The position numbers and the translations under genes were made by a program. The notes beneath the pieces are model-generated. The model was not told the DNA's origin. It ran no database searches and saw nothing but the letters and a program-made list of their open reading frames with translations. From Anaeropeptidivorans aminofermentans (GTDB lineage: Bacteria; Bacillota; Clostridia; Lachnospirales; UBA5962): DNA of 64,000 nucleotides. Within the stretch, counting starts at the first letter, position 1. The number at the start of each line of letters is the position of its first letter. This document shows, in pieces, positions 1-64,000 of this stretch. The stretch lies in NCBI RefSeq assembly GCF_940670685.1, contig NZ_OW711693.1:3658001-3722000 (forward strand), in the 5' to 3' direction.

Positions 1-2
1 AT

Positions 3-59
3 ATGACCGTCCCGAAATACTTTAACTTTGTTCTGGAAAACGGCTTGATTATTCACAAC
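3..59 (+). other. C-terminal end of an intein in the VirB4 Walker A loop
   Basis: The 19 codons before the Ser of Walker A read as intein blocks F and G: TVPKYFNFVLENGLIIHN, with the penultimate His and final Asn, followed by Ser as the +1 nucleophile. VirB4 homologues have GTPGSGKS here, and these residues do not belong to that family. P-loops are a favoured intein insertion site. The N-terminal splice junction and any homing endonuclease lie before the window, so activity cannot be judged. Confidence 0.85.
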
Positions 60-1412
60 AGCGGCAAGAGCTTTTCAGCGAAACGTGAGATTACAAACGC
101 CTTTTTGATTACCACGGACGATATTTTAATTTGTGACCCGGAAGCAGAATACGCCCCCCTTGTGGAACGGTTGAAAGGGCAAGTGATACGCATATCGCCG
201 CAGAGCCGCCAATATGTGAACCCTATGGATATAAACCCCGATTACAGCGACGAGGACAACCCGGTTGCCCTGAAATCTGACTTTATCCTGTCCATTTGTG
301 AGGTTATCGCCGGAGGGCGGGACGGCTTGCAGCCCATTGAAAAGTCTGTGATTGACAAGGCGGTACGGGACGTTTACCGGGTGTACCTTGCTGACCCCGA
401 CCCGGCGCGTATGCCCATTTTGGAAGATTTGTATAATGCGCTTCTGGTGCAGGACAGCCCCGACGCGAAGCACGTTGCCGCCGCCCTTGAAATATATGTG
501 CATGGCAGCTTGAACGTCTTTAACCACAGGACAAATGTAAATGTTGACAACCGGCTTGTGTGCTTTGACATTAAAGAGTTAGGCAAACAGTTGAAAACTT
601 TGGGCATGTTGGTTATTCAAGACCAGATTTGGAACCGCGTCACTGTCAACCGGGCGCAGAAAAAAGCCACGCGTTACTATTGCGACGAATTTCATCTACT
701 TCTGAAAGGCGAATTAGGGGCTTGGAGTGTCGAGATTTGGAAGCGTTTCAGAAAATGGGGAGGTAGAAGAATAAGCATTGCTATTTTGCATAAATGTTTA
801 TTTGTTGCCGTCTTGATTGAAGCCGACAAGTAAAATCAAGATTATAAATGCGAAAGAAAACGGGAAAGGTTTTGCAATCCTAATCCGAGTGGAAGTCTAT
901 TTGTAAAAGGATAGACACACGCAACGCATAGCGGTTGACCCTTTGCTTGGAATAGCAAAGAATATAATACCGCCACGAGTTCGCATTATCGGTCGGCACA
1001 GCTAAATTAGTTGTGGTAAAAAGATATGCTATGCTGAATGTGAATTGACACATTGATGAAAATGGGCGAAAGCCCCAGAGATACGCATAAAAAGGCGTAT
1101 GTTAATAACAAACAGATACCCACTGGCATAACGCAAAATATCAAAGACCTGTTGGCAAGCGCGGAAATCGAAAATATTTTTGAAAACAGCGATTTTCTAT
1201 ATCTTCTCAATCAGGCAGCGGGCGACCGTGAAATCCTTGCGGAAAAGCTGCACATATCGCCCAAACAGGCAAAGTACATTACCAATTCCGAAGCTGGCGA
1301 GGGGCTTATTATCTACGGCAGCGTGATACTGCCCTTTATCGACCAATTCCCCGCGAATACAAAGCTATACGAGATTATGACGACCCGCCCGCTGGAAGCG
1401 GCGGGAGCTTGA
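3..1412 (+). CDS. VirB4-type conjugation ATPase, C-terminal half, interrupted by an intein and an intron
   Basis: This is the ATPase that energises assembly of the conjugative type IV secretion channel at the inner face of the membrane. The extein begins at the Ser codon 60-62, inside the Walker A loop (SGKSFSAKREI). Walker B, YYCDEFHLL, is at 675-701. The frame reads to the Gly codon at 762-764, is broken by 351 non-coding bases and resumes at 1116 with IPTGITQN. Joining the two restores the family sequence KWGG-IPTG and the conserved tail ENSDFLYLLNQAAGD. The stop is TGA at 1410-1412. About 333 extein codons are present; the N-terminal half and the rest of the intein lie left of the window. 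Seen: motifs and frames. Inferred: both interruptions are removed by splicing, so the protein may be functional. Confidence 0.88.
765..1115 (+). ncRNA. Group I intron in virB4, 351 nt, no ORF
   Basis: A 351-nt insert (117 codon lengths, phase 0) separates two perfectly joinable VirB4 exons. The 5' exon ends in U (764) and the insert ends in G (1115), as in group I introns. P1 can form between exon bases GGU (762-764) and GCC (807-809), giving the U-G wobble at the 5' splice site, and it is extended by a 10-bp stem, 770-779 with 793-802. Other helices: 811-818 with 834-841 (P2); GTCTAT 895-900 with 911-916 (P6); GCATAGC 926-932 with GCTATGC 1028-1034 (P7, enclosing P8 at 941-947/954-960). P9-like hairpins are at 1037-1054, 1064-1075 (GAAA loop) and 1081-1100. 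P3 and P4 were not resolved by eye. No homing endonuclease is encoded. Confidence 0.8.
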
Positions 1413-1442
1413 CCCGTTCCCCTCTCTATGCGATTGGAGGTG

Positions 1443-3551
1443 ATGAAGTATCGACAGAGAGCTAAAACGCCGTGACAAACGGGTGCAGAAAATGACCCGT
1501 GACGGCGCGTTTGAGAAAACCGAACCACCGGCACAGCCGAGCGTATCAGTCAAAGGGACAACGAGCCGGTATTTTCAAAGCCGCAGGACGCGGCGCAGCC
1601 CTTGACCCCGGAGCCGGGTGCGCCACTAAAACCGCCTTTGCCGCTTTCATCAGGCCGGGCGAAGCAGGACACCGGCGCAGCCGACCGCGTATTTGACCGG
1701 CTGGATACCGAACATAGCCGCCAAAAGCAGAAAAAAGCGGTAAAAAAGGCGAATGAGCTTATCCGGCAGCAGAGACAGCAAGGCCGGGAGCCGGAGCAGC
1801 CGGGAGCGCAGCCCCGGCAATCTTCCCGGTTGCAGTTTACCGACGAGGAACGTGCCGACCCTGCATTATCACGGTATATTCGCAAATCCGACAAAGCCGC
1901 TGACCGGCTGGACGTGGCGCGGGATAGGATACCCAAACAGAAAAAGCCTGTATTAGAGCGCACTTTTGACGAGCCGGACGGCAAAGCAAAGGTGCGTTTG
2001 CGTTTTGAGGATACCGGCAAAAAGCCCGTGGGGAAAATACGCCACAACCCCGTTGACCAACCGGCGCGGGAGCTTGGCGGTGCTGTTCACAACGAGATAC
2101 ACCGTGTAGAGCATGAAAACGCCGCTGTCGAGGGGGCGCACAAGGCCGAGCAGTTAGGCGAACGCGCCGGAGGGTACGCCGTCCGCAAGGTAAAGGAGGG
2201 CTACCGCAGCCATAAGCTCAAACCCTACCGCGCCGCAGCCAAAGCCGAGGACGCAGCTTTCAAGGCCAACGTCAATGTGCGGTATCAAAAGGCCTTGCGG
2301 GATAATCCGCAGCTTGCCGGGGCAAATTCCCTTTCAAAGTACATTCAAAAGCAGAAAATCCGCAGGGAGTACGCAAAAGCCGTTCGGAATGGTACGGCAC
2401 GGGGCGCGCGTGGCGCAGCCGCCACAGTGAAGAAAACCGCTCTAAAAGCCACCGAAACAGCACAGAAAACCGCTGCCTTTGTCACTCGCCACTGGAAGCC
2501 TATTTTAATCATTGTCGCCGCTGTTCTCTTGCTCATTTTTCTGTTTTCCGGCCTATCTTCTTGCGGGAGTATGCTGCAAGGCGGCTTTTCGTCCATTATC
2601 GGCACAAGCTACACCGCCGAGGACGAAGCCATAAACGCGGTTGATGCTGACTATTCAGCCCTTGAAATCGGCTTGCGGGAGCAGATAAACAATGTCCCCC
2701 GCGATTACCCCGGCTATGACGAATACCGCTATTTTGTGGACGAAATCGGACATGACCCTTTCGAGCTTGCATCTTACCTGACCGTTAAATATCACGACTA
2801 CACGCGAGAGGAAGTACAGGCCGAGCTTGCCGCCCTATTTTCGCAGCAGTATACCCTTACCATTCAGGAGGTTGTCGAAGTCCGCTACCGAACGGAAACC
2901 TATACCGACACATGGACAGACCCGGAAACCGGCGAAACCCATTCCGAAACCTACACCGTGGAAGTGCCGTACAACTATTATATTCTCGTTGTGACGCTGA
3001 AAAACAAGTCTTTGGGGAGCGTCGCCACCGCGAACCTAACCGCCGAGCAGCGGGAAATGTACGATATTTACATGGAAACGCTTGGCAACAAGCCCTATCT
3101 GTTTGAGGGTAACGCCAATGTAAATCGGGGCGAGTACACCGACTACGACATACCGCCCGAAGCCCTGACAGATGAATGCTTTGCCGCCATGATTGCCGAA
3201 GCCGAGCGATATTTAGGCTACCCCTACGTTTGGGGCAGCAGCAGCCCGTCCACTTCTTTTGATTGTAGCGGTTTCGTCTGTTGGGTTATCAATCAGTCTG
3301 GCGTTGGCAGCGTGGGGCGCACGACGGCGACCGGCCTTTTCAACCATTGCGCCACTATCCCGCCGAGCGAAGCGAAGCCGGGCGACCTTATCTTTTTCCA
3401 TTCCACCTATGACAGCGCGGGGCCGGTTAGTCATGTCGGTATCTATGTCGGAAACGGCATGATGATACATTGCGGCAACCCTATAAGCTATGCGTCGGTG
3501 ACTTCAAAATACTGGACGGAACATTTTTACGCTTACGGCAGATTGCCGTAG
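1443..3551 (+). CDS. NlpC/P60-type conjugation cell-wall hydrolase (CD1107/ORF14-like), 5' end frameshifted
   Basis: A membrane-anchored peptidoglycan hydrolase that opens the wall for the transfer channel. The continuous frame spans about 1515-3551, with no ATG near its start; TTG 1602 is the first usual start codon. Numbered from 1602: a charged Ala/Lys/Arg-rich N-terminal region, one membrane segment near residues 298-320 (PILIIVAAVLLLIFLF), then an NlpC/P60 domain with catalytic Cys near 555 (FDCSGFV), His near 611 (SHVGIYVG) and a third polar site HCGNP. Upstream, the expected N-terminus IDRELKRRDKRVQKM is readable in another frame (1450-1516). One extra A after the ATG at 1443 and one missing base near 1515 would restore a single ORF. 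Either the gene is damaged at its 5' end or the sequence has two compensating indels. Confidence 0.8.
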
Positions 3552-3567
3552 AAAGGAGCCGTGATAA

Positions 3568-4299
3568 CTGAATATCGTATCTTTTGGCGGCGGTACAAAT
3601 AGTGCCGCCGTTCTTGTTGGAATGTATAACAAGGCCATACCGATTGACCTTATTCTGTTTGCTGACACCGGCGCAGAATACCCGCATACTTATGAGTTTA
3701 TTGAAACAATGAACGGCTGGCTGCGCGACCGCAGCTTGCCACAAATCACCGTTGTAAAAAACGTAGACAGGTACGGCAATCGCTTTTCGCTGGAAATGGA
3801 GTGTTTGCGTTCCCACTCCTTGCCGTCCATAGCTTACGGGCATAAGAAATGCTCCCACAAACACAAAATCGCCCCGCAGGATAAGTTTTGCAACAACTAT
3901 CCCCCTTGCCGCGAGGTATGGGCGCGGGGCGAACGAGTGTATAAGTATGTCGGCTATGACGCTGGCGAACAGCGGCGGCACGACAACGCATTAAAATATG
4001 ACCTGAAAGACAGGAAGTATATCAAGAAATATCCTCTTATCGCTTGGAATTGGAACCGGGACGATTGTATCCGCGAGGTTGAAAAGGCAGGATTGCCGCA
4101 ACCGGGTAAATCGTCCTGCTTCTTTTGTCCGAGCATGAAAAAATATGAGATTGTCGCCATGAAAACACAGTATCCCGAACTATTCCAGCGGGCGGTTGCA
4201 ATCGAGAACAACGCCTTGCCCTATCTGACAAAGGTTAAGGGCTTGGGACGTAACTTTTCTTGGAAAGCCTATTTTGAACAGGAGGACATCACTGAATGA
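3568..4299 (+). CDS. PP-loop (PAPS-reductase-like) ICE enzyme with a CTG start
   Basis: A 243-aa member of the adenine nucleotide alpha-hydrolase/PAPS reductase fold often found in this ICE family; its substrate is unknown. The nucleotide-binding PP-loop SFGGGTNSAA lies at residues 5-14, so the ATG at 3622 would cut it off. The frame has a stop (TAA) directly before CTG 3568-3570, and a ribosome binding site AAAGGAG at 3552-3558 is well spaced for that CTG, so CTG is the likely start. A C-terminal GKSSCFFCPSMK pair of cysteines may bind metal or be redox active. It follows the NlpC/P60 gene by 16 bp and overlaps the DUF3847 gene by 4 bp, so it is cotranscribed with the transfer genes. Role in transfer or in DNA modification is unknown. 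Confidence 0.75.
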   Translation: MNIVSFGGGTNSAAVLVGMYNKAIPIDLILFADTGAEYPHTYEFIETMNGWLRDRSLPQITVVKNVDRYGNRFSLEMECLRSHSLPSIAYGHKKCSHKHKIAPQDKFCNNYPPCREVWARGERVYKYVGYDAGEQRRHDNALKYDLKDRKYIKKYPLIAWNWNRDDCIREVEKAGLPQPGKSSCFFCPSMKKYEIVAMKTQYPELFQRAVAIENNALPYLTKVKGLGRNFSWKAYFEQEDITE

Positions 4300-4553
4300 A
4301 ACTTGCGAAAATTGAAAAGGAAATGCAGCGGACGCGGGAAAAAATCGCGGAACTGCAAAACCACCTAAAAGGGCTTGACGCGCAGAAAACCGAACAGGAA
4401 AATCTGCAAATCATCCAGCTTGTACGTTCTTTGCGTCTTTCGCCGCAAGAGCTTAAAACTTTTTTACAGGCCGCAGCCGAGCAGCCCACCCCCGTGCCGG
4501 TTATGGCGACCGGCTACACTACCGAGCAGGAGGACAGCGAAGATGAAGAATAA
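4296..4553 (+). CDS. DUF3847 small coiled-coil protein
   Basis: An 85-aa protein with a charged helical N-terminus (KLAKIEKEMQRTREKIAEL) predicted to form a coiled coil, matching the DUF3847 family of Tn1549-like ICEs. The function is unknown. ATG 4296 overlaps the stop of the PP-loop gene (ATGA) and follows an AGGAGG-like site in its 3' end. Its own 3' end overlaps the start of the DUF4366 gene by 11 bp, indicating translational coupling within the transfer operon. Confidence 0.75.
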   Translation: MKLAKIEKEMQRTREKIAELQNHLKGLDAQKTEQENLQIIQLVRSLRLSPQELKTFLQAAAEQPTPVPVMATGYTTEQEDSEDEE

Positions 4554-5208
4554 AAAACGTATTTTAACTGCGCTTCTTGCCGTCGTGCTTTGCATGGCGG
4601 CTTTTCCATTGACGGCCTTTGCTGGCGGCGGTGAGGAAACCGAGCCGCCCACCGAAGCCACCAGCGAACCGACGACCGAGCCGGAGCAACCGGCGAACCC
4701 AAACCCCGTTGCCCTGACCCCGGACGGCAACCTTACCCTTGTTGACGATATAGACGGCGAACAGGCCGAGGATAAGCAGTTTCTTACCGTCATTACCAAA
4801 GGCGGCAACTATTTTTATATCGTCATTGACCGAGCGGGCGACAAAGAAAACGTCCACTTTCTTAATATGGTGGACGAAGCCGATTTGCTGGCTTTGATTG
4901 AGGATATGGACACCGTACCGGCGCAGCCGGTAATTACCCCGGAACCGCAGCCCGACCCGGAACCCGCGCTCACAGCGCCGGAGCCGGAACCTGAAAAGAA
5001 AGGCGGCGCGGGCGGTATTTTGCTTATCGTGCTTATGCTTGCGGCTGGCGGCGGCGCGTTCTATTACTTCAAAGTGCTAAAACCGAAACAGGCCGTACAG
5101 GGCGGCACAGACCTTTCCGAGCTTGACGAACTGGATTTTGACGGCGATAACGACGACTTTATGAGCATGGGAGTTGACGAGCAGGAACAGGAGGACGGCG
5201 AAAAGTAA
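4543..5208 (+). CDS. DUF4366 membrane-anchored secreted protein
   Basis: A 221-aa protein of the ICE transfer operon. It has a signal peptide (KKRILTALLAVVLCMAAFPLTAFA, cleaved after AFA), a Pro/Glu/Thr-rich stalk, a compact central domain of about 80 residues (residues about 50-130), a second Pro/Glu-rich stretch, a C-terminal membrane helix (GGILLIVLMLAAGGGAFYYF) and an acidic cytoplasmic tail. This is the layout of DUF4366 proteins, conserved next to the NlpC/P60 gene in Tn1549-like ICEs and presumed part of the envelope channel. ATG 4543 is chosen because the signal peptide starts there and AGGAGG precedes it in the upstream gene; the same frame stays open further upstream but only as a shadow of the preceding gene. 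Confidence 0.8.
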   Translation: MKNKKRILTALLAVVLCMAAFPLTAFAGGGEETEPPTEATSEPTTEPEQPANPNPVALTPDGNLTLVDDIDGEQAEDKQFLTVITKGGNYFYIVIDRAGDKENVHFLNMVDEADLLALIEDMDTVPAQPVITPEPQPDPEPALTAPEPEPEKKGGAGGILLIVLMLAAGGGAFYYFKVLKPKQAVQGGTDLSELDELDFDGDNDDFMSMGVDEQEQEDGEK

Positions 5209-5223
5209 CGACAGGGACGGAAA

Positions 5224-5252
5224 ACCCGCCGCCCATCACGGGCGGCGGGGGC
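5224..5252. terminator. GC-rich hairpin between convergent genes
   Basis: CCCGCCGCCC and GGGCGGCGGG form a 10-bp hairpin between the end of the DUF4366 gene (+) and the end of the small minus-strand gene. There is no clear T-run, so termination is possible but not certain. Confidence 0.45.
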
Positions 5253-5254
5253 TA

Positions 5255-5602
5255 TCACTCCACTTCCTCACCGAGCATAATTTTGGGCATGGTGGTAAGG
5301 CAGCGCGTCCAACGTTTATAAAACTGTTCTATCCCTAACTTGGATACCCGTGCATGGGCTTCTTTATCTTCTAATATCCAATGCAAAATGTATGTGACTT
5401 TGCCAACATACTTTGTAAGTTGTATGGGTGGTTCGCCGCTTTTCACGGCGTTAAAGTCTTTTTGCCGGTGTGTCCTTTTAATATATGTTACGTCGATAAT
5501 GCCGTCTTGGGATTTGTAAAATGCGGCAACCTCACGCATTAGCTGTTCAATTTCTTCTTGCTTTTCAACCTTTGCTTCATAAATGCAAACTTCATGGAAC
5601 AT
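5255..5602 (-). CDS. Dimeric alpha/beta-barrel (antibiotic biosynthesis monooxygenase-like) protein
   Basis: A 115-aa protein resembling the ABM/ferredoxin-like fold: MFHEVCIYEAKVEKQEEIEQL, an amphipathic helix, then beta-strand-rich segments. The start at 5602 is chosen over an upstream in-frame start because GGGGGTGA lies just before it. The gene points against the surrounding transfer operon, between the DUF4366 gene and topB, so it is an accessory insertion or an independently expressed cargo gene. The substrate is unknown; members of this fold include heme- and quinone-modifying enzymes and simple dimerisation modules. Confidence 0.6.
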   Translation of the reverse strand: MFHEVCIYEAKVEKQEEIEQLMREVAAFYKSQDGIIDVTYIKRTHRQKDFNAVKSGEPPIQLTKYVGKVTYILHWILEDKEAHARVSKLGIEQFYKRWTRCLTTMPKIMLGEEVE

Positions 5603-5673
5603 AACTTCACCCCCGTTTATAAACAAATTATACCGCAGAACCACCCCCAAAACAACCAAAAGGAGGACTAACA

Positions 5674-7788
5674 ATGCAACTTATTATTGCAGAAAAACCC
5701 AGTGTCGCGCAGAGCATCGCCGCCGTTCTTGGTGCAACCGAGAAAAAGGACGGCTATATACAGGGCGCGGGATATATCGTGTCCTGGTGCATAGGCCACC
5801 TTGTAGGCCTTGCGCCCGCACACGATTATGACGAACGCTATTCAAAATGGCGGCAGGAAGATTTACCTATCTTACCGGGCGAATGGCAATACGCCGTCAC
5901 CGCCGATAAGAAAAAGCAGTTTGCTATCTTGCGGGAGCTTATGAACCGCAAGGACGTTGACCGCCTTGTATGCGCCACCGACGCAGGCCGCGAGGGAGAA
6001 TTGATTTTCCGTTTTGTCTACCATGTGGCGGGCTGCAAAAAGCCCTTTGACCGCCTTTGGATTAGCAGCATGGAAGAAAGCGCAATCCGGCAGAGCTTTG
6101 ACAGCCTGAAAGACGGGCGGCAATATGACGACCTATACCATTCCGCGCTATGTAGGGCAAAGGCTGATTGGCTTATCGGTATCAACGCGACCCGGCTTTT
6201 CAGCGTCCTATACGGCAAGACCCTGAACGTCGGGAGGGTGCAGACTCCTACACTCGCCATGCTTACCGAGCGCGGCGCGAAAATATCCGGCTTTACAAAA
6301 GAAAAGTATCATCATATTCATATCGCGGCAGGAGGCATTGACGCTATCAGCAAGAAAATCCCCGCCGCCGAGGACGCACAGGCCATGCAAAGGGCTTGCC
6401 ATGAGGGGCAAGCCCTTTGTGTTTCTGTCACACAGGAGCAGAAAACACAGAACCCGCCGAAACTGTTTGACCTTACGAGCTTGCAGCGGGAAGCTAACCG
6501 GCTATTCGGCTACACCGCGAAACAGACCCTTGACTTGGCGCAAACGCTGTATGAAAAGCGGTTGCTGACTTATCCGAGAACGGACAGCCGGTTTTTGACT
6601 TCCGACATGGAAAAGACCGCGCCGGTCATTGTCAATCAGGCTGCGCTTGCCGTGGGCTTTATCCGGGGCAACGTCGGCATACCGGCTGATTATTTCGGGA
6701 ACGTCATAAATGACGCGAAAGTATCCGACCATCACGCTATTATCCCCACCATGACGATACAGGGCTTTGACCTTTCTACCCTGCCCGAAACGGAGCGCAA
6801 CATATTGACCCTTGTTTGTGTCCGGCTGATTTGCGCCATTCACGAAAAGCACATATATGAAGCCGTTACCGCGTCCTTTGAGTGCGCCGGATATTCCTTT
6901 ACCGCCAAAGGTAAAACTGTTACCCGCGAGGGCTGGAAAGCAGTTGACCGGCTTTTCCGTGCGTCGCTGAAGCTAAAGGCCGAGGACGACGGCGGTGCTG
7001 AAGCTCCTGAAGCTGACCGCGCCTTGCCGCCCATCAGCGAGGGGCAGACCTTTGAAATCGTCGCTGCTACCGTCACCGAGCATTTCACGCAGCCGCCGAA
7101 GCCCTACACCGAGGACACCTTGCTTTCCGCTATGGAACATGCCGGAGCCGAGGACACCAACGACGACGCGGAGCGTAAAGGATTGGGGACACCCGCCACC
7201 CGCGCCGCCATTATTGAAAAATTAGTATCGTGCGGCTTTATCCAGCGCAAGGGCAAGCAGCTTATCCCCACCCCGGACGGCGAAAACCTGATTGCCATTT
7301 TGCCCGACGTTCTTACTTCTCCGAAGCTCACCGCCGAATGGGAAAACGCCTTGACCCTGATTGCCAAAGGGGAAGCGTTGCCGGCAGACTTCATGCGGGA
7401 TATTGAGGGCATGGCGCAAGGCCTTTGCGTCAACTTCCCCCATGCCGACGACGACAAAAAATCCCTGTTCAAGCAGGAAAAAGAGATTATCGGCACTTGT
7501 CCCCGGTGCGGTACTCCTGTCTTTGAGGGTAAAAAGAACTTTTATTGCAGCAGCCGGGAATGTGAGTTTACCATGTGGAAAAATGACCGTTTCTTTGAAA
7601 GCCATAAAAAGGCCTTAACAAAGCCGGTTGCCGCCGCCTTGCTGAAAGACGGCAAGGCCAAAGTCAAGGGTATGTACTCCGAGAAAAGCGGCAAATCCTT
7701 TGACGCGGTTATCCTGCTTGCCGACACTGGCGAAAAATACGTCAACTATCGCTTTGAGCAAAAGGGAAAAAGGGAACAAAAGAAGTAA
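5674..7788 (+). CDS. topB: DNA topoisomerase III of the ICE
   Basis: A type IA topoisomerase (704 aa) that passes single strands through a transient break; ICE copies are thought to resolve transfer or excision intermediates. The N-terminal Toprim domain has MQLIIAEKPSVAQSIA and the acidic motif DAGREGE (Asp103). The active-site tyrosine is Tyr300 in TYPRTDSRF. LNVGRVQTPTLAML is the conserved strand-binding segment. The C-terminus has a Cys4-type zinc ribbon (CPRCGTPVF followed by CSSREC). AAAGGAGG precedes the ATG. Length and motifs match the Tn1549-type TopB family and the frame is intact. An oriT-like structured repeat starts one base after the stop codon. Confidence 0.95.
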   Translation: MQLIIAEKPSVAQSIAAVLGATEKKDGYIQGAGYIVSWCIGHLVGLAPAHDYDERYSKWRQEDLPILPGEWQYAVTADKKKQFAILRELMNRKDVDRLVCATDAGREGELIFRFVYHVAGCKKPFDRLWISSMEESAIRQSFDSLKDGRQYDDLYHSALCRAKADWLIGINATRLFSVLYGKTLNVGRVQTPTLAMLTERGAKISGFTKEKYHHIHIAAGGIDAISKKIPAAEDAQAMQRACHEGQALCVSVTQEQKTQNPPKLFDLTSLQREANRLFGYTAKQTLDLAQTLYEKRLLTYPRTDSRFLTSDMEKTAPVIVNQAALAVGFIRGNVGIPADYFGNVINDAKVSDHHAIIPTMTIQGFDLSTLPETERNILTLVCVRLICAIHEKHIYEAVTASFECAGYSFTAKGKTVTREGWKAVDRLFRASLKLKAEDDGGAEAPEADRALPPISEGQTFEIVAATVTEHFTQPPKPYTEDTLLSAMEHAGAEDTNDDAERKGLGTPATRAAIIEKLVSCGFIQRKGKQLIPTPDGENLIAILPDVLTSPKLTAEWENALTLIAKGEALPADFMRDIEGMAQGLCVNFPHADDDKKSLFKQEKEIIGTCPRCGTPVFEGKKNFYCSSRECEFTMWKNDRFFESHKKALTKPVAAALLKDGKAKVKGMYSEKSGKSFDAVILLADTGEKYVNYRFEQKGKREQKK

Positions 7789-7910
7789 CGCAGCAAGCAT
7801 AGGAAATGTAGCCACATTTCCGTAAAATCCCCGTTTTCGCCTGACGGCGGCAGCGGGGATTTCGCTTGTTGGGAAGTATCCCAAACCCTCTTTTCTTTTG
7901 ACGGAAAGGA
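7789..7910 (+). repeat. Three-hairpin oriT-like repeat, copy A
   Basis: Three consecutive hairpins. First, GGAAATGT-agcc-ACATTTCC at 7802-7821. Second, AAATCCCCG at 7825-7833 with CGGGGATTT at 7854-7862. Third, TTGGGA-agta-TCCCAA, followed by ACCCTCT and GACGGAAAGGA. The same block occurs in inverted orientation in front of mobC at 15,045-15,162. Flanking words (AGCAAGCATAGG, GCTTGTTGGGA, TCCCAAACCCTC) are nearly identical, while the middle hairpin differs in sequence but keeps a 9-bp stem. This is a second nic-region-like site or a structured leader RNA. Confidence 0.7.
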
Positions 7911-8125
7911 AAGGATTGGATTGTTCGCAGTAGTAGGCGTTGTGGGGCTTGTGGGAAAGTGCTTTGAGCTTAGTAAACGTCGGTTTTCGGTTGTGCGTAA
8001 ACGGTGTGGGAAACCTCGTTTTCCATGCCTTTTTCCATGACCGCAAAACCGCAAGCGATTACTTGGCGAGAGGTGCTTTTCCATAAATCCACGGCGCAAA
8101 TCACTTTCACGAAAGGAGCCGACCA
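7911..8125 (+). other. Leader region before the antirestriction gene
   Basis: A 215-bp stretch without a secure gene. A 39-codon frame starting TTG 7921 (LFAVVGVVGLVGKCFELSK) follows a possible AAGGA site and ends at TGA about 8040; it is too short and unsupported to call. A clear ribosome binding site GAAAGGAG lies just before ATG 8126. Confidence 0.4.
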
Positions 8126-11100
8126 ATGGCAAGTTTACGCAACGCTGTAAAAGACAATGCAAATGAATTGCGCGACGGTATCCCGTGGGTGGTATTTTGG
8201 CGGGACGGGCGTTCATGGCCAGTGAAGCAGTTTTTTTCAGCATGGACTATGCCGCCGACACGATAGACCCCGACGATATAGGCCGCTTGGAAAATATCAG
8301 CCGCATCGACCCCCACGCCGTTGCGCTCAACGGCTATTATTGCGGACGCTTGGGCGAGGATATGACCTTTGACGAGCTTACAAGAGGTGTCCGCTGGCAT
8401 TATATTATGAAAACGGCTTTAACACGCTGGTAGCTTTTATAGAAAATCACGACGGACGGCTACCGCCTGAATTGCTGGAGGAAGCGCGGCAAGCCGCCCA
8501 TGCCGCAGGGCTTCCGTTTTCTGAACGTCCTTACGACGGGCAGGAGCTTGACCCTTATTCTTACGACGGCAGCATGACCCCCGAAGATTACGAACTTTGG
8601 CAACAACGGATTGCACAGGAAAGGAGCGCAAAAATGAACGACCCTTTATCCATACAGATACACAACCGACAACGCTTTGAACAGAACGAACCCGGCGAAT
8701 GGCTGAAACTTCCCGCCACCGCCGAACAGCTACAAGAAGCCCTGCGGCGCGTCGGCATTACCGCCGAGAACCCGCAGGATTTTTTCATAAACGGCATTGA
8801 TAGCCCGATAGAAGCCGTCGCCCGCCTATCCCTTGAAAACATACAGACGGCAGGGGTGGATGAACTGAATTACCTTGCGGCGCGACTGGAACAGTTTGAC
8901 CCGGCGCAGATTGAAAAACTCAATGTCAACGGTGATATTCTTTCTTATTGGAATGATGTTCACCACCTGACCGAATACGTCCAAAATACCGAGTATTTCA
9001 TGTATATTCCCGGCATAACCGACCATAAAGCATTGGGTGATTACTACCTAAACAAATCGGGTTTGGTACAAATGCCGGAGGGCTGGAAAGCCGCTGTTGA
9101 CATTGAAAAGTTAAGGCAGCTTACCGCCGAGCAGGAAAAGGGTATTTTGTGGGACAATGGATATATTTTTGAAACCGGCGACGAATGGCAGCCGGTAACG
9201 GAAATCCCGCAGGAATACCGCATTATGAGTTTCCCACAGCCGGAGCTTACCGCCGAGGAAGCCGCCGCCCGTGCTGATGGGCGCGACGCGGCCTTGCGTG
9301 ATATAGGCGAGGCACAATTAGAACCGCCTACCCCCGTTGATATTGGCGGCTACCCTGACGACCCCATAGAATACGACGCTATTTCTACCCGCGCCCCGGC
9401 CGTGGCCACCGCGAAGCCCCCGGTACGTTCGGTCGACCCGCAGCCGGTAAAGCCTATCGCGCTGGAAAGTGAGAAGCCCGCCGACAAGCTAAAGGAAATT
9501 ACCGATAGGCTGGAACAGGGCATTGCTGGTATTTTTGAAAGTGAACAATACGCCGACTATCTAAAAACCCTGTCAAAGTTTCATAATTACAGCTTGAACA
9601 ACACAATTTTGATTGCCATGCAGAAGCCCGACGCTTCCCTTATCGCTGGCTTTAATACATGGAAAAATGAACACGGGCGCAACGTTCGCAAGGGCGAAAA
9701 AGGTATTAAAATCATTGCCCCGTCGCCGTTCAAGATAAAAAAGGAAATGAAGAAAATCGACCCCGACACGCAGCGTCCCGTTATCGGCAGGGACGGCAAG
9801 CCCGTCACCGAGCAAGTAGAAATCAAAATACCGGCGTTCAAGGTTGTTTCTGTCTTTGACGTTTCGCAGACGGAGGGCAAGGAGCTACCGACAATTGGTG
9901 TTGATGAACTCACCGGCAACGTTAAGCAGTATAGGGATTTTTTTGCCGCTCTTGAAAAAGCGTCCCCTGTACCGGTTGCCTTGGAGAATATCGAGGGCAA
10001 CGCAAACGGCTATTATCATCAGGTAGACAAACGTATTGCTATACGCGAGGACATGAGCGAATTGCAAACCCTGAAAACAGCCATACACGAAATTGCCCAT
10101 GCCCGGCTGCATGATGTTGATATGAACAAAGAGCAGGACGAGCAGCCTCGCGCTGACCGGCGTACCCGTGAGGTTGAAGCGGAAAGTATCGCCTATACCG
10201 TTTGTCAACATTACGGTCTTGATACGTCGGACTATTCTTTCGGCTATGTCGCCGGTTGGAGCAGCGGCAAGGAGCTTGCCGAGTTGAAAGCGTCCCTTGA
10301 AACGATACGCGCCACCGCCGCCGAACTTATCACCGAGATTGACGGGCATTTTGCGGAGCTTCAACAGGCAAGGGACGCAGAGCAGCGACCAGTATTTGAG
10401 AGTTTACCCCCGGAGCAGCAGCAAGCCCTTTCTGATACGGTCAAAGACACCCTGCAATTCTTTGTAGAAAATGATTTGAAAGAGCATGGGGAGCTTTCGG
10501 ACGGAACCCTTGAAGCTATTGCGGTACAGGGCTATGCTTACCGGGACGGGAGTCTTGAAAAGCTGGTAGAACCGCAGACCACCGCGCCAGAGCAGGAACG
10601 GCAGCAGGGCGACACCTACGCTATCTATCAGCTAAAGCAGGACGACAGCACACGGGATTTTCGCTTTGAGCCTTACGACCGCTTACAGGCGGCGGGGCTT
10701 TCCGTTGACCCGGCAAATTATGTATTTGTCTATTCCGGGCAGCTTGGCAAGGACGAAACCCTTGATGCTATTTTTGAACGGTTTAATATTAACCGTCCGT
10801 CAGACTTTACGGGACACTCCTTGTCTATATCCGACATTGTAACCCTGAACCGGGACGGCGTGGAAACCGTCCATTATATTGATAGCGGCGCAGGATATAA
10901 GGAAGTGCCGGAGTTTTTGCAGCCCGCCCCGGCCTTTGATATGCAGCAGACCACAAACCGCTTGCAGGAGCTTCACGACAATGTTATGAACGCGAACCCC
11001 GATAAGACAAGTGGCACTGCCGCCTACAATATGGCAATCAAACGCCTTGACCGGCTTAACAATCAAATCCCCGAAAATCAGCCGCAGCTAAAGGCAGTTG

Positions 11101-11465
11101 TTGAGTATGCCGCAGGGAGTACGGATTTATCTATGCTCAAAGGGCGCATGACAGCCGCCATGCAGGAAATCAGCCATATACGGACGGCTGAAATGTCCAC
11201 CGAGCAGAATTATAACATGATTGACGGCGTTCCCAATAATACCCCCTCTGTTGGCGAACTGGAAGCAAGGGCAAAGGCCGGGGAGCAAATCAACCTTTCC
11301 GACCTTGCCGCAGCAATCAAGGCAGATAAGGCCGCAGCCATCCATGATACCGGCAAAAAGCCGTCTATTCGGGAGCAGTTAAAACAGGCTGGCGCGGATC
11401 CGTCCTATCGGGACAAATCCGCGCCGAGCCGGACACGGGACAAAAGCCCCGGATTGGAGGTGTAG
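8126..11465 (+). CDS. Giant multidomain antirestriction protein (DUF3849, ArdA-like, ArdC/zincin, YodL/DUF4316), frameshifted near its start
   Basis: Restored length is about 1112 aa. Domain order: DUF3849-like N-terminus (MASLRNAVKDNANELRDG, then NGYYCGRLGEDMTFDEL); an ArdA-like acidic segment (IQIHNRQRFEQNEPGEWL to about residue 240 of the long frame); ArdC-type ssDNA-binding domain (FESEQYADYLKTLSKFHNYS, NTWKNEHGRNVRKGEKGIKI); a zinc metallopeptidase-like motif HEIAHARLHD with downstream EAESIAY; a YodL-like domain (TYAIYQLKQDDSTRDFRFE); and a DUF4316-like tail (SIREQLKQAGADPSYRDKS). Such proteins protect incoming ICE DNA from host restriction. The long frame begins at 8472, and the correct N-terminus is split over three frames: one base is missing near 8215 and one extra base is present near 8404 (CATTATATTATG instead of CATTATTATG). 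The gene is therefore damaged or misread. The main 997-aa part is intact. Confidence 0.78.
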
Positions 11466-11468
11466 CCG

Positions 11469-12163
11469 ATGCGAAAATATGAGAACGTAGACATAATCGC
11501 CGCGCTTGGTGCGGTTATGGAAATCAACACAGAGCATTACAAAAGCGATTTTAAGTATGATGTTGAAATGTTCAAGCAAGCCGCCGTCCAGCCTGACGGC
11601 GACAATAACCGCCTGATATGGTTTTCCCGGCAATCCGGCACAGAATGTTTCAGGGAGCGCAACACCTTTATCAAGGAAACGTCGGCATACAACACTTGCC
11701 AATATTACGCCGGTACAAAAGATACGCTCTTGACCTATGCTGTGGAAATCACCGGCATGGAGGGCGGCAAGGTTATGGGAAACCTGTACGAGCTGGACTA
11801 CCGGCGACAGGCGGCGCGGCTTGAAAAGGACGCACAGCAGCCCACCGAAGTAACTTTATTTCTTGCGGACGGTACAGAAAAACGGTTGCCCTATGAGGAA
11901 TACAACAAAATTTGGACTGGCTGGTTGACCGATACGGCAAGATTGATAATGTACGCTTTGAAGTTGCCGACGAGGGCGGTTTGCATCAGCTTTTGAAACA
12001 GGCGCGGGACGACCGGCAGAAGCATACCCCCGCCGTTTTCAAGCTGCGGAATATCAGCGGCAAGCCGTCAATCCGAGCGCAGCTTACCGAGAGAAAGGCC
12101 GCAACCGTCCCCCAAAAAGCGGCAGCGCATACAAAATCTAATAAAGCGGAGGTATCACTATGA
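11469..12163 (+). CDS. Conserved ICE protein, frameshifted in its last third
   Basis: I recognise this only as a conserved Tn1549-family ICE protein (MRKYENVDIIAALGAVMEI). It starts 3 bp after the antirestriction gene, with GGAGG in the end of that gene as ribosome binding site. The first frame reads to 11,996 but only to about 11,920 as conserved-looking protein. The true continuation, DWLVDRYGKIDNVRFEVADE to SNKAEVSL, lies in another frame from 11,912 and ends at 12,163. One base missing near 11,915 explains this, and the restored product is about 231 aa. The C-terminus SGKPSIRAQLTERKA resembles the end of the preceding protein (PSIREQLKQAG), a short tail shared by ICE large polyvalent proteins. 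Confidence 0.7.
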
Positions 12164-12372
12164 CACGATTTACCGTTGAGGAAATAAATCTTATCAGCAT
12201 TTACCATACCGGGACGCGGGACGCGATTATCGAGGAAATGACTGCCGCCCTGCCCCATATGGACAGTGAGTTTCAGGAACTTACCCGGAACACAATGGAT
12301 AAGCTGAACGGCCTGACTGACGACGAATTTTCCCATCTTGCCCTTGACCCCGCCGACGAGGGCGACGAGTAA
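12160..12372 (+). CDS. Transposon-transfer assisting protein (TTRAP)
   Basis: A 70-aa protein matching the TTRAP family: MTRFTVEEINLISIYHTGTR, then a helical region DAIIEEMTAALPHMDSEFQEL. ATG 12,160 overlaps the stop of the preceding gene by 4 bp and follows GCGGAGGT. The family is found near the antirestriction gene in Tn1549-like ICEs; the mechanism is unknown. Confidence 0.8.
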   Translation: MTRFTVEEINLISIYHTGTRDAIIEEMTAALPHMDSEFQELTRNTMDKLNGLTDDEFSHLALDPADEGDE

Positions 12373-12377
12373 ACACT

Positions 12378-12548
12378 ATGCCGAGGTTGAGCAAAAAAGC
12401 AAAAATTGAATGGAGCGTATTTATTGGGGACAACGGGCGGCGACAGTATAATGAGCTTTGCCGTAAATGCCGCTATGCGTGTAAACAGTCTTTCCGCATG
12501 ACCGTCATTGAATGTCCGAGATACAAGAGCAAGCGTAAAACTACTTAA
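12378..12548 (+). CDS. Small basic Cys-containing ICE protein
   Basis: A 56-aa ORF: MPRLSKKAKIEWSVFIGDNG, followed by LCRKCRYACKQSFR and CPRYKSKRK. The four cysteines in CRKC, AC and EC suggest a small zinc site, and 12 or more Lys/Arg residues suggest nucleic-acid binding. The start lies 5 bp after the TTRAP stop and the same position and sequence style recur in related ICEs. A strong terminator follows at once, so this is the last gene of the plus-strand operon. Confidence 0.7.
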   Translation: MPRLSKKAKIEWSVFIGDNGRRQYNELCRKCRYACKQSFRMTVIECPRYKSKRKTT

Positions 12549-12550
12549 TA

Positions 12551-12598
12551 AAGAACAGGGCCGCAGCAGCCACAAGGTTGCCGCGGCCCTGTTCTTTT
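12551..12598 (+). terminator. Intrinsic terminator of the transfer operon
   Basis: AAGAACAGGGCCGC (12551-12564) pairs with GCGGCCCTGTTCTT (12583-12596), a 14-bp stem ending in TTTTGT. Confidence 0.85.
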
Positions 12599-12838
12599 GT
12601 GTTTATGAAACTACTATTGTTCCACTATCGGCAATCCGCAAGAGCTTAAAAATCCGTATCAAAAAGGTGCGTTTTCGCTCAAAAACCCGCCTGTATGGGC
12701 TTCCCCGAACGGCGGTAATCTCTTTCCCTTACCCGGTTCAATCCGGGCATTTTGTACTATTATGGTGCGTGTATTTTATTGAAAGAATAGGGGCGCGACG
12801 GCCTGTATTGGCTGTCGCGCCCCTGTTTCTTTTTATGC
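12599..12838. terminator. Intergenic region with a second hairpin terminator
   Basis: No gene is seen. A perfect 11-bp hairpin, AGGGGCGCGAC (12789-12799) with GTCGCGCCCCT (12814-12824), is followed by TTTCTTTTT. It lies between convergent genes and probably terminates both the plus-strand operon and the minus-strand membrane protein gene. The rest (12,600-12,785) holds nothing recognisable. Confidence 0.65.
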
Positions 12839-13228
12839 CTATTCACTGATTGGATAGTTCGCTACGGCTTCCCGTGCAATGCGGTTGCTTTCGCTGTTGT
12901 AGGTGACAAGCCGGTAAACCGTCAACACCGTGTACCACGCAGCAACAAGTAGCCGCCACACAATAATAACGCCGCCAATCAGACCGCCAATGATAATGTT
13001 TAACGCCCATATACCCACTGTGCCGCCAATATCATAGTTGCGGGGGATAAGCCAGAGCCGCAGCCGCCATATCCCGAACGGGATACCGCAGACAATCCAT
13101 ACCATGAAATAATCGGTTACGCCGTCTTTGGTAAACACTGGCTTAAACATGGCAAAGAGCGGCCACGCAAGAAAGACCGACAATACAACCTTTGTAAAAA
13201 AGTCTTTCGCTATTTCCTTTCGCGTCAT
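12839..13228 (-). CDS. Small ICE membrane protein (DUF6050-like)
   Basis: A 129-aa protein with about three or four membrane segments: VVLSVFLAWPLFAMF, YFMVWIVCGIPFGIW, VGIWALNIIIGGLIGGVII and VWRLLVAAWYTVL. It resembles a conserved small membrane protein of this ICE family that I place in DUF6050 with moderate certainty. The function is unknown. It is transcribed toward the bidirectional terminator at 12.79-12.82 kb. GGGGTGA precedes the ATG. Its position just downstream of the relaxase suggests a transfer or surface function. Confidence 0.65.
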   Translation of the reverse strand: MTRKEIAKDFFTKVVLSVFLAWPLFAMFKPVFTKDGVTDYFMVWIVCGIPFGIWRLRLWLIPRNYDIGGTVGIWALNIIIGGLIGGVIIVWRLLVAAWYTVLTVYRLVTYNSESNRIAREAVANYPISE

Positions 13229-13334
13229 TTTTCATCACCCCTGTTCAACGACCGTCACCCAATACTTACACTTCAATTATACAGGATTTTCCGTAAAGTG
13301 CAATAGAAAGTGACCCGAATTGATATAGCAGTTC

Positions 13335-14744
13335 CTACAATTCCGCGTCCCTGCCTTTTGCCTTATCCGCTTCCGGCTGGTGTAGAATACTATCCACATT
13401 AGCCTTGATAATGTCGTACTCTTTCACCTGTTTTTTCAACTTGCCATATTCGGACGATAGCTTTTGCTTTTCAGCTTGCAGCCGCGCATACTCTTTTTGC
13501 AGCCCGGCAGGATTGGGGAGCTTGCCGCCCCCGGCCTGTACCGCCTTTAATGCTTTGGCAGCGGCTTCATGGAGTATCAACACGCTTTCGTTGGCGGCGC
13601 GGTATTGCGCCTTATCCTTTGCCGCCCGGTATCCGTCATAGGCGGGTTTTGTTCGCTGATAGGTAGTGATATTTTTGATAAGCAAGACCATATCTGACAA
13701 CCGCTTTTCAACGCCTTTCAATGCAGCTCCGGCCTGTTCGCTGGCGGTGGCGACTTCCTCAACCTTTGCCCGTAAATCGGCGTATTGCAAAATGTTGTTT
13801 TCAGTTAGGAAATTGACCGTCTTTGCGGCCTGTTGCAGATTATGAATTTTTGCCCATTGTTCATATCCCCGGCTTTGCTGCGCCTTGATACTGTTTTCAA
13901 TATCAATCACAAGGCTGACCGCTTTATTGTCCCGTTTGGGCGCGGATACCGTCCGTTTCTTGCCCTGTATGCGCTCTATAATCCGTTCGGCAGTATAATC
14001 CTCACCGAGCGTACTACCCCGCAAGCGCGTGAAGCTTTTTTGACCGGGAGCGCGTAAAGAAATTGTTTCACCCCGCCGCTTGACTTCATATCCAGCGGCT
14101 TCCATACGGCGCAAAAAATCCTCAAAATCCGAGGATTGCGGAATAACCGTATCAATGGCGACTTTGAGCTTGTCTTTCCAGCTTCCCCCGGCTTTGTCGG
14201 CTGCGTACTCCGCATAGCTGCGCCCCTGTTCCTTTGCTGGACGGGTGCGCCGCTGCCCGTCCTTGCCGGTGTATTCGATTTGCTTTCCGGGCTTCACAAT
14301 GGATAGACCGCTTTCCCGACATATCCTATCGCTGGTGTTTCGGATTTGGTAATAGCTCTTTTTGTTGCTGTTGTACTTGTGGTAGTCCATGAAGTTGACA
14401 GCGCAAAACATGATGTGGTTATGGACATGGCCTTTGTCTATGTGCGTCGTTAAAACATATTCATATTGCCCTTTGGTGACTTCATCGGCAAGCCGCCGCC
14501 CTATTTCGTGCGCCTGTTCCGGCGTGACTTCGCCGGGGTCAAAGGCCTGTATCAAATGATGGGCAAGATTATTGCCCTTGTCTATTGCTTGGGAGAGGGT
14601 AAAGCCAAACTCAATATCAGCCGTTTCATGGGAGCAACCATAAGAGGAAATCAGGATTTTTTCGTCTGTCTTGGCAGGATTGCAGATATAGTCAAGAGCT
14701 TTCTTTAGGGTGCTTTTAATAGGCTTAATCTTTGTAACCGCCAT
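13335..14744 (-). CDS. MOBP-type relaxase (Tn1549 ORF28-like)
   Basis: A 469-aa conjugative relaxase that nicks oriT and stays covalently bound to the transferred strand. N-terminal motifs: MAVTKIKPIKSTLKKALDYI, with the family's catalytic Tyr expected around YICN; AHHLIQAFDPGEVTPEQAHEIG; and the metal-binding three-histidine motif HIDKGHVHNH at residues 101-110. The C-terminal half is a long Ala/Lys/Glu-rich helical region. The frame is intact. It overlaps the end of mobC by 40 bp, so the two are cotranslated. The likely substrate is the hairpin cluster upstream of mobC. Confidence 0.92.
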   Translation of the reverse strand: MAVTKIKPIKSTLKKALDYICNPAKTDEKILISSYGCSHETADIEFGFTLSQAIDKGNNLAHHLIQAFDPGEVTPEQAHEIGRRLADEVTKGQYEYVLTTHIDKGHVHNHIMFCAVNFMDYHKYNSNKKSYYQIRNTSDRICRESGLSIVKPGKQIEYTGKDGQRRTRPAKEQGRSYAEYAADKAGGSWKDKLKVAIDTVIPQSSDFEDFLRRMEAAGYEVKRRGETISLRAPGQKSFTRLRGSTLGEDYTAERIIERIQGKKRTVSAPKRDNKAVSLVIDIENSIKAQQSRGYEQWAKIHNLQQAAKTVNFLTENNILQYADLRAKVEEVATASEQAGAALKGVEKRLSDMVLLIKNITTYQRTKPAYDGYRAAKDKAQYRAANESVLILHEAAAKALKAVQAGGGKLPNPAGLQKEYARLQAEKQKLSSEYGKLKKQVKEYDIIKANVDSILHQPEADKAKGRDAEL

Positions 14745-15034
14745 ATTTCAGCCAACGCCCCCTTTATCTCCGCTAAATCCTGTTCGTACACGTTGCCGGT
14801 TGCGTTCACGCGCTTTGCAATCTGATTGACGTTCGCGCCGATTTTTTGTATTTCAGCGGTGACGGCCTTTAGCTCCGAGTAATCCACCCTTATCACATAA
14901 CCGTCAATCAGCATTTTCCGGGCATACGCGGCAAAGTTTTTCGTTGGCACTTGCGCCATCTTTTGAAATATCAAGCTGCGCTCCTGTTCGGTGACAGGGC
15001 AGCGCAATGTAATAGGCCGTTTCCTGTTCGCCAT
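14705..15034 (-). CDS. mobC: MobC-like relaxosome accessory protein
   Basis: A 109-aa DNA-binding accessory protein that helps the relaxase open oriT. MANRKRPITLRCPVTEQERS resembles the ribbon-helix-helix N-terminus of MobC. The C-terminus has the MobC signature IQKIGANVNQIAKRVNATGNV. The start at 15,034 is chosen because GGAAAGGAGCG precedes it and the motif begins there; an upstream in-frame start would run into the oriT-like repeat. It is the first gene of the mobC-relaxase operon. Confidence 0.85.
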   Translation of the reverse strand: MANRKRPITLRCPVTEQERSLIFQKMAQVPTKNFAAYARKMLIDGYVIRVDYSELKAVTAEIQKIGANVNQIAKRVNATGNVYEQDLAEIKGALAEIWRLQRLSLLKAP

Positions 15035-15044
15035 GCGCTCACGC

Positions 15045-15162
15045 TCCTTTCCGTCCTTTAGAGGGTTTGGGATGCTCCCAACAAGCAATTTTCGCCGAGA
15101 TAGGCCACAGCCGAGCCGGGCGAAAATACGGAAGTGTGGCTACACTTCCTATGCTTGCTACG
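15045..15162 (-). repeat. Three-hairpin oriT-like repeat, copy B, upstream of mobC
   Basis: Read on the minus strand from 15,162: AGCAAGCATAGG, hairpin GGAAGTGT-agcc-ACACTTCC, a second hairpin with arms ATTTTCGCC and GGCGAAAAT, then TTGGGA-gca-TCCCAA, ACCCTC and GACGGAAAGGA. Its position directly in front of mobC and relaxase makes it the best oriT candidate of the element. It is homologous to copy A at 7,789-7,910, in inverted orientation. Confidence 0.7.
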
Positions 15163-15218
15163 TTTCTTTTTCTACTACTATTACGGTGAAAAACGTGATT
15201 TTGCCAAACGTCCCATAT

Positions 15219-15256
15219 AAAAAGAAAAACGCCGCAAACAATCAAGTTTGCGACGC
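15219..15256 (-). terminator. Intrinsic terminator of the XRE gene
   Basis: On the minus strand GTCGCAAAC and GTTTGCGGC form a 9-bp hairpin (15,231-15,254) followed by GTTTTTCTTTTT, 35 bp after the XRE stop codon. Confidence 0.85.
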
Positions 15257-15289
15257 TCACAAGGGACACATAAAGCAAAACGAGGGTTT

Positions 15290-15643
15290 TTATTCCCTCG
15301 CTTTCTTTGCTTCTTTTAAGGCTTTTGCCGTAGCTTCCATTACGATATAATCTTGTTCGTCCAACCCGTCAAGCTCTGCGTCGAGCTGGCGGCGGCGCGT
15401 GGACTTCTTGCTTTCACTATCCGGGTAAAGGAATTGGTCTACCGATATATTGAAAAGCGTCATAAGGTCAATGAAAACATGGAAACTTGGGTGCTGGCCT
15501 TTGTTTTCAATGGACATGATGTAACGCGGCGCAAGGTTTACTATTTCACCTGTCATTTCCCGCGTCCAACCCTTTTTTAATCGGGCTTCTTTTATGGCCT
15601 GTCCCATAGCCATAAAATCAAACTTGTTTTTTTCTTTTGACAT
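15290..15643 (-). CDS. XRE-family transcriptional regulator
   Basis: A 117-aa repressor-type protein. The HTH_3 domain spans about residues 10-70 (AMGQAIKEARLKKGWTREMTG, then YIMSIENKGQHPSF and FNISVDQFLYP). The C-terminus is charged and helical (ELDGLDEQDYIVMEATAKAL). AGGGTGAT precedes the ATG. It sits between the mob operon, from which it is separated by its own terminator, and the ars cargo on the other strand. It most likely controls ICE transfer genes. Targets are not evident from the sequence. Confidence 0.88.
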   Translation of the reverse strand: MSKEKNKFDFMAMGQAIKEARLKKGWTREMTGEIVNLAPRYIMSIENKGQHPSFHVFIDLMTLFNISVDQFLYPDSESKKSTRRRQLDAELDGLDEQDYIVMEATAKALKEAKKARE

Positions 15644-15755
15644 AGTTATATCACCCTATGTCATTTTACAATTCGCATCACAAAAGCTAAACGATTACAC
15701 AAGGTACATAGTGTAGTATTTCAATTCCCATTAAACAAAAATTTTTCAAAATACA

Positions 15756-15809
15756 TTGACAATTATCTATGCGTTGGCATATAATGACACATAGACAGTT
15801 ATCTATGTG
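15756..15809 (+). promoter_or_regulatory. ars promoter and ArsR operator
   Basis: A -35 box TTGACA (15,756-15,761) and a -10 box TATAAT (15,780-15,785) are separated by 18 bp. Just after the -10 box lies the inverted repeat CACATAGA-cagtta-TCTATGTG (15,788-15,809), and a half-site TTATCTATG lies between the two boxes. An ArsR/SmtB repressor bound here would block transcription of the ars operon until arsenite or antimonite is present. Confidence 0.82.
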
Positions 15810-15819
15810 AGGTGATTTT

Positions 15820-16143
15820 ATGAAAAATATTTATTCCCAAAACACAGCCTTTTTCAAAGCATTAGCAGATACAAACCGCTTGATGATTGTTGATATGCTA
15901 TCTTGCGGCGAGATGTGTGCATGTGAGATTTTAGAAAAGTTTAATATTACGCAGCCAACATTATCTCATCACATGAAAATTCTTTGCGATTGTGGCTTGG
16001 TGAGCGGGCGTAAGGAGGGAAAATGGACTCACTATTCTTTGAATGAAAAAGCATTTGCAAATTTCAAAGAATTTTTGAATGTAATAACCAGCCCTAAAGC
16101 AGATTGTATTTGTAATTGTAAGGAGGTATGTAGTTGTGAGTGA
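15820..16143 (+). CDS. arsR: ArsR-family arsenite-responsive repressor
   Basis: A 107-aa winged-helix repressor. The metal-sensing site CGEMCACE lies in the alpha-3 region, equivalent to the classical ELCVCDL motif, followed by the recognition helix TQPTLSHHMKILCDCGLV and the wing GRKEGKWTHYSL. A Cys-rich tail (CICNCKEVCSC) may add thiols for metal binding. The gene starts 10 bp after the palindromic operator and overlaps acr3 by 8 bp, so it is the first gene of an autoregulated ars operon. Confidence 0.94.
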   Translation: MKNIYSQNTAFFKALADTNRLMIVDMLSCGEMCACEILEKFNITQPTLSHHMKILCDCGLVSGRKEGKWTHYSLNEKAFANFKEFLNVITSPKADCICNCKEVCSCE

Positions 16144-17221
16144 GAAACAACAGACGCAGGGAATTAGCTTTTTTGAAAAGTATTTGACAGTATGGGTATT
16201 GCTGTGTATGGCAGCGGGTATTTTTATAGGTAAATATTTGCCCGGTGTCCCTGACTTTTTAGGGAAGTTTGAATATGCACAAATTTCTATTCCTATTGCG
16301 GTATTGATATGGGTTATGATTTATCCCATGATGATGAAAGTGGATTTTAAGTCTATAAAAGATGTAAGAAAAAATCCGCAAGGGCTTATTATTTCAGCAG
16401 GCACAAGTTGGCTGATAAAACCGTTTTTGATGTTTGGCCTTGCAACATTTTTCTTTTACGTTGTTTTCAAATCCTTTATCCCTGCCGACCTTGCACAAAA
16501 TTACGTTGCGGGAGCTGTTCTTTTAGGTGCTGCCCCCTGTACGGCAATGGTTTTTGTTTGGAGCAATTTAACAAAAGGCGACCCCGCCCACACGTTAGTA
16601 CAGGTAGCGGTTAATGACCTTATTATTCTTGTGGCATTTGTACCTATCGTAACGTTTTTGCTTGGCATAAATAATATGTTTGTGCCGTGGGATACCCTTA
16701 TTCTTTCCATTGTTTTGTTTGTGGTTATCCCGCTTGTTGCCGGTGCGCTTACAAGAACACTCGTTATTAAAAATCGTGGCGTAGATTATTTCAATAAAAA
16801 CTTTGTACCAAAGTTTGATAGCATTACCACAATCGGTTTGCTTCTGACACTTATTATCATATTTACATTTCAAGGTGACGCTATTTTAAGTAATCCGCTT
16901 CATGTATTGCTTATCGGTATTCCGTTGGCATTGCAGAATGTAATTACAGCCGCATTTGCTTACATCATGTGCAAAGTCTTTAAGCAGCCGCATAATATAG
17001 CTGCTCCAGCCGCTTTGATTGGCGCGTCTGATTTCTTTGAATTGTCCGTTGCAGTAGCCATCGCCCTTTATGGGCCGACTTCGCCGGTTGTGCTTGTTTG
17101 TACAGTTGGCGTACTAACAGAAGTACCCGTCATGCTTGTGCTTGTAAAGTTTGTAAATAAAACGCGAAGTTGGTTTGATGATAATAAATCATCTTCGGGC
17201 GAAATTGTCAAAAAGCCATAA
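16136..17221 (+). CDS. acr3: Acr3-type arsenite efflux permease
   Basis: A 361-aa membrane transporter that exports arsenite, of the Acr3 (BART superfamily) class rather than ArsB. About ten membrane helices are visible. The family signature VLLGAAPCTAMVFVWSNL contains the conserved Cys of Acr3, and LTEVPVMLVLVKFVN ends the last helix. GTG 16,136 is the start, preceded by AAGGAGGT within the end of arsR. Together with ArsA downstream it could work as an ATP-coupled pump. The frame is intact. Confidence 0.93.
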   Translation: MSEKQQTQGISFFEKYLTVWVLLCMAAGIFIGKYLPGVPDFLGKFEYAQISIPIAVLIWVMIYPMMMKVDFKSIKDVRKNPQGLIISAGTSWLIKPFLMFGLATFFFYVVFKSFIPADLAQNYVAGAVLLGAAPCTAMVFVWSNLTKGDPAHTLVQVAVNDLIILVAFVPIVTFLLGINNMFVPWDTLILSIVLFVVIPLVAGALTRTLVIKNRGVDYFNKNFVPKFDSITTIGLLLTLIIIFTFQGDAILSNPLHVLLIGIPLALQNVITAAFAYIMCKVFKQPHNIAAPAALIGASDFFELSVAVAIALYGPTSPVVLVCTVGVLTEVPVMLVLVKFVNKTRSWFDDNKSSSGEIVKKP

Positions 17222-17245
17222 TAGAAAGGGGGGACAGTCTGCAAA

Positions 17246-18073
17246 ATGAAAGAAATAAAAATAGATTTTTTATATCTTGATTTGAACACTTGCGAGCGTT
17301 GCGTTAGTGCAGATAGCGCACTTAACGAAGCCGTTAACATTCTATTGCATGTTTTCCTTACGCCGGATTATTCGGTAACGGTCAACAAGGTAAACATTAC
17401 CTCAAAGGAACTTGCCGTAGAAAATCGCTTTGTTAGCTCCCCTACAATCAGGGTAAACGGTGTGGATATTTGCAATGAGGTAAAGGAAAGCAATTGTACC
17501 GATTGCGGGAACTTGTGCGGTGATAGTGTGGGTTGTCGAGTATTCACTTATGAGGAAAAAGACTATGAACAACCACCTGTCGCTTTGATTGTAGATGGGA
17601 TTTTGCGTGTCATTAACGGAAAACAGGCAATTGAGGAAGTCCCCTATGCTTTACCTGATAATCTAAAAAACTATTTTTTAAGGAGAGATTTAACTATGAA
17701 AAAAATGTCTATCTATGAACCTGCTATGTGTTGTGAAACAGGAATTTGCGGTGTTGGCGTTGACCCGGAACTGATACGCATATCTACGGTATTGAACGCT
17801 TTGAAAAAGAATGGCGTTGGTATTGACCGCTTCAATCTCAACAGCGCACCAATGGCTTTTGTCAATGACAAGGTAATCAATGCGTTTATTAACGAAAAAG
17901 GCGTTGACGGGCTTCCTGCCGTTACACTGGACGGGAAAATTATTATTACAGGCCGATACCCCACTAATGATGAAATAATCAAATTGCTTGAAATTCCTGA
18001 AAGCTATTTGACCGAGCAAAAAGAAACTAAACAAAATAACGGCTGTTGTTGTTCAGACGGTCAATGCTGTTAG
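17246..18073 (+). CDS. arsD: DUF2703 thioredoxin-like domain fused to ArsD metallochaperone
   Basis: A 275-aa fusion. Residues 1 to about 145 are a DUF2703-type thioredoxin-like domain (FLYLDLNTCERCVSADS, SSPTIRVNGVDICNEV, and the cysteines NCTDCGNLCGDSVGC). Residues about 151-275 are ArsD: MKKMSIYEPAMCCETGICG, with the arsenite-binding Cys-Cys pair and third Cys, and a Cys-rich tail CCCSDGQCC. ArsD passes arsenite to ArsA. At the junction an internal ribosome binding site AAGGAGAG (17,680-17,687) lies 8 bp before the in-frame ATG 17,696, and a run of six T (17,674-17,679) precedes it. With one T fewer, the first protein would stop at TAA right there. So the fusion may be real with an extra ArsD start inside it, or come from a 1-base change. 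Confidence 0.88.
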   Translation: MKEIKIDFLYLDLNTCERCVSADSALNEAVNILLHVFLTPDYSVTVNKVNITSKELAVENRFVSSPTIRVNGVDICNEVKESNCTDCGNLCGDSVGCRVFTYEEKDYEQPPVALIVDGILRVINGKQAIEEVPYALPDNLKNYFLRRDLTMKKMSIYEPAMCCETGICGVGVDPELIRISTVLNALKKNGVGIDRFNLNSAPMAFVNDKVINAFINEKGVDGLPAVTLDGKIIITGRYPTNDEIIKLLEIPESYLTEQKETKQNNGCCCSDGQCC

Positions 18074-18085
18074 GGGGACAAAGCT

Positions 18086-19822
18086 ATGAGAACATTTAAT
18101 CCCCAAGAAATACCTTTAACAAAGTATCTGTTTTATACCGGCAAAGGCGGCGTAGGTAAAACTTCCGTTGCCTGTGCTACCGCTTTAACTCTTGCTGATA
18201 ACGGTAAAAAAGTTTTACTTATCAGCACAGACCCCGCTTCCAACTTACAGGACGTTTTCAATACGGAGCTTGACGGCAAAGGTAAACCTTTAGAGGAAAT
18301 ACCAAATCTCATTGTCGCCAATCTTGACCCGATACAGGCTGCGGCTGAATATCGCGAAAGCGTTGTCGCTCCCTATCGCGGCAAGCTGCCGGACGCTGTA
18401 ATTACCAATATGGAAGAACAGTTATCCGGCTCATGTACGGTTGAAATTGCTGCCTTTAATGAATTTTCCAACTTCATTACAAGCGGAGAAGTTGAAAAGG
18501 AATACGACCATATTATCTTTGATACCGCACCCACAGGCCATACCCTTAGAATGTTGCAGCTTCCGTCTGCATGGAGCAACTTTATCAGTGAAAGCACACA
18601 TGGCGCGTCCTGCTTGGGGCAGCTTGCCGGGCTGGAAGATAAAAAGGATATGTATAAAAAGGCGGTGGAAACGCTGTCTGACGGTAATAAAACTACCCTG
18701 ATACTCGTATCCCGCCCGGAAGTTGCGCCACTAAAAGAAGCGGAACGGGCTTCAAAGGAGCTTGCCGATTTAGGCGTTCATAATCAGGTTTTGATTATGA
18801 ACGGTGAACTCACAGTGCATGATGATGTAATTTCTGAAAGCCTGTACCAAAAGCAACAGGCCGCACTTAATAGTATACCTGATAGTCTAAAAAACATTAC
18901 GACCTACTCAATCCCGCTTAGAGCTTACAATATCACAGGGATAGAAAACATACGCTCCCTACTGATACAAGACCGTGCTATTGTTAAAAGCGAGGGTTTG
19001 AAAGCACAGACTATTCCGCATTTGCAGAATGTTGTTGACGAGCTTGCAGCGTCGGGGAAAAAAGTTATTTTTACAATGGGTAAAGGCGGTGTGGGAAAAA
19101 CAACTGTTGCGGCGGCTATCGCATTGGGATTATCGACTAAAGGGAAAAAGGTACATCTTACTACCACAGACCCCGCCGCCCATCTTAAATTTGTCCTTGA
19201 TGAAAATAGCGGCGTAACCATGAGCTATATCGACGAACACGAAGAACTTAGAAAATATCAAGAAGAAGTTTTGAGCAAAGCGCGAGAAACCATGTCTGAT
19301 GATGATATTGCCTATGTCGAAGAAGATTTACGTTCCCCCTGCACACAGGAAATCGCTGTTTTCCGTGCGTTCGCGCAAATTGTAGAGAAGTCCGAGGAAC
19401 AGGTTGTAGTCATTGACACCGCGCCGACAGGCCATACCCTGCTGCTCTTGGACGCGACGCAGAGCTATCATAAAGAAATAAAGCGGTCACAGGGCGAAAT
19501 CCCCGCATCGGTTAAAAAGTTGCTTCCGCGTCTACGCAATGAAATGGAAACCGAGGTTATTATTGTTGCCCTTGCCGAAGCAACACCTGTTTATGAAGCC
19601 ATGCGGCTTGAAGAAGATTTGAAGCGCGCCGGTATTCATAGTAGGTGGTGGATTATTAACTCGTCCCTTTATCATTCCGGCACTACCAATGCCCTGCTTA
19701 AAGCGAAAGCAAGCAATGAAATTGAATGGATTAACAAGGTTGACGAACACACAAACGGCAATTTTGCGGTAATCGGTTGGAGCGCAGAAGAATTGAAAGG
19801 CGAAAAACTTCTTGCGCTGTAG
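18086..19822 (+). CDS. arsA: ArsA arsenite-stimulated ATPase
   Basis: A 578-aa pump-driving ATPase made of two homologous halves. The P-loops are GKGGVGKTSV near residues 19-28 and MGKGGVGKTTV near 331-341, each followed by a switch II motif DTAPTGHTLRML or DTAPTGHTLLLL. Cysteines for arsenite binding are present in SGSCTVEIAAF and RSPCTQEIAVF. It couples ATP hydrolysis to arsenite export through the membrane permease and receives arsenite from ArsD. It starts 12 bp after the arsD stop in the same operon. The frame is intact and the length normal. Confidence 0.95.
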   Translation: MRTFNPQEIPLTKYLFYTGKGGVGKTSVACATALTLADNGKKVLLISTDPASNLQDVFNTELDGKGKPLEEIPNLIVANLDPIQAAAEYRESVVAPYRGKLPDAVITNMEEQLSGSCTVEIAAFNEFSNFITSGEVEKEYDHIIFDTAPTGHTLRMLQLPSAWSNFISESTHGASCLGQLAGLEDKKDMYKKAVETLSDGNKTTLILVSRPEVAPLKEAERASKELADLGVHNQVLIMNGELTVHDDVISESLYQKQQAALNSIPDSLKNITTYSIPLRAYNITGIENIRSLLIQDRAIVKSEGLKAQTIPHLQNVVDELAASGKKVIFTMGKGGVGKTTVAAAIALGLSTKGKKVHLTTTDPAAHLKFVLDENSGVTMSYIDEHEELRKYQEEVLSKARETMSDDDIAYVEEDLRSPCTQEIAVFRAFAQIVEKSEEQVVVIDTAPTGHTLLLLDATQSYHKEIKRSQGEIPASVKKLLPRLRNEMETEVIIVALAEATPVYEAMRLEEDLKRAGIHSRWWIINSSLYHSGTTNALLKAKASNEIEWINKVDEHTNGNFAVIGWSAEELKGEKLLAL

Positions 19823-19833
19823 GAGGTAAATAA

Positions 19834-20223
19834 ATGGTCAAAGTAGCATTTATATGCGTTCACAATTCCTGCCGAAGTCAAATTGCCGAAGCTCTTGGAA
19901 AACACTTTGCAAGTGATGTGTTTGAGAGTTACAGCGCAGGAACAGAAGTTAAAGACAAAATCAATCCTGACGCTGTACGATTGATGAAATCCTTATATGG
20001 TATTGATATAGAGCAAAGGCAACGCCCAAAGTTACTGGCAGAAATCCCGCCCGTTGATATTGTTATTACAATGGGCTGCAATGTGGAGTGTCCCTATCTT
20101 CCATGTAAACGCCGGGAAGATTGGGGACTTGTAGACCCGACGGGAAAAAGTGACGCGGAATTTATAAAAACTATCTGCTTGATTGAAACAAAAATCAAGG
20201 AACTTGAAAATGAATTAAGATAA
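19834..20223 (+). CDS. arsC: Arsenate reductase, thioredoxin-coupled LMW-PTP type
   Basis: A 129-aa enzyme that reduces arsenate to arsenite. The phosphatase-like loop CVHNSCRSQ near residues 8-16 holds the nucleophilic Cys and anion-binding Arg. The redox Cys pair lies in MGCNVECPYLPCKRREDWGL, and DPTGK supplies the general acid. These match the Staphylococcus/Bacillus ArsC family. The spacing to arsA is 11 bp, with TAGGAGGT as ribosome binding site. It is the last gene of the ars operon and is followed by a terminator. Confidence 0.94.
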   Translation: MVKVAFICVHNSCRSQIAEALGKHFASDVFESYSAGTEVKDKINPDAVRLMKSLYGIDIEQRQRPKLLAEIPPVDIVITMGCNVECPYLPCKRREDWGLVDPTGKSDAEFIKTICLIETKIKELENELR

Positions 20224-20224
20224 G

Positions 20225-20265
20225 AAAAATACTGCCGTCACATACCAATGACGGCAGTATTTTTG
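20225..20265 (+). terminator. Intrinsic terminator of the ars operon
   Basis: AAAAATACTGCCGTCA (20,225-20,240) pairs with TGACGGCAGTATTTTT (20,249-20,264); a 16-bp stem with A and T tails starting 2 bp after the arsC stop. Confidence 0.92.
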
Positions 20266-20293
20266 TATAGTAAAGAATGGGGGGAGTAAAATT

Positions 20294-20986
20294 ATGGAAA
20301 ATTGGATATTGACGGTAGGCTGCCCGAAAGAAGAATTTGTCGCTTGTCAAAAAGAGTGGTTACGCTACAATATGCTGCTTCGTTTAGTCAAAACAATGCA
20401 AGAAGCTGTTGAAGAAATAACTAAAAGTAATTATCTCTTGTTCAGCATTTGTATTAACCCGCATGAATACTTGCCTTACATACAACTTATCCGCGAAATA
20501 AAACCTATACCTATCATGATTGTTCCCCGTGAATATAGTGCATTGGATAAATTAGAAGCTATCCAGTTAGGGGCCGACAGTTATCTTGAAATGCCTAATT
20601 CCTTAGAAGAATGTGTTGCTTCCGGGTGGGCACTTGTGCGTAGATACACCGAACTAAATTATAAAAAGCAAGAGCATATCAGCATTATTAGTAATAAAGA
20701 TATTTTTATTTGCTTGGATTATCGAAAAGTTTTCATACGGTCAATTGAAGTGAATTTAACACGAATAGAATTTGATATATTGCAGTTGCTTATGTCAAAT
20801 AAAAAACGTGTTTTTACTTATGAACAAATATTTTGCCATGTTTAGGGCAATGATTATTTTGATAGCACAAATAGTATATTGTGGAACCATATCAAGAGGT
20901 TAAGGCAAAAACTTAAAACCGAACTTGATATGCCGGATTATATAAAAAACGTCCATGATTTAGGTTATGTATTTGACCCTGAATAA
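20294..20986 (+). pseudogene. OmpR-type response regulator with an internal amber codon
   Basis: A response regulator-like gene: receiver-like N-terminus (MENWILTVGCPKEEF, LEAIQLGADSYLEMP) without an obvious phosphoacceptor Asp, then a winged-helix output domain (VNLTRIEFDILQLLMSNKKR, TYEQIF). At 20,843-20,845 a TAG interrupts the frame. Directly after it, in the same frame, GNDYFDSTNSILWNHIKRLR and KNVHDLGYVFDPE complete the DNA-binding domain up to TAA 20,984-20,986. Relatives usually have Trp before the Gly, so TGG to TAG is the simplest explanation. The truncated 183-aa protein lacks its recognition helix. It lies between the ars cargo and the ICE control genes and probably regulated the ICE. 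Confidence 0.82.
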
Positions 20987-21556
20987 TCGGAATGTCGAAA
21001 ATTGTGAAAAACGATAGTCAAATAGTAGTCAAAAGACAGTGTAAAAATAGTTTGTGATTGTATAGTTAGCCTTAGAAAGAACTACGTTACGAAAACCGCG
21101 GCTAACGGTTAAAATCACAAGCATAATTACACTATCACTATACAAGCGGCGGTTTTGAAAATTAAAAATCAAAGCCGCCGTTTTCCTTTTGAAAAATTGG
21201 ACAAGCGGAGGGTGTATTAAAGCTACCCTTTTTTAGGGGCGCGGCGGTAACAGGGAGGTTGCCGCCGTGTTCTGTTATACCTATCGACAAAATAATACTT
21301 ACTTCGCCCTATCAAAAAAAGCCCTTATCCACACAGGGTGTATCACACGCATCAATGTACCTACACATGTTACATGATAGGAAATATTCGCCCATATCTC
21401 TGCGCCCCGTTGGATTGTATCCAGCCGGGCGCATTTTTATGTAAAGGAGGTTTTTTTCAAAAACTTTGCGTTGAGTTTTGCAGTTTCGCAATCCTCACCG
21501 TAATAGTGGCGAAAGGGGAAAAACCATCACCGCCCTTGCAGAAAGGGGGTGAGAAT
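20987..21556 (+). other. Intergenic control region with three hairpins
   Basis: No secure gene. Hairpins: CGGCGGTTTTGA with TCAAAGCCGCCG (21,147-21,180), followed by TTTTCCTTTT, a terminator; GGCGGTAAC-agggag-GTTGCCGCC near 21,242-21,268; and TGCGCCCCG with CGGGCGCA followed by TTTTTATG (21,400-21,440), a second terminator-like structure. The last lies upstream of the sigma factor gene and could be an attenuator. AAAGGAGG at 21,443-21,450 has no clear ORF behind it. Confidence 0.55.
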
Positions 21557-21985
21557 GTGACACCCTCAAGCCACGAGCGAAACAAGCAACACGCCTTTGA
21601 CAGCTTTTGCAAAAAGATACTCAAGCACGAAGCCCGCGACCATTACGACGAAATGAAGCGGCAGCGTGAACGTGAGGTATCCTTTTCGGAGTTGTCGGCG
21701 CGTGAGATGGAGCAGCTTTACACAGTGGACAGTTATTTTGCCACGGAACAGGTTTTCAATGTTTTAGGCTATGATGTAGTCGTCAATGACGAGCTTATCG
21801 CCGAAGCCCTGCGGAACCTGCCGGAGCGCAAACGTGACATTATACTGCTGGCCTATTTCCTTGAAATGTCTGACCGGGAAATCGGGGAAAAGATGCACTT
21901 GATACGCGCTACCGTCCAGTACCAGCGGACAAGCACGTTGCGGGAACTAAAAAAGTATTTGGAGGAAAACGCTAATGAACAGTAA
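21557..21985 (+). CDS. ICE sigma-70-like factor (Tn916/Tn1549 type)
   Basis: A 142-aa small sigma-70-like protein conserved in conjugative transposons, thought to turn on excision or transfer genes. It begins TPSSHERNKQHAFDSFCKKI and has a C-terminal region 4: EALRNLPERKRDIILLAYFLEMSDREIGEKM, an HTH motif. GTG 21,557 is chosen because AAAGGGGGTGAG lies 4-14 bp before it and conservation starts there; the same frame is open back to 21,338 but that part (Cys- and Tyr-rich) is not protein-like. It overlaps the next gene by 11 bp. Confidence 0.88.
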   Translation: MTPSSHERNKQHAFDSFCKKILKHEARDHYDEMKRQREREVSFSELSAREMEQLYTVDSYFATEQVFNVLGYDVVVNDELIAEALRNLPERKRDIILLAYFLEMSDREIGEKMHLIRATVQYQRTSTLRELKKYLEENANEQ

Positions 21986-22211
21986 AACCGCAAGTAATTT
22001 GCTTCCGTATCCTGTTATCGTGCTGGCGGCAAGCGGCGACGTTGACGCTATCAACGCTGTTCTCAAACACTACGAGGGCTATATAGCCGCCTTGTCCACA
22101 AAGCAGCTTTACGATGAAAGCGGTACAGCGCATTTGTGTGTTGATGAAGCTCTGCGCCGTCGTCTGGAAACGAAGCTGATTACCAAAATCTTGACTTTCA
22201 AAGTCGCATAA
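21975..22211 (+). CDS. HTH_16 conjugative transposon helix-turn-helix protein
   Basis: A 78-aa protein of the HTH_16 family common beside the ICE sigma factor: LPYPVIVLAASGDVDAINAV, HYEGYIAALSTKQLYDESG, and DEALRRRLETKLITKILTF. It starts inside the end of the sigma gene (TTGGAGG as ribosome binding site), so the two are coupled. It is followed by a long structured non-coding stretch. Confidence 0.88.
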   Translation: MNSKTASNLLPYPVIVLAASGDVDAINAVLKHYEGYIAALSTKQLYDESGTAHLCVDEALRRRLETKLITKILTFKVA

Positions 22212-22679
22212 ATCCTTTTGCCTGTGCGGGAAGCGTGCCCCCCTTTCCACACTTCCCGTCCACGGGCTTTTCGTGTTGTCAATCGGTAGAAGCCCACCGG
22301 GAGCCGGTGAAGTTTCTACGGCCTGACAATGGCCTTTGTACTTTGACAAAGAAAGCCCGCAAGAGAACGGCGGCGCAGTATAGGCAAAATTGGATACGTT
22401 CGGTTTATGTCGAGCCGGGCGGCGGGTGCGCCATGACCTCTATTGTAGAGAGAGCGACCAACACCATGCCGTAATGCAAGCGTGGCAGCTTGCGGGCGAG
22501 GAAGCATAGGTCGGTATATTGATACTCCCTTACAGTCACAGTCCGAGCGTTCAAAGCGTCACAGGCAATGAGTAGGGCTGCGTGAGAACCACGCAGGGGT
22601 GAAAGTCCCGTGAGGTTGCGCCCGCAACCGTCCAATTATGCCTTTTTCATTTTAACTATTCAATGAAAGGGGCTTTGTC
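22212..22679 (+). ncRNA. Highly structured non-coding stretch between HTH_16 and tnpW
   Basis: 468 bp with no convincing ORF but dense pairing. CGGGAAG (22,227-22,233) with CTTCCCG (22,252-22,258). A triple nested hairpin: TTGTCA/TGACAA (22,276-22,281 with 22,324-22,329), GTAGAA/TTCTAC (22,286-22,291 with 22,314-22,319), CACCGG-gag-CCGGTG (22,295-22,309). CTTTGT-actttg-ACAAAG near 22,334. CAAGC-gtggca-GCTTG near 22,477. CTGCGTG-agaac-CACGCAG (22,578-22,596). GGTTGC-gccc-GCAACC (22,614-22,629). There is no T-run behind the last hairpin. It could be a regulatory leader of tnpW/recombinase or a stable RNA. I cannot name the family. Confidence 0.6.
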
Positions 22680-22859
22680 ATGGAGAAATCCAAAGAAGAC
22701 GCGCCCGAAGCGTCCGGGCAAAATCCTTTAGAGGATACGCGAACATATACCGTACAAGGCAAGACATTTATCGTCGAGCCTGTTTTCAAATCTGGTGTAA
22801 AAGAAACTGTTGGCACAATCCTTTTGCGGCTTATCCAATCGGACACGCAAACGCCCTAA
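22680..22859 (+). CDS. tnpW: TnpW-like small transposon protein
   Basis: A 59-aa protein: acidic N-terminus (MEKSKEDAPEASGQNPLEDT), then RTYTVQGKTFIVEPVFK and ETVGTILLRLIQSD. This matches the TnpW proteins encoded just before TnpX-type recombinases. GAAAGGGG precedes the ATG. Role in excision is suspected but not shown by sequence. The recombinase gene starts 91 bp downstream. Confidence 0.82.
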   Translation: MEKSKEDAPEASGQNPLEDTRTYTVQGKTFIVEPVFKSGVKETVGTILLRLIQSDTQTP

Positions 22860-22950
22860 CAAGACGATTTATAGGGTGATATAAGGTAGTCTAATATGGT
22901 ACAATAGTTACAGGGAATATTGTCTATTTGACTGCCGGAAAGGAGGGCTT

Positions 22951-24711
22951 GTGAAACAGTCGAATGGCAAGGCAAAAATCTATTATGCCACAGATTTAGA
23001 GGTTCGGTACAACAAGAAAGACCGGGAGAAAACAGCCTTTATCTATGTGCGTATTTCCCGTGAGGACGATTTAGAAGCCGAAAGTTACAGCATACAGAAT
23101 CAAATTAAGCTCTTAACCCAGTTGGCGACGGAATACGGCTATACCGTTTTGATTATTTTCATGGACGACGGTATTACAGGCGTAATCGCCAAACGCCCCG
23201 GTTTTCAGAATATGCTTGCAAAGCTGGAACAGCAATACGCAGCGGCGTTATTCGTCAAGGATTTATCCCGGCTGTACCGCAACCGCACGGAAGCCGACAA
23301 ACTGATTGATGATTTCTTGCCGGAGCATGAAATACGGCTTGTATCTGTGGGTGACAGCATTGACACCGCCGAGGGCGACGACGAATTTATCTTTCTGCGT
23401 AATTGGGCGAATGAGCAATACGCCCGTGACATTTCAAAAAAACGCCGCCTGTCAAACAGGGTAAGGGGCAACGCCGGTGAACCGCTTTCCATGCCGCCCT
23501 ACGGGTACATGAAAGACCCGGAAAACCCCAAACGCTGGATTGTGGACGAGGAAGCAGCCGCCACCGTTCGCCGGATATTCAGCATGACGCTGGACGGCTA
23601 CGGCACGGAGCAAATCGCCGCCGCCCTGTCTGCCGACAAAATTCTAACGCCTATGTTCTACTGGCGCAGCAAAGGCGTGAAACGTCCCGGCAAAGTGACT
23701 GACCGGGAGCCGCACAAATGGAATAGTTCAACCGTCGTCAAAATCCTGTCTTTACAGGAGTATTGCGGGGACGTTATCAACTTTAAGACCTATTCCAAAT
23801 CATTCAAACACAAAGAGCGGTTACCTAACAGCGAGGAAAATTGGGCAATTTTTAAGGACGTTCACAACCCCATTATTGACCGTGGGATATGGGAACAGGT
23901 GCAGCAGAAACGCGGCAAGGTGCGAAAGCGCGTTACCAACGAGGGCGAAAAGAGTATGTTTTCCGGCCTTTTGCGTTGTGCTGATTGCGGGAAAAACCTG
24001 TGGTATCATTTCAATCAGAAGAACCACGATATTAAGTATTTTAACTGTTCTAACTACAAGGGCAATCGCGGTACTTGCACAAGCACACATTATGTCCGTG
24101 TTGACTTTTTGGAACAGGTTGTACTTGGTGAGATACGCCGCCTGACGCAGTTTGCAAGCCGGTACGAAACCGAGTTTGTCAAGGCGGCAATCGGGCAATC
24201 ACAGCAGAACATTGAAGCAGAACGAGAAGCCTTGCGGCGGGAGCTTAAAGCCTTGCAGAAACGCGACGCGGAGCTTGATAACCTGTTTCAACGGATTTAC
24301 GAGGACAACGAAAGCGGCAAAATCACCGACGAGCGGTTTGCGAAAATGTCCGTGAGTTATGAAACGGAGCAAGCCGAGCTTGTCCAGCGCGTGAAAGCCT
24401 TACAAATGGAGCTTGACAAGGAAACTGATAAATCAATGTCAATGGATTTGTTTATCGCCAAAGTACGCAAGTACACCCGCGCAAAGAAATTGACGCAACG
24501 AATGCTAAATGAGCTTGTGGACTACATAGAAGTGTGTCAAGCCGAGAAGATAGACGGCGTACACGTTCAAAAGCTCAAAATACATTACAACTGCGTTGGC
24601 TCCATAGAGATACCTAACGTATTGCCACTTCCGCAGCCGGAAGTTTTGATACAAACGAGAAAAGGAGTAGCTGTTAGCTACTCCCAATCTCAAAACGTTG
24701 CTAATTTTTGA
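22951..24711 (+). CDS. TnpX-family large serine recombinase
   Basis: The 586-aa integrase/excisionase of the ICE. The N-terminal resolvase domain has YVRISREDDLEAESYSIQNQ with the catalytic Ser followed by SIQNQ, DDGITG, and LSRLYRNRTEADKL. The recombinase domain follows (PYGYMKDPENPKRWIVDEEA), then a zinc ribbon (LLRCADCGKNLWYHF, CSNYKGNRGTC), a coiled coil (about residues 410-490) and a basic C-terminus. GTG 22,951 follows GGAAAGGAGGG. The last codons (VAVSYSQSQNVANF, stop 24,709-24,711) overlap the antisense end of the res gene, so the element's right end is here or a few bases on. Confidence 0.94.
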   Translation: MKQSNGKAKIYYATDLEVRYNKKDREKTAFIYVRISREDDLEAESYSIQNQIKLLTQLATEYGYTVLIIFMDDGITGVIAKRPGFQNMLAKLEQQYAAALFVKDLSRLYRNRTEADKLIDDFLPEHEIRLVSVGDSIDTAEGDDEFIFLRNWANEQYARDISKKRRLSNRVRGNAGEPLSMPPYGYMKDPENPKRWIVDEEAAATVRRIFSMTLDGYGTEQIAAALSADKILTPMFYWRSKGVKRPGKVTDREPHKWNSSTVVKILSLQEYCGDVINFKTYSKSFKHKERLPNSEENWAIFKDVHNPIIDRGIWEQVQQKRGKVRKRVTNEGEKSMFSGLLRCADCGKNLWYHFNQKNHDIKYFNCSNYKGNRGTCTSTHYVRVDFLEQVVLGEIRRLTQFASRYETEFVKAAIGQSQQNIEAEREALRRELKALQKRDAELDNLFQRIYEDNESGKITDERFAKMSVSYETEQAELVQRVKALQMELDKETDKSMSMDLFIAKVRKYTRAKKLTQRMLNELVDYIEVCQAEKIDGVHVQKLKIHYNCVGSIEIPNVLPLPQPEVLIQTRKGVAVSYSQSQNVANF

Positions 24712-27335
24712 GTGTTCGGCATTTGAAAAGCCACGAACTTCTCAAATGCTGTAAGAACACTCGCAATGCAGCGGATAACAGTATCTAAAATGTCCTGATT
24801 GGAAAGCAGTAATTTCTTTTCTATTTTCTGTAAAATTCTAAAAATTGCAAAGCGGGGCAGATTCGTATGGTACATAATGCGATTTGCAAGTTCAAAATCA
24901 CTTTTTGGGATAATAGGCTCCTCTTCATAGCGATTCAGGACTTTCGTATCCCTGCCGCTAATAACGATGCGCCCTGTGTCGTCTGCCTCCACTTCAGCGC
25001 CTTTGATTTCATATTGATTTTGCACCTTGCGGTATAATAAAAGCGCATTGATTTCATTGATGCACTCATCAATAAACTTCTCTTTATCAAGATTAAGCCT
25101 ATAAATAGTCCGTTTAGACAATTGCTCAGCTAAGCTCCTGAAAATCTTAAAAAAGCTTTCTTCGGAGCAATAGGAGCGTCTGCTGTTTTCCATCGGCTCA
25201 TTATCCCCGTTACGGATATGGATTTTACTGCTGCCTTTTTCTACCATGCTTTCTTTAAAGGCCTTCATAATCATTATACAGTGTTCTTTTAATGTAGCAT
25301 CAGTAAATAAAATATTTCCGTTTATTTGATTTGCCTTGCCTGTCAGCATGTTTTTTGAGTTGATAATGCCGGCGAAGAAAAGCTCCTCCCGCAGCTTATC
25401 AACAAGCTTGGCATTTATCTTATCTATGGGCACGCCTGCCTTTTTCAAAGTGACTGCAAGAATATCCGGCGTAACCTCATCTTTCTTAAAGTTCATGGCG
25501 TCATTAAAATCCTTTTGCAGTCTGTCGGCAAAATGGGCAAAATTATCATTGGCAATAATCGTAAGCTCGTTAATGGCAGAATCTGTGCAGCGTACGCCGT
25601 TAATATCCACCGGAAGCCGTAATCCACGCCCGATTTCCTGTTTTTTTGCAATATCGCTTCCGGCATTTTTAAGGGTACAGATGGTGAAAATATTGGGATT
25701 ATCCCATCCTTCCCGCAAAGCGGAATGAGAAAAAATAAAGGCCAGCGGCTCGTCAAAGGAAATCAGCTCGTCCTTCTTTCTAAGAATCAGCTCAATTCCC
25801 CGGTCAATATCCTCCTGGGATTTTGTCTTTATTTTCAGCTCTTCTTCCGGAAGGCTTGAATCCCAGCCTTCTACTTCAACCGCATTTTTATATTTATCCA
25901 CGGCAAAGTAGCCCTCCCGGACTTTAAAAATTTCATCAGGACCGGCAAAGGAATTAAGGGCTTCCTTTAGGTTCTCAAACATTTTCTTTCCATTTTCCCC
26001 TTTAACCGCCCTTTCATATTCTTCATCAAAAATACGCAGATAATCACCGCGGCCGTCACTTCTCGTATTGTCTCGCACCTTTGAGACATTATCTACGAAA
26101 AACAATGTCAAAACCTTTATCTTCCGCCCTTTACGCAAAATCTCTGTCTGCTTTTTAAAGTGATTTTCAATGGCAAGGCGTATTTGAATTCGGACAGCTT
26201 CGTTTTCGGTAATTTCGTAGGTACTGTGACCGGAAGCTAATTCAATAGTTTCATTTCCTGCAGAAACCTTCAGAGGCTTCAGCTTATGGGGGTCTTCTGC
26301 AATACGGTAATCTGCATATTGCGGCAGGCCCCCCGATAAATCAAAAAGCGATGCGTTTCCCCGGACTTTAAAGGTCTCAAAGCGGATGCCCCGCCCTTGC
26401 TTTTGGGAAAACATCTCAATCCGTGCGTAGAGGTCCTTTGTAAAATCAAGATAGCGGATATAGGGAAAGTCCTTTGGAATAACGCCGTTTATTGTTTTAA
26501 CCTGAATTTGTTTCACAAGCTCTTTTTTATAGGCATCATAGGAATTAAGCTTATAAATCTGATTATATAGCTTCTTATGGGTTGCCGAATAACGCAAAGT
26601 AAAAAGAGGATTTATGTCTTCAATGGCTTGCAAGGACTTGGATTTTTTACTTTTAGCCCCTTCAATTTTCTGGGGCTCATCAATAATTACAATCGGGCGT
26701 ATCTGTTTAATATCCGCCCACAGCACCCTGCCGTATTCGTCCTCGGCACGGATTTTATTGCTGTCTTTATTAAAGGCCTGTATATTCAGAATACAGAGGG
26801 ATAAGTCCTTTGCCTCTACAAAGCTGCTGATAATACGATTTGGATTCTTGCTGTCATAAATAAAACTATGCTTCGTAAGGTCCATATTATAAATGGCCTT
26901 AAAATGCTCTTTTAGCTGCTGAATGGATTTTTCCACCCCCAGCCGAATGGGAATGCTCGGCACTACAATCATGAACTTTTTAAACCCGTATTTCTGATAC
27001 AGCTCTAAAATTGTACGAAGGTAAACATAGGTTTTCCCTGTGCCGGTTTCCATCTCTATTGTAAAATTATTATCGTAAAGAGCTTTGTCGGCATACAGGC
27101 CGTTATCCAGCTGCACTGTGCGCAAATTTTCAAGCATTCGGCTGCCTGAGGAAATTTCAGCATTGGAAACGGGGTCGCCTTCTGCAAGGCCTTTAATATA
27201 AGACGCCGGCTCATAGAGCCCTCTTATTTTTTTAGGGAGGCCGTCAAAAAGCCTGACAACAGAATTGATTGCGTCAAGCTGATAGTCAAGCTGATCATCG
27301 AACTGAAATTGTATCTTTCTTCTTTCTTTCGCCAT
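24690..27335 (-). CDS. Type III restriction subunit Res, truncated by the ICE
   Basis: An 881-aa SF2 helicase-type subunit of a type III restriction-modification system. Walker A is METGTGKTYV (residues 95-104), the DEAD-box equivalent DEPQ is at 219-222, SATHK is motif III, and HSALREGWDNPNIF and QEIGRGLRLPVD are motifs V and VI. Family members have a C-terminal PD-(D/E)XK nuclease domain. None is seen; the protein ends FQMPNTQKLATF in a few codons shared with the ICE. The lost 3' part should lie beyond the left end of the ICE. Start ATG 27,335. It is cotranscribed with mod. Predicted: no DNA cleavage. Confidence 0.88.
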   Translation of the reverse strand: MAKERRKIQFQFDDQLDYQLDAINSVVRLFDGLPKKIRGLYEPASYIKGLAEGDPVSNAEISSGSRMLENLRTVQLDNGLYADKALYDNNFTIEMETGTGKTYVYLRTILELYQKYGFKKFMIVVPSIPIRLGVEKSIQQLKEHFKAIYNMDLTKHSFIYDSKNPNRIISSFVEAKDLSLCILNIQAFNKDSNKIRAEDEYGRVLWADIKQIRPIVIIDEPQKIEGAKSKKSKSLQAIEDINPLFTLRYSATHKKLYNQIYKLNSYDAYKKELVKQIQVKTINGVIPKDFPYIRYLDFTKDLYARIEMFSQKQGRGIRFETFKVRGNASLFDLSGGLPQYADYRIAEDPHKLKPLKVSAGNETIELASGHSTYEITENEAVRIQIRLAIENHFKKQTEILRKGRKIKVLTLFFVDNVSKVRDNTRSDGRGDYLRIFDEEYERAVKGENGKKMFENLKEALNSFAGPDEIFKVREGYFAVDKYKNAVEVEGWDSSLPEEELKIKTKSQEDIDRGIELILRKKDELISFDEPLAFIFSHSALREGWDNPNIFTICTLKNAGSDIAKKQEIGRGLRLPVDINGVRCTDSAINELTIIANDNFAHFADRLQKDFNDAMNFKKDEVTPDILAVTLKKAGVPIDKINAKLVDKLREELFFAGIINSKNMLTGKANQINGNILFTDATLKEHCIMIMKAFKESMVEKGSSKIHIRNGDNEPMENSRRSYCSEESFFKIFRSLAEQLSKRTIYRLNLDKEKFIDECINEINALLLYRKVQNQYEIKGAEVEADDTGRIVISGRDTKVLNRYEEEPIIPKSDFELANRIMYHTNLPRFAIFRILQKIEKKLLLSNQDILDTVIRCIASVLTAFEKFVAFQMPNTQKLATF

Positions 27336-27348
27336 TTAGCCGCCCCCC

Positions 27349-29317
27349 TTAAATAAATTCAACGGTATACGCTTTTTTCTCTTCGCCTCTATTGCGGGCA
27401 ATATAAGCTTCCAGACGGCGGACGGTTTCATCTTTTAAAGAAATATCATCGTCAAAGGCGCTGTCTCTGAATATATATTTAATGGGCGCAGGCTCCATAG
27501 CAGAAAGCTTCTGAACCATATCCTCTGTAATCTTTTCATCTAAGCAGACCACGTAAATATGGGCAAAGCGGTAGGTCCGCTCTCCGATGTCTGTTTGCTC
27601 TACCTTTTCGCTAAGAGGAATATCTCTCTGGCGCAGAAGAATTTCGTATACCACATCAATATCCGTATATCCCGGCATAAAATCAAGCTTTTCCTTATCC
27701 GTAAGGGTAAATTCGTCAACTTCTATCTGCCCTTCCTTTAAGGCTTCATAAGTCCATCTGATATTGGTATCGGCAGTCCGAAATACGCGAAAACCAATGT
27801 CCGGCACCTCTTTAGGCTCCTCATTGGGCTGAAGCTTCCTGTTCTCTGCCTCGATTTGGGCTTTTATTTTATCTCCTGCCCGCCGGATACGCTCTTTGCC
27901 GATTTCCGTTATATAATGGGGTTTCTGAATAGCGTTTAAAAAGTCAAGGGATACTTTAAGCTGAGCACGGGTTTTTCCGGAAGACTTTTCATATTGAATA
28001 TCTAAATCTTCCGGCCACTGAATCAAAATATATCTTAAATTCCAATTTCTTTCACCATTCATTAGCATCACTGCATGGGCAGTAGTTGCAGAGCCGGAGA
28101 AAAAGTCCAGAATAATATCTATCATTATCCTTTGCATTGGATATTTGAATGAGCCCCCTGATGAGCTCCACAGGCTTTGGATTACTGAAAACATTCTTTA
28201 CGCCGAAAAGCTCTGTAACACAGTCATTGGCCCCTTGATTATGGCCAAATTGGCCATGCTCCCACCAGTTTGTGGCACATTGCCCTTCTTCCTCCCGTTC
28301 AAAGCGGAAGTATTTTTTACGGGGCATGCCATCGCCTCCCCGAGGGAAAATAATGCGGTTATCAGCCAAAAGCTCTTTATAGGTTTTTTCTTCTCCCATC
28401 CATTCTTCATCAAATACGGTACCTCCTGGGGTCTCAATAATATACCTGCTTCCTGATTGGTCAGAGCCTACCTTCCAAGGCTTCGATGCCCAATCGCCCC
28501 GAGGGTCCTTATCCGGGTTTGAAAAATCTCCTGTCAAATCTATTTTCCCTACCCCTGCGGCACGCAGTGCATCGCTGTCTTTGGCATATGCAAGAATATG
28601 CTCCGCAACAAGGCCTATCATCTTGGTTTTATCATTTGGCTGATTATGCCGTCTCCGCCAATGGATATGGCCTTCAAAATTTTCTTCGCCGAATATTTCA
28701 TCGCAGATTTTACGAAGCTGAGCAACTTCATTATCATCAATGCTAATGAAAATTACACCGTCGCTTCGTAATAAATCCCTTGCTACCCGCAGGCGGGGAT
28801 ACATCATATTAAGCCAATTGGCATGGAAACGATTGGAAGACTTCTGATTTACAATCATACGCTCCCCATCGACGGTTTCCATTTCCTTTTCGTCCATTAC
28901 AGCTTTCGCCTGGATAAACTTATCACGGTAAACAAAATCATTGCCGGTGTTATAGGGGGGGTCAATATAAATCATTTTAACTGCGCCGTAATAATTTGTA
29001 CGCAATAATTTAAGGACTTCAAGGTTATCCCCTTCTATATATAAGTTTTCGGTGATGTCGGTATTTTTGCCGTCTTCCGGTATATATTTGAGAGTGCGCC
29101 CTGAAACATCCGACTGGGCTGTTTTTTTTGCATTCTGTTTGCCTGCCCAGGTAAGCTCGAATTTCTCTGTCCCAGTCTCTTCAAATATACCCAGTTCTTC
29201 TTTAAGGGCATCAAAATCCACTTGCCCATCTTTAATTACATTGGGAAAGATTTTATATAATTTATTTAATGAATTTTCCGCATTAGAAAAAATCTCTTTC
29301 GGAACTCTGTTCTCCAT
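27349..29317 (-). pseudogene. Type III DNA methyltransferase Mod, split by a 4-bp duplication
   Basis: Adenine-specific methyltransferase subunit of the type III system. The first frame (29,317 down) has IYIDPPYNTGNDF, the catalytic DPPY motif, and the variable target-recognition region, and reads well to NAKDND near 28,125. The second frame (from about 28,119 to 27,349) continues IILDFFSGSATTAHAVML, the AdoMet-binding motif, through to KAYTVEFI. Between them the minus strand reads GATAGATA; deleting one GATA restores a 654-aa protein. The shift separates catalytic and cofactor motifs, so no active methylase is expected. The family is known for phase variation by repeats, but two copies of a tetramer are not a typical tract. 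Confidence 0.88.
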
Positions 29318-30059
29318 GAAAGAACCTCCATTTTATCTCGTCTGTAAAGCTCTGAAGCTCATGCTGTAAAGGCATAGCATACTGTTTTCTTGATAATATG
29401 TTAAATGTTTCTTCCTCAATTTCTTCTACTATAAAGTTACGGTCTTCCGGCTCAACGGAATAAAATAGCATAAAAAATTTACAGGAGAGCCTTTTTCTCA
29501 GCATATCTAAGCTTGCATATTTTTGGTTATCCTTTTTTAAATAATTGTGGATTGTCTGATTATGGAAAGGAATCTTTGATGCTTTCGTATGCTTTTTAAT
29601 CTCAATAATTCCGTAAACGTAACTGCCCTCTTTATCTGTCAAAACAATATCCACATCGCCGGGCCAAAAATACGGCTTTGAAGATAGATAGGATTCTAAT
29701 GATGAAGTAGCATATATTAATCCTGTGGCACCAATGGACTTCGCTTCTTTTCTAAGGCGCTCAATTACTTCCTGTATTTCATTTGCATTCAGTAAGGATA
29801 TGGTTTGTCTGCTGTTCGATGCATACTGCTCCTTTGTGGTATGGGAAAGGTCAAAGCTTAAGACTTTATTCTTGAAATCACGCCAGCATTCCCCAGGGAT
29901 ATCCGGAATAATCATATATTTAGCAATGAAATCAAAGGCTTTTGAAAATTTGTAGAGCCTTCTTAAACAGTCCTTGGAATCTATTTCGGTGATTTCCTCA
30001 AGAACCTCGCTGCAGCCCAAAGAAAGAAAGCGCTCAGGCTCAAAAGTTAAGCGCTTCAC
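29283..30059 (-). CDS. PD-(D/E)XK nuclease-like protein upstream of mod, 5' end unclear
   Basis: A 258-aa protein not firmly assigned. WPGDVDIVLTDKEGSYVYGI followed by IEIKKHT matches the D-x(n)-ExK core of PD-(D/E)XK nucleases. It overlaps mod by 35 bp and belongs to the same operon, so a role in the restriction system or in a linked defence function is likely. GTG 30,057-30,059 is the only usual start near, with no good ribosome binding site. Upstream, the frame stays open for about 44 more codons with protein-like content (GNPYQWFDTSYFKAQGIY and FFINWRKNCVADEIWVK) to a TAA near 30,190. The real start may have been lost, leaving an N-terminally truncated gene. Confidence 0.65.
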   Translation of the reverse strand: MKRLTFEPERFLSLGCSEVLEEITEIDSKDCLRRLYKFSKAFDFIAKYMIIPDIPGECWRDFKNKVLSFDLSHTTKEQYASNSRQTISLLNANEIQEVIERLRKEAKSIGATGLIYATSSLESYLSSKPYFWPGDVDIVLTDKEGSYVYGIIEIKKHTKASKIPFHNQTIHNYLKKDNQKYASLDMLRKRLSCKFFMLFYSVEPEDRNFIVEEIEEETFNILSRKQYAMPLQHELQSFTDEIKWRFFHGEQSSERDFF

Positions 30060-30755
30060 CCATATTTCATCGGCTACACAGTTTTTCCGCCAATTAATAA
30101 AAAAATCAAAGCTTAATGTATAAATTCCTTGGGCTTTAAAGTAACTCGTATCAAACCACTGATATGGATTGCCATAGATTTTATTTTATCTTGCTAATAT
30201 GGCTCTATTGTCTGATCGGGCAAGATAGGGCATTTTTAACATAAAATCACTGTCCCTTTCATTATAAAGCCCTAAGCCTATCTAATTGTACCACATTTAT
30301 AATCAGGCAAGGGCTTGATTTTGCTGTATAAGCCGCGATTAGAGATATCTCGGCCTTCTCCATAGAAATAAATCAGGCATACTTATTTATATGGATAACC
30401 GTTCCTGCGCCCCAGAAACTTATAGGATTCCATTGCGCATCGTACTATTATTAATTATAAATGAAGGCGTTCTATTGTTCAATATTGTGTGGTCTATTCT
30501 AATGAATAAGGAGATGTTTCTAAAAGATAAATCCGCAGATAAAAGAGGCAGCCTTTAGCCTGATAACACATTTTCAGGTATCTGCTTAGATTTAAGGGAA
30601 CACGCCTTAATGCTTACGGCAGAATAGAAACAGATTGACTGTAAATCCAGAAAAAGAAATTTTTCAATCTCCATAATTTCTCCAAATTTATTTGATATAG
30701 TAAATTAATATAAATAAAAGTAATATCAGAAACAACATATCAAAGGAGGCTTTAT
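30060..30755. other. Intergenic region between the restriction locus and the heavy-metal module
   Basis: About 30,060-30,190 is the open continuation of the nuclease-like frame on the minus strand. An inverted repeat ATCTTGC/GCAAGAT spans about 30,187-30,222. The rest is AT-rich with many short repeats and no gene. AAAGGAGG at 30,742-30,749 is the ribosome binding site of the next gene. Confidence 0.5.
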
Positions 30756-32612
30756 GTGGACCGGTCTGTAAAAACAAAAAAACTGGACATAAGCGGAATG
30801 ACCTGTGTAAACTGCGAAAATAAAATTCAAAAAAAGCTTACCCATTCTGCCGGAATTAAAAAAGCAGAGGTAAGCTATGTTTCGGGAACGGCATTAATTA
30901 CATATGATATGGATATTATATCCTTAAAAGACATTTACATGATTATAAAAAAGCTGGGCTATGAAACAGCCCAAGGCAATCAGCCGAACACCAAAGAAAC
31001 AGATACCTTAAGCCTGCTGATGATTATCCTTGGCCTTTATATGATAATGAACCATTTTGGATTTTTGAATTTGCTTGCGCCAAGCCAGCTTGCCGAAACC
31101 AATATGGGCTATGGTATGCTGTTTGTAATCGGCCTTGTTACATCCGTTCACTGCATTGCTATGTGCGGCGGCATTAATTTATCCCAGTGTATCAATAATG
31201 ACAGCGCTGAGGAAGGAAAAAGCCTCTTTTTAAGGCTTAGGCCGTCTTTTTTATATAATTTCGGCAGAGTAATTTCTTACACAGCAGCGGGCTTCATTGT
31301 AGGGGCTCTCGGCTCGGTTATTACCTTTTCAAACTTTACCCAAGGGGTTTTAAAGCTTTTGGCAGGGGTCTTCATGGTGATTATGGGGCTTAATATGCTA
31401 AATGTATTTCCGCAGCTTAGAAAATTCAATCCAAGAATACCGAAGTTTTTTGGCCGCAGAATAGATGCAGAAAAATCAAAGAGCAAGAGCCCCCTTATTG
31501 TGGGCCTTCTTAACGGGCTCATGCCCTGCGGCCCCCTGCAGGCTATGCAGATTTATGCCCTTTCTACAGGAAATCCTTTTGAAGGCGCCTTTTCCATGTT
31601 TTTATTCAGTATGGGAACCGTTCCTTTAATGTTTACCCTTGGCGTTCTCAGCTCGGTTTTAAGTAAAAAATTCTCAGGCAGGTTTATGACAATAGGCGCC
31701 GTTTTGGTTGCTGTGCTTGGGCTTTCTATGGTTTCACAAGGGTGGAGCTTAACAGGGATTGATAATTTTTTAGGCCGGCCTTCTATTGTAAACGCCGCTT
31801 CGGATAGTTCAGGAATAGTCATGGAAGACGGCGTACAGGTGGTTAAAAGCACCCTTTCCCCGGGAAGATACCCTGCGATTACCGTTCAGGACGGTATACC
31901 GGTCAAATGGATTATCGATGCGCCGGAAGGCAGTATAAACGGCTGCAATAACAGAATATTTATCAAAGAATACGGCATAGAATATTCCTTTAAAAAGGGT
32001 GAAAATATTATTGAATTTACCCCCAAGAGAGAGGGAAATTTCCGCTACAGCTGCTGGATGGGCATGATACGCAGCACCATAACCGTGGTCGGGGAAGAGG
32101 AAGCCGGTAAAACAGCCTCCGAAAACGGGGCTTCTTCACAAGAGGCAAATATATTGCCGGACGATGATAAGCCTATTCCTGCAAACTATGTGATTCCGGC
32201 AGATAAAATTGCCGCTGGGGAAATAACGTCTCAGGGAGAATATAAATATCAGACAGTGACCATAGAACTTACGGATGAGGGATTCAGCCCTGCCGTTGCA
32301 GTCTTGCAAGAAGGCATTGAAACCATATGGATTATTCACAATAAATCAGTGCTTGATTCAAATTTCATGCTGCTTATCCCCTCTTATGGGACGGCGGTGG
32401 AGATGGGCCCCAATGAAAATCAGCTGTATTTATATCCAACGGAAAGCTTTGATTTTTCAAACGGCGACAGCAGCTTTTTCGGACTTGTAAAAATTGTTCC
32501 GGATTTGAATTCTATAGATTATGATTCCATAAAGACAGAAGCCAAAACCTATGAAACATTTATATGGCCCCTGGAAACCTTTCGGCAAAGCGACGGGGCA
32601 AGCTGCCATTAA
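30756..32612 (+). CDS. HMA - SafE/DsbD-like - cupredoxin membrane fusion
   Basis: A 618-aa membrane protein probably handling copper. Residues 10-72: heavy-metal-associated domain with the metal motif GMTCVNCENK. Residues about 85-330: SafE/UreH-type (DsbD_2-like) membrane domain with VTSVHCIAMCGGINLSQ and LLNGLMPCGPLQAMQIY; the paired Cys-containing helices are those of the CcdA/DsbD-related group. Residues about 350-440: a cupredoxin-like domain (VKWIIDAPEGSINGCNNRI, then FRYSCWMGM) with Cys and Met ligands. A second cupredoxin-like repeat lies at about 490-590, with its Cys/His ligands missing. GTG 30,756 is the start, in frame and 7 bp after AAAGGAGGC. It lies with a DUF2318 gene and a two-component system. 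Confidence 0.85.
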   Translation: MDRSVKTKKLDISGMTCVNCENKIQKKLTHSAGIKKAEVSYVSGTALITYDMDIISLKDIYMIIKKLGYETAQGNQPNTKETDTLSLLMIILGLYMIMNHFGFLNLLAPSQLAETNMGYGMLFVIGLVTSVHCIAMCGGINLSQCINNDSAEEGKSLFLRLRPSFLYNFGRVISYTAAGFIVGALGSVITFSNFTQGVLKLLAGVFMVIMGLNMLNVFPQLRKFNPRIPKFFGRRIDAEKSKSKSPLIVGLLNGLMPCGPLQAMQIYALSTGNPFEGAFSMFLFSMGTVPLMFTLGVLSSVLSKKFSGRFMTIGAVLVAVLGLSMVSQGWSLTGIDNFLGRPSIVNAASDSSGIVMEDGVQVVKSTLSPGRYPAITVQDGIPVKWIIDAPEGSINGCNNRIFIKEYGIEYSFKKGENIIEFTPKREGNFRYSCWMGMIRSTITVVGEEEAGKTASENGASSQEANILPDDDKPIPANYVIPADKIAAGEITSQGEYKYQTVTIELTDEGFSPAVAVLQEGIETIWIIHNKSVLDSNFMLLIPSYGTAVEMGPNENQLYLYPTESFDFSNGDSSFFGLVKIVPDLNSIDYDSIKTEAKTYETFIWPLETFRQSDGASCH

Positions 32613-32692
32613 ATATAAATAAATTCTTTCGGATATTTCATTAATTTTTGATAAAGAGCAGATAGGCATAATGATTAGAAGGAGATGGGTAT

Positions 32693-33262
32693 ATGAGACT
32701 TTTAAAAGGAATAAACAATAAAAACCATATGAAAAGAAATAGGAAGAAGCTTAAAACAATAACGGCAGTTTCAATGACTTTACTTTTGGCAATGCTTACA
32801 GGGTGCAGCAGTGCAGCAGTTTCCAAAGAAAGCAGTGGAAATTCAGGCAATGCCAACAAAGAAGAAAATACAAATAGCTCCGGTTCATCCGGCGGCGACC
32901 TTGTAATCCCTTTAAGCGGCATTTCGGAAGAAGCGTCCTTTTATCCCATGGAGGTGGAAGGCATATCCCTTGAAGTCATCGCCGTAAAGGATTCGGAAGG
33001 GACAATCCGTACCGCTTTTAATACCTGCCAGATTTGCTATGATTCAGGAAGAGGCTATTATGAGCAGAGCGGCGACGTTTTAATCTGCCAAAACTGCGGA
33101 AACCGTTTTAAAATGAGTCAGGTTGAAGTACAGTCTGGCGGCTGTAACCCATGGCCTATTTTTGCAGAAAATAAAATAGTAGATGATGAGAATATAACCA
33201 TATCCCAGGACTTTTTAAAAGAAGCCACAGTTCTTTTTGAAAACTGGAAAGTTGAATATTAA
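32693..33262 (+). CDS. DUF2318 lipoprotein
   Basis: A 189-aa predicted lipoprotein. The signal peptide has a lipobox (LLLAMLTGC) near residue 37, followed by a Ser/Asn/Gly-rich linker. The DUF2318 domain holds NTCQICYDSGRGYYEQSG and LICQNCGNRF, two CxxC pairs that likely bind a metal, and SGGCNPWP. DUF2318 proteins often accompany heavy-metal or iron export genes. It follows the HMA-SafE gene by 80 bp and probably shares its transcript. ATG 32,693 follows AGAAGGAGA; a second ATG at 32,729 is also possible because the signal peptide begins after it. Confidence 0.82.
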   Translation: MRLLKGINNKNHMKRNRKKLKTITAVSMTLLLAMLTGCSSAAVSKESSGNSGNANKEENTNSSGSSGGDLVIPLSGISEEASFYPMEVEGISLEVIAVKDSEGTIRTAFNTCQICYDSGRGYYEQSGDVLICQNCGNRFKMSQVEVQSGGCNPWPIFAENKIVDDENITISQDFLKEATVLFENWKVEY

Positions 33263-33853
33263 GGCACTTAATTTGCCCATACCATTTTCTCAAAAATCGT
33301 ATGGGCAGAAGCTCTGTTTATACTAGAGCGTGAAGTCCAAACAAAAGTCTGTTTTGCCATAAAAGCGTGACTTCATTATCGAAAATACCCGAAACAGCCC
33401 TGCTATTTCTGCATTTTTCTTCTCAGAATTTTTGCTTCGCAAAAATCACGCTGCGCGTGACCGGACTTCTTTCCGGTTCCATTCGAATTCACATTTTCTT
33501 GCAAACAATACTTTTTCAGCTTTAAAGCTGAAAAATATATTTCTGCTGTAAAATAATAAATAAACTTTAGTTTATTTATTATTCTTAGTGGTTTGACTAT
33601 TTTCAGACACTGCCTAACGAAGTTTATAAAATATACATCAAAGCTTATAAACGGCTTTTAAAGGAAATCAAGTTTTCATTTTTATTCGCGATATTATGAA
33701 TAAAGATGCTTCTTGTATTTTTAAACAGATTATTTATAATGATATTACGAAACTGTTTATAAATCTTATATATGCTTATATAAATTGCTTGGTTTTTTCT
33801 TAAAAACAGCGATTAACGGCGCCATATGATTATTTGAGGGAAAGTGAAAATTA
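33263..33853. repeat. Intergenic cluster of palindromes
   Basis: 591 bp without a gene but with a chain of perfect hairpins. TGCCCATAC/GTATGGGCA at about 33,273-33,308 is a likely terminator of the DUF2318 gene. TTTTTGC-ttc-GCAAAAA near 33,427; TCACGC-tgc-GCGTGA near 33,446; CCGG-acttctt-CCGG near 33,461; TTTTTCAGCTTT/AAAGCTGAAAAA near 33,511; AATAATAAATAAAC-ttta-GTTTATTTATTATT near 33,549. It may be a MITE-like element related in style to the repeats at 36-38 kb. Confidence 0.6.
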
Positions 33854-34555
33854 ATGCTTCAGATAAATAAAAACATTCTAGTAGTAGATGATGAACCTAA
33901 AATTGCAGAGGCTGTTTCCTCGTTCTTAGAGAGTAAGGGATATTCTGTTTTTTCTGCGGAAAACGGCAGTCAGGCATTGGATATTTTTGATAAGGAGAAG
34001 ATTGCCTTTGTAATTTTAGACCTTATGATGCCGGATATTTCGGGCGAAGAGGTATGCCGCATTATAAGAAAAAAATCCCGCGTTCCTATTATAATGCTTA
34101 CGGCAAAATCAGATGAAACCAATTTATTAGAAGGGCTTGGGCTGGGCGCAGATGACTATATGACCAAGCCCTTTAGCCTTAAGGAACTGCACGCAAGAAT
34201 TGAAGCTATCCTTAGAAGGTCAAAAGAAGACCTTACCCCTCTATCCTTAAGGAATTCATGGAATGACGGAGATTTATCCATTGACTTTCAGAAGAATATA
34301 ATTAAGAAGAAAAACGAGCCTGTTAATCTTACCCCCAATGAATTTAAAATACTGTCTTTGCTTATTAAATATCCCGGTAAGGTCTTTACCCGTTCGGAAC
34401 TTATCGAAGCCGCTTTGGGAAGTGATTTTTACGGCTATGACAGAACCATTGACAGCCATATTAAAAACCTTCGGCAGAAGCTGGAAGACGACCCTCGTTC
34501 ACCGATTTATATTATTACGGTTCACGGATTAGGGTATAAATTCGGAGGTGAATAA
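33854..34555 (+). CDS. OmpR/PhoB-family response regulator
   Basis: A 233-aa regulator. The receiver domain has VVDDEPKIAEAV, the phosphoacceptor in ILDLMMPDISG, PIIMLTAKSDE and the conserved Lys in MTKPFS. The winged-helix output domain is at about 130-230 (NLTPNEFKILSLLIKYPGKV, YDRTIDSHIKNLRQKL, ITVHGLGYKF). GAGGGAAAGTG precedes ATG 33,854. The stop lies 1 bp before the ATG of the histidine kinase, so the pair is one operon. Targets may be the HMA-SafE module upstream, which is separated by 0.6 kb. Confidence 0.94.
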   Translation: MLQINKNILVVDDEPKIAEAVSSFLESKGYSVFSAENGSQALDIFDKEKIAFVILDLMMPDISGEEVCRIIRKKSRVPIIMLTAKSDETNLLEGLGLGADDYMTKPFSLKELHARIEAILRRSKEDLTPLSLRNSWNDGDLSIDFQKNIIKKKNEPVNLTPNEFKILSLLIKYPGKVFTRSELIEAALGSDFYGYDRTIDSHIKNLRQKLEDDPRSPIYIITVHGLGYKFGGE

Positions 34556-34556
34556 A

Positions 34557-35966
34557 ATGAGAAAGCTCCGAACCCAGATATCGGCAATCATTATGCTGAT
34601 GGTATTTTTTACTGTAGCGGCTATCAGCTTTCTGTCAAATATTATCATTAACAGGGAATTTGAAAAATATATTGCTAACAAGCAGACCGAAAGAGCAAAT
34701 GAACTGGTGTCGGATTTTAAAAATCAGTATAACAGCCTTACGGATAAGTGGAATGTTGAATATATTCACGGGGCAGGCATGTATGCTTTGTATGACGGAT
34801 ATATTATCAAAGTCTATGACAAAAAGGGCCTAGCCGTATGGGACGCAGGAAACCATGATATGGCCATCTGCACCCAGATTATGAAGGATATCACCTCCCG
34901 AATGGAAGCAAGGCGGCCTGAAATCGGCGGAAAGTTTATTTCCTATGATTATGAGCTTTCTATGAATGGGCAGAAAATAGGCATTGTGACCATAAGCTAT
35001 TACGGCCCCTATTTTTTGAGCGAAAGTGATTTTAATTTTCTCGATACATTAAATTTTATCCTTATTGCCATAGGCGCAGTATCCCTAGTTGCCGCTTTAA
35101 TCATAAGCGGTATTTTAGCCCGCCGCATGGCAAGACCCATTGCGAAAACTGCCCAGATAGCAAAGCAGATCTCCGAGGGCAATTATGCCATTCGCTTTGA
35201 AGGAAAAATAAAGACAAAAGAAATAGACGAACTTACAGATGCCATCAACTGCCTTGCAGAGGGGCTTGCCAAACAGGAAAGCCTGCGGAAGCGATTAACG
35301 GCAGATGTTGCCCATGAGCTGCGCACGCCCCTTGCCGCCCTTAGTTCTTATTTAGAGGCAATGATAGAAGGGGTATGGGAACCAACCATAGAAAGGCTTA
35401 GAGGCTGCTATGAGGAAACAGCGCGGCTTTCGGGGCTTGTATCTGACTTGGAAAGCCTTGCTAAAACCGAAAGCGAAAATTTAATACTGAATAAAACAGA
35501 AATTGATTTAATGGATATTGTTCGTTTCAGCTGCAATAATTTTGAACTGGAAATGAAGAAAAAAAATCTTTCCCTTTCCATAGAGGGTAATCCGGTATCT
35601 GTTTATGCCGATAAGGACAGATTAAACCAGGTCATGACAAATATTATCTCAAATGCCCTTAAATATACTTATGAAGGCGGAAATATTAATATTAAAGTAG
35701 AAGATGAAGAAGAAACGGCTATCCTAATCATTGAAGATGACGGAATAGGCATCGCAGAGCATGAGCTTGCGTTAATTTTTGAACGGTTTTACCGTACAGA
35801 CGAATCGAGAAATCGAAAAACAGGCGGCGCCGGCATCGGCCTTGCAATTGTAAAATCCATTATTACGGCGCACGGCGGAACGATTACAGCGGAAAAGCGT
35901 CATGAAGGCGGAAGCCGGTTTATAATAAAGCTTCCCAAGGATAGTCACTATACAAGAGGAAGATAA
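34557..35966 (+). CDS. Sensor histidine kinase
   Basis: A 469-aa membrane kinase partner of the preceding regulator. First membrane helix at about 10-30 (SAIIMLMVFFTVAAISFL), an extracellular sensor domain of about 130 residues, a second helix at about 165-188 (FILIAIGAVSLVAALIISGI), HAMP linker, HisKA with ADVAHELRTPLAALSSYLEA (phosphoaccepting His) and HATPase with NIISNALKYTYEGG, DDGIGIAEHE and GGAGIGLAIVKSI. ATG 34,557 is chosen over GTG 34,548 because GGAGG at 34,544-34,548 fits it. The signal sensed is unknown. Confidence 0.93.
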   Translation: MRKLRTQISAIIMLMVFFTVAAISFLSNIIINREFEKYIANKQTERANELVSDFKNQYNSLTDKWNVEYIHGAGMYALYDGYIIKVYDKKGLAVWDAGNHDMAICTQIMKDITSRMEARRPEIGGKFISYDYELSMNGQKIGIVTISYYGPYFLSESDFNFLDTLNFILIAIGAVSLVAALIISGILARRMARPIAKTAQIAKQISEGNYAIRFEGKIKTKEIDELTDAINCLAEGLAKQESLRKRLTADVAHELRTPLAALSSYLEAMIEGVWEPTIERLRGCYEETARLSGLVSDLESLAKTESENLILNKTEIDLMDIVRFSCNNFELEMKKKNLSLSIEGNPVSVYADKDRLNQVMTNIISNALKYTYEGGNINIKVEDEEETAILIIEDDGIGIAEHELALIFERFYRTDESRNRKTGGAGIGLAIVKSIITAHGGTITAEKRHEGGSRFIIKLPKDSHYTRGR

Positions 35967-36228
35967 AAAATATACAAACAAAAGCTTGTAAAGAGTTTTC
36001 ATCTTTTTTCACTATAGGATATTAAAAAGAAATATTTTAAAGAGCAGTTGAAATGATAAGGAATACCTTCTTCCCCAATGGCTAAAGAGAAAGGTCATTG
36101 GGGATTTGCTGCGTCTTTCTAAAAAGATGCTTTATAAAAATGCCATGTTTACTAGAATTTATATTCTCGGCATAAAATACAAATAATTTAAGTTTTCAAG
36201 CTGCAATCGGTAAATAAAAATATAAGCT

Positions 36229-36665
36229 ATGGTAAATTTATGATGAAGCAGCAGCAAAAGCCTATTCTCTTAAGGCTTATGGTCACCAAACAAAAAACAA
36301 GGCTAATCACCATAAGAAAACCTTCACTAAAAAAGGGGTACAGGCTTACGCCTGTATCCTTTTCCAAGTTTGCTTCGTATAAAAGGATTCCCTTCGGAAA
36401 TAGAGTGAAATTGCCTTTATAATAAATTAACTTGAATTTTTCAAGTTAATTTATTATATATCCAAGAAAAACTTATTTAACTTTAAAAGAAACTTCTTCT
36501 AAAGTTAAATAAGCTTGTACTGCAATAGAGCATAAGGCTTTCAGTATATGAAGTCAAATAAAAGCAGTTTTACAAAAGGCCATTTATTCTATTTCTTCTA
36601 AAATACATTTTTAAGCCTAAGGGAATATACGGCCTTGCTACTGGCTATTTTAAAATTTACTATAT
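36229..36665. repeat. MITE-like repeat, copy 1
   Basis: This shares about 385 bp of nearly identical sequence (36,232-36,616) with copy 2 at 37,334-37,718. The left end TATGGTAAATTTATGATGAAG and the right end TTTTAAAATTTACTATA are inverted versions of each other, with AGCAGCAA..GCC inside the left end matched by GGCCTTGCTAC near the right end. Internal perfect hairpins: GTACAGGC-ttac-GCCTGTAT, AATAAATTAACTTGAA/TTCAAGTTAATTTATT, CTTATTTAACTTTA with its complement. The only long frame inside (60 codons, Lys/Arg-rich) recurs in both copies and does not look like a protein. No transposase: a non-autonomous element. Confidence 0.8.
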
Positions 36666-36796
36666 AAGAACAAATAAAAGACATTTTTATGAAGCCCCTG
36701 AACCTATTTTGCCGGTTCAGGGGCTTCATAGTAATGAGAATCTGGGTCGTAAAATCCCCTGGCGATAATTAGGGTATAATCCAATTCAAAAAATGC

Positions 36797-37255
36797 CTAA
36801 AGCCTGCATATCATTGTATGCACTGTATCTTCAAATCCAATCTTTTCATAAAATGCTTTAGCCGAATTATTTGCTAATACAGTAAGTTCAATATATTCTA
36901 AATCCTTTTCGGTGGCCCAGTTTTTTGCCATAAGCATCAGTTTAGTTGCTATGCCATTGCCACGAAAACCCTTCGTAACAATTATATCCATTACATATGC
37001 ATATCTGCGCTTTACACGGAAACTGAAATCCGATGTCTCTTTCTCAAAAACTGATATAAAACCTATTATTTCATCTGCTTCCTCTGCTATAAAAATATCT
37101 GAATTTAGATCTGTGATTATACTTTCTATAAACATTTTATCTTGTTCACCGTTTTGATTCAAGTAGGGTTGCAAATCAGCCATAACTTGAAATTGCTCTT
37201 TACATAACAATAAAATTTTATTGATATCCTGTATAACAGCTTTTCTTAAATTCAT
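36797..37255 (-). CDS. GNAT-family N-acetyltransferase
   Basis: A 152-aa acetyltransferase that would transfer acetyl from acetyl-CoA to an unknown amine substrate. MNLRKAVIQDINKILLLCKE opens the fold; VMDIIVTKGFRGNGIATKLM contains the acetyl-CoA binding R-G-x-G-x-A motif; YIELTVLANNSAKAFYEKIGFE is the C-terminal motif B. GGGGACGGG precedes the ATG. The gene is alone, on the minus strand, between two copies of a MITE-like repeat, which could have mobilised it as a unit. Confidence 0.9.
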   Translation of the reverse strand: MNLRKAVIQDINKILLLCKEQFQVMADLQPYLNQNGEQDKMFIESIITDLNSDIFIAEEADEIIGFISVFEKETSDFSFRVKRRYAYVMDIIVTKGFRGNGIATKLMLMAKNWATEKDLEYIELTVLANNSAKAFYEKIGFEDTVHTMICRL

Positions 37256-37330
37256 TTTCCCGTCCCCTTTGTTATAAATTTATTATATTTTGCCTTATCA
37301 GCCTGAATAAAGCAGGTATATCCCCAGATT

Positions 37331-37862
37331 ATAGTAAATTTATGATGAAGCAGCAGCAAAAGCCCATTCTCTTAAGGCTTATGGTTACCAAACAAAAAAC
37401 AAGGCTAATCACCATAAGAAAACCTTCACTAAAAAAGGGGTACAGGCTTACGCCTGTATCCTTTTCCAAGTTTGCTTCGTATAAAAGGATTCCCTTCGGA
37501 AATAGAGTGAAATTGCCTTCATAATAAATTAACTTGAATTTTTCAAGTTAATTTATTATATACCCAAGAAAAACTTATTTAACTTTAAAAGAAACTTCTT
37601 CTAAAGTTAAATAAGTTTGTACCGCAATAGAGCATAAGGCTTTTAGTATATAAAGTCAAATAAAAGCAGTTTTACAAAAGGCCATTTATTCTATTTCTTC
37701 TAAAACACATTTTTAAGCCTGGGTATAGTCAATTATATACCTTTATAAGCATTTGGTTTTAGGGGTATAAAATAAGAGAAAAGCTAATTGACAATGCTGC
37801 TATTTTATATAAATTCAAGCGATATCCGGCCTTGCTGCTGTTTAACTTCAAATTTACTATAA
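37331..37862. repeat. MITE-like repeat, copy 2
   Basis: The left end TATAGTAAATTTATGATGAAG and right end AACTTCAAATTTACTATA form terminal inverted repeats, with AGCAGCAA and TTGCTGCT just inside them. The first 385 bp match copy 1 with a few substitutions. About 95 bp of extra AT-rich sequence (37,719-37,815) before the right end are missing from copy 1, so copy 1 has an internal deletion or copy 2 an insertion. Confidence 0.8.
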
Positions 37863-38265
37863 TTGACAGCGTAATTATATCAGTAATACTTCAATCTCAG
37901 GGGCTTTATAAGCCTTGATAATACAATAATACAGATTAGAAGAGCTTTCATAAGGTTTTTTTCATTTGCACAGAACTTAAAAAACAAAAGAGGTCTTAGC
38001 CCTTTTCTTACCGCAGGCCCTTGAAGACATAAGTTCTGCGTTAAATATATACAGGCATTCTAATATCAGTTATAAAAAAGAAACAACTATTATACGAAAT
38101 ACTAATTTAAAAAATATTATTATGTATTCCATTGGATTTTATTTATTCTATAAAATACTTATATGGATGAAGTTTCTGCATTCCCATATGCTTAAACCCT
38201 GTTGCTAAATCATGTAACTTATATTAACAACTCAAAAAATATTCATCTGCAGCGCATTTAAAACC
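37863..38265. other. AT-rich intergenic region
   Basis: No gene. An inverted repeat CAGAACTT (about 37,971) with AAGTTCTG (about 38,031) is the only structure noted. It lies at the 3' end of the nucleoside salvage operon. Confidence 0.4.
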
Positions 38266-39216
38266 TTATGCGTAAGATTTAACGGCTTCAATAATCTTTC
38301 CAATAACCCTTTCCGTATCCAGTTTCATTAAAACAAGGCAATTGGGTTCTTCTTTCTTGAAGCCGGGCTTTCTTCTGTCTGCCAATGTATAGCCTCTGCA
38401 ATATTTTCCGCCTGTTTCAACAACAACGTGAAGGGTTTCACCCTCAAAAAGCTCCGGATATACGACAGCCAAAACGGATACTGTATCATGCATGCTTACA
38501 CACTTTGTGGCCTTTTCAGGCCCGTCAAAATTATCGAAATAAAAACTTAAAATCGTCGCAATCATGTCGGAAACAGGGGTGCCAACTGCCCTGATTTCCT
38601 CAACGTGATGAGCATAGATATTTGCCTGATGGGTCACATCAAGGCCTGCCATAATTATAGGAATGCCGCTTCCATATACAATTTCGGCCGCCTCCGGGTC
38701 AGCAAGAATGTTAAATTCCGCCGCCGGGGTATGGTTTCCTGTATAGAGACCGCCGCCCATTACGGATATTTGTTTTATCTTGGATTTAAGCTCAGGGTAA
38801 GCGCTTAAAAGAATCGCTATGTTTGTTAAGGGCCCTACAGCAATAATCGTAACAGGTTCTTCCGCTTCTGATAAAATACGCTTATAGGCCTCAAGCCCTG
38901 ATTCTGCTTCAAGAGGATGAAATTTCTCCGCCGGAATAGAATAGGCTCCCAAACCGGAAACGCCATGGGCCTCAGGCGCCTCAATAACCTCCTTGCCCAG
39001 CAAAGGCCTTCTTGCGCCCTTGTATATCTTGCTTTTTACGCCAAGGGTAGAAAGTACGGTTCTTGCATTGGCAGTAACCTTTTCAATACCAACATTGCCG
39101 GCTACGGTAATAACCGCTTTAATATCCAACTCCTCAAGGGTAAACGCAACCATTAACGCTACGGCGTCATCAATACCGGGGTCAGTGTCTATTATTACAG
39201 GTATTTTCTTTTCCAT
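38266..39216 (-). CDS. Inosine-uridine-preferring nucleoside hydrolase
   Basis: A 316-aa enzyme that splits nucleosides into base and ribose in the cytoplasm. The N-terminal VIIDTDPGIDDAVALMVAF is the calcium-binding DxDPGxDD motif of the family. AVGPLTNIAI and EFNILADPEAAEIVYGSGIP, and the catalytic His in SMHDTVSVLAVVYPE, are also present. ATG 39,216 is chosen over an upstream GTG because GAGGAG lies 7 bp before it. It is the last gene of the salvage operon; its ribose product feeds the ribokinase encoded two genes upstream. Confidence 0.92.
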   Translation of the reverse strand: MEKKIPVIIDTDPGIDDAVALMVAFTLEELDIKAVITVAGNVGIEKVTANARTVLSTLGVKSKIYKGARRPLLGKEVIEAPEAHGVSGLGAYSIPAEKFHPLEAESGLEAYKRILSEAEEPVTIIAVGPLTNIAILLSAYPELKSKIKQISVMGGGLYTGNHTPAAEFNILADPEAAEIVYGSGIPIIMAGLDVTHQANIYAHHVEEIRAVGTPVSDMIATILSFYFDNFDGPEKATKCVSMHDTVSVLAVVYPELFEGETLHVVVETGGKYCRGYTLADRRKPGFKKEEPNCLVLMKLDTERVIGKIIEAVKSYA

Positions 39217-39227
39217 AAATACACTCC

Positions 39228-40460
39228 TCACTTAAATAATTTTAAATACATTCTACGGATAATTAAGCCTGTAAAGCCTGAAACAGCTGTTAAAACAAGC
39301 ATCAGTATAAATACATTTACTACATTTGTAACCTCTATCATTTTTCCGGTAATGGCACTGGACAAGGCAAGCCCGATACCTGAACTTGACGATATGAAGC
39401 CTGTTGCCGCGCCGGTGTTTTTCCAGAACAGCTGGCCCATTAGCCCCACACTTAAAGAAAATAGGGTTCCGGAAACAGTTCCCGTTATAAAAAGGGCTAT
39501 GGTAAAAATAAAGCTGCTGCCGATAATAATTCCCCCAAGCATGGTAAAAAAGGCAGCAAAAGGATAAATTATAAGAAGCTTTGTCACATGTATTTTACCG
39601 GAAAGATATAAATTCATCACAGCGCCTGCAATGCAGCCAATCTGATAAATACCGAGAATCTTTACGGCGGAAGAGTTGCTGTAATTAAAAACCTCCGTCA
39701 TGTATACATCAGCCCATCTTGATAAAATACCCGTAGCCAAGGAAGAACATATCATAAAAATACATATACCAAGGCCTTCTCTCAAAGGCTTAGGCTCAGC
39801 AGAGAAAGCGCTGGTGCGTGAACTTTCGGCATCGGTATTTTTATTGGCAGTCTTCGGAAAAGTAACTGTCTGTACAAAAATCAGCAACAGGATAAATGCC
39901 GTACCATAGAAGATATATGCCGTCTTCCAGCTTACATTATAATCATAGATTGCACCGATTAATATAGGTGCAGTGACAGCACCGCTTGCAAAAGCCAGCT
40001 GGACAAGGGGCATCTTCGGTGTGGCATCCTTATATGAATCAAATAAAATGGCCTGCGCGCTGGGGTCTACACAGCAGTATCCAATACCCAAAACCGCCGT
40101 AAGCAAAACTAAAACAGAAAAAATATTCGTTAAGGGCACCAAAAAGTAAAAAATGATAAATAAAACAAGCCCCAGTGAAATTATAATTTTTCTGCCATAC
40201 TTATCTGATAAACCTCCGAAAAGCATAGGAAACAAGCCGCAAAATAAGCTGTAAACCGTAAGAACCATACCAATGGAAGCAATCCCTATGCCAAAATGCT
40301 CCATAAGGGAGGCTTTTGTCGAGGCAATTAATATACTTCCGGCTCCTTCAAGAAACATACAGATATATACGACTGCCACCGCTCTTATATTGGGTTTATT
40401 TTGATTTTCAGTATTGTGTTGGGTATAGACATTAGTATTTTGCAAGGCTTTCCTCCACAT
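39228..40460 (-). CDS. MFS transporter of the nucleoside operon
   Basis: A 410-aa major facilitator protein with 12 predicted membrane helices. The signature GGLSDKYGRKIIISL lies between helices 2 and 3, and a second half begins after the hydrophilic loop (KTANKNTDAESSRTSAFSAE). The position between ribokinase and nucleoside hydrolase suggests transport of a nucleoside, base or pentose. ATG 40,460 overlaps the end of the ribokinase gene by 29 bp. TTG 40,445 is the more likely start because GGAGG lies just before it, which would give 405 aa. Confidence 0.87.
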   Translation of the reverse strand: MWRKALQNTNVYTQHNTENQNKPNIRAVAVVYICMFLEGAGSILIASTKASLMEHFGIGIASIGMVLTVYSLFCGLFPMLFGGLSDKYGRKIIISLGLVLFIIFYFLVPLTNIFSVLVLLTAVLGIGYCCVDPSAQAILFDSYKDATPKMPLVQLAFASGAVTAPILIGAIYDYNVSWKTAYIFYGTAFILLLIFVQTVTFPKTANKNTDAESSRTSAFSAEPKPLREGLGICIFMICSSLATGILSRWADVYMTEVFNYSNSSAVKILGIYQIGCIAGAVMNLYLSGKIHVTKLLIIYPFAAFFTMLGGIIIGSSFIFTIALFITGTVSGTLFSLSVGLMGQLFWKNTGAATGFISSSSGIGLALSSAITGKMIEVTNVVNVFILMLVLTAVSGFTGLIIRRMYLKLFK

Positions 40461-41343
40461 CGGACAGGTAAGGGATTGAAGTCTGAGCGCCGTATTTTGT
40501 TGTTGAGAGTGCTGCCGCCATCTGGGCCGACCTCAGTGCATCGTCCATATGAATCCCTTCTGTAATGAAGCTGGCAAGCGCGCCGCAAAAGGTATCCCCT
40601 GCAGCTGTCGTATCAACCACCGGAACCTTAAATGCAGGGCAGTATTTTTTATCCTGGCCGTTAAAGTAAGCCGCTCCCTTGCTGCCCATAGTTATAATGG
40701 GATATTTAACACCCTTTTCCAAAAGCATGTCAATGGCTTTAAAAGAGGATATTTCATCTTCAACATGAACCGACGTAAGGGCGAAAGCCTCCGACTGATT
40801 TAATATCAGGTAATCAATACAGGCGAGTAAGTCTTCCTCAAAGGGCTTCATAGGCGCAGGATTCAGAAAAATCTTCGTTTTTCCTGCATATTTTTTAATA
40901 CTATAGTAAATGGTTTCCAGCGGTATTTCATGCTGAAGCATAATGGCATCGGAAGAAAGAATAAGCCCGTCTATGCTGTCAATATCTGAAGGCGTAACCT
41001 GTCCATTGGCCCCTTCGGATAAAACAATGCTGTTTTCCCCGTCTACAACCGTTATTATGGCGACGCCTGTATTAGCAGTTTTACTGATTAAAACAGTATC
41101 CGTGTGAATACCCGATTCTTTTAACGTAGCAATCAGCTCTTTACCAAAGGCGTCATTGCCTACTTTGGCAGCCATATGAACCTCAGCCCCCATCCTTGCA
41201 CAGGCTACGGCCTGATTTGCGCCTTTTCCTCCGGGAATCATGGCAAAAGAATGGCCGTGCATTGTTTCACCCGGTTCAGGATACCTGCCTGCTGAAATCA
41301 CCAAATCCATATTCATGCTGCCTATCACTGTTATTTTTGACAT
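40432..41343 (-). CDS. rbsK: Ribokinase
   Basis: A 303-aa PfkB-family kinase that phosphorylates ribose to ribose 5-phosphate. VIGSMNMDLVISAGRYPEPG and GGKGANQAVACARMGAEVHM bind the sugar; VVDTTAAGDTFCGALAS holds the catalytic Asp and anion hole. Length and motifs are complete. It starts 4 bp before the permease stop of the upstream gene and lies in the same operon as the nucleoside hydrolase, so the substrate is likely ribose released from imported nucleosides. Confidence 0.94.
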   Translation of the reverse strand: MSKITVIGSMNMDLVISAGRYPEPGETMHGHSFAMIPGGKGANQAVACARMGAEVHMAAKVGNDAFGKELIATLKESGIHTDTVLISKTANTGVAIITVVDGENSIVLSEGANGQVTPSDIDSIDGLILSSDAIMLQHEIPLETIYYSIKKYAGKTKIFLNPAPMKPFEEDLLACIDYLILNQSEAFALTSVHVEDEISSFKAIDMLLEKGVKYPIITMGSKGAAYFNGQDKKYCPAFKVPVVDTTAAGDTFCGALASFITEGIHMDDALRSAQMAAALSTTKYGAQTSIPYLSDVEESLAKY

Positions 41344-41347
41344 GTTA

Positions 41348-42271
41348 TCATTTCCTTTTCACTTTTTGATCCAACATTTTTTTGTATGATGATATACCCA
41401 GAAAAACTACAGTTGCAATATAGGGAATCGCCTGAATCAAGTTTGCCGGGATATCGAAACGCTGCATATTATTGGCCACCGAATCAAAAAAACCAAATAA
41501 CAGAGCAGCAAACATGCCGCCGATGGGTGACTGCCCGCCGATATTAGAAGCTGCCAAACCGAAAAATCCGCGCCCTGCAACCATATCTCTTGTAAACATG
41601 GACATATAGCCCATAGACATATACGCACCGCCGAGGCCTGCTAATAAACCGCATAAAAGCAATGAAATAAAGCGGATTTTACTAACGGATATTCCTACCG
41701 AGGAAGCAGCGTCAGGATTTTCACCTACTGCTCTGATCTGAAGCCCTAAAGGAAGCTTAAACAAAACAATATGAACAACGATAACCATGATAAACGCCAC
41801 GTAAGTGAGTATATTGTGGCCGGAGAAAATCTCACCCAGTATAGGAATCTGATGAAGCAAAGGGATTGCCATCGTCGGCATAACCTTGCTTGCAAGGGAG
41901 GAGGACATGGATTTATCCCCTGTTAAAGTAAATAATATAAAAATCGTTCCGCCCGAGGCAAACAAGTTCATGGCAATACACGCAAGATACATATCTGCCT
42001 TCAGCTTAACCGTAAAATAAGAAAGCATTATGGAAATCACAAGGCCTGTAACAATGGCACAAACTAAGCCGGCGAAGGCATTCCCAAAAACTGCAGAACC
42101 GATTACCCCGAAAAGCGCAGCAAAAAGCATTGTGCCTTCAATAGCCATATTTGTAATGCCTGCCCGCTGGGTAAGCATGGCTGCAAGGGTTGCAAATAAA
42201 ATCGGTGTCGTAAGCCTTATAATAGAATAAGCAAAAAACGGACTGAAAACAAGCGCTAAAAGGTCTTTCAT
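41348..42271 (-). CDS. Nucleoside ABC transporter permease (BmpC/NupQ-like)
   Basis: A 307-aa inner-membrane permease of the BMP-dependent nucleoside importer family (BPD_transp_2). About eight helices. RAGITNMAIEGTMLFAALFG and AYMSMGYMSMFTRDMVAGRG are typical, as is ALLFGFFDSVANNMQRF. The start overlaps the stop of the other permease (ATGA), so both are translated together and should form a heterodimer in the membrane. Confidence 0.92.
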   Translation of the reverse strand: MKDLLALVFSPFFAYSIIRLTTPILFATLAAMLTQRAGITNMAIEGTMLFAALFGVIGSAVFGNAFAGLVCAIVTGLVISIMLSYFTVKLKADMYLACIAMNLFASGGTIFILFTLTGDKSMSSSLASKVMPTMAIPLLHQIPILGEIFSGHNILTYVAFIMVIVVHIVLFKLPLGLQIRAVGENPDAASSVGISVSKIRFISLLLCGLLAGLGGAYMSMGYMSMFTRDMVAGRGFFGLAASNIGGQSPIGGMFAALLFGFFDSVANNMQRFDIPANLIQAIPYIATVVFLGISSYKKMLDQKVKRK

Positions 42272-43359
42272 GCTTTCACACCTCCTTCGGCACTGTTTCC
42301 GCTTTTAATTGTTGCCCTTTCAAGGGATTTCTGCTTCATGTTGGCAAGGAAAGCAGAAGAAGCAATCAGAAGAATAATTGTTGCCTGAATAACCGATACA
42401 ATTTCAAAGGAAATATCGGAGGAGCGGTTAAGGATATCAGCACCGGTCCTGATATATGCAAGAAATAAGGCCGCAAAGGGCACCATGGCCGGGTTGTTCC
42501 TTGCCAAGGTAGCAATAATTACGCCGTCAAAGCCATATCCTGGTGATTTAACCCATTTAAAGCATGTATACATGCCCAGTATTTCCGTAGAGCCGCCAAG
42601 CCCTGCAAGAGCCGCACCCACTACCTGAGCGCCAATCATGATTTTTGTAACGGGGATTCCGCTGTAATGGGCAAATTCCATATTTGTTCCTGTCATGCGA
42701 AGGGCGTAGCCGCCTTTTGTTTTATACATAAAAACACTGACTGCAATAATACATAGAATTAAAATAAAAATACCTGCATGGATACGAGTTCCGTCAATAA
42801 TACGGGGAAGCGCCAGCGCCGGAGACCAGCTTAAAGATTCAAGAGCCATTTTGTTGGCGTCTCTTATCTGGGTCAAAATATGCTGTACAATGCTTCCCAT
42901 TACATAATTGAGCATTAAGCTTGTAACAAGCTCCATGGCACCGAAGCGGATTTTCATAAAAGCGGGAATAAAGCCGAGAATCCCTCCAACAGCAGCCCCT
43001 GCCAAAAGGGATATGAGAATCGTCAAAGGCGCAGGAAGATTTAAAAACAAAGCGCATACCGTAGCCGCCATGGCGCCGGAATAAAAAGCGCTGTCGGAAA
43101 CAAGGTTAATCTGCTTGGCCCGGAAGGTAAGAGAGATGGCAAGACCGCAGAAAGTCAGAGGAATTGCAAGCTCGATGATATTGCCAATACGGCGCTTGGA
43201 GGTGAGAGGCCCTAAAAACAGAGTTTTGATTGCCTCGATAGGCTCGCCGCTTACAACCATAATAATTAACACAACAAGACCTATGGAAATTAATATGGCA
43301 AGGGCCGTTCTAAGTATTTCAAATATAAGGTCGTTAAGCTTTGCTTTATTGTAGTTCAT
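42268..43359 (-). CDS. Nucleoside ABC transporter permease (BmpB/NupP-like)
   Basis: A 363-aa permease, first of the pair. It has a long N-terminal helix (FEILRTALAILISIGLVVLI), the substrate pathway segment LTFCGLAISLTFRAKQINLV and a repeat of the BPD_transp_2 fold. Overlaps of 4 bp with the ATPase gene upstream and with the second permease downstream show tight translational coupling. Confidence 0.92.
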   Translation of the reverse strand: MNYNKAKLNDLIFEILRTALAILISIGLVVLIIMVVSGEPIEAIKTLFLGPLTSKRRIGNIIELAIPLTFCGLAISLTFRAKQINLVSDSAFYSGAMAATVCALFLNLPAPLTILISLLAGAAVGGILGFIPAFMKIRFGAMELVTSLMLNYVMGSIVQHILTQIRDANKMALESLSWSPALALPRIIDGTRIHAGIFILILCIIAVSVFMYKTKGGYALRMTGTNMEFAHYSGIPVTKIMIGAQVVGAALAGLGGSTEILGMYTCFKWVKSPGYGFDGVIIATLARNNPAMVPFAALFLAYIRTGADILNRSSDISFEIVSVIQATIILLIASSAFLANMKQKSLERATIKSGNSAEGGVKA

Positions 43360-44912
43360 TGATATAATCCCCCCATTTGCTCAGAGTTCATTTTTTTCAA
43401 ACCCAGCATGTAAAGGCCTAATTCTTCCTCTGTAGCCGCGGAGGCATCTTCAAAATACCCTGTGATTTCTCCGTCATAAAACACTGCGAGGCTGTCGGAA
43501 AGCTCCATAACTTCGTTAATATCTGCTGAAACAAGTAAAATTGCTTTTCCCTCATCTCTTAATTCCACAATCATATCATGGATAAAAGCAGCAGCACCGA
43601 CGTCAATTCCTCTTGTAGGCTGGTCAGCCACCAGAATGCTCAGGTCGCTTGTCATTTCCCTTGCGGCAACTACCTTTTGCATATTTCCGCCGGAAAGCAT
43701 ACGGCACTGGGTTTTATGAGAATCCGTCACAATACGGAAACGTTCAATCATTTTCTTAGCATTTTCTGATATCTTGGATGCGTCAAGAAGCCCGAATTTA
43801 TTATAGGCCTTATGGTCGTAACGGTCACTTATTAAATTATCCTCTATGCTTTCATTTAAAGCGCAGCCGTATTTCATGCGGTCTTCCGGAATATGGGCAA
43901 GGCCGTTTTCCCTTATTTGCTTTATATTCTTTCCGATAATATCCTTATTTCTTAGGGTGATGGAACCGCTTTGAGGCTTCGCAAGACCTGTAAGACAGTC
44001 AATAAACTCCCTCTGGCCGTTTCCTTCAACGCCGGCAATGCCTAGAATATGTCCGCCATGGATTTTCAAAGAAACATTGTTTACAATGGTCTTTCCTTCG
44101 TCATCAAGAACGTTTAAATCTTTCACTTCCATAAGAACGTCTTTTTTCCGGGCAGGCTTTTTCTCAATTTCTCTTACAACATCACGGCCAACCATGGCAG
44201 CGGAAATACTTTCAACCGTCATATCCGCTACGTTGTATACTCCCATCATCTTCCCAGTACGCATGATGGATATACGCCTGCATATGGACTTTATCTCATT
44301 AATTTTATGTGAAATAAAGATGATGGTGTGTCCGCTGTCTGCCAATGCCTTAAGCTGTTCAAAAAGCTCCTCTGTCTCCTGAGGGGTAAGTACAGCCGTA
44401 GGCTCGTCTAATATCAGTATTTTGGCGCCTCTGTAAAGAGCCTTTAATATTTCAACCTTCTGTTTCTGCCCAACAGAAATATCTCTTATTCTTGCTTTAG
44501 GGTCTACTTTAAACTTATATTTCTGGCAAACCTCAGAAACCAGCTTTTCAGCTTTCTCATAGTCAATAAAATTGCCTGCTTTCTTCGGCTCCATGCCCAA
44601 TACAATATTTTCGGTAACCGTAAGGCTCGGCACAAGCATGAAATGCTGATGCACCATACCAATGCCCAAGCTTATGGCTTTCATACTGGATGTGATGCTT
44701 TCCTGCTTTCCGTTTATGTATATTTCGCCGCCGGAGGGGCTTTCAATGCCAAATAATATTTTCATCAAGGTTGATTTTCCCGCACCGTTTTCCCCCATCA
44801 GGGCATGGATTTCGCCGGCTTCTACCTGAAAATTGATTTTGGAATTTGCCACAACTCCGTTTGGGTATACTTTGTCGATATTTCTCATATCCACAACTAT
44901 TTTTCCATCCAT
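43356..44912 (-). CDS. Nucleoside ABC transporter ATPase with two ABC domains (NupO-like)
   Basis: A 518-aa duplicated ATPase. Domain 1: GENGAGKSTLMKILFGI (Walker A), ISVGQKQKVEILKALYRGAK (signature) and ILILDEPTAVLTPQE (Walker B). Domain 2: a degenerate P-loop GVEGNGQREFIDCL, signature LSGGNMQKVVAAREM and LVADQPTRGIDVGA, with Glu replaced by Gln. This asymmetry is usual for RbsA/NupO-type proteins. GAGGAGGTCC lies before ATG 44,912. It is the first gene of the six-gene operon down to 38.2 kb. Confidence 0.94.
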   Translation of the reverse strand: MDGKIVVDMRNIDKVYPNGVVANSKINFQVEAGEIHALMGENGAGKSTLMKILFGIESPSGGEIYINGKQESITSSMKAISLGIGMVHQHFMLVPSLTVTENIVLGMEPKKAGNFIDYEKAEKLVSEVCQKYKFKVDPKARIRDISVGQKQKVEILKALYRGAKILILDEPTAVLTPQETEELFEQLKALADSGHTIIFISHKINEIKSICRRISIMRTGKMMGVYNVADMTVESISAAMVGRDVVREIEKKPARKKDVLMEVKDLNVLDDEGKTIVNNVSLKIHGGHILGIAGVEGNGQREFIDCLTGLAKPQSGSITLRNKDIIGKNIKQIRENGLAHIPEDRMKYGCALNESIEDNLISDRYDHKAYNKFGLLDASKISENAKKMIERFRIVTDSHKTQCRMLSGGNMQKVVAAREMTSDLSILVADQPTRGIDVGAAAFIHDMIVELRDEGKAILLVSADINEVMELSDSLAVFYDGEITGYFEDASAATEEELGLYMLGLKKMNSEQMGGLYQ

Positions 44913-45538
44913 TACAAAGGACCTCCTCTCTGCTCTTATGCGTCTGTCCCGGTTTACGCTTATGATTCTTACTGCAGATTAAAATCTTTTCTTATTGCTG
45001 CCAAACTTGAAAACCAGTTTATTAACTATAGAGGACTCTTACTTAAAAATGATTTACAAGCTTTTTAAGTTCACTGAGTATAAATTAACTTTTATTTGAT
45101 TTTAAACCCTTCCTGATAATATTTTACTGAAGGGCGGATGTTAATTCACTATATAACCCCTTGTGTTGTAAAGTCTTTTTGCTTTTATGCTGAAGGAAAT
45201 AAAACAAAATAAGATTAAGGCAGTAATAAAAGTCTATTTTTCATAAACGGCTTAAATATATAAAAACACCACGTTTAAGCTCTTCAAAATATACTGTTTT
45301 TGTTGCTGTGATAATTTGTTTTACTATACTTGGATTGAGACGGTTTAAAATAAGAAAAAAGCAAGTGACTATGATACTTTTTATACTTGATTCAAGTATA
45401 AAACAAAAAAGGATAATCTGCCTTTATCAGAGCAGACGGCAGATTATCCTTGCGGCGGTCTAAGCTTATCCACCGCCATAAAAGGGAAACTTAATAAACT
45501 TTACCCCCCAGTTTATTAAGCGGAACTATTTATAACTG
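44913..45538. other. Intergenic region between nupO-like and binding-protein genes, with a terminator
   Basis: The minus-strand terminator at 45,400-45,450 (GGATAATCTGCC/GGCAGATTATCC followed on the minus strand by TTTTTTG) ends the binding-protein gene. A perfect 10-bp-arm palindrome TTATACTTGA-t-TCAAGTATAA lies at 45,381-45,401. The remaining AT-rich stretch must contain the promoter of the nupO-like operon on the minus strand; no single promoter could be fixed. Confidence 0.6.
45400..45450 (-). terminator. Intrinsic terminator of the BMP lipoprotein gene
   Basis: A 12-bp perfect stem, 45,411-45,422 with 45,438-45,449, followed on the minus strand by TTTTTTGTTTT. It separates the abundant binding protein from the transporter genes. 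Confidence 0.88.
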
Positions 45539-46699
45539 TTATGGTCTTGCATCTGTTATTATTTTTGTAACTTCTTCAACGGGTGTGCCTATGGCAGTAT
45601 TTATAGTGATTTCACCCTTTAAGATTTTATCTTCAAGTTCAGCGACCTTATCGCGGATTTCCTGAGGAACTTGCTCCTGATAGTATTTATTGTCTGCAAG
45701 GCCAACGCCACCTTCTGCAATACCTAAAAATTCTGTTTCGGCAGTTACAAGCTCACCTTTTGTATAAAGCTCAATCGCACGATAAAGGCTGTCGCCTACG
45801 TTTTTAAGAACAGAAGTAGGAATGTGCTTGGAAAATTCAGGTTTGTTAGCTTCAAAAATCATAGCCTGGTCAGAGTCAACACCGATTACCTTCAAATTCT
45901 TTTCTACACAGGCCTCAATAAGACCGATACCTGCGCCGCCGGCAACGTTAAAGCAAACATCGGCACCCTGGCCTATCATAGAGATTGTAAGCTCTTTGCC
46001 CTTTGCGCTGTCAGAAAAGCTGTTTGAATAAACGGAAGCAACCTTTACATCCGGGTCGGCGTATTGAGCGCCCTGAATGAACCCTACAAGGAAGTCGTTA
46101 ATGACAGGCTGGTCCATACCGCCTAAGAATCCGATTACCTTGTCGTCATTCATGCCGGAAGCACCGCTTTTTGTAAGCTCTGCCGCAACATATCCGCCAA
46201 GGAAAGAGGCCTCGTTCGCTTTATAAAGAATGCAGTTTACATTTTTGAAATCACCTTTGGCGTAATCCACCTCACCGTCAAATACAACATAGGTTGTATC
46301 GGGATAATCGTCAGCATACATTTCAACGAATTCAATAAAGTTTGTTGAAACGATAACCATGTCATAGCCTTCGTCAGAAAACTCCAAAAGAGTGGGCTCA
46401 TACTTAGAAGAGTCGGAGTTGCATTCTACAACGCGGACATCAACGCCTAACGCTTCCTGCGCTTTTAATGCGCCGGCGTTTGCCGAATCATTAAAGGACA
46501 TATCGCCGAGGTTTCCTGAAATCAAAAGTGCTACTTTGATTTTTTCTCCGTCTTTTGCATCTGATTCCTTCTTTTCTTCCGATTGCTTTTCATTTTGTCC
46601 TGTTTGATTGTTGTTTGCATCAGTTGAATCCTTTGCTCCGCATGCGGCAAGGCTGAGTGTAAGTAAGCCTGCCATAGCTATTGCTAATAATTTTTTCAT
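45539..46699 (-). CDS. BMP-family nucleoside-binding lipoprotein
   Basis: A 386-aa substrate-binding lipoprotein. The signal peptide MKKLLAIAMAGLLTLSLAAC ends in a lipobox Cys at residue 20, then a Glu/Asp/Lys-rich linker. The Bmp domain follows: VALLISGNLGDMSFNDSANAG, FEVMYADDYPDT-type core and GFLGGMDQPVINDFLVGFIQ. It captures nucleosides outside the cell for the ABC transporter encoded downstream. AAGGAGGAAACAGCA lies before the ATG. It is monocistronic, with its own terminator. Confidence 0.93.
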   Translation of the reverse strand: MKKLLAIAMAGLLTLSLAACGAKDSTDANNNQTGQNEKQSEEKKESDAKDGEKIKVALLISGNLGDMSFNDSANAGALKAQEALGVDVRVVECNSDSSKYEPTLLEFSDEGYDMVIVSTNFIEFVEMYADDYPDTTYVVFDGEVDYAKGDFKNVNCILYKANEASFLGGYVAAELTKSGASGMNDDKVIGFLGGMDQPVINDFLVGFIQGAQYADPDVKVASVYSNSFSDSAKGKELTISMIGQGADVCFNVAGGAGIGLIEACVEKNLKVIGVDSDQAMIFEANKPEFSKHIPTSVLKNVGDSLYRAIELYTKGELVTAETEFLGIAEGGVGLADNKYYQEQVPQEIRDKVAELEDKILKGEITINTAIGTPVEEVTKIITDARP

Positions 46700-46990
46700 T
46701 GCTGTTTCCTCCTTGATTATTTATAAGGTTATTTATAACCTGATAATATAAAAAGTGAAGCTAGTATCTTAAATATTCTCATGTCTGCAATAAATGAACC
46801 TGTGCTTTTTGAAACTATACGGATTGACCTTAAAATCCGTTTTTTTTTTTTTAAGCCTGCGGTGAATAAATGCTTTCTTCTTTTTAAATTTATTTACTAT
46901 AATTACTATGGATTTAAAATCTTCAATATAAAAAAGGTCTTAACGTCTTCCCTTGGTTATATGAAGCAGCTTTATCTTTTTCACAGTTAT
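46700..46990. promoter_or_regulatory. Upstream region of the binding-protein gene with a possible operator
   Basis: The inverted repeat GGTTAT-tt-ATAACC (46,727-46,740), 28-41 bp upstream of the binding-protein ATG, could be an operator for the neighbouring LacI-ribokinase regulator. This is suggested only by position. A poly-T run (46,842-46,852) lies in the middle. No gene. Confidence 0.3.
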
Positions 46991-48817
46991 TTACGATATA
47001 AGGTCCAAAAGCTCTTTAGAAATAAGAGAATCCTGAACGCCGTGGCGGGAAACACAGTATCCCGCAGCATAATTGGCCTTTTTGATTGCTATGTCAAAAC
47101 TTGCACCGCTGCAGAGGTTTGCAGTTAATGCACTTATAAAAGCATCTGCCCCTCCGGTAGTATCTACAACAGCAAAATCAGATGATTTATAATACAGTTC
47201 CTCTTTGTCGTTTTTAAAATAACAGCCTTTTTCCCCTAAGGTTATAATGACGTTTTCAGCGCCCATTTCCAAAATACGGTCTGCCTTTTCCGAAAGAGAA
47301 AGACCCGGCATAAGATTTTCTGCTTCCTTATGGTTGGGGATAAATAAATATACCCCCTCCACCAGCTCTCGAACTAAAGAAACCATTGCCGCAGGCTTTA
47401 TAACGACTTTTGTTTTATGCTCTTTTGCAAGCTTTGCAGCGAGACATGCTATACTGATATCAATTTCAGTTGAAATCAGGCAGAATTCTGCATTGGAAAA
47501 TAAATACCTGTGATGCACTAAATGCTCTTTTGATAAGCTTCCGTTAGCGCCGCTATATACATAAATGGCACTTTCGCCATCGGAAGAAACCGTTATATAT
47601 GCCTTTCCTGTCTGGTTCGACGAGTCGACGGTAACCCCGTCTATATTAACACCAAGCTGCCTGAGGGATGTTATCATATCATACCCCGGCTTATCCTGCC
47701 CGATACTGCCTATAAGATACGGCGAACATCCTAGCTTTACAAGACCTACCGCCTGATTCGCCCCTTTTCCCCCGTAATATGTATTTACTGATTTCAGCAA
47801 AGTTGTTTCATTGCTTACCCCTATTTCAGGCATATGCATAATGGTATCGAGGTTTATTCCTCCAAGAACAACAACTTTTTTATCCGGTATCTTTTTGATG
47901 AAGCTTTCACCCTGCTCTACAATAACAGCCGGCCGTTTAATATTTTCAGCACTGTCCTCCGAAGATACCTTTTCTATTTTTTCTGTGATAAACCTGGCTA
48001 TGCCTTCCCAGTAATATTTATCATCCGGCAGGCAATATGTAAGGGGCGGCGCAAAAATCCGTTCATCGGTTTTGGTAATGCAAAGCACTGAAATGTCTTT
48101 TCCGATTTCCAAATTCAAATCTCTTGCACAGGAATAGAGCTTTTGGGCTATATTTTGACTCTCACATATAATGACCTCTATCTTTTTGTGTATCAATGTA
48201 CCAAAGTCCCCATCATATATGATTTCCGCCGGTGCAAAAACAGCATTCTTTTTCAAGGTACTATTAACGCCTTTTATAAACTCTTTTTGGTCGATAATAG
48301 CTTTTTTTTCAAAAGCAAGGCCTATATGAGAAAAACCCATTTCAAGGCACAGCTTAGCTGCTTCTGTGCCGAAATGAACATCATCTTTTGCAATACTGAT
48401 AATATTTTCTTCGGAAGAATCATTTTCAAAGCAACAAAGGGTAACCGTATCTAATGCGTACCTTTCTACATCAGGAAGGGGATCCGTTAGAATCAGCCCG
48501 CTAAAAACATTCTGATTAATAGAAGCTTTCGAGCCGCATACAACAAGCCCATATCCTTTGGCACTCAAGGCTTTCTCCAAATATTTAACCGAAGTAATGC
48601 TGAAATTTTCAAAGGTTCCAAATATACCAATCAGCCTGCTTGCAGCTATATGCCCTGCATCCGTAATGGAAAGCCTCGGCAAATAGTTATTTTCCCGGAC
48701 TACTTTAAGAACCCGTTTTTTCGTAGCCTCGCTGATGCTGCTGCTTTTATTGTTTAAAATCTTTGATACAGTTGAAGGCGATACATTGGCAAGGGCCGCT
48801 ATTTCACGGATGTTCAT
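46991..48817 (-). CDS. LacI-family regulator fused to a ribokinase domain
   Basis: A 608-aa fusion. Residues 1-50: LacI HTH (MNIREIAALANVSPSTVSKI, LNNKS). Residues about 60-310: periplasmic-binding-protein-like sensor domain, rather divergent. Residues about 325-608: PfkB/ribokinase domain with VVVLGGINLDTIMHMPEIG, GGKGANQAVGLVKLG and VVDTTGGADAFISALTANL. The anion-hole motif is GGAD instead of the usual GAGD, but the catalytic Asp is kept. It sits directly upstream of the binding protein gene on the same strand. It likely senses a nucleoside, ribose or its phosphate and represses the salvage genes; whether the kinase is active or only a sensor is open. Confidence 0.88.
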   Translation of the reverse strand: MNIREIAALANVSPSTVSKILNNKSSSISEATKKRVLKVVRENNYLPRLSITDAGHIAASRLIGIFGTFENFSITSVKYLEKALSAKGYGLVVCGSKASINQNVFSGLILTDPLPDVERYALDTVTLCCFENDSSEENIISIAKDDVHFGTEAAKLCLEMGFSHIGLAFEKKAIIDQKEFIKGVNSTLKKNAVFAPAEIIYDGDFGTLIHKKIEVIICESQNIAQKLYSCARDLNLEIGKDISVLCITKTDERIFAPPLTYCLPDDKYYWEGIARFITEKIEKVSSEDSAENIKRPAVIVEQGESFIKKIPDKKVVVLGGINLDTIMHMPEIGVSNETTLLKSVNTYYGGKGANQAVGLVKLGCSPYLIGSIGQDKPGYDMITSLRQLGVNIDGVTVDSSNQTGKAYITVSSDGESAIYVYSGANGSLSKEHLVHHRYLFSNAEFCLISTEIDISIACLAAKLAKEHKTKVVIKPAAMVSLVRELVEGVYLFIPNHKEAENLMPGLSLSEKADRILEMGAENVIITLGEKGCYFKNDKEELYYKSSDFAVVDTTGGADAFISALTANLCSGASFDIAIKKANYAAGYCVSRHGVQDSLISKELLDLIS

Positions 48818-49348
48818 ATATCATAGCCCCTTCATAAAATATGATTTGTAAATTATAAACAAATAAATTCTCCGTTTAGGAAAATGTTTAGGAAACACTT
48901 GTCTTCCTTTTAGGTAATAATAATTGGAATAGTCATTATTGTCAATAAAAAAGAACCTTTATCTAAAACTTTGTTAATAAAGTAAAATCGCATGAATTTA
49001 AAATATACATTATTAACAATTAAGCTCTGAATCCTGAAAAGCAAGGGCATTTCCATAAATTACAATTATCGTAAATTTAAAGTTAATGAGCAGCAAAGCT
49101 GTATATTCACACAGGCTCAAAAATGTATTGTTTCCCAAGGAAATCCGTGTTTTTGAGCCTGCTGAGAATAGGATTTTGCCGCTTCTTCATAATTAGTTTC
49201 CTGTAAAGGAATAACGCCGTTATTAAAAAGATTATATTTTTGTTTTTATTTTAAATATAAAAAATAAAAAAAGCTTCTTTGTATAAAAAAATAATTCATA
49301 ACAAAGAAGCTTTTACAGTTTGTGTAAGCTTAATTAGGAAACAATTTT
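48818..49348. other. Intergenic region with a MITE-like end and a terminator
   Basis: Near 48,874 GTTTAGGAAA occurs twice in tandem in the presumed promoter of the LacI-ribokinase gene. From 49,068 the sequence CGTAAATTTAAAGTTAATGAGCAGC resembles the right terminal repeat of the 36-38 kb MITEs, and a hairpin CAGGCTCAAAAA/TTTTTGAGCCTG follows at about 49,118-49,165. The amidohydrolase terminator is at 49,258-49,315. Confidence 0.5.
49258..49315 (-). terminator. Intrinsic terminator of the amidohydrolase gene
   Basis: AAGCTTCTTTGT (49,271-49,282) pairs with ACAAAGAAGCTT (49,301-49,312); on the minus strand the stem is followed by TTTTTTATTTT. Confidence 0.88.
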
Positions 49349-50695
49349 CTAAAGATTTTTTTCCTTATATTCCTTATCTAATTGCTGTGTAAACGTTTTT
49401 ACCCTGTTTACTTCCTCCATAAATATTTTCTTTATCCGGCTTTTATCCATAGAAAGAAGCCTTCTGTCCTGCATTAAAATATTACCGTTTACCATTGTCA
49501 TAACGATATTGGAAGCATTGGCAGAAAAGACAATGGCCGAATAATAATCAAATATGGGGCTCATATGAATGCTGTCTGTTTCAAACATAATAATATCTGC
49601 CTTTTTTCCTTTTTCAAGGGAGCCTATTTCTTTTTCCAGCCCGAGGCATTTAGCGCCTTCTATCGTAGCCATATATAGAAGCTCCTTAGCGGTAAATATA
49701 GAAGCATCTCTGTTTTCTGCCCGCTGCATAAGGGCCGTAAAGCTAAGGGTATCAAGGATATCCAGCGTATTTCCGCTCATGGCGCCATCTGTACCCATGC
49801 CGACAGTGATGCCCGCCTTACGCATCTGATAAACAGGCGATATTCCTTTTCCTGCTTTTGTATTGGCCTTAGGGCAATGGGATATCTTTACGTTTTTATC
49901 TGTCAGTATCTTTATATCCTTTTCATCGGCATCAATTACATGAGCCGCAAGAAAATATTCATCTAAAATCCCAAGGCTGTTTACATAGGCCACAGGGCTC
50001 ATACCATATTTTTCAATGCATTCTGTATACTCAAAGGGCATTTCAGCCAAATGCATAGAAAGGGGGCGGTTATACTCTTTTGCAAGCTCCTTAGCTTTAA
50101 TCATATGTTCGGCATCGCAGGAGTAAGGCGCATGAACGTAAACGCCGGTATATACCCTTTCATGGGAATCCCATTTATCCATAAACTGCCGGCTGACTTC
50201 AAATCCGCCGTAGGCCTCTTTTACCCCCGGGCAGGGAAAATTAATAATTGTTTCTGAAATAAAGCCTTTCATGCCGCTTTCTGCAATTGCTTCGGCAACT
50301 TCATTGGAGTAGTAATAGGTACTGTATGCCGTTGTAACGCCGCCCATAATCATTTCTGCAGCCGCCCAAAGGCTTCCGCCATATACCATAGATGCATTTA
50401 CCGTATGTTTTTCAAGAGGAAAAATATACCTGTGCAGGCGGTTATTTATATCGTCTCCCAGGCTTCTGAATACTGTCATAGGCATATGCCCATGGGTATT
50501 GACCATACCCGGCATAATAATTTTTCCCTTGCAATCAATAATTTCATAATCCTGAAGTTCTCTGCTCTCAATAGCTTCCCAAGGGCCTAAGGCTTCGATG
50601 GAATCTCCGTTTATAAGCATATATCCGTTTTCATACAATGTTTCTTTTTCATCCATTGTCAAAATAACCGGATTTTTCAAAAGCCGCTTTTTCAT
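49349..50695 (-). CDS. Amidohydrolase (SAH/MTA or guanine-type deaminase family)
   Basis: A 448-aa metal-dependent deaminase. Metal ligands: MPGMVNTHGHMPMT (HxH), SMHLAEMPFEY, AAHVIDADE and GMGTDGAMSGNTLD. The family contains 5'-methylthioadenosine/S-adenosylhomocysteine deaminase, guanine deaminase and 8-oxoguanine deaminase. The exact substrate cannot be read from the sequence. Its place beside nucleoside import and salvage genes favours a purine base or nucleoside. ATG 50,695 is chosen because GGGAGGG lies 7-10 bp before it; an upstream in-frame ATG at 50,716 lies in front of that site. Confidence 0.88.
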   Translation of the reverse strand: MKKRLLKNPVILTMDEKETLYENGYMLINGDSIEALGPWEAIESRELQDYEIIDCKGKIIMPGMVNTHGHMPMTVFRSLGDDINNRLHRYIFPLEKHTVNASMVYGGSLWAAAEMIMGGVTTAYSTYYYSNEVAEAIAESGMKGFISETIINFPCPGVKEAYGGFEVSRQFMDKWDSHERVYTGVYVHAPYSCDAEHMIKAKELAKEYNRPLSMHLAEMPFEYTECIEKYGMSPVAYVNSLGILDEYFLAAHVIDADEKDIKILTDKNVKISHCPKANTKAGKGISPVYQMRKAGITVGMGTDGAMSGNTLDILDTLSFTALMQRAENRDASIFTAKELLYMATIEGAKCLGLEKEIGSLEKGKKADIIMFETDSIHMSPIFDYYSAIVFSANASNIVMTMVNGNILMQDRRLLSMDKSRIKKIFMEEVNRVKTFTQQLDKEYKEKNL

Positions 50696-51236
50696 AATAA
50701 TCCCTCCCATTTTCAATTATAAAATACTATTTTTCCGTCAGCCCTTACAGCTCCATAAATTAATATTACTATACTAAACGAACTTAAAAAATGATGCAAG
50801 CTAAACTTATAAATCCTCAGGGCAAACGCATGAAAGCGTTTGTCCTATCGCCAAAATTTTATTTTAGTGATACGCTGTAGTCAGGTTTACAAAGCTTTCA
50901 GGAAAACCTTGTAAATCTTTTCAATCTAATGGAAATGGCCCCATTAAATTCATTAAAGTTTGAGACACTAATCAATATTTATGGTGCATAAACCTCTTTT
51001 CAGCCTGTCTTCTGAAATAATGTGCTTTGAAATCAAGAACTTATTTCAAAGTATAATACTGTTCTGGTTATTGGGCTGTGAAAGGTTCTCAGTCCGGCTG
51101 AATTTCTCCGTTTGACAAGGGCGCTTACAGTTTTATAACCTACACCGGAAAATAGTTTTTTATCGCCTATGGCAAATACAAAAAAATAACCCCCTGCAGA
51201 TTCTATTTGAATCTGCAGGGGGTTGGCTAAAAATAA
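50696..51236. terminator. Intergenic region with the terminator of the giant surface protein gene
   Basis: AACCCCCTGCAGATTC (51,188-51,203) pairs with GAATCTGCAGGGGGTT (51,209-51,224), a perfect 16-bp stem; on the minus strand it is followed by ATTTTTTTG. It starts 12 bp after the stop codon of the surface protein gene. The rest (50,717-51,180) is AT-rich without a gene and should hold the amidohydrolase promoter. Confidence 0.85.
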
Positions 51237-54200
51237 TTAATTTGTCTTTCTTATGCCATTTGAATCAATTTCATATCCATCGATTTTGGTACTCTTCGCA
51301 AGAGACCCGTCGGCATTGAAATAATACCATTTTCCATCGATCTGAAGCCACTTACCGGATACCCTCAAGCCGTCTTTGGTAAAATAATAGGTCTTGTTGC
51401 TGCCGTTCGTGTTAAGATCCCAAAACCCAACCAGCATTTGATTTCCGGAATAGAAACGCCAGTTGTTGCCCTCCTTGAGCCAGCCGGTTTTCAAAACGCC
51501 GGTGCTTTCAAAGATATATTTCACGCCGCCGATGGTTTGTGTTCCTGTGAGCGCTTTGCCGTCTTTGTAGTACAGATACTCTCCGGTATCGTTTTTCGCC
51601 CAGCCCTGTGCAGTGTCACGATCAATCACCAGCTTGACATAGCGGTGCAGCATAGTGGAAACTTCTGCGCGGGTAGCACTGGCTTTCGGATTAAACCTGT
51701 TGCCAGTTTTACTCATTATAACGCCTGCCTGCTGCAGGGCTGTTACTGCTGTTTTATAGGCACTGCCGATACTGGAAGCGTCCCCATAGCCGGCTTCGCG
51801 AATAGCCGGCAGGGCATAGCCGGTGGCCTTTGCATAATTTGCAAAAATCAGTGCTGCTTCTTCACGGGTAACCACTTGGTCCGGCCCAAAGCGCTTGCTG
51901 CTGATACCCTGAAGGATACCCTTGCTGTACGCCCATTCAATGTAGGGATGGGACGCGCTGTCAGCCTTTACATCTGTAAAGGTATTGGCCTTGTAGCTTT
52001 TTTCATCTATACCGGCCAGTCTGCCGAGAGCTGTTACTAGCATTTCCCGTGTCATGGCAGTATCAGGTGAGAAGGCAGTGTCGGTTATACCCATCATTAG
52101 TCCGCGTCCAGACACATAATCAATGCTATCCTTTGCCCAATGGGAGGCAATATCTGTAAACTTGACGGTAGGATCAGTATAGCTGACACCATATGCAGAA
52201 AAGTGGCTTGTGGCAAAAATGATACTCTTCGTGTTCACGTCATAGGCCGAGTCGGGAACGCGGCTGACATTACCCTTGCCGTCCACATACACGGCGTACA
52301 AATAACCAACCTTTTCGTCTGCGGCAGGAGTGTAGGGAATGCTCACATAAACAGTGCCCTTGCCGAAGTTTGTCACACTGCTTTTGCCGCTCTTATAGCT
52401 TGCCTTGAAATCATATGCGGGACGGCTGCCGATGGCATTCTTTGCTGCTGTACCCAGTGCTGTGCTGTTAATTTTGGCGGCGCTGATTTGCACATCTGCA
52501 TTGGCCTGCTTGTTGATTTCGGTGATGGCTGCATTGTTCAGCCCCATAATGATATCCGGGCGGTCAATGGTCAGTTCCACTGCGGCGATTTTTTTGTTGA
52601 TTACCTGCTGCTGGGTAGTTTTGGGCAGGTTCACCGTTACAGTGTTGGCATCCTTGCCGCCCGTGGAAACATTGATAGCAACCGTGATTTCCCCGGCACT
52701 TTTGCCCTTTTTTGCTGCGTTTAATTGGGCGTTGGCAATAGCGTCGGTGATGTTTTGGCCGGTCACAGTGGAACTGGCATTGCCTTTGCTGTCCACGCTG
52801 GCTTTGTTTTTCGAACCGCCGGTGACCGGAATGCTGGCAATGCTTCCTGAGGCTCCGGCACTTCCGGAACTGCTTCTGCCTGAGTCATCGTCATCATCAT
52901 CCCGGGGGCTTCCGCCGTCTGAAACGCTTTGGCGGGTGATAATGAGAGTATAAATCTTGATTGAACCATTGGCCGCCGTCACCTTGATGTACGCAGTGTT
53001 TGCGCCTGTGTTCAAGGCCATGGTTTTATTGGCGATTTCCTGAGTGCAGCCATTATCTCCATAGAGCTTCCAGCTTGCCCCATTACTTACCGTAACGTTA
53101 ATGGTCTGGCTGGTGATACTGTTTGAGACTGTGGCAACTATGGTGCTCTCCTTAATAATTGCATTAGCCGGAACTATTGCCGCGATGACAGACTTCTCAC
53201 CGCTAAGGGGATTATATGCTCCAATGGTTACTGTTGCTACAGGGCTTGCATTGCACAAAGCAGTTGCAGGGTAACGCACTGCATAGGTGCCTGCGGGAAG
53301 ACCCATGATTTCTCCGTTGGAACCGGCATAGAGTTGGGTATAGTTATCATCTGTATCGAGAGCGAGTATATTCCTGTACTCATAGCTCATGCCGGGTATG
53401 AGGCCGGTAATTTGGCCGCTGACAGGGCTTGAAGGCGTTACGTTTACTGCTGTGAGTCCAGTCGGCGCGTCCTGATCCCCTTTGTCCACAATCAAAGTGG
53501 CAGTTACCTGGGGGCCTGCGGTATAGTTTTCGGTTTCTGCCGTCACAAGCTGAATCCTGAAAGTACCCAAACTGGTAACAGTGAGCATATTACCCAAAAT
53601 TGTTCCCTCGCCGGTGGTTCCAATGGGGTCAATGGTATAGGTTGGCGTTCCCCCGTTAGGGTCCAGCGTAAACAGATTTGTCACTGCAGAAAGGTTAATG
53701 CCGGAAGCGCTGTATTTTGTATTGGTGTTTCCGGCAGTGTTCACCACCGGCATGGGATTTACCGTAAAGGTCAAAGGTATCGTCAAGGCAATACCGTTAT
53801 CTCCTGTGATGGACAGCGTGTCGATGTATGTTCCCACTGAAAGCCCTGGATTAGGCCGTATACTGACGGCCGCCGTTGCGTTTGGCGCAAGCTGTGTCTC
53901 AGACAGGGCCATACTGATAATAAAGTCTTCGCCATTGTTAAGGAAAGCCGACAGGTTGGTAATTGTGCCGGTTCCATTGTTGGTAATAATGAACTCCTGC
54001 GCCTGCTGCGGGTCGTAACCATACGTCACCGGCGTAAAGGTGTGGCTGGTTAGGTTCACTGCGGCAGAATAAGGGGGAGCATCCTCTCCGATAGTCACTG
54101 CATTTGAATCCTCGCTTGCGGTATGCAGGTCGTTATTGGGATAGCGTACCACATAAGTACCTGCCGGAAGGCCGGTAATCTGGCCGTATTCATCGGTGGT

Positions 54201-57200
54201 TACCGTGGTGTAGCTGCTTGCATCTATAATTTTATATTCACACTCTTTATTGGCCCTCAGCCATATAATTTTACCGTTGCTGCTGCCCATGGTTGCATTT
54301 ACCGCGCCGACAATCGGGGGCGGTATTGTTCCCTTGGATATAACCATCTTAAAGAATATTTTGGGGGTTTGTGCATACATTTCTGTTTCTTCCGTTACGA
54401 GGCCAACGATGAAGGTTCCCGAGCTGCCGATATTAAGCTTATAATCAGTAAACGATCCCTGACCGGTAGTTCCGCTTTCAAGGGTATAAACCCGCCTTCC
54501 ATTGCTCGGACCAAACGTAAAAAAGCCGCTCATATTCAAAGCCGGGGCGCCATTGTAGGTGAAATAGTAATCAGCACCCTGAATATAGGAGTTATAGGTC
54601 TGTATCTTATTTACCGTAAAGGATAAATCCGCCGTCACGGAAATACCGTCATCCCCTGTAATAGTCAAAGTACCGGTATGGGTTCCCGCTGCGAGGCCAG
54701 CCCTTGGACACACGCTGATGCTTGCCGCTGCATTTGGCGCAAGCTGTGTCACAAACACCATTGAAGTAATGACAAAGTCTCCGTTATCAAGGGAAGCCGA
54801 TATGCCGGTAATGGTGCCGGTGCCGGTATTGGTAATGGTGAATTGCTGCTCTGCCTGGGGGGCATAGTTTACCGTTGCCGCTGGAAAGGTGTAGCTGGTG
54901 GGGTTCATTGTGGCAGAGTAAGTCAAGGAAGTGGCATCACCAACCGTTACCGGCGTGGAATCGGCGCTTGGGCTGTAGACGGGGGTTTCGGGATAGCGCA
55001 CCGTATAAGTACCTACAGGCAAATCCATGATTTCACCGCTTGGGCTGGCAGTCACTTTGGTATAGGCAGACTCACCGGCAAGCTTATACTCATATTCAAA
55101 ACCGCTTATGAGTCCGGTGATTTTGCCGTCATTTGCGGAGGCGGAAGAGGCATTGACTGTGCCAAGGCCGCTTGGGGTAGGCTGCGCTCCCTTTTCCACA
55201 GTCAAAGTGGCGATTGCTTTGGCCCCTGCCGTATGGGTTGATGATTCCGCCGTTTCAAGGCCGATTCTAAAGATACCTGCTTTGGTGACCCTGAGGGCAG
55301 TTCCGCCGTAAAGCTGCCCTTCACCGCAATTTTCGGAGGGTACGGCTTCAAGGGAATAAGTTCTCGCTCCCGCACCGGCATCCAGTGTAAACAGGCCGGC
55401 TACATTGGAAAGGATAATATCCCCGCCTGTATAGGTGACAGAAGCGGAGCCGGCAGAAATAGTAACCGGAATCTTCGGCGCAGCTGCGAACTTCATCACC
55501 TTAACACTGGAATTGGTGGAAAAGGATATGTAAGGCGTTCCGTTATCCACAAACAAAGAGATTCCTTTTACATTGCCGCTTCCTAAAACTTCCGAACTGC
55601 CTAATGCTACCCAGCCGGAAATATTATCAAATTTCCTTACTGTAACGCCGCTGCTTGAAGACGCAGTACCGTCCTTATAAGCCACATAAGGGATGTCACC
55701 TTCTACGTATAAAGAGATATACGACGCTTCTCCTGCCGTGAGATAACCGCCGCCCACAGATACCCAGTTCGATCCGATCAGCTTCTTTACCATAAGGCGA
55801 TTGCCGGTGCCCGGATCCGCATAGGCCACATAGGGGGTACCGCTGTCTGAAATCTTCATGGAAACAAAGGCAGAAGACACATATGACGAGCGGGGCGTAA
55901 TGGTTGAGATTTGGGTATCACCCACAGTCGCCCATTGGCTGCCGTCGAATTTTTTCATCGTCACGTAGGAGCCCCAAGCGTAGGAGTCATTGACGCAGTA
56001 GGCCACATAAGGCGTATTATTATAAATATCCAAAGATGCGGAATAGGCTTGTTCCGAAACATTCTTAACGCCCACATACTCCCATTGGGAGCCGTTATGT
56101 TTTGTTACCGATACACGGCCGGACATGCTGTTTTGATTGGCTGCCAGATAGGGTGTACCATTTTCCGCTATAGCTAAAGAGAGATATGACGCCTTTAGAT
56201 TTGCCGGAATCGGATTGTCATCCGGCGGAACAGGGGGGTTCAGGGAAGCCCAAGATGAACTAAATTTCAGCACCTTCGTCTGGCCTGTGTTTGCCGGGTC
56301 TCCGTATGCCACATAAGGTCTGCCGTTTCCGTCTAAGCATAGGGATGTGTAGGTTGCGGTTGTCGACTGGTCAATCAATTGCTGCCAGCTAGAGCCGTTC
56401 ACCATCCATGCCTTGACTTTGCCGCCGGTGGCAGCTGATACATAAGGCCCGCCGTTTTTCACAAACAAAGAGGTAGTATAGGCCTCGCTGTTCAAAACAT
56501 CATTGGCCACCTGCTGCCAGCTGAAATCGCTGCTGAAGGTTCCCATTACTCCATATCCGACTGCCTCCGGTACAGGAAGGCCGGAAAGTGTACTGTCATT
56601 TACTATTACCGTAATGGAAGGAGCCTCCACCCCTGCCGCCAATGTATATTCTGCCGGAAGTAAGGGCATAAAAACATAAGTGCCTGCCATTTCGCCGTCA
56701 AATACCGGCTGGGCCTCCCAAGTTACCGGAATAAAAACAGTAGTTTGAGGAAGCTTCGTTTCCTCCGGGGTATATGGTACATCCATAGGGTTTTCGACAG
56801 CTCCCTTCTCTGCAATAGCTTCTGTATCTGTATCCTCCGGCTGTAGCTCTTCCTTATTGTTATTTACGGGGATAGAAACAGCGGTTTGCGGAAGCTTCAT
56901 TTCCGTAGAGGCGGGCGATACCTCCGCCGTGGTTTCGGCAGCGCTCTTTTCCGCAGTAGCTTCTGTATCTGTATCCTCAGGCTGGGGTTCTTCCCCATTA
57001 TTATTTACCGGAATAGAAACAGTAGCTTGGAATAGCGCCGTTTCCTCCGGAGTGGGTGATGCCTCCGCCGGGGTTTTGACAGCGCTCTTTTCTGCAGTAG
57101 CTTCTGCATCTGTATCCTCAGGCTGGGGTTCTTCCTCATTGTTATCCTGGGTCTGGCCAGAATCTGCATTCTGGTCCGGACTTTCTGTCTTCAAAGTGGC

Positions 57201-57413
57201 TTCAAGGGCTTCTGGCAAAGTAATGTCCGAAAGAGTAGCCCCCATTTCCACCTCCTGCACTGCAATTTTTTCCGGCAGCACTTCAAACGCTGTAATTTCC
57301 TCGCCTATGCCCAGAGGGACTGCCCCAATGGCTATGGCTGGAGTGCCGCTCAGCACCATGGCGGCGGATAGTGCCATTGCCAGTATGCGTGGAAAAAAGG
57401 TGTGCTTTCTCAT
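51237..57413 (-). CDS. Giant SLH- and cell-wall-binding-repeat surface protein
   Basis: A 2058-aa secreted protein. Signal peptide at residues 1-28 (ILAMALSAAMVLSGTPAIA). Residues 94-234: three 47-residue Pro/Glu/Thr-rich repeats. Residues about 290-640: beta-propeller-like repeats built on (T/A)PYVAY and LFVDNGTPYISF strands. Residues about 640-1400: repeated Ig-like modules (FTITNTGTGTIT, FIITNNGTGTIT and SLFTLD-type segments). About 1400-1497: cadherin-like sandwich (AYIKVTAANGSIKIYTLIIT). Then an Asp/Ser/Gly linker and a module at about 1530-1745. Three SLH domains at about 1750-1935 (FTDIASHWAKDSIDYVSGRG and two more), then choline-binding-like wall repeats at about 1936-2058 (GWLKEGNNWRFY, GKWYYFNADGSL). 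Having both SLH and wall-repeat anchors is unusual. It probably acts as an adhesin or surface scaffold. Confidence 0.9.
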   Translation of the reverse strand: MRKHTFFPRILAMALSAAMVLSGTPAIAIGAVPLGIGEEITAFEVLPEKIAVQEVEMGATLSDITLPEALEATLKTESPDQNADSGQTQDNNEEEPQPEDTDAEATAEKSAVKTPAEASPTPEETALFQATVSIPVNNNGEEPQPEDTDTEATAEKSAAETTAEVSPASTEMKLPQTAVSIPVNNNKEELQPEDTDTEAIAEKGAVENPMDVPYTPEETKLPQTTVFIPVTWEAQPVFDGEMAGTYVFMPLLPAEYTLAAGVEAPSITVIVNDSTLSGLPVPEAVGYGVMGTFSSDFSWQQVANDVLNSEAYTTSLFVKNGGPYVSAATGGKVKAWMVNGSSWQQLIDQSTTATYTSLCLDGNGRPYVAYGDPANTGQTKVLKFSSSWASLNPPVPPDDNPIPANLKASYLSLAIAENGTPYLAANQNSMSGRVSVTKHNGSQWEYVGVKNVSEQAYSASLDIYNNTPYVAYCVNDSYAWGSYVTMKKFDGSQWATVGDTQISTITPRSSYVSSAFVSMKISDSGTPYVAYADPGTGNRLMVKKLIGSNWVSVGGGYLTAGEASYISLYVEGDIPYVAYKDGTASSSSGVTVRKFDNISGWVALGSSEVLGSGNVKGISLFVDNGTPYISFSTNSSVKVMKFAAAPKIPVTISAGSASVTYTGGDIILSNVAGLFTLDAGAGARTYSLEAVPSENCGEGQLYGGTALRVTKAGIFRIGLETAESSTHTAGAKAIATLTVEKGAQPTPSGLGTVNASSASANDGKITGLISGFEYEYKLAGESAYTKVTASPSGEIMDLPVGTYTVRYPETPVYSPSADSTPVTVGDATSLTYSATMNPTSYTFPAATVNYAPQAEQQFTITNTGTGTITGISASLDNGDFVITSMVFVTQLAPNAAASISVCPRAGLAAGTHTGTLTITGDDGISVTADLSFTVNKIQTYNSYIQGADYYFTYNGAPALNMSGFFTFGPSNGRRVYTLESGTTGQGSFTDYKLNIGSSGTFIVGLVTEETEMYAQTPKIFFKMVISKGTIPPPIVGAVNATMGSSNGKIIWLRANKECEYKIIDASSYTTVTTDEYGQITGLPAGTYVVRYPNNDLHTASEDSNAVTIGEDAPPYSAAVNLTSHTFTPVTYGYDPQQAQEFIITNNGTGTITNLSAFLNNGEDFIISMALSETQLAPNATAAVSIRPNPGLSVGTYIDTLSITGDNGIALTIPLTFTVNPMPVVNTAGNTNTKYSASGINLSAVTNLFTLDPNGGTPTYTIDPIGTTGEGTILGNMLTVTSLGTFRIQLVTAETENYTAGPQVTATLIVDKGDQDAPTGLTAVNVTPSSPVSGQITGLIPGMSYEYRNILALDTDDNYTQLYAGSNGEIMGLPAGTYAVRYPATALCNASPVATVTIGAYNPLSGEKSVIAAIVPANAIIKESTIVATVSNSITSQTINVTVSNGASWKLYGDNGCTQEIANKTMALNTGANTAYIKVTAANGSIKIYTLIITRQSVSDGGSPRDDDDDDSGRSSSGSAGASGSIASIPVTGGSKNKASVDSKGNASSTVTGQNITDAIANAQLNAAKKGKSAGEITVAINVSTGGKDANTVTVNLPKTTQQQVINKKIAAVELTIDRPDIIMGLNNAAITEINKQANADVQISAAKINSTALGTAAKNAIGSRPAYDFKASYKSGKSSVTNFGKGTVYVSIPYTPAADEKVGYLYAVYVDGKGNVSRVPDSAYDVNTKSIIFATSHFSAYGVSYTDPTVKFTDIASHWAKDSIDYVSGRGLMMGITDTAFSPDTAMTREMLVTALGRLAGIDEKSYKANTFTDVKADSASHPYIEWAYSKGILQGISSKRFGPDQVVTREEAALIFANYAKATGYALPAIREAGYGDASSIGSAYKTAVTALQQAGVIMSKTGNRFNPKASATRAEVSTMLHRYVKLVIDRDTAQGWAKNDTGEYLYYKDGKALTGTQTIGGVKYIFESTGVLKTGWLKEGNNWRFYSGNQMLVGFWDLNTNGSNKTYYFTKDGLRVSGKWLQIDGKWYYFNADGSLAKSTKIDGYEIDSNGIRKTN
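56712..57134 (-). repeat. Three tandem 141-bp repeats in the surface protein gene
   Basis: The repeats encode residues 94-140, 141-187 and 188-234, each starting EE(P/L)QPEDTD(A/T)EA and ending near SIPVNNN. The first two are closest and the third is more diverged. Such stalk repeats commonly change number by recombination. Confidence 0.85.
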
Positions 57414-57707
57414 ATGAATTCCTCCTCCTTGTTGCTGTCTTCCAGAATACCACAGAGCGCCTGATTTCGACCTTTTCTACAATATTCCTACAATAATTGT
57501 AGCAGTCGCCTCTCTACGGATTCTCAACAAATCACCTCAAATTTCCGCTCTCAATGGGAGAAAGAAAATTTTTTAAAATTAATCATGAAAATACCTTTAA
57601 AATAATCTCTTATCCATTTATTTTTACTTTGTTTCATGCTGTCTCAGGCTATTTTTAAGTTTAATAAGTATATCCAGCCGGAATAAAAGTAAATTGACGG
57701 TACAAAT

Positions 57708-57765
57708 GAAAAGAAGCTCGGAGGAAAATCGCCCAATTTGCCGATTTTCTCCAAGCTTCTTCTCT
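57708..57765 (-). terminator. Long hairpin terminator after the SARP-type regulator gene
   Basis: AAGAAGCTCGGAGGAAAATCG (57,711-57,731) pairs with CGATTTTCTCCAAGCTTCTT (57,742-57,761) with one mismatch. T-rich sequence follows on both strands. Confidence 0.8.
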
Positions 57766-57769
57766 TCTT

Positions 57770-58654
57770 TTATTTTAGGGCAGCTTTCCTGCCTGTGGAT
57801 AACCGCATCAGCAGCGCCTGCTGCTTCATGGCATAATTCGCCCGCTTTTGAAACGCCCACCGCCAATCCTCATACGCCAGATAATCCTCCCGATACAGCT
57901 CTGCCGCCTCCTGCCCGGCGACAGAGCTGCCGGTCTGCATATACAGCGTAAAATCCTTATCATACTGCCGCAAATCCCACTGCCCCTCCGTAAGCTTTAA
58001 AAGATAGCTGTCGTTGGCATAGCTGATTTGTATAGCGGAAATATTGTAATCCCGAAGGCATTTGCGGATAGCCCACACTGCCGTCTGCAAATTGCGCAGG
58101 GCCTGATTGGGCAGGCTTTCCGGCCAAAGGTCATCACAAATTTTAAACTTATCTATCCAAGTACCTTCACTTGCGAGAAAATAGGCCAGCAGTTCCCTTG
58201 GCTTGCCCCGGCTCCATTTAACCGCTTCATTGCCCTGATACAAAGCAAATTTACCGAAAAACTGTATCCTAAGGGTCTTGGTCTCCTGTGCTAAGCCCCG
58301 CTTTCGCCTGATCCGCTCCATTGCTTTTTTCAGCCGCTCAGGGCGTACCGGCTTCAGGATGTAGTCGACGGCGCTGACCTCAAAGGCTTCCACCGCGTAC
58401 TGGTTGTAGGCTGTCACAAACAGCACATCCATCTCCGGATTTTTCGTCAGCAGCTGCTCGGCCAGCTCAATGCCGCTGAGGGTACGCATTTCAATATCCA
58501 AAAAGGCAAGCTCCGGCCTTGTTGCTTCCAGCTCTGCAAGCGCCTGCAAAGGGTCGGTGTAGCTGCCAGTAATCTCCAAATCCGGATAGCAGGAAAGCAG
58601 CTCCATAAGCTCCCGCAGCAGCGGCGCTTCATCATCTACTAAAATAATCCGCAT
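57770..58654 (-). CDS. Response regulator with a SARP/BTAD-type output domain
   Basis: A 294-aa regulator. Receiver domain: IILVDDEAPLLRELMELL, phosphoacceptor in LAFLDIEMRTLSG, VLFVTAYNQYAVEAFEV and LKPVRPERL. The output part (about residues 125-294) has a winged-helix segment IQFFGKFALYQGNEAVKW and a helical BTAD-like region (EAAELYREDYLAYEDWRWAF) like SARP-family activators rather than LytTR. ATG 58,654 is chosen because AGGAGG lies 7 bp before it; the upstream ATG overlaps this site. It overlaps the kinase gene by 23 bp. The adjacent giant surface protein gene on the same strand, after a terminator, is a plausible target. Confidence 0.87.
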   Translation of the reverse strand: MRIILVDDEAPLLRELMELLSCYPDLEITGSYTDPLQALAELEATRPELAFLDIEMRTLSGIELAEQLLTKNPEMDVLFVTAYNQYAVEAFEVSAVDYILKPVRPERLKKAMERIRRKRGLAQETKTLRIQFFGKFALYQGNEAVKWSRGKPRELLAYFLASEGTWIDKFKICDDLWPESLPNQALRNLQTAVWAIRKCLRDYNISAIQISYANDSYLLKLTEGQWDLRQYDKDFTLYMQTGSSVAGQEAAELYREDYLAYEDWRWAFQKRANYAMKQQALLMRLSTGRKAALK

Positions 58655-60536
58655 CACACACCTCCTCATAAGGTATCTTGAGAGTTACCACCGTGCCTAT
58701 ACCCTCTACGCTTTCTATTTCAAGCCCCGCGCCCCGATGCGTTCCCAATCTCTGCTGAATATTTTTCAATCCTACACCGGTGCTGTCTCCCCTGCGTATG
58801 CTCTCCAGCAGTGCCTGCGGAATGCCCACGCCGTTATCCTCTACGCGAATAACGACAAGGTTACCCTTTCGATGGATTCCCAGTCGTACGCTGCCACCCT
58901 CCGGCCGCTTAAAAATGCCGTGGTGGACGGCATTTTCCACCACCGGCTGGAGACACAGAAGGGGAACCATAGCATCAAGATTTTTTTCAATATCATATTC
59001 CATCTGCAATAAATTCTCAAAGCGTGCCTGCTCAATGGAAAGATATGCTCTGACTGTATTAATTTCCTCCGACAAAGGAATTCTGCCGTCCTGAGCTTTA
59101 AAATGAAAACTCCCCCGCAGATAATCCGTCAGGGCATAGAGCAGGTTTTTCGCCTTTTGGGGCTCCTGGGTCGTCTGCGCCGCAATTACGCTGAGAGAAT
59201 TATAGAGGAAATGCGGCTTAATCTGTGCCCGCAGAAAAGCGATTTCCGCATCCTGCGCCTGCTGCATGGAAATGCGCAGGCGTGTTACCGTGCCGCGGTA
59301 TTCAACAGACAGATACCCAATCATTACCACGGTGAAAATTAGGATATATACCTGTACAAAACCGGAACTTCCTTTGATTCCCAATGAGAACAAGATTGAA
59401 TCTGCAGAATACAGATTCACCGGCAATAGTGCGGCAAATAATAAAAATCCATCCGCGTCCTTGACATACAAACAAATCGACCGGAGCAAAAGCCCAAGCA
59501 GAACAATCGTGTTGCAGGCCATCACAGGTCCATGGATTCTGTAGTACATATAGATAGGAAGCGCAAAAATTGCCGCCAGATAGCCGGCGTATACCAGCGA
59601 TATAATAATTACCAGGCGCAGCGGCAGCAACCCATCCTTAAATTGATAAAAAATCCACAGCAGAACAATAAAGCATGAGGACAGAAAAAAATCCTTGAGC
59701 TTAAAGGTCAAGGTAAATGGGATATCCGGCAAAAGCAGCAATAAAGAGCGTTGATCCGCCAGCCCGTTTCCCAGCGCAAACAAAACGCAGAACAGAGAAA
59801 AAAGCAGAAGCATAGGATTTCTCAGTACACCGTCCCTAGTGACGAGAAAGAAAATCAGGTGCAGCAGGGCAAGTGTGCATAACACCCCGAAAATCAAAAG
59901 GGATGTCAAATGCTTTTGCTGATGCTGTATTATCAGAAGTTCCTCCAGCCCAAGCTCCAAAGATGCGGGAATACCGGAATTAATGTATTCATAATTAGCC
60001 GCCTGCACAATTATTTCGATGGTTCCCCCTTTATGCTCAAAAAAGCCCAGCTGCGGCGTGTTGCCGGAGCGATATTCCGGTGCCGTCCGGGCAGGGACAC
60101 CGTCATCCAGCAGCACCTGGCCGTTAACATATACCCGGCTGGAAAAGCGCACGTTGGTCTTTTTCAGCCCCAGCACTCCTTGAAACGGAACGTTTTCCAA
60201 CACCAGCCGATAGGTGGCACAGCCGAAAGCGGGCAGATTTTCCCCCTGCACATTTTTTCCGTTCCAAAGGGAAGGTACCTGCATATATCCGTCTGGAACC
60301 GGGGCATTATCCGCAAAATCCTCCGGCGTCAGTAGCTGATTCCAGTAAAACTCCCACTCGCCGTCCAGCCGGATAACCGGGCTGAGGGCAATATCCCATG
60401 GAGCGGCGTTTAATTTTCCTTGATATGCCATAGGGTTCCGGTCCGATGTTCGTCCATCTTTCAGAATAATCGGAATAAAAAGGATTAGTAATCCAGTCAA
60501 AGTAATAAAAAGGAGCGTCAAAGTACGTTTTGTCAT
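58632..60536 (-). CDS. LytS-like histidine kinase with a 7TMR-DISM sensor
   Basis: A 634-aa membrane kinase. N-terminal signal anchor (LTLLFITLTGLLILFIPIIL), an extracellular beta-sandwich like 7TMR-DISMED2 (VIRLDGEWEFYWNQLLTPED, VYVNGQVLLDDGVP) that in relatives binds carbohydrates, seven membrane helices at about 215-410, then a His_kinase/HATPase module with RAQIKPHFLYNSLSVIAAQT (phosphoaccepting His), LQPVVENAVHHGIF and VEDNGVGIPQALLES. It is translationally coupled to its regulator downstream. The ligand may be a sugar or wall fragment. Confidence 0.9.
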   Translation of the reverse strand: MTKRTLTLLFITLTGLLILFIPIILKDGRTSDRNPMAYQGKLNAAPWDIALSPVIRLDGEWEFYWNQLLTPEDFADNAPVPDGYMQVPSLWNGKNVQGENLPAFGCATYRLVLENVPFQGVLGLKKTNVRFSSRVYVNGQVLLDDGVPARTAPEYRSGNTPQLGFFEHKGGTIEIIVQAANYEYINSGIPASLELGLEELLIIQHQQKHLTSLLIFGVLCTLALLHLIFFLVTRDGVLRNPMLLLFSLFCVLFALGNGLADQRSLLLLLPDIPFTLTFKLKDFFLSSCFIVLLWIFYQFKDGLLPLRLVIIISLVYAGYLAAIFALPIYMYYRIHGPVMACNTIVLLGLLLRSICLYVKDADGFLLFAALLPVNLYSADSILFSLGIKGSSGFVQVYILIFTVVMIGYLSVEYRGTVTRLRISMQQAQDAEIAFLRAQIKPHFLYNSLSVIAAQTTQEPQKAKNLLYALTDYLRGSFHFKAQDGRIPLSEEINTVRAYLSIEQARFENLLQMEYDIEKNLDAMVPLLCLQPVVENAVHHGIFKRPEGGSVRLGIHRKGNLVVIRVEDNGVGIPQALLESIRRGDSTGVGLKNIQQRLGTHRGAGLEIESVEGIGTVVTLKIPYEEVCDADYFSR

Positions 60537-60925
60537 CTATATTCCTCAATTACAGGTTTATAAGTTTCTTATTTAATTTTAATAGCATTATAACCTATTT
60601 TTTGTCAAAGGTTGGGGATTACCGGATAAAAAGGCCTCTGTTATAAATCGATGGTGCGTATAAAAATCTTGATTCTGTACCAAAACATATCAAAAGCCTG
60701 TAACATAGCTAATCATGAGGTATGGAAGGAGCCATCCCTCTCCAGAGGACATTACCCTTCCTTCACCCCCGCATCCGCAAGGGGTTCTTTTCTTGAACAA
60801 AAAGAAAAACCGCCCTTCTTCTGTAATAGGGCATCGTTATATATAAGGTACTATTTATTTTTTATTTTTCTTCTATAACCCTTGTATGGGCCGTGATGGG
60901 CAAGCATTAGATACCATTGAGAATA
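60537..60925. other. Intergenic region
   Basis: An AT-rich promoter region for the kinase operon (minus strand) followed by a short GC-richer stretch (60,715-60,830) with an inverted repeat-like CCTTCACCCCCG/GGGG segment. No gene can be supported; a 75-codon frame at 60,651 has no ribosome binding site and no protein-like pattern. Confidence 0.4.
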
Positions 60926-61700
60926 TCATTTTAGAATATTAACCCAAGTACCAATAGGTGAAATTTCAACGAAAGCAACAAAAGAAGTCGTACACTTGGC
61001 ATATCCTGCGGCACTGCCCCGCCGGCGTTTCAGGTATAGAAAAGCCATCTCGACAAAATGACGAAGATTATATAGATATTCATCATAATCACGATGTTCT
61101 TTTCGATTCTCTTTAGACGGAATTACTATCTGCATTCCAGCGCTTGCGGCTGATTTTATTAATTTGCCGGTCCATAATCACAGTCGCTTAAAAGCCATTA
61201 AGATGCAAGCCTTTGGATTAATACAACAGCTTAATTACAATCCACTGTAGTATCTGCCATGGCCAACATACCATTCGTATTTACGGCAAAATGTATTTTG
61301 AAATTGAGCCCCCTTTTGCCATTTCTATATTCCGATTACCGCCTGCAGCGCCTATTGCGCGGGGACAGACTTTAATATAACTGGTATTTATCATAAGCCG
61401 TTCAAAATCAGAATCCTCAATGAGGGCTTCCAGTATGTGTTTCCCAATACCTTTTGTGGCGCCAACAGCAAATTAGCAATGTGCCATATACCTATTCCAA
61501 TTTCATAGCCCAATGCCATATCATGCCATGGCGCTCCAATATGTAATATTTAAAATACAGCATTTATAAATACCCATTATTTTGAGCATTTCCACCTCAA
61601 TTTTCTTTGTTGCCCATCGTGTTCAGCTCTATTAGTGCCCACTCTTCGTTTGATATACCAGGCCTATAATATGATGCCGCATAGAGAATCCCTCTGTTTT
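60926..61700 (-). pseudogene. Decayed IS5-family transposase
   Basis: Minus-strand fragments read as an IS5-family (ISL2/IS427-like) DDE transposase with stops and frameshifts: an N-terminal piece YYRPGISNEEWALIELNTMG near 61,620-61,690, LIEDSDFERLMINTSYIKV near 61,380-61,430, KGGLNFKIHFAVNTNGMLAM near 61,260-61,315, and an intact C-terminal piece (61,135-60,926) IPSKENRKEHRDYDEYLYNL with VEMAFLYLKRRRGSAAGYAK. No terminal repeats were recognised. Not functional. Confidence 0.78.
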
Positions 61701-61784
61701 TATTTTCTGTATTATAGCACAGATTTATGGCCGGCGCTATCTGGCAAATAAGCTAAGACATTTATTTTTTTTATCAATTATTTT

Positions 61785-61990
61785 ATATCTCCATTCTTCC
61801 ATTTATCCTTATATTTAACAGAACTGTCTTCATTGTATCAAGCTCCGCTCCCGTCATGGTATCGTCTTTAAAAAATCCATTATACTTCAAGGTTCCATTA
61901 GCATAATAAAGCTTCTTTTTCCATAATAATCATCTTTTTTATATTTTCCATATAACTTATAAAGTAAGGTTTATTTAATTCTAAGCTACC
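61785..61990 (-). pseudogene. MORN-repeat gene remnant
   Basis: On the minus strand KLYGKYKKDDYYGKR reads into, after a 1-base frame change, KKLYYANGTLKYNGFFKDDT. This is the YYxNGxLKYxGxFKxD pattern of MORN repeats. There is no start, and the frame ends at about 61,790. It is probably a leftover of a larger gene. Confidence 0.45.
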
Positions 61991-62273
61991 TCCGGCTTTA
62001 TGAATTAGCGTACTCGTAATTGATATTCATTTTATATTGAAATTTCTACATTCATGCTAAATTCTCGAAAGCTGTCCACTTTCTTATATAGAAATGCATT
62101 GTATAATCCGTCTTTTAGTCCCTTCTTCCTCTTTCAAAGCTCATATATTCCGACTGTGTTTTTCCTCTGTTATATCTTTTGCAAATTTCCTCGAGATATA
62201 TTTAATGCTTGCTATTTTCCTGCTCAGCTAAATTGCTTAATCTGAAAATTAACGCATATGTTTTATAATCCTC
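61991..62273. other. AT-rich intergenic region
   Basis: About 280 bp with no supported gene. It lies downstream of the phosphatase/acetyltransferase gene; no clear terminator was found. Confidence 0.35.
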
Positions 62274-63371
62274 TTAAAATTCCGAATCAGGACCAATATG
62301 CTTTTCCAAAATATCCCGGCCCTTTTCATTCTCTCCCGCAAGGATAAAACCGTAATTCAAAAAGAACTTTCGGTAGGGATTCTGCCTTGGCAGTGCAATG
62401 CGCAGATAGTCTCCTCCCTTAGCTCTGGCAGCCATCACAGCCTGACCAATTAGCTGGACCCCGAGGCTCGCTCTTCGGCAGCCGGGGTGGGTGCAGAGCA
62501 AGGTTATGCTGCCCGGTTCCATACCGAACTGTAAAAATCCTGCCGGCTCTTGCTCTACAAAGCCAATAATTGTCTGCAGCATTGCAGCATCTTCCAAAAG
62601 TATATGCTTATTAAACGGCCTATCCTCGCCGGCTTCTTGCCAAACACATTTGATGGCCTCCGCCATAATCTCGCCATACGCCACCCAAGGCAGAGGCTGA
62701 AAGTACATATCCGTATCAAAATCAAGCGTTTCATAAGGCTTCTCATAGGCCTGATAATCTTTATCCCCCAAATGGCTAATATCATTTTCAGTTACCAGAC
62801 GCAGCAGACCGCCCTCCGCCTCGATAATGGAAACGGCAGTATTCTTCACCATAGGCAATTTATGAACTTCTTTCAGGGGTATGCCCTGTAGTTCTGCCAG
62901 CAGATAACGGATAGCGAAGCAATGTGAGATTACGGCTACCGACTTTCCTTCATTTTCAGATGCAATCTGTCTGATGCTGTTCAGCATGCGGCTCAAAACC
63001 TGTTGCGGTGTCTCAGCGCCGTCCACATGCCACTTTTCCGGTGCTGTTTTGAAATTGCGAAGCTGTTGGGCGTCCTCATAGGCAATATTGCCCCAGTTTC
63101 TCCCCTCCCATTTACCCATGCAGTTCTCCCGCAGGATTTTCCTTTTATAAGAAATCAGGCTTTTAGGCTTATAAATTGCACTTGCAGTAGCACAGGCATG
63201 ATACAAATCACTAGTATATACCTTATCGATTTGTATATGGGCAAAGCCCTTCTCCAGGGCCTTTATCTGACGCCAGCCTCTGTCCGTGATTCTGTCGTTA
63301 AAATGGCCTTGGGCTATACGATATAAATCTCCTTCCGCTTCAGCGGAGCAAATTAAATAAATCTTGGTCAT
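62274..63371 (-). CDS. Histidine phosphatase-like/GNAT fusion with lost phosphatase active site
   Basis: A 365-aa two-domain protein. Residues 1 to about 200 follow the histidine phosphatase (phosphoglycerate mutase) fold: IYLICSAEAEGDLYRIAQGH, DRITDRGWRQIKALEKGF, VYTSDLYHACATASAIY and AVISHCFAIRYLLAEL. In relatives the first motif is LIRHAEAEGN; here Arg-His are replaced by Cys-Ser, removing the nucleophilic His and its Arg. The second His (SHC) remains. Residues about 220-365 are a GNAT acetyltransferase (SITLLCTHPGCRRASLGVQLI, PYRKFFLNYGFILAGENEKG). The phosphatase half is probably inactive or a binding module. ATG 63,371 follows a weak GGGAGGAG site. Confidence 0.87.
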   Translation of the reverse strand: MTKIYLICSAEAEGDLYRIAQGHFNDRITDRGWRQIKALEKGFAHIQIDKVYTSDLYHACATASAIYKPKSLISYKRKILRENCMGKWEGRNWGNIAYEDAQQLRNFKTAPEKWHVDGAETPQQVLSRMLNSIRQIASENEGKSVAVISHCFAIRYLLAELQGIPLKEVHKLPMVKNTAVSIIEAEGGLLRLVTENDISHLGDKDYQAYEKPYETLDFDTDMYFQPLPWVAYGEIMAEAIKCVWQEAGEDRPFNKHILLEDAAMLQTIIGFVEQEPAGFLQFGMEPGSITLLCTHPGCRRASLGVQLIGQAVMAARAKGGDYLRIALPRQNPYRKFFLNYGFILAGENEKGRDILEKHIGPDSEF

Positions 63372-64000
63372 ATACTCCTCCCGAAAAACTGAATTTCATT
63401 TACAGCCATATATTCGCATATAGCTAAAATTCAAAAATTTATTTACACTGAGGAAGCTTTAAAAATTATTTAAACATAAGTCTGCAAGTCGTCTTTTAAA
63501 CCTGCATTCTTTTATAATTAAAAAGAGCACTTTTTAACTATACGAATTATACTTTTGAAGCCTGTTAATTCTTTATTTTATCATGGTTATAGAACATACT
63601 CCGCAATAGCCTGCAGAATAATGTATCAGCAATCAATACAGATACCCTCGAAAACACAGATAAAAACAATATCGCCGTATCCAAACCACGATATTGTCTT
63701 TATGTGTGTGAAAGATTTTGTCCTTTTGCAATCGGAATAAGAACTCCTGTAGCGGGCTGATATGGTTCTCCCATAGAATATAGCTGATTTACGCATAAAT
63801 ATTGTTCCAGCCCCTTTAAGGACCCAAATTTCATAGCCGCTCTTTTCTTAGGGGGCGGGATGCTCAAACTGAGGCTACTAAAGCAATTACCCCATCACAG
63901 ATATAAAAGCTACTCTCCTTTGGGTCCGGGAATACAGCCTTCCACGGTATAGCTCCAAGGCTTCTGCTGAAAGCTTAAAAGAGAACCGCCATCGGCTATA
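63372..64000. other. Right-end intergenic region with a possible gene end
   Basis: No confident gene. On the minus strand from the window edge, a frame IADGGSLLSFQQKPWSYTVE continues to CIPGPKGE and stops at about 63,911; it may be the C-terminus of a gene lying to the right. Frames further left in this region (63,555-63,740) lack a start signal and protein-like content. Confidence 0.35.

Follow-up and report, generated by a model that had tools for sequence, protein, structure and literature searches.

The locus considered here raises the question of what kind of RNA, if any, is made from a stretch that lies between two small genes near one end of an integrative and conjugative element (ICE). 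The stretch occupies positions 22212-22679 of the window, by which is meant the whole 64,000-nt piece of Anaeropeptidivorans aminofermentans DNA that was analysed, and its coordinates and content are as given in a first-pass annotation that had proposed an undescribed structured RNA next to the recombinase module. The reading argued for below, held with a probability of about 0.8, is that the region is a canT-type processive antiterminator RNA of a Tn1549-like ICE. Such an RNA is known in kind and is new in this element.

The plus strand of 22212-22679 folds at -184.6 kcal/mol, compared with a mean of -158.9 kcal/mol for dinucleotide shuffles (z -4.0; 0 of 100 shuffles), and the minus strand gives z -3.3. 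Taken separately, 22386-22638 and 22212-22385 have z scores of -3.4 and -3.3, respectively, and in each case 1 of 200 shuffles folds as well. At least eight perfect hairpins had been claimed; with stems of at least 5 and loops of 3-10 the count is seven, short of that number yet above the shuffle mean of 3.0, and seven is attained by 20 of 500 shuffles. With stems of at least 6 there are six hairpins, against a shuffle mean of 0.84, and none of 500 shuffles attains six. A hairpin density far above background was not borne out, as 21 of 136 tiles (468 nt each, from the whole window, coding tiles included) also hold seven or more by the same count. The three-tier nested hairpin reported at 22276-22329 is present and is kept in a set of relatives.

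The RNA region stands on the plus strand in the order sigma-70 region-4 gene, HTH_16 gene, RNA, TnpW-type gene, large serine recombinase. The sigma-70 region-4 gene (21557-21985; Pfam Sigma70_r4_2, 1.4e-8; its GTG start is the analyst's choice) and the HTH_16 gene (21975-22211; Pfam HTH_16, 7.7e-26) hold the places of orf7 and orf8 of Tn916. The small gene that follows the RNA (22680-22859) has no Pfam or NCBIfam match and is called TnpW-type from its place, at which two relatives (L003 and L004) carry an annotated TnpW. The recombinase (22951-24711) shows the Pfam domains Resolvase, Recombinase, Zn_ribbon_recom and DUF4368. Elsewhere in the window, a response-regulator-like ORF (20294-20845) ends within its DNA-binding domain (Pfam Trans_reg_C, 3-34 of 77 matched).

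The host element is a Tn1549-like ICE of about 32 kb (length by arithmetic from coordinates) inside a type III restriction res gene, which is split into a helicase-part ORF on the minus strand of the window (24690-27335) and an endonuclease-domain ORF on the minus strand of the stretch that holds the left end (L068, 12099-12698). The element contains DUF6017, VirD4/TraG and relaxase genes, then cargo that includes ArsA-like and other arsenic-type genes (recognized from ORFs and an arsA match), and finally the sigma/HTH/RNA/tnpW/recombinase end. Words common to both ICE ends, compared in search of an attachment core, reach 7 nt at most, and the exact ends are not fixed by them.

A search of Rfam, which the first-pass annotation had recommended, places pemK RNA (RF02913) at 22516-22613 on the plus strand, with 58.5 bits against a gathering score of 34.8. 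This is the sole Rfam family above threshold in the window; a permissive scan returned, besides pemK, sub-threshold matches alone. The Rfam model has 61 positions and covers the 3′ part alone, without the closing helix P1, hairpin P8 and the 5′ half. On sequence comparison, 22388-22637 is a closed domain of about 250 nt homologous to canT of Tn916. The element is thus undescribed only in part: its 3′ part is the pemK RNA of Rfam and the whole domain has canT as its homologue, and what is possibly new is the boxA-like box 5′ of the domain and the conservation of the nested leader hairpin. The family is named for the pemK gene, which lies outside the model, and no such gene occurs downstream of the RNA in the window, as judged from ORFs and Pfam; the TnpW-type gene is found there instead. 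The pemK motif reportedly goes back to a 2017 paper, a survey by the Breaker laboratory.

The domain at 22388-22637 is recognized by homology, by a covariance model (R1) and by covariation. Its closing helix P1 consists of 8 pairs between 22388-22395 and 22630-22637. The 5′ half holds two hairpins seen by eye in the alignment and placed outside the scored structure, CUCUA/UAGAG (22438-22450), whose size varies among relatives, and GCAAG/CUUGC with a GUGGCAG-type loop (22476-22493). A conserved box, AUAUUGAUACU (22516-22526), differs in a single letter from its counterpart AUAAUGAUACU in Tn916 and is followed by the branched helix P5 with an inner hairpin (22528-22577), hairpin P6, CUGCGUG-AGAAC-CACGCAG (22578-22596), hairpin P7, GGG/CCC with the loop GUGAAAGU (22597-22609), and hairpin P8 (22614-22629). 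The elements P5 to P8 rest on the structure drawn on the window and on covariation.

An alignment of related ICEs with a covariation test had likewise been recommended. When 28 sequences were aligned with MAFFT without regard to structure, RNAalifold returned 38 pairs, 29 of them changed on both sides, and also yielded the 8-pair P1 closing the domain. The covariance model R1 (25 sequences, 258 positions, 39 pairs) was trained on 25 of the 28 rows of alignment A1, with L007, the second L003 place and L047 omitted. Over 63 sources R1 gives 62 matches in 61, with none in L068 and L069; in these 62 rows 96.9% of paired cells pair, compared with 73.2% when shuffled and 37-45% when slid, and both-sided change is seen in 36 of 39 pairs, including 8 of 8 in P1. 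Thirty loci (L008-L037) were fetched by Rfam's model, without P1 and the 5′ half, and all 30 match R1, 29 end to end and L037 in part; when L027, a copy of a training row, is left aside, 28 of 29 match end to end. In this Rfam-fetched set P1 is 92% paired, versus 60% with its strands crossed and with 0 of 10000 permutations doing as well (23 distinct rows; L028 and L037 set aside for gaps, L027 included). R1 also matches 80 of 80 loci in a named set, taken from at least 120 stretches that share a 31-nt motif located inside P5; 71 of the matches run end to end, 7 are truncated where the stretch ends and 2 are partial. In this set, paired cells amount to 96.2% versus 83.0% shuffled and both-sided change occurs in 26 of 39 pairs and in 7 of 8 pairs of P1, whose cells are 89.6% paired, the outermost pair failing in 24 of 65 rows. 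Alignment by R1 biases the rows in favour of its own structure; the alignment made without structure and the test with crossed strands are the safer measures. Since G-U cells number 218 and A-C cells 25, the plus-strand RNA is what is kept. Covariation supports the fold, including P1, and the earlier claim of a conserved structured ICE RNA adjoining the recombinase module stands.

The function of the homologue comes from work on Tn916, in which the region between orf8 and xis has been shown to be a cis-acting, processive and orientation-dependent antiterminator (PMC11658703, Wirachman and Grossman 2024). It is required for conjugation and not for excision, as canT mutants excise normally and have conjugation reduced about 100-fold. 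The 452-bp canT fragment extends from 126 to 577 bp past the orf8 stop, which in the Tn916-like element of pCF10 corresponds to L005 2844-3295, with the pemK match at 3001-3101 inside. The inactive canT(S3) allele carries TGC instead of ATA at one Tyr codon of orf5, an ORF of the antisense strand (PMC11658703). There are two such codons, L005 3001-3003 and 3007-3009, and because both are within AUAAUGAUACU, at the start of the pemK motif, the S3 change must fall in this box. Of the tolerated alleles, orf5(A30*) maps to L005 3106-3108, in the P8 loop by the analyst's reading, and orf5(M1I) to L005 3193-3195, past P1 and outside the domain; all three point alleles are therefore consistent with the fold. 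Other published findings speak against so simple an account of box and fold: a 400-bp fragment was affected little or not at all by S3, a 291-nt fragment containing the altered sequences was inactive, and the structure-activity relation of canT is termed 'complicated' by its authors (PMC11658703). In three relatives (L045, L047 and L048) P1 and P5-P8 are retained, but neither the AUAAUGAUACU box nor the GAGAAC loop remains.

The window copy resembles Tn916 canT in its location, with the HTH gene on one side and the recombination module on the other, and in the strand, a terminator or terminator-like site at the left end, the boxA-like box, the leader hairpins, the sequence of the core (about 85% in the pemK part) and the P1-closed domain, a comparison of folds for which the Tn916-like L005 is itself one of the training rows. 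The two differ in their elements, the window copy being part of a serine-recombinase ICE that has tnpW, and in the spacing of the boxA-like box, which is 36 nt from the domain in the window and 10 in Tn916. In the open-licence literature no paper was found that links the names canT and pemK, none that joins boxA, integrative and conjugative, and antitermination, and none beyond PMC11658703 on canT with antitermination and Tn916; the text of that report does not mention Rfam, pemK, boxA, NusB or Tn1549. Elsewhere, in those parts of the publications that are available, RF02913 is listed or is reported to have extra covarying pairs, with no function given, and 'pemK RNA' or 'pemK motif' serves as a test family or example where the protein is not what is meant.

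A protein-coding reading of the region is rejected. No conserved ORF, which the first-pass annotation had named as a refutation, was found among 65 distinct homologous domains, of which 3 are open from end to end in a plus frame and 16 in a minus frame. The lengths of these domains modulo 3 fall into classes of 31, 14 and 20. The antisense ORF at 22405-22635 matches Tn916 orf5 over 36 residues, and in Tn916 mutations expected to abolish the orf5 protein leave conjugation unchanged (PMC11658703). Annotated 'hypothetical' or over-long TnpW genes overlap the RNA region in L005 (2944-3195, minus strand), L003 (2914-3099, minus strand) and L004 (3117-3464); these are probably shadow ORFs or wrong starts.

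Relatives were gathered by blastn and covariance models, a regular-expression search having missed many loci. In blastn searches the RNA was found in enterococcal plasmids that carry Tn1549-type elements, at 77% over query 22330-22642, while Tn916-like and TndX-type elements matched through the pemK part at about 85%; not every record states the element name used here. The RNA is located 3′ of an HTH gene in L002, L003, L005 and L006, and is followed by xis-int in L002 and L005, by tnpW-recombinase in L003 and by tndX in L006; L004 has a TnpW gene downstream and no recombinase annotated in the stretch shown, and L007 is a record without annotation. Of 391 genomes sampled from the window's class, 121 contain RF02913, as against 0 of 14 control genomes; R1 is present in 34 of 398 genomes sampled from the phylum. 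The matches listed, sorted by name, are mostly of Clostridia type, with few Bacilli and one Planctomycetia MAG. In the last case (L173, 1323-1421) the canT-type RNA lies where a contig ends, and that contig is perhaps mis-binned.

Among the named loci (80 of at least 120 matched), 70 were used for the upstream side, where a sigma gene is present in 63 and an HTH_16 gene in 62. On the downstream side 65 of the 80 were used, with 1 kb each: a serine recombinase is found in 32 (19 with tnpW), a Tn916/Tn1549-type tyrosine integrase in 28 and neither in 5, so that 60 of 65 have a recombinase. This mixture of serine and tyrosine types, in a sample from at least 120 matches, indicates that the RNA is untied to any single mRNA. 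In the Rfam-fetched set, ORFs were counted for 27 of the 30 pemK loci (L021, L027 and L031 omitted), and after nested ORFs were dropped 30 of 37 remained upstream and 37 of 41 downstream. Sigma region 4 accounts for 13 of the 30 upstream ORFs; among the 37 downstream ORFs are 7 PemK, 5 serine recombinases, 8 HTH_17, 4 ParA and 1 Tn916-Xis. The RNA is followed in L104 by PemK, HTH_17, two integrases and household-type genes, in L103 by ParA, ParB and later a DUF3991/Toprim gene, and in L106 by an unnamed gene and serine recombinase genes. With downstream modules so varied and sigma/HTH genes steady upstream, the upstream regulator is the most constant partner of the RNA.

Just 5′ of P1, relatives carry a box of the GUUCUUUGAAAACU kind. 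In the window it is GUACUUUGACAA (22338-22349, plus strand), a putative boxA with 11 of 12 letters of a consensus that was composed after the sequences had been viewed. At a threshold of at least 10 of 12 letters the box is present in 17 of 17 ICE loci (the analyst's choice), in 18 of 26 pemK loci (26 of the 30, without L021, L027, L031 and L037; the other 8 fall below 10 letters) and in 53 of 55 named loci (from at least 120 matched; 67 of the 80 were given and 55 counted, being distinct with at least 90 nt upstream), against a background of 3-5% in control windows taken from these loci. Its distance before the model start is mostly 10-12 or 31-37 nt. The TTGACA within the box was considered as part of a promoter and rejected, as a promoter scan gives no site there. 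In an uncontrolled look at rRNA leaders and spacers (19 of 20 fetched copies; L252 and L259 gave nothing), ACAGTACCTTGAAAACTGAATAG was seen in 1 of 3 own-genome copies examined, and boxA-like boxes were seen in G179, G042 and G201 and in neither of the two G031 copies. Matches at -26 in the own-genome rRNA leaders (three copies) are unlike boxA, and an exact match to TGTTCYTTGAMAACT is absent from the own genome. BoxA is bound by NusB and NusE (S10), and both boxA and the Nus factors are conserved in B. subtilis (PMC6614801, PMC7819879). The resemblance to boxes in host rRNA leaders and spacers suggests an rRNA-type Nus complex, with the difference that here a 250-nt RNA domain follows the box; a route via NusB-S10 on boxA, as in rRNA operons, may be given slightly less than even odds. 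Counting against this route, the active 452-nt fragment begins past the first 5 nt of the box (analyst's coordinates), and an intact box is therefore not needed in that fragment.

Near its left end the host element has a terminator-like site (L068 12740-12768; -18.6 kcal/mol), which consists of a 13-pair stem and a T tract and is located 39 nt ahead of the first gene (DUF6017). Tn1549 has a terminator-like site at the same place, with a bulged stem and a T tract (-25.5 kcal/mol), found by eye and then folded; pattern scans for a plus-strand terminator at the Tn1549 left end gave none. A rule that a terminator just precedes DUF6017 is not general, as it applies to 4 of 17 genes (17 of 21 matches used) versus 9 of 102 random windows. 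A further putative terminator, with a 19-pair stem, is located 3′ of the plus-strand transfer genes (12785-12828, plus strand). A title in the reference list of PMC11658703 states that extraordinarily long stems let terminators resist processive antitermination.

The window copy has the homologous sequence, the fold, the strand, the place and the left-end terminator-like site, and by analogy with Tn916 canT it would be expected to act as an antiterminator. In such a mechanism the sigma/HTH operon of the element would be transcribed rightward, and the nascent RNA would fold into the P1-closed domain and, together with the boxA-like box, alter the elongating polymerase. Excision would join the right end (RNA, tnpW, recombinase) to the left end, where a strong terminator would stand ahead of the first transfer gene. 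The altered polymerase would then pass the left-end and later terminators, and the transfer genes would be fully expressed only from the excised circle. RNA-based processive antitermination is shared by conAn2 of pLS20, EAR and HK022 put (PMC11658703, PMC8955417). Identity with conAn2 is rejected, the best R1 match in pLS20 1-50000 having only 6.8 bits (E 0.24), and no pemK match was found in that stretch, searched as a whole; EAR and put are set apart through the Rfam thresholds in the window, where only pemK passes, rather than by direct comparison.

The end of P1 is 42 nt upstream of the tnpW start, a spacing that would suit a cis-regulatory leader governing the translation or stability of the tnpW-recombinase mRNA, and control of TnpW and recombinase translation had indeed been proposed at the outset. 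This proposal is not supported: the modules downstream are mixed in the manner described, with ParA or PemK in other loci, and canT mutants of Tn916 excise normally, which makes a leader of this sort improbable. Still less credence is due to a stable stand-alone ICE RNA working in trans; such an RNA would fit the strong fold and the many copies in mobile elements, but cis action is reported for the homologue (PMC11658703) and the place ahead of the recombination module is kept. That the conserved entity is a site in DNA, such as an oriT, a single-strand origin or a recombination site with a folding strand, has next to no likelihood: elements of this kind do move as single-stranded DNA and the minus strand folds nearly as well, but the excess of G-U over A-C cells is that of an RNA of one strand, and the map legend in PMC11658703 shows oriT916 and sso916 apart from canT.

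A division of labour within the region deserves more weight than these, though it is rather unlikely. Upstream of the boxA-like box are two leader hairpins, P-alpha (22220-22267, plus strand) and P-beta (22275-22330, plus strand), the latter being the three-tier nested hairpin; both reappear in the Tn916-like copy and in further elements, where base changes compensate for one another. Such changes affect 14 of 35 pairs in 8 rows and 19 of 30 pairs in 16 rows, the latter chosen for a high score with the leader model R2 or as training rows. Both hairpins precede the published active 452-nt canT fragment and are therefore dispensable for antitermination in that reporter. The domain might then be the antiterminator, with P-alpha and P-beta serving in processing, in transcript protection or as a boxB-like Nus part. 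The hairpins are not general, however, as 14 of 65 loci (sources of the analyst's choice) attain 66 bits with the leader model; L044 is without P-beta.

If the antiterminator reading of the whole region is adopted, an Rfam family of unclear role in databases, present in 121 of the 391 class genomes, would gain a probable function, and canT would gain a covariation-supported fold, a matter that its discoverers state they left aside (PMC11658703). The finding would join the pemK family of Rfam, canT, the supported fold and a possible boxA route, and the boxA-like box makes RNA-driven terminator resistance of RNA polymerase in Bacillota directly testable. A further prediction is that ICEs with either kind of recombinase, tyrosine or serine, Tn1549-type elements included, couple transfer to excision via one kind of RNA. 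A broader and quite tentative proposal, given less than even odds, is that canT and pemK RNAs form one 'nut-like' family of mobile elements in Bacillota. In this family boxA, in some members with leader hairpins, would load NusB-S10 and the 250-nt domain would replace a phage N-like protein. The resistant polymerase, assembled at the end of the element, would cross the attachment joint only once excision had produced the circle, and in members of the ParA type the site would head a plasmid or transfer operon.

Some relatives carry additional elements near the RNA. A second canT-type RNA is present a few kb from the first in L107 (6319-6574) and in L003 (5850-6096, minus strand). On contig C1 of G048 (about 151860-155020, minus strand) a canT-type RNA is found about 2.6 kb before a DUF6017 gene of the same strand, and the two perhaps belong to neighbouring elements. 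In Tn916-like elements the Rfam SQ2397 cis-regulator is located beside the HTH regulator gene (L005 1552-1781; L006 1656-1885).
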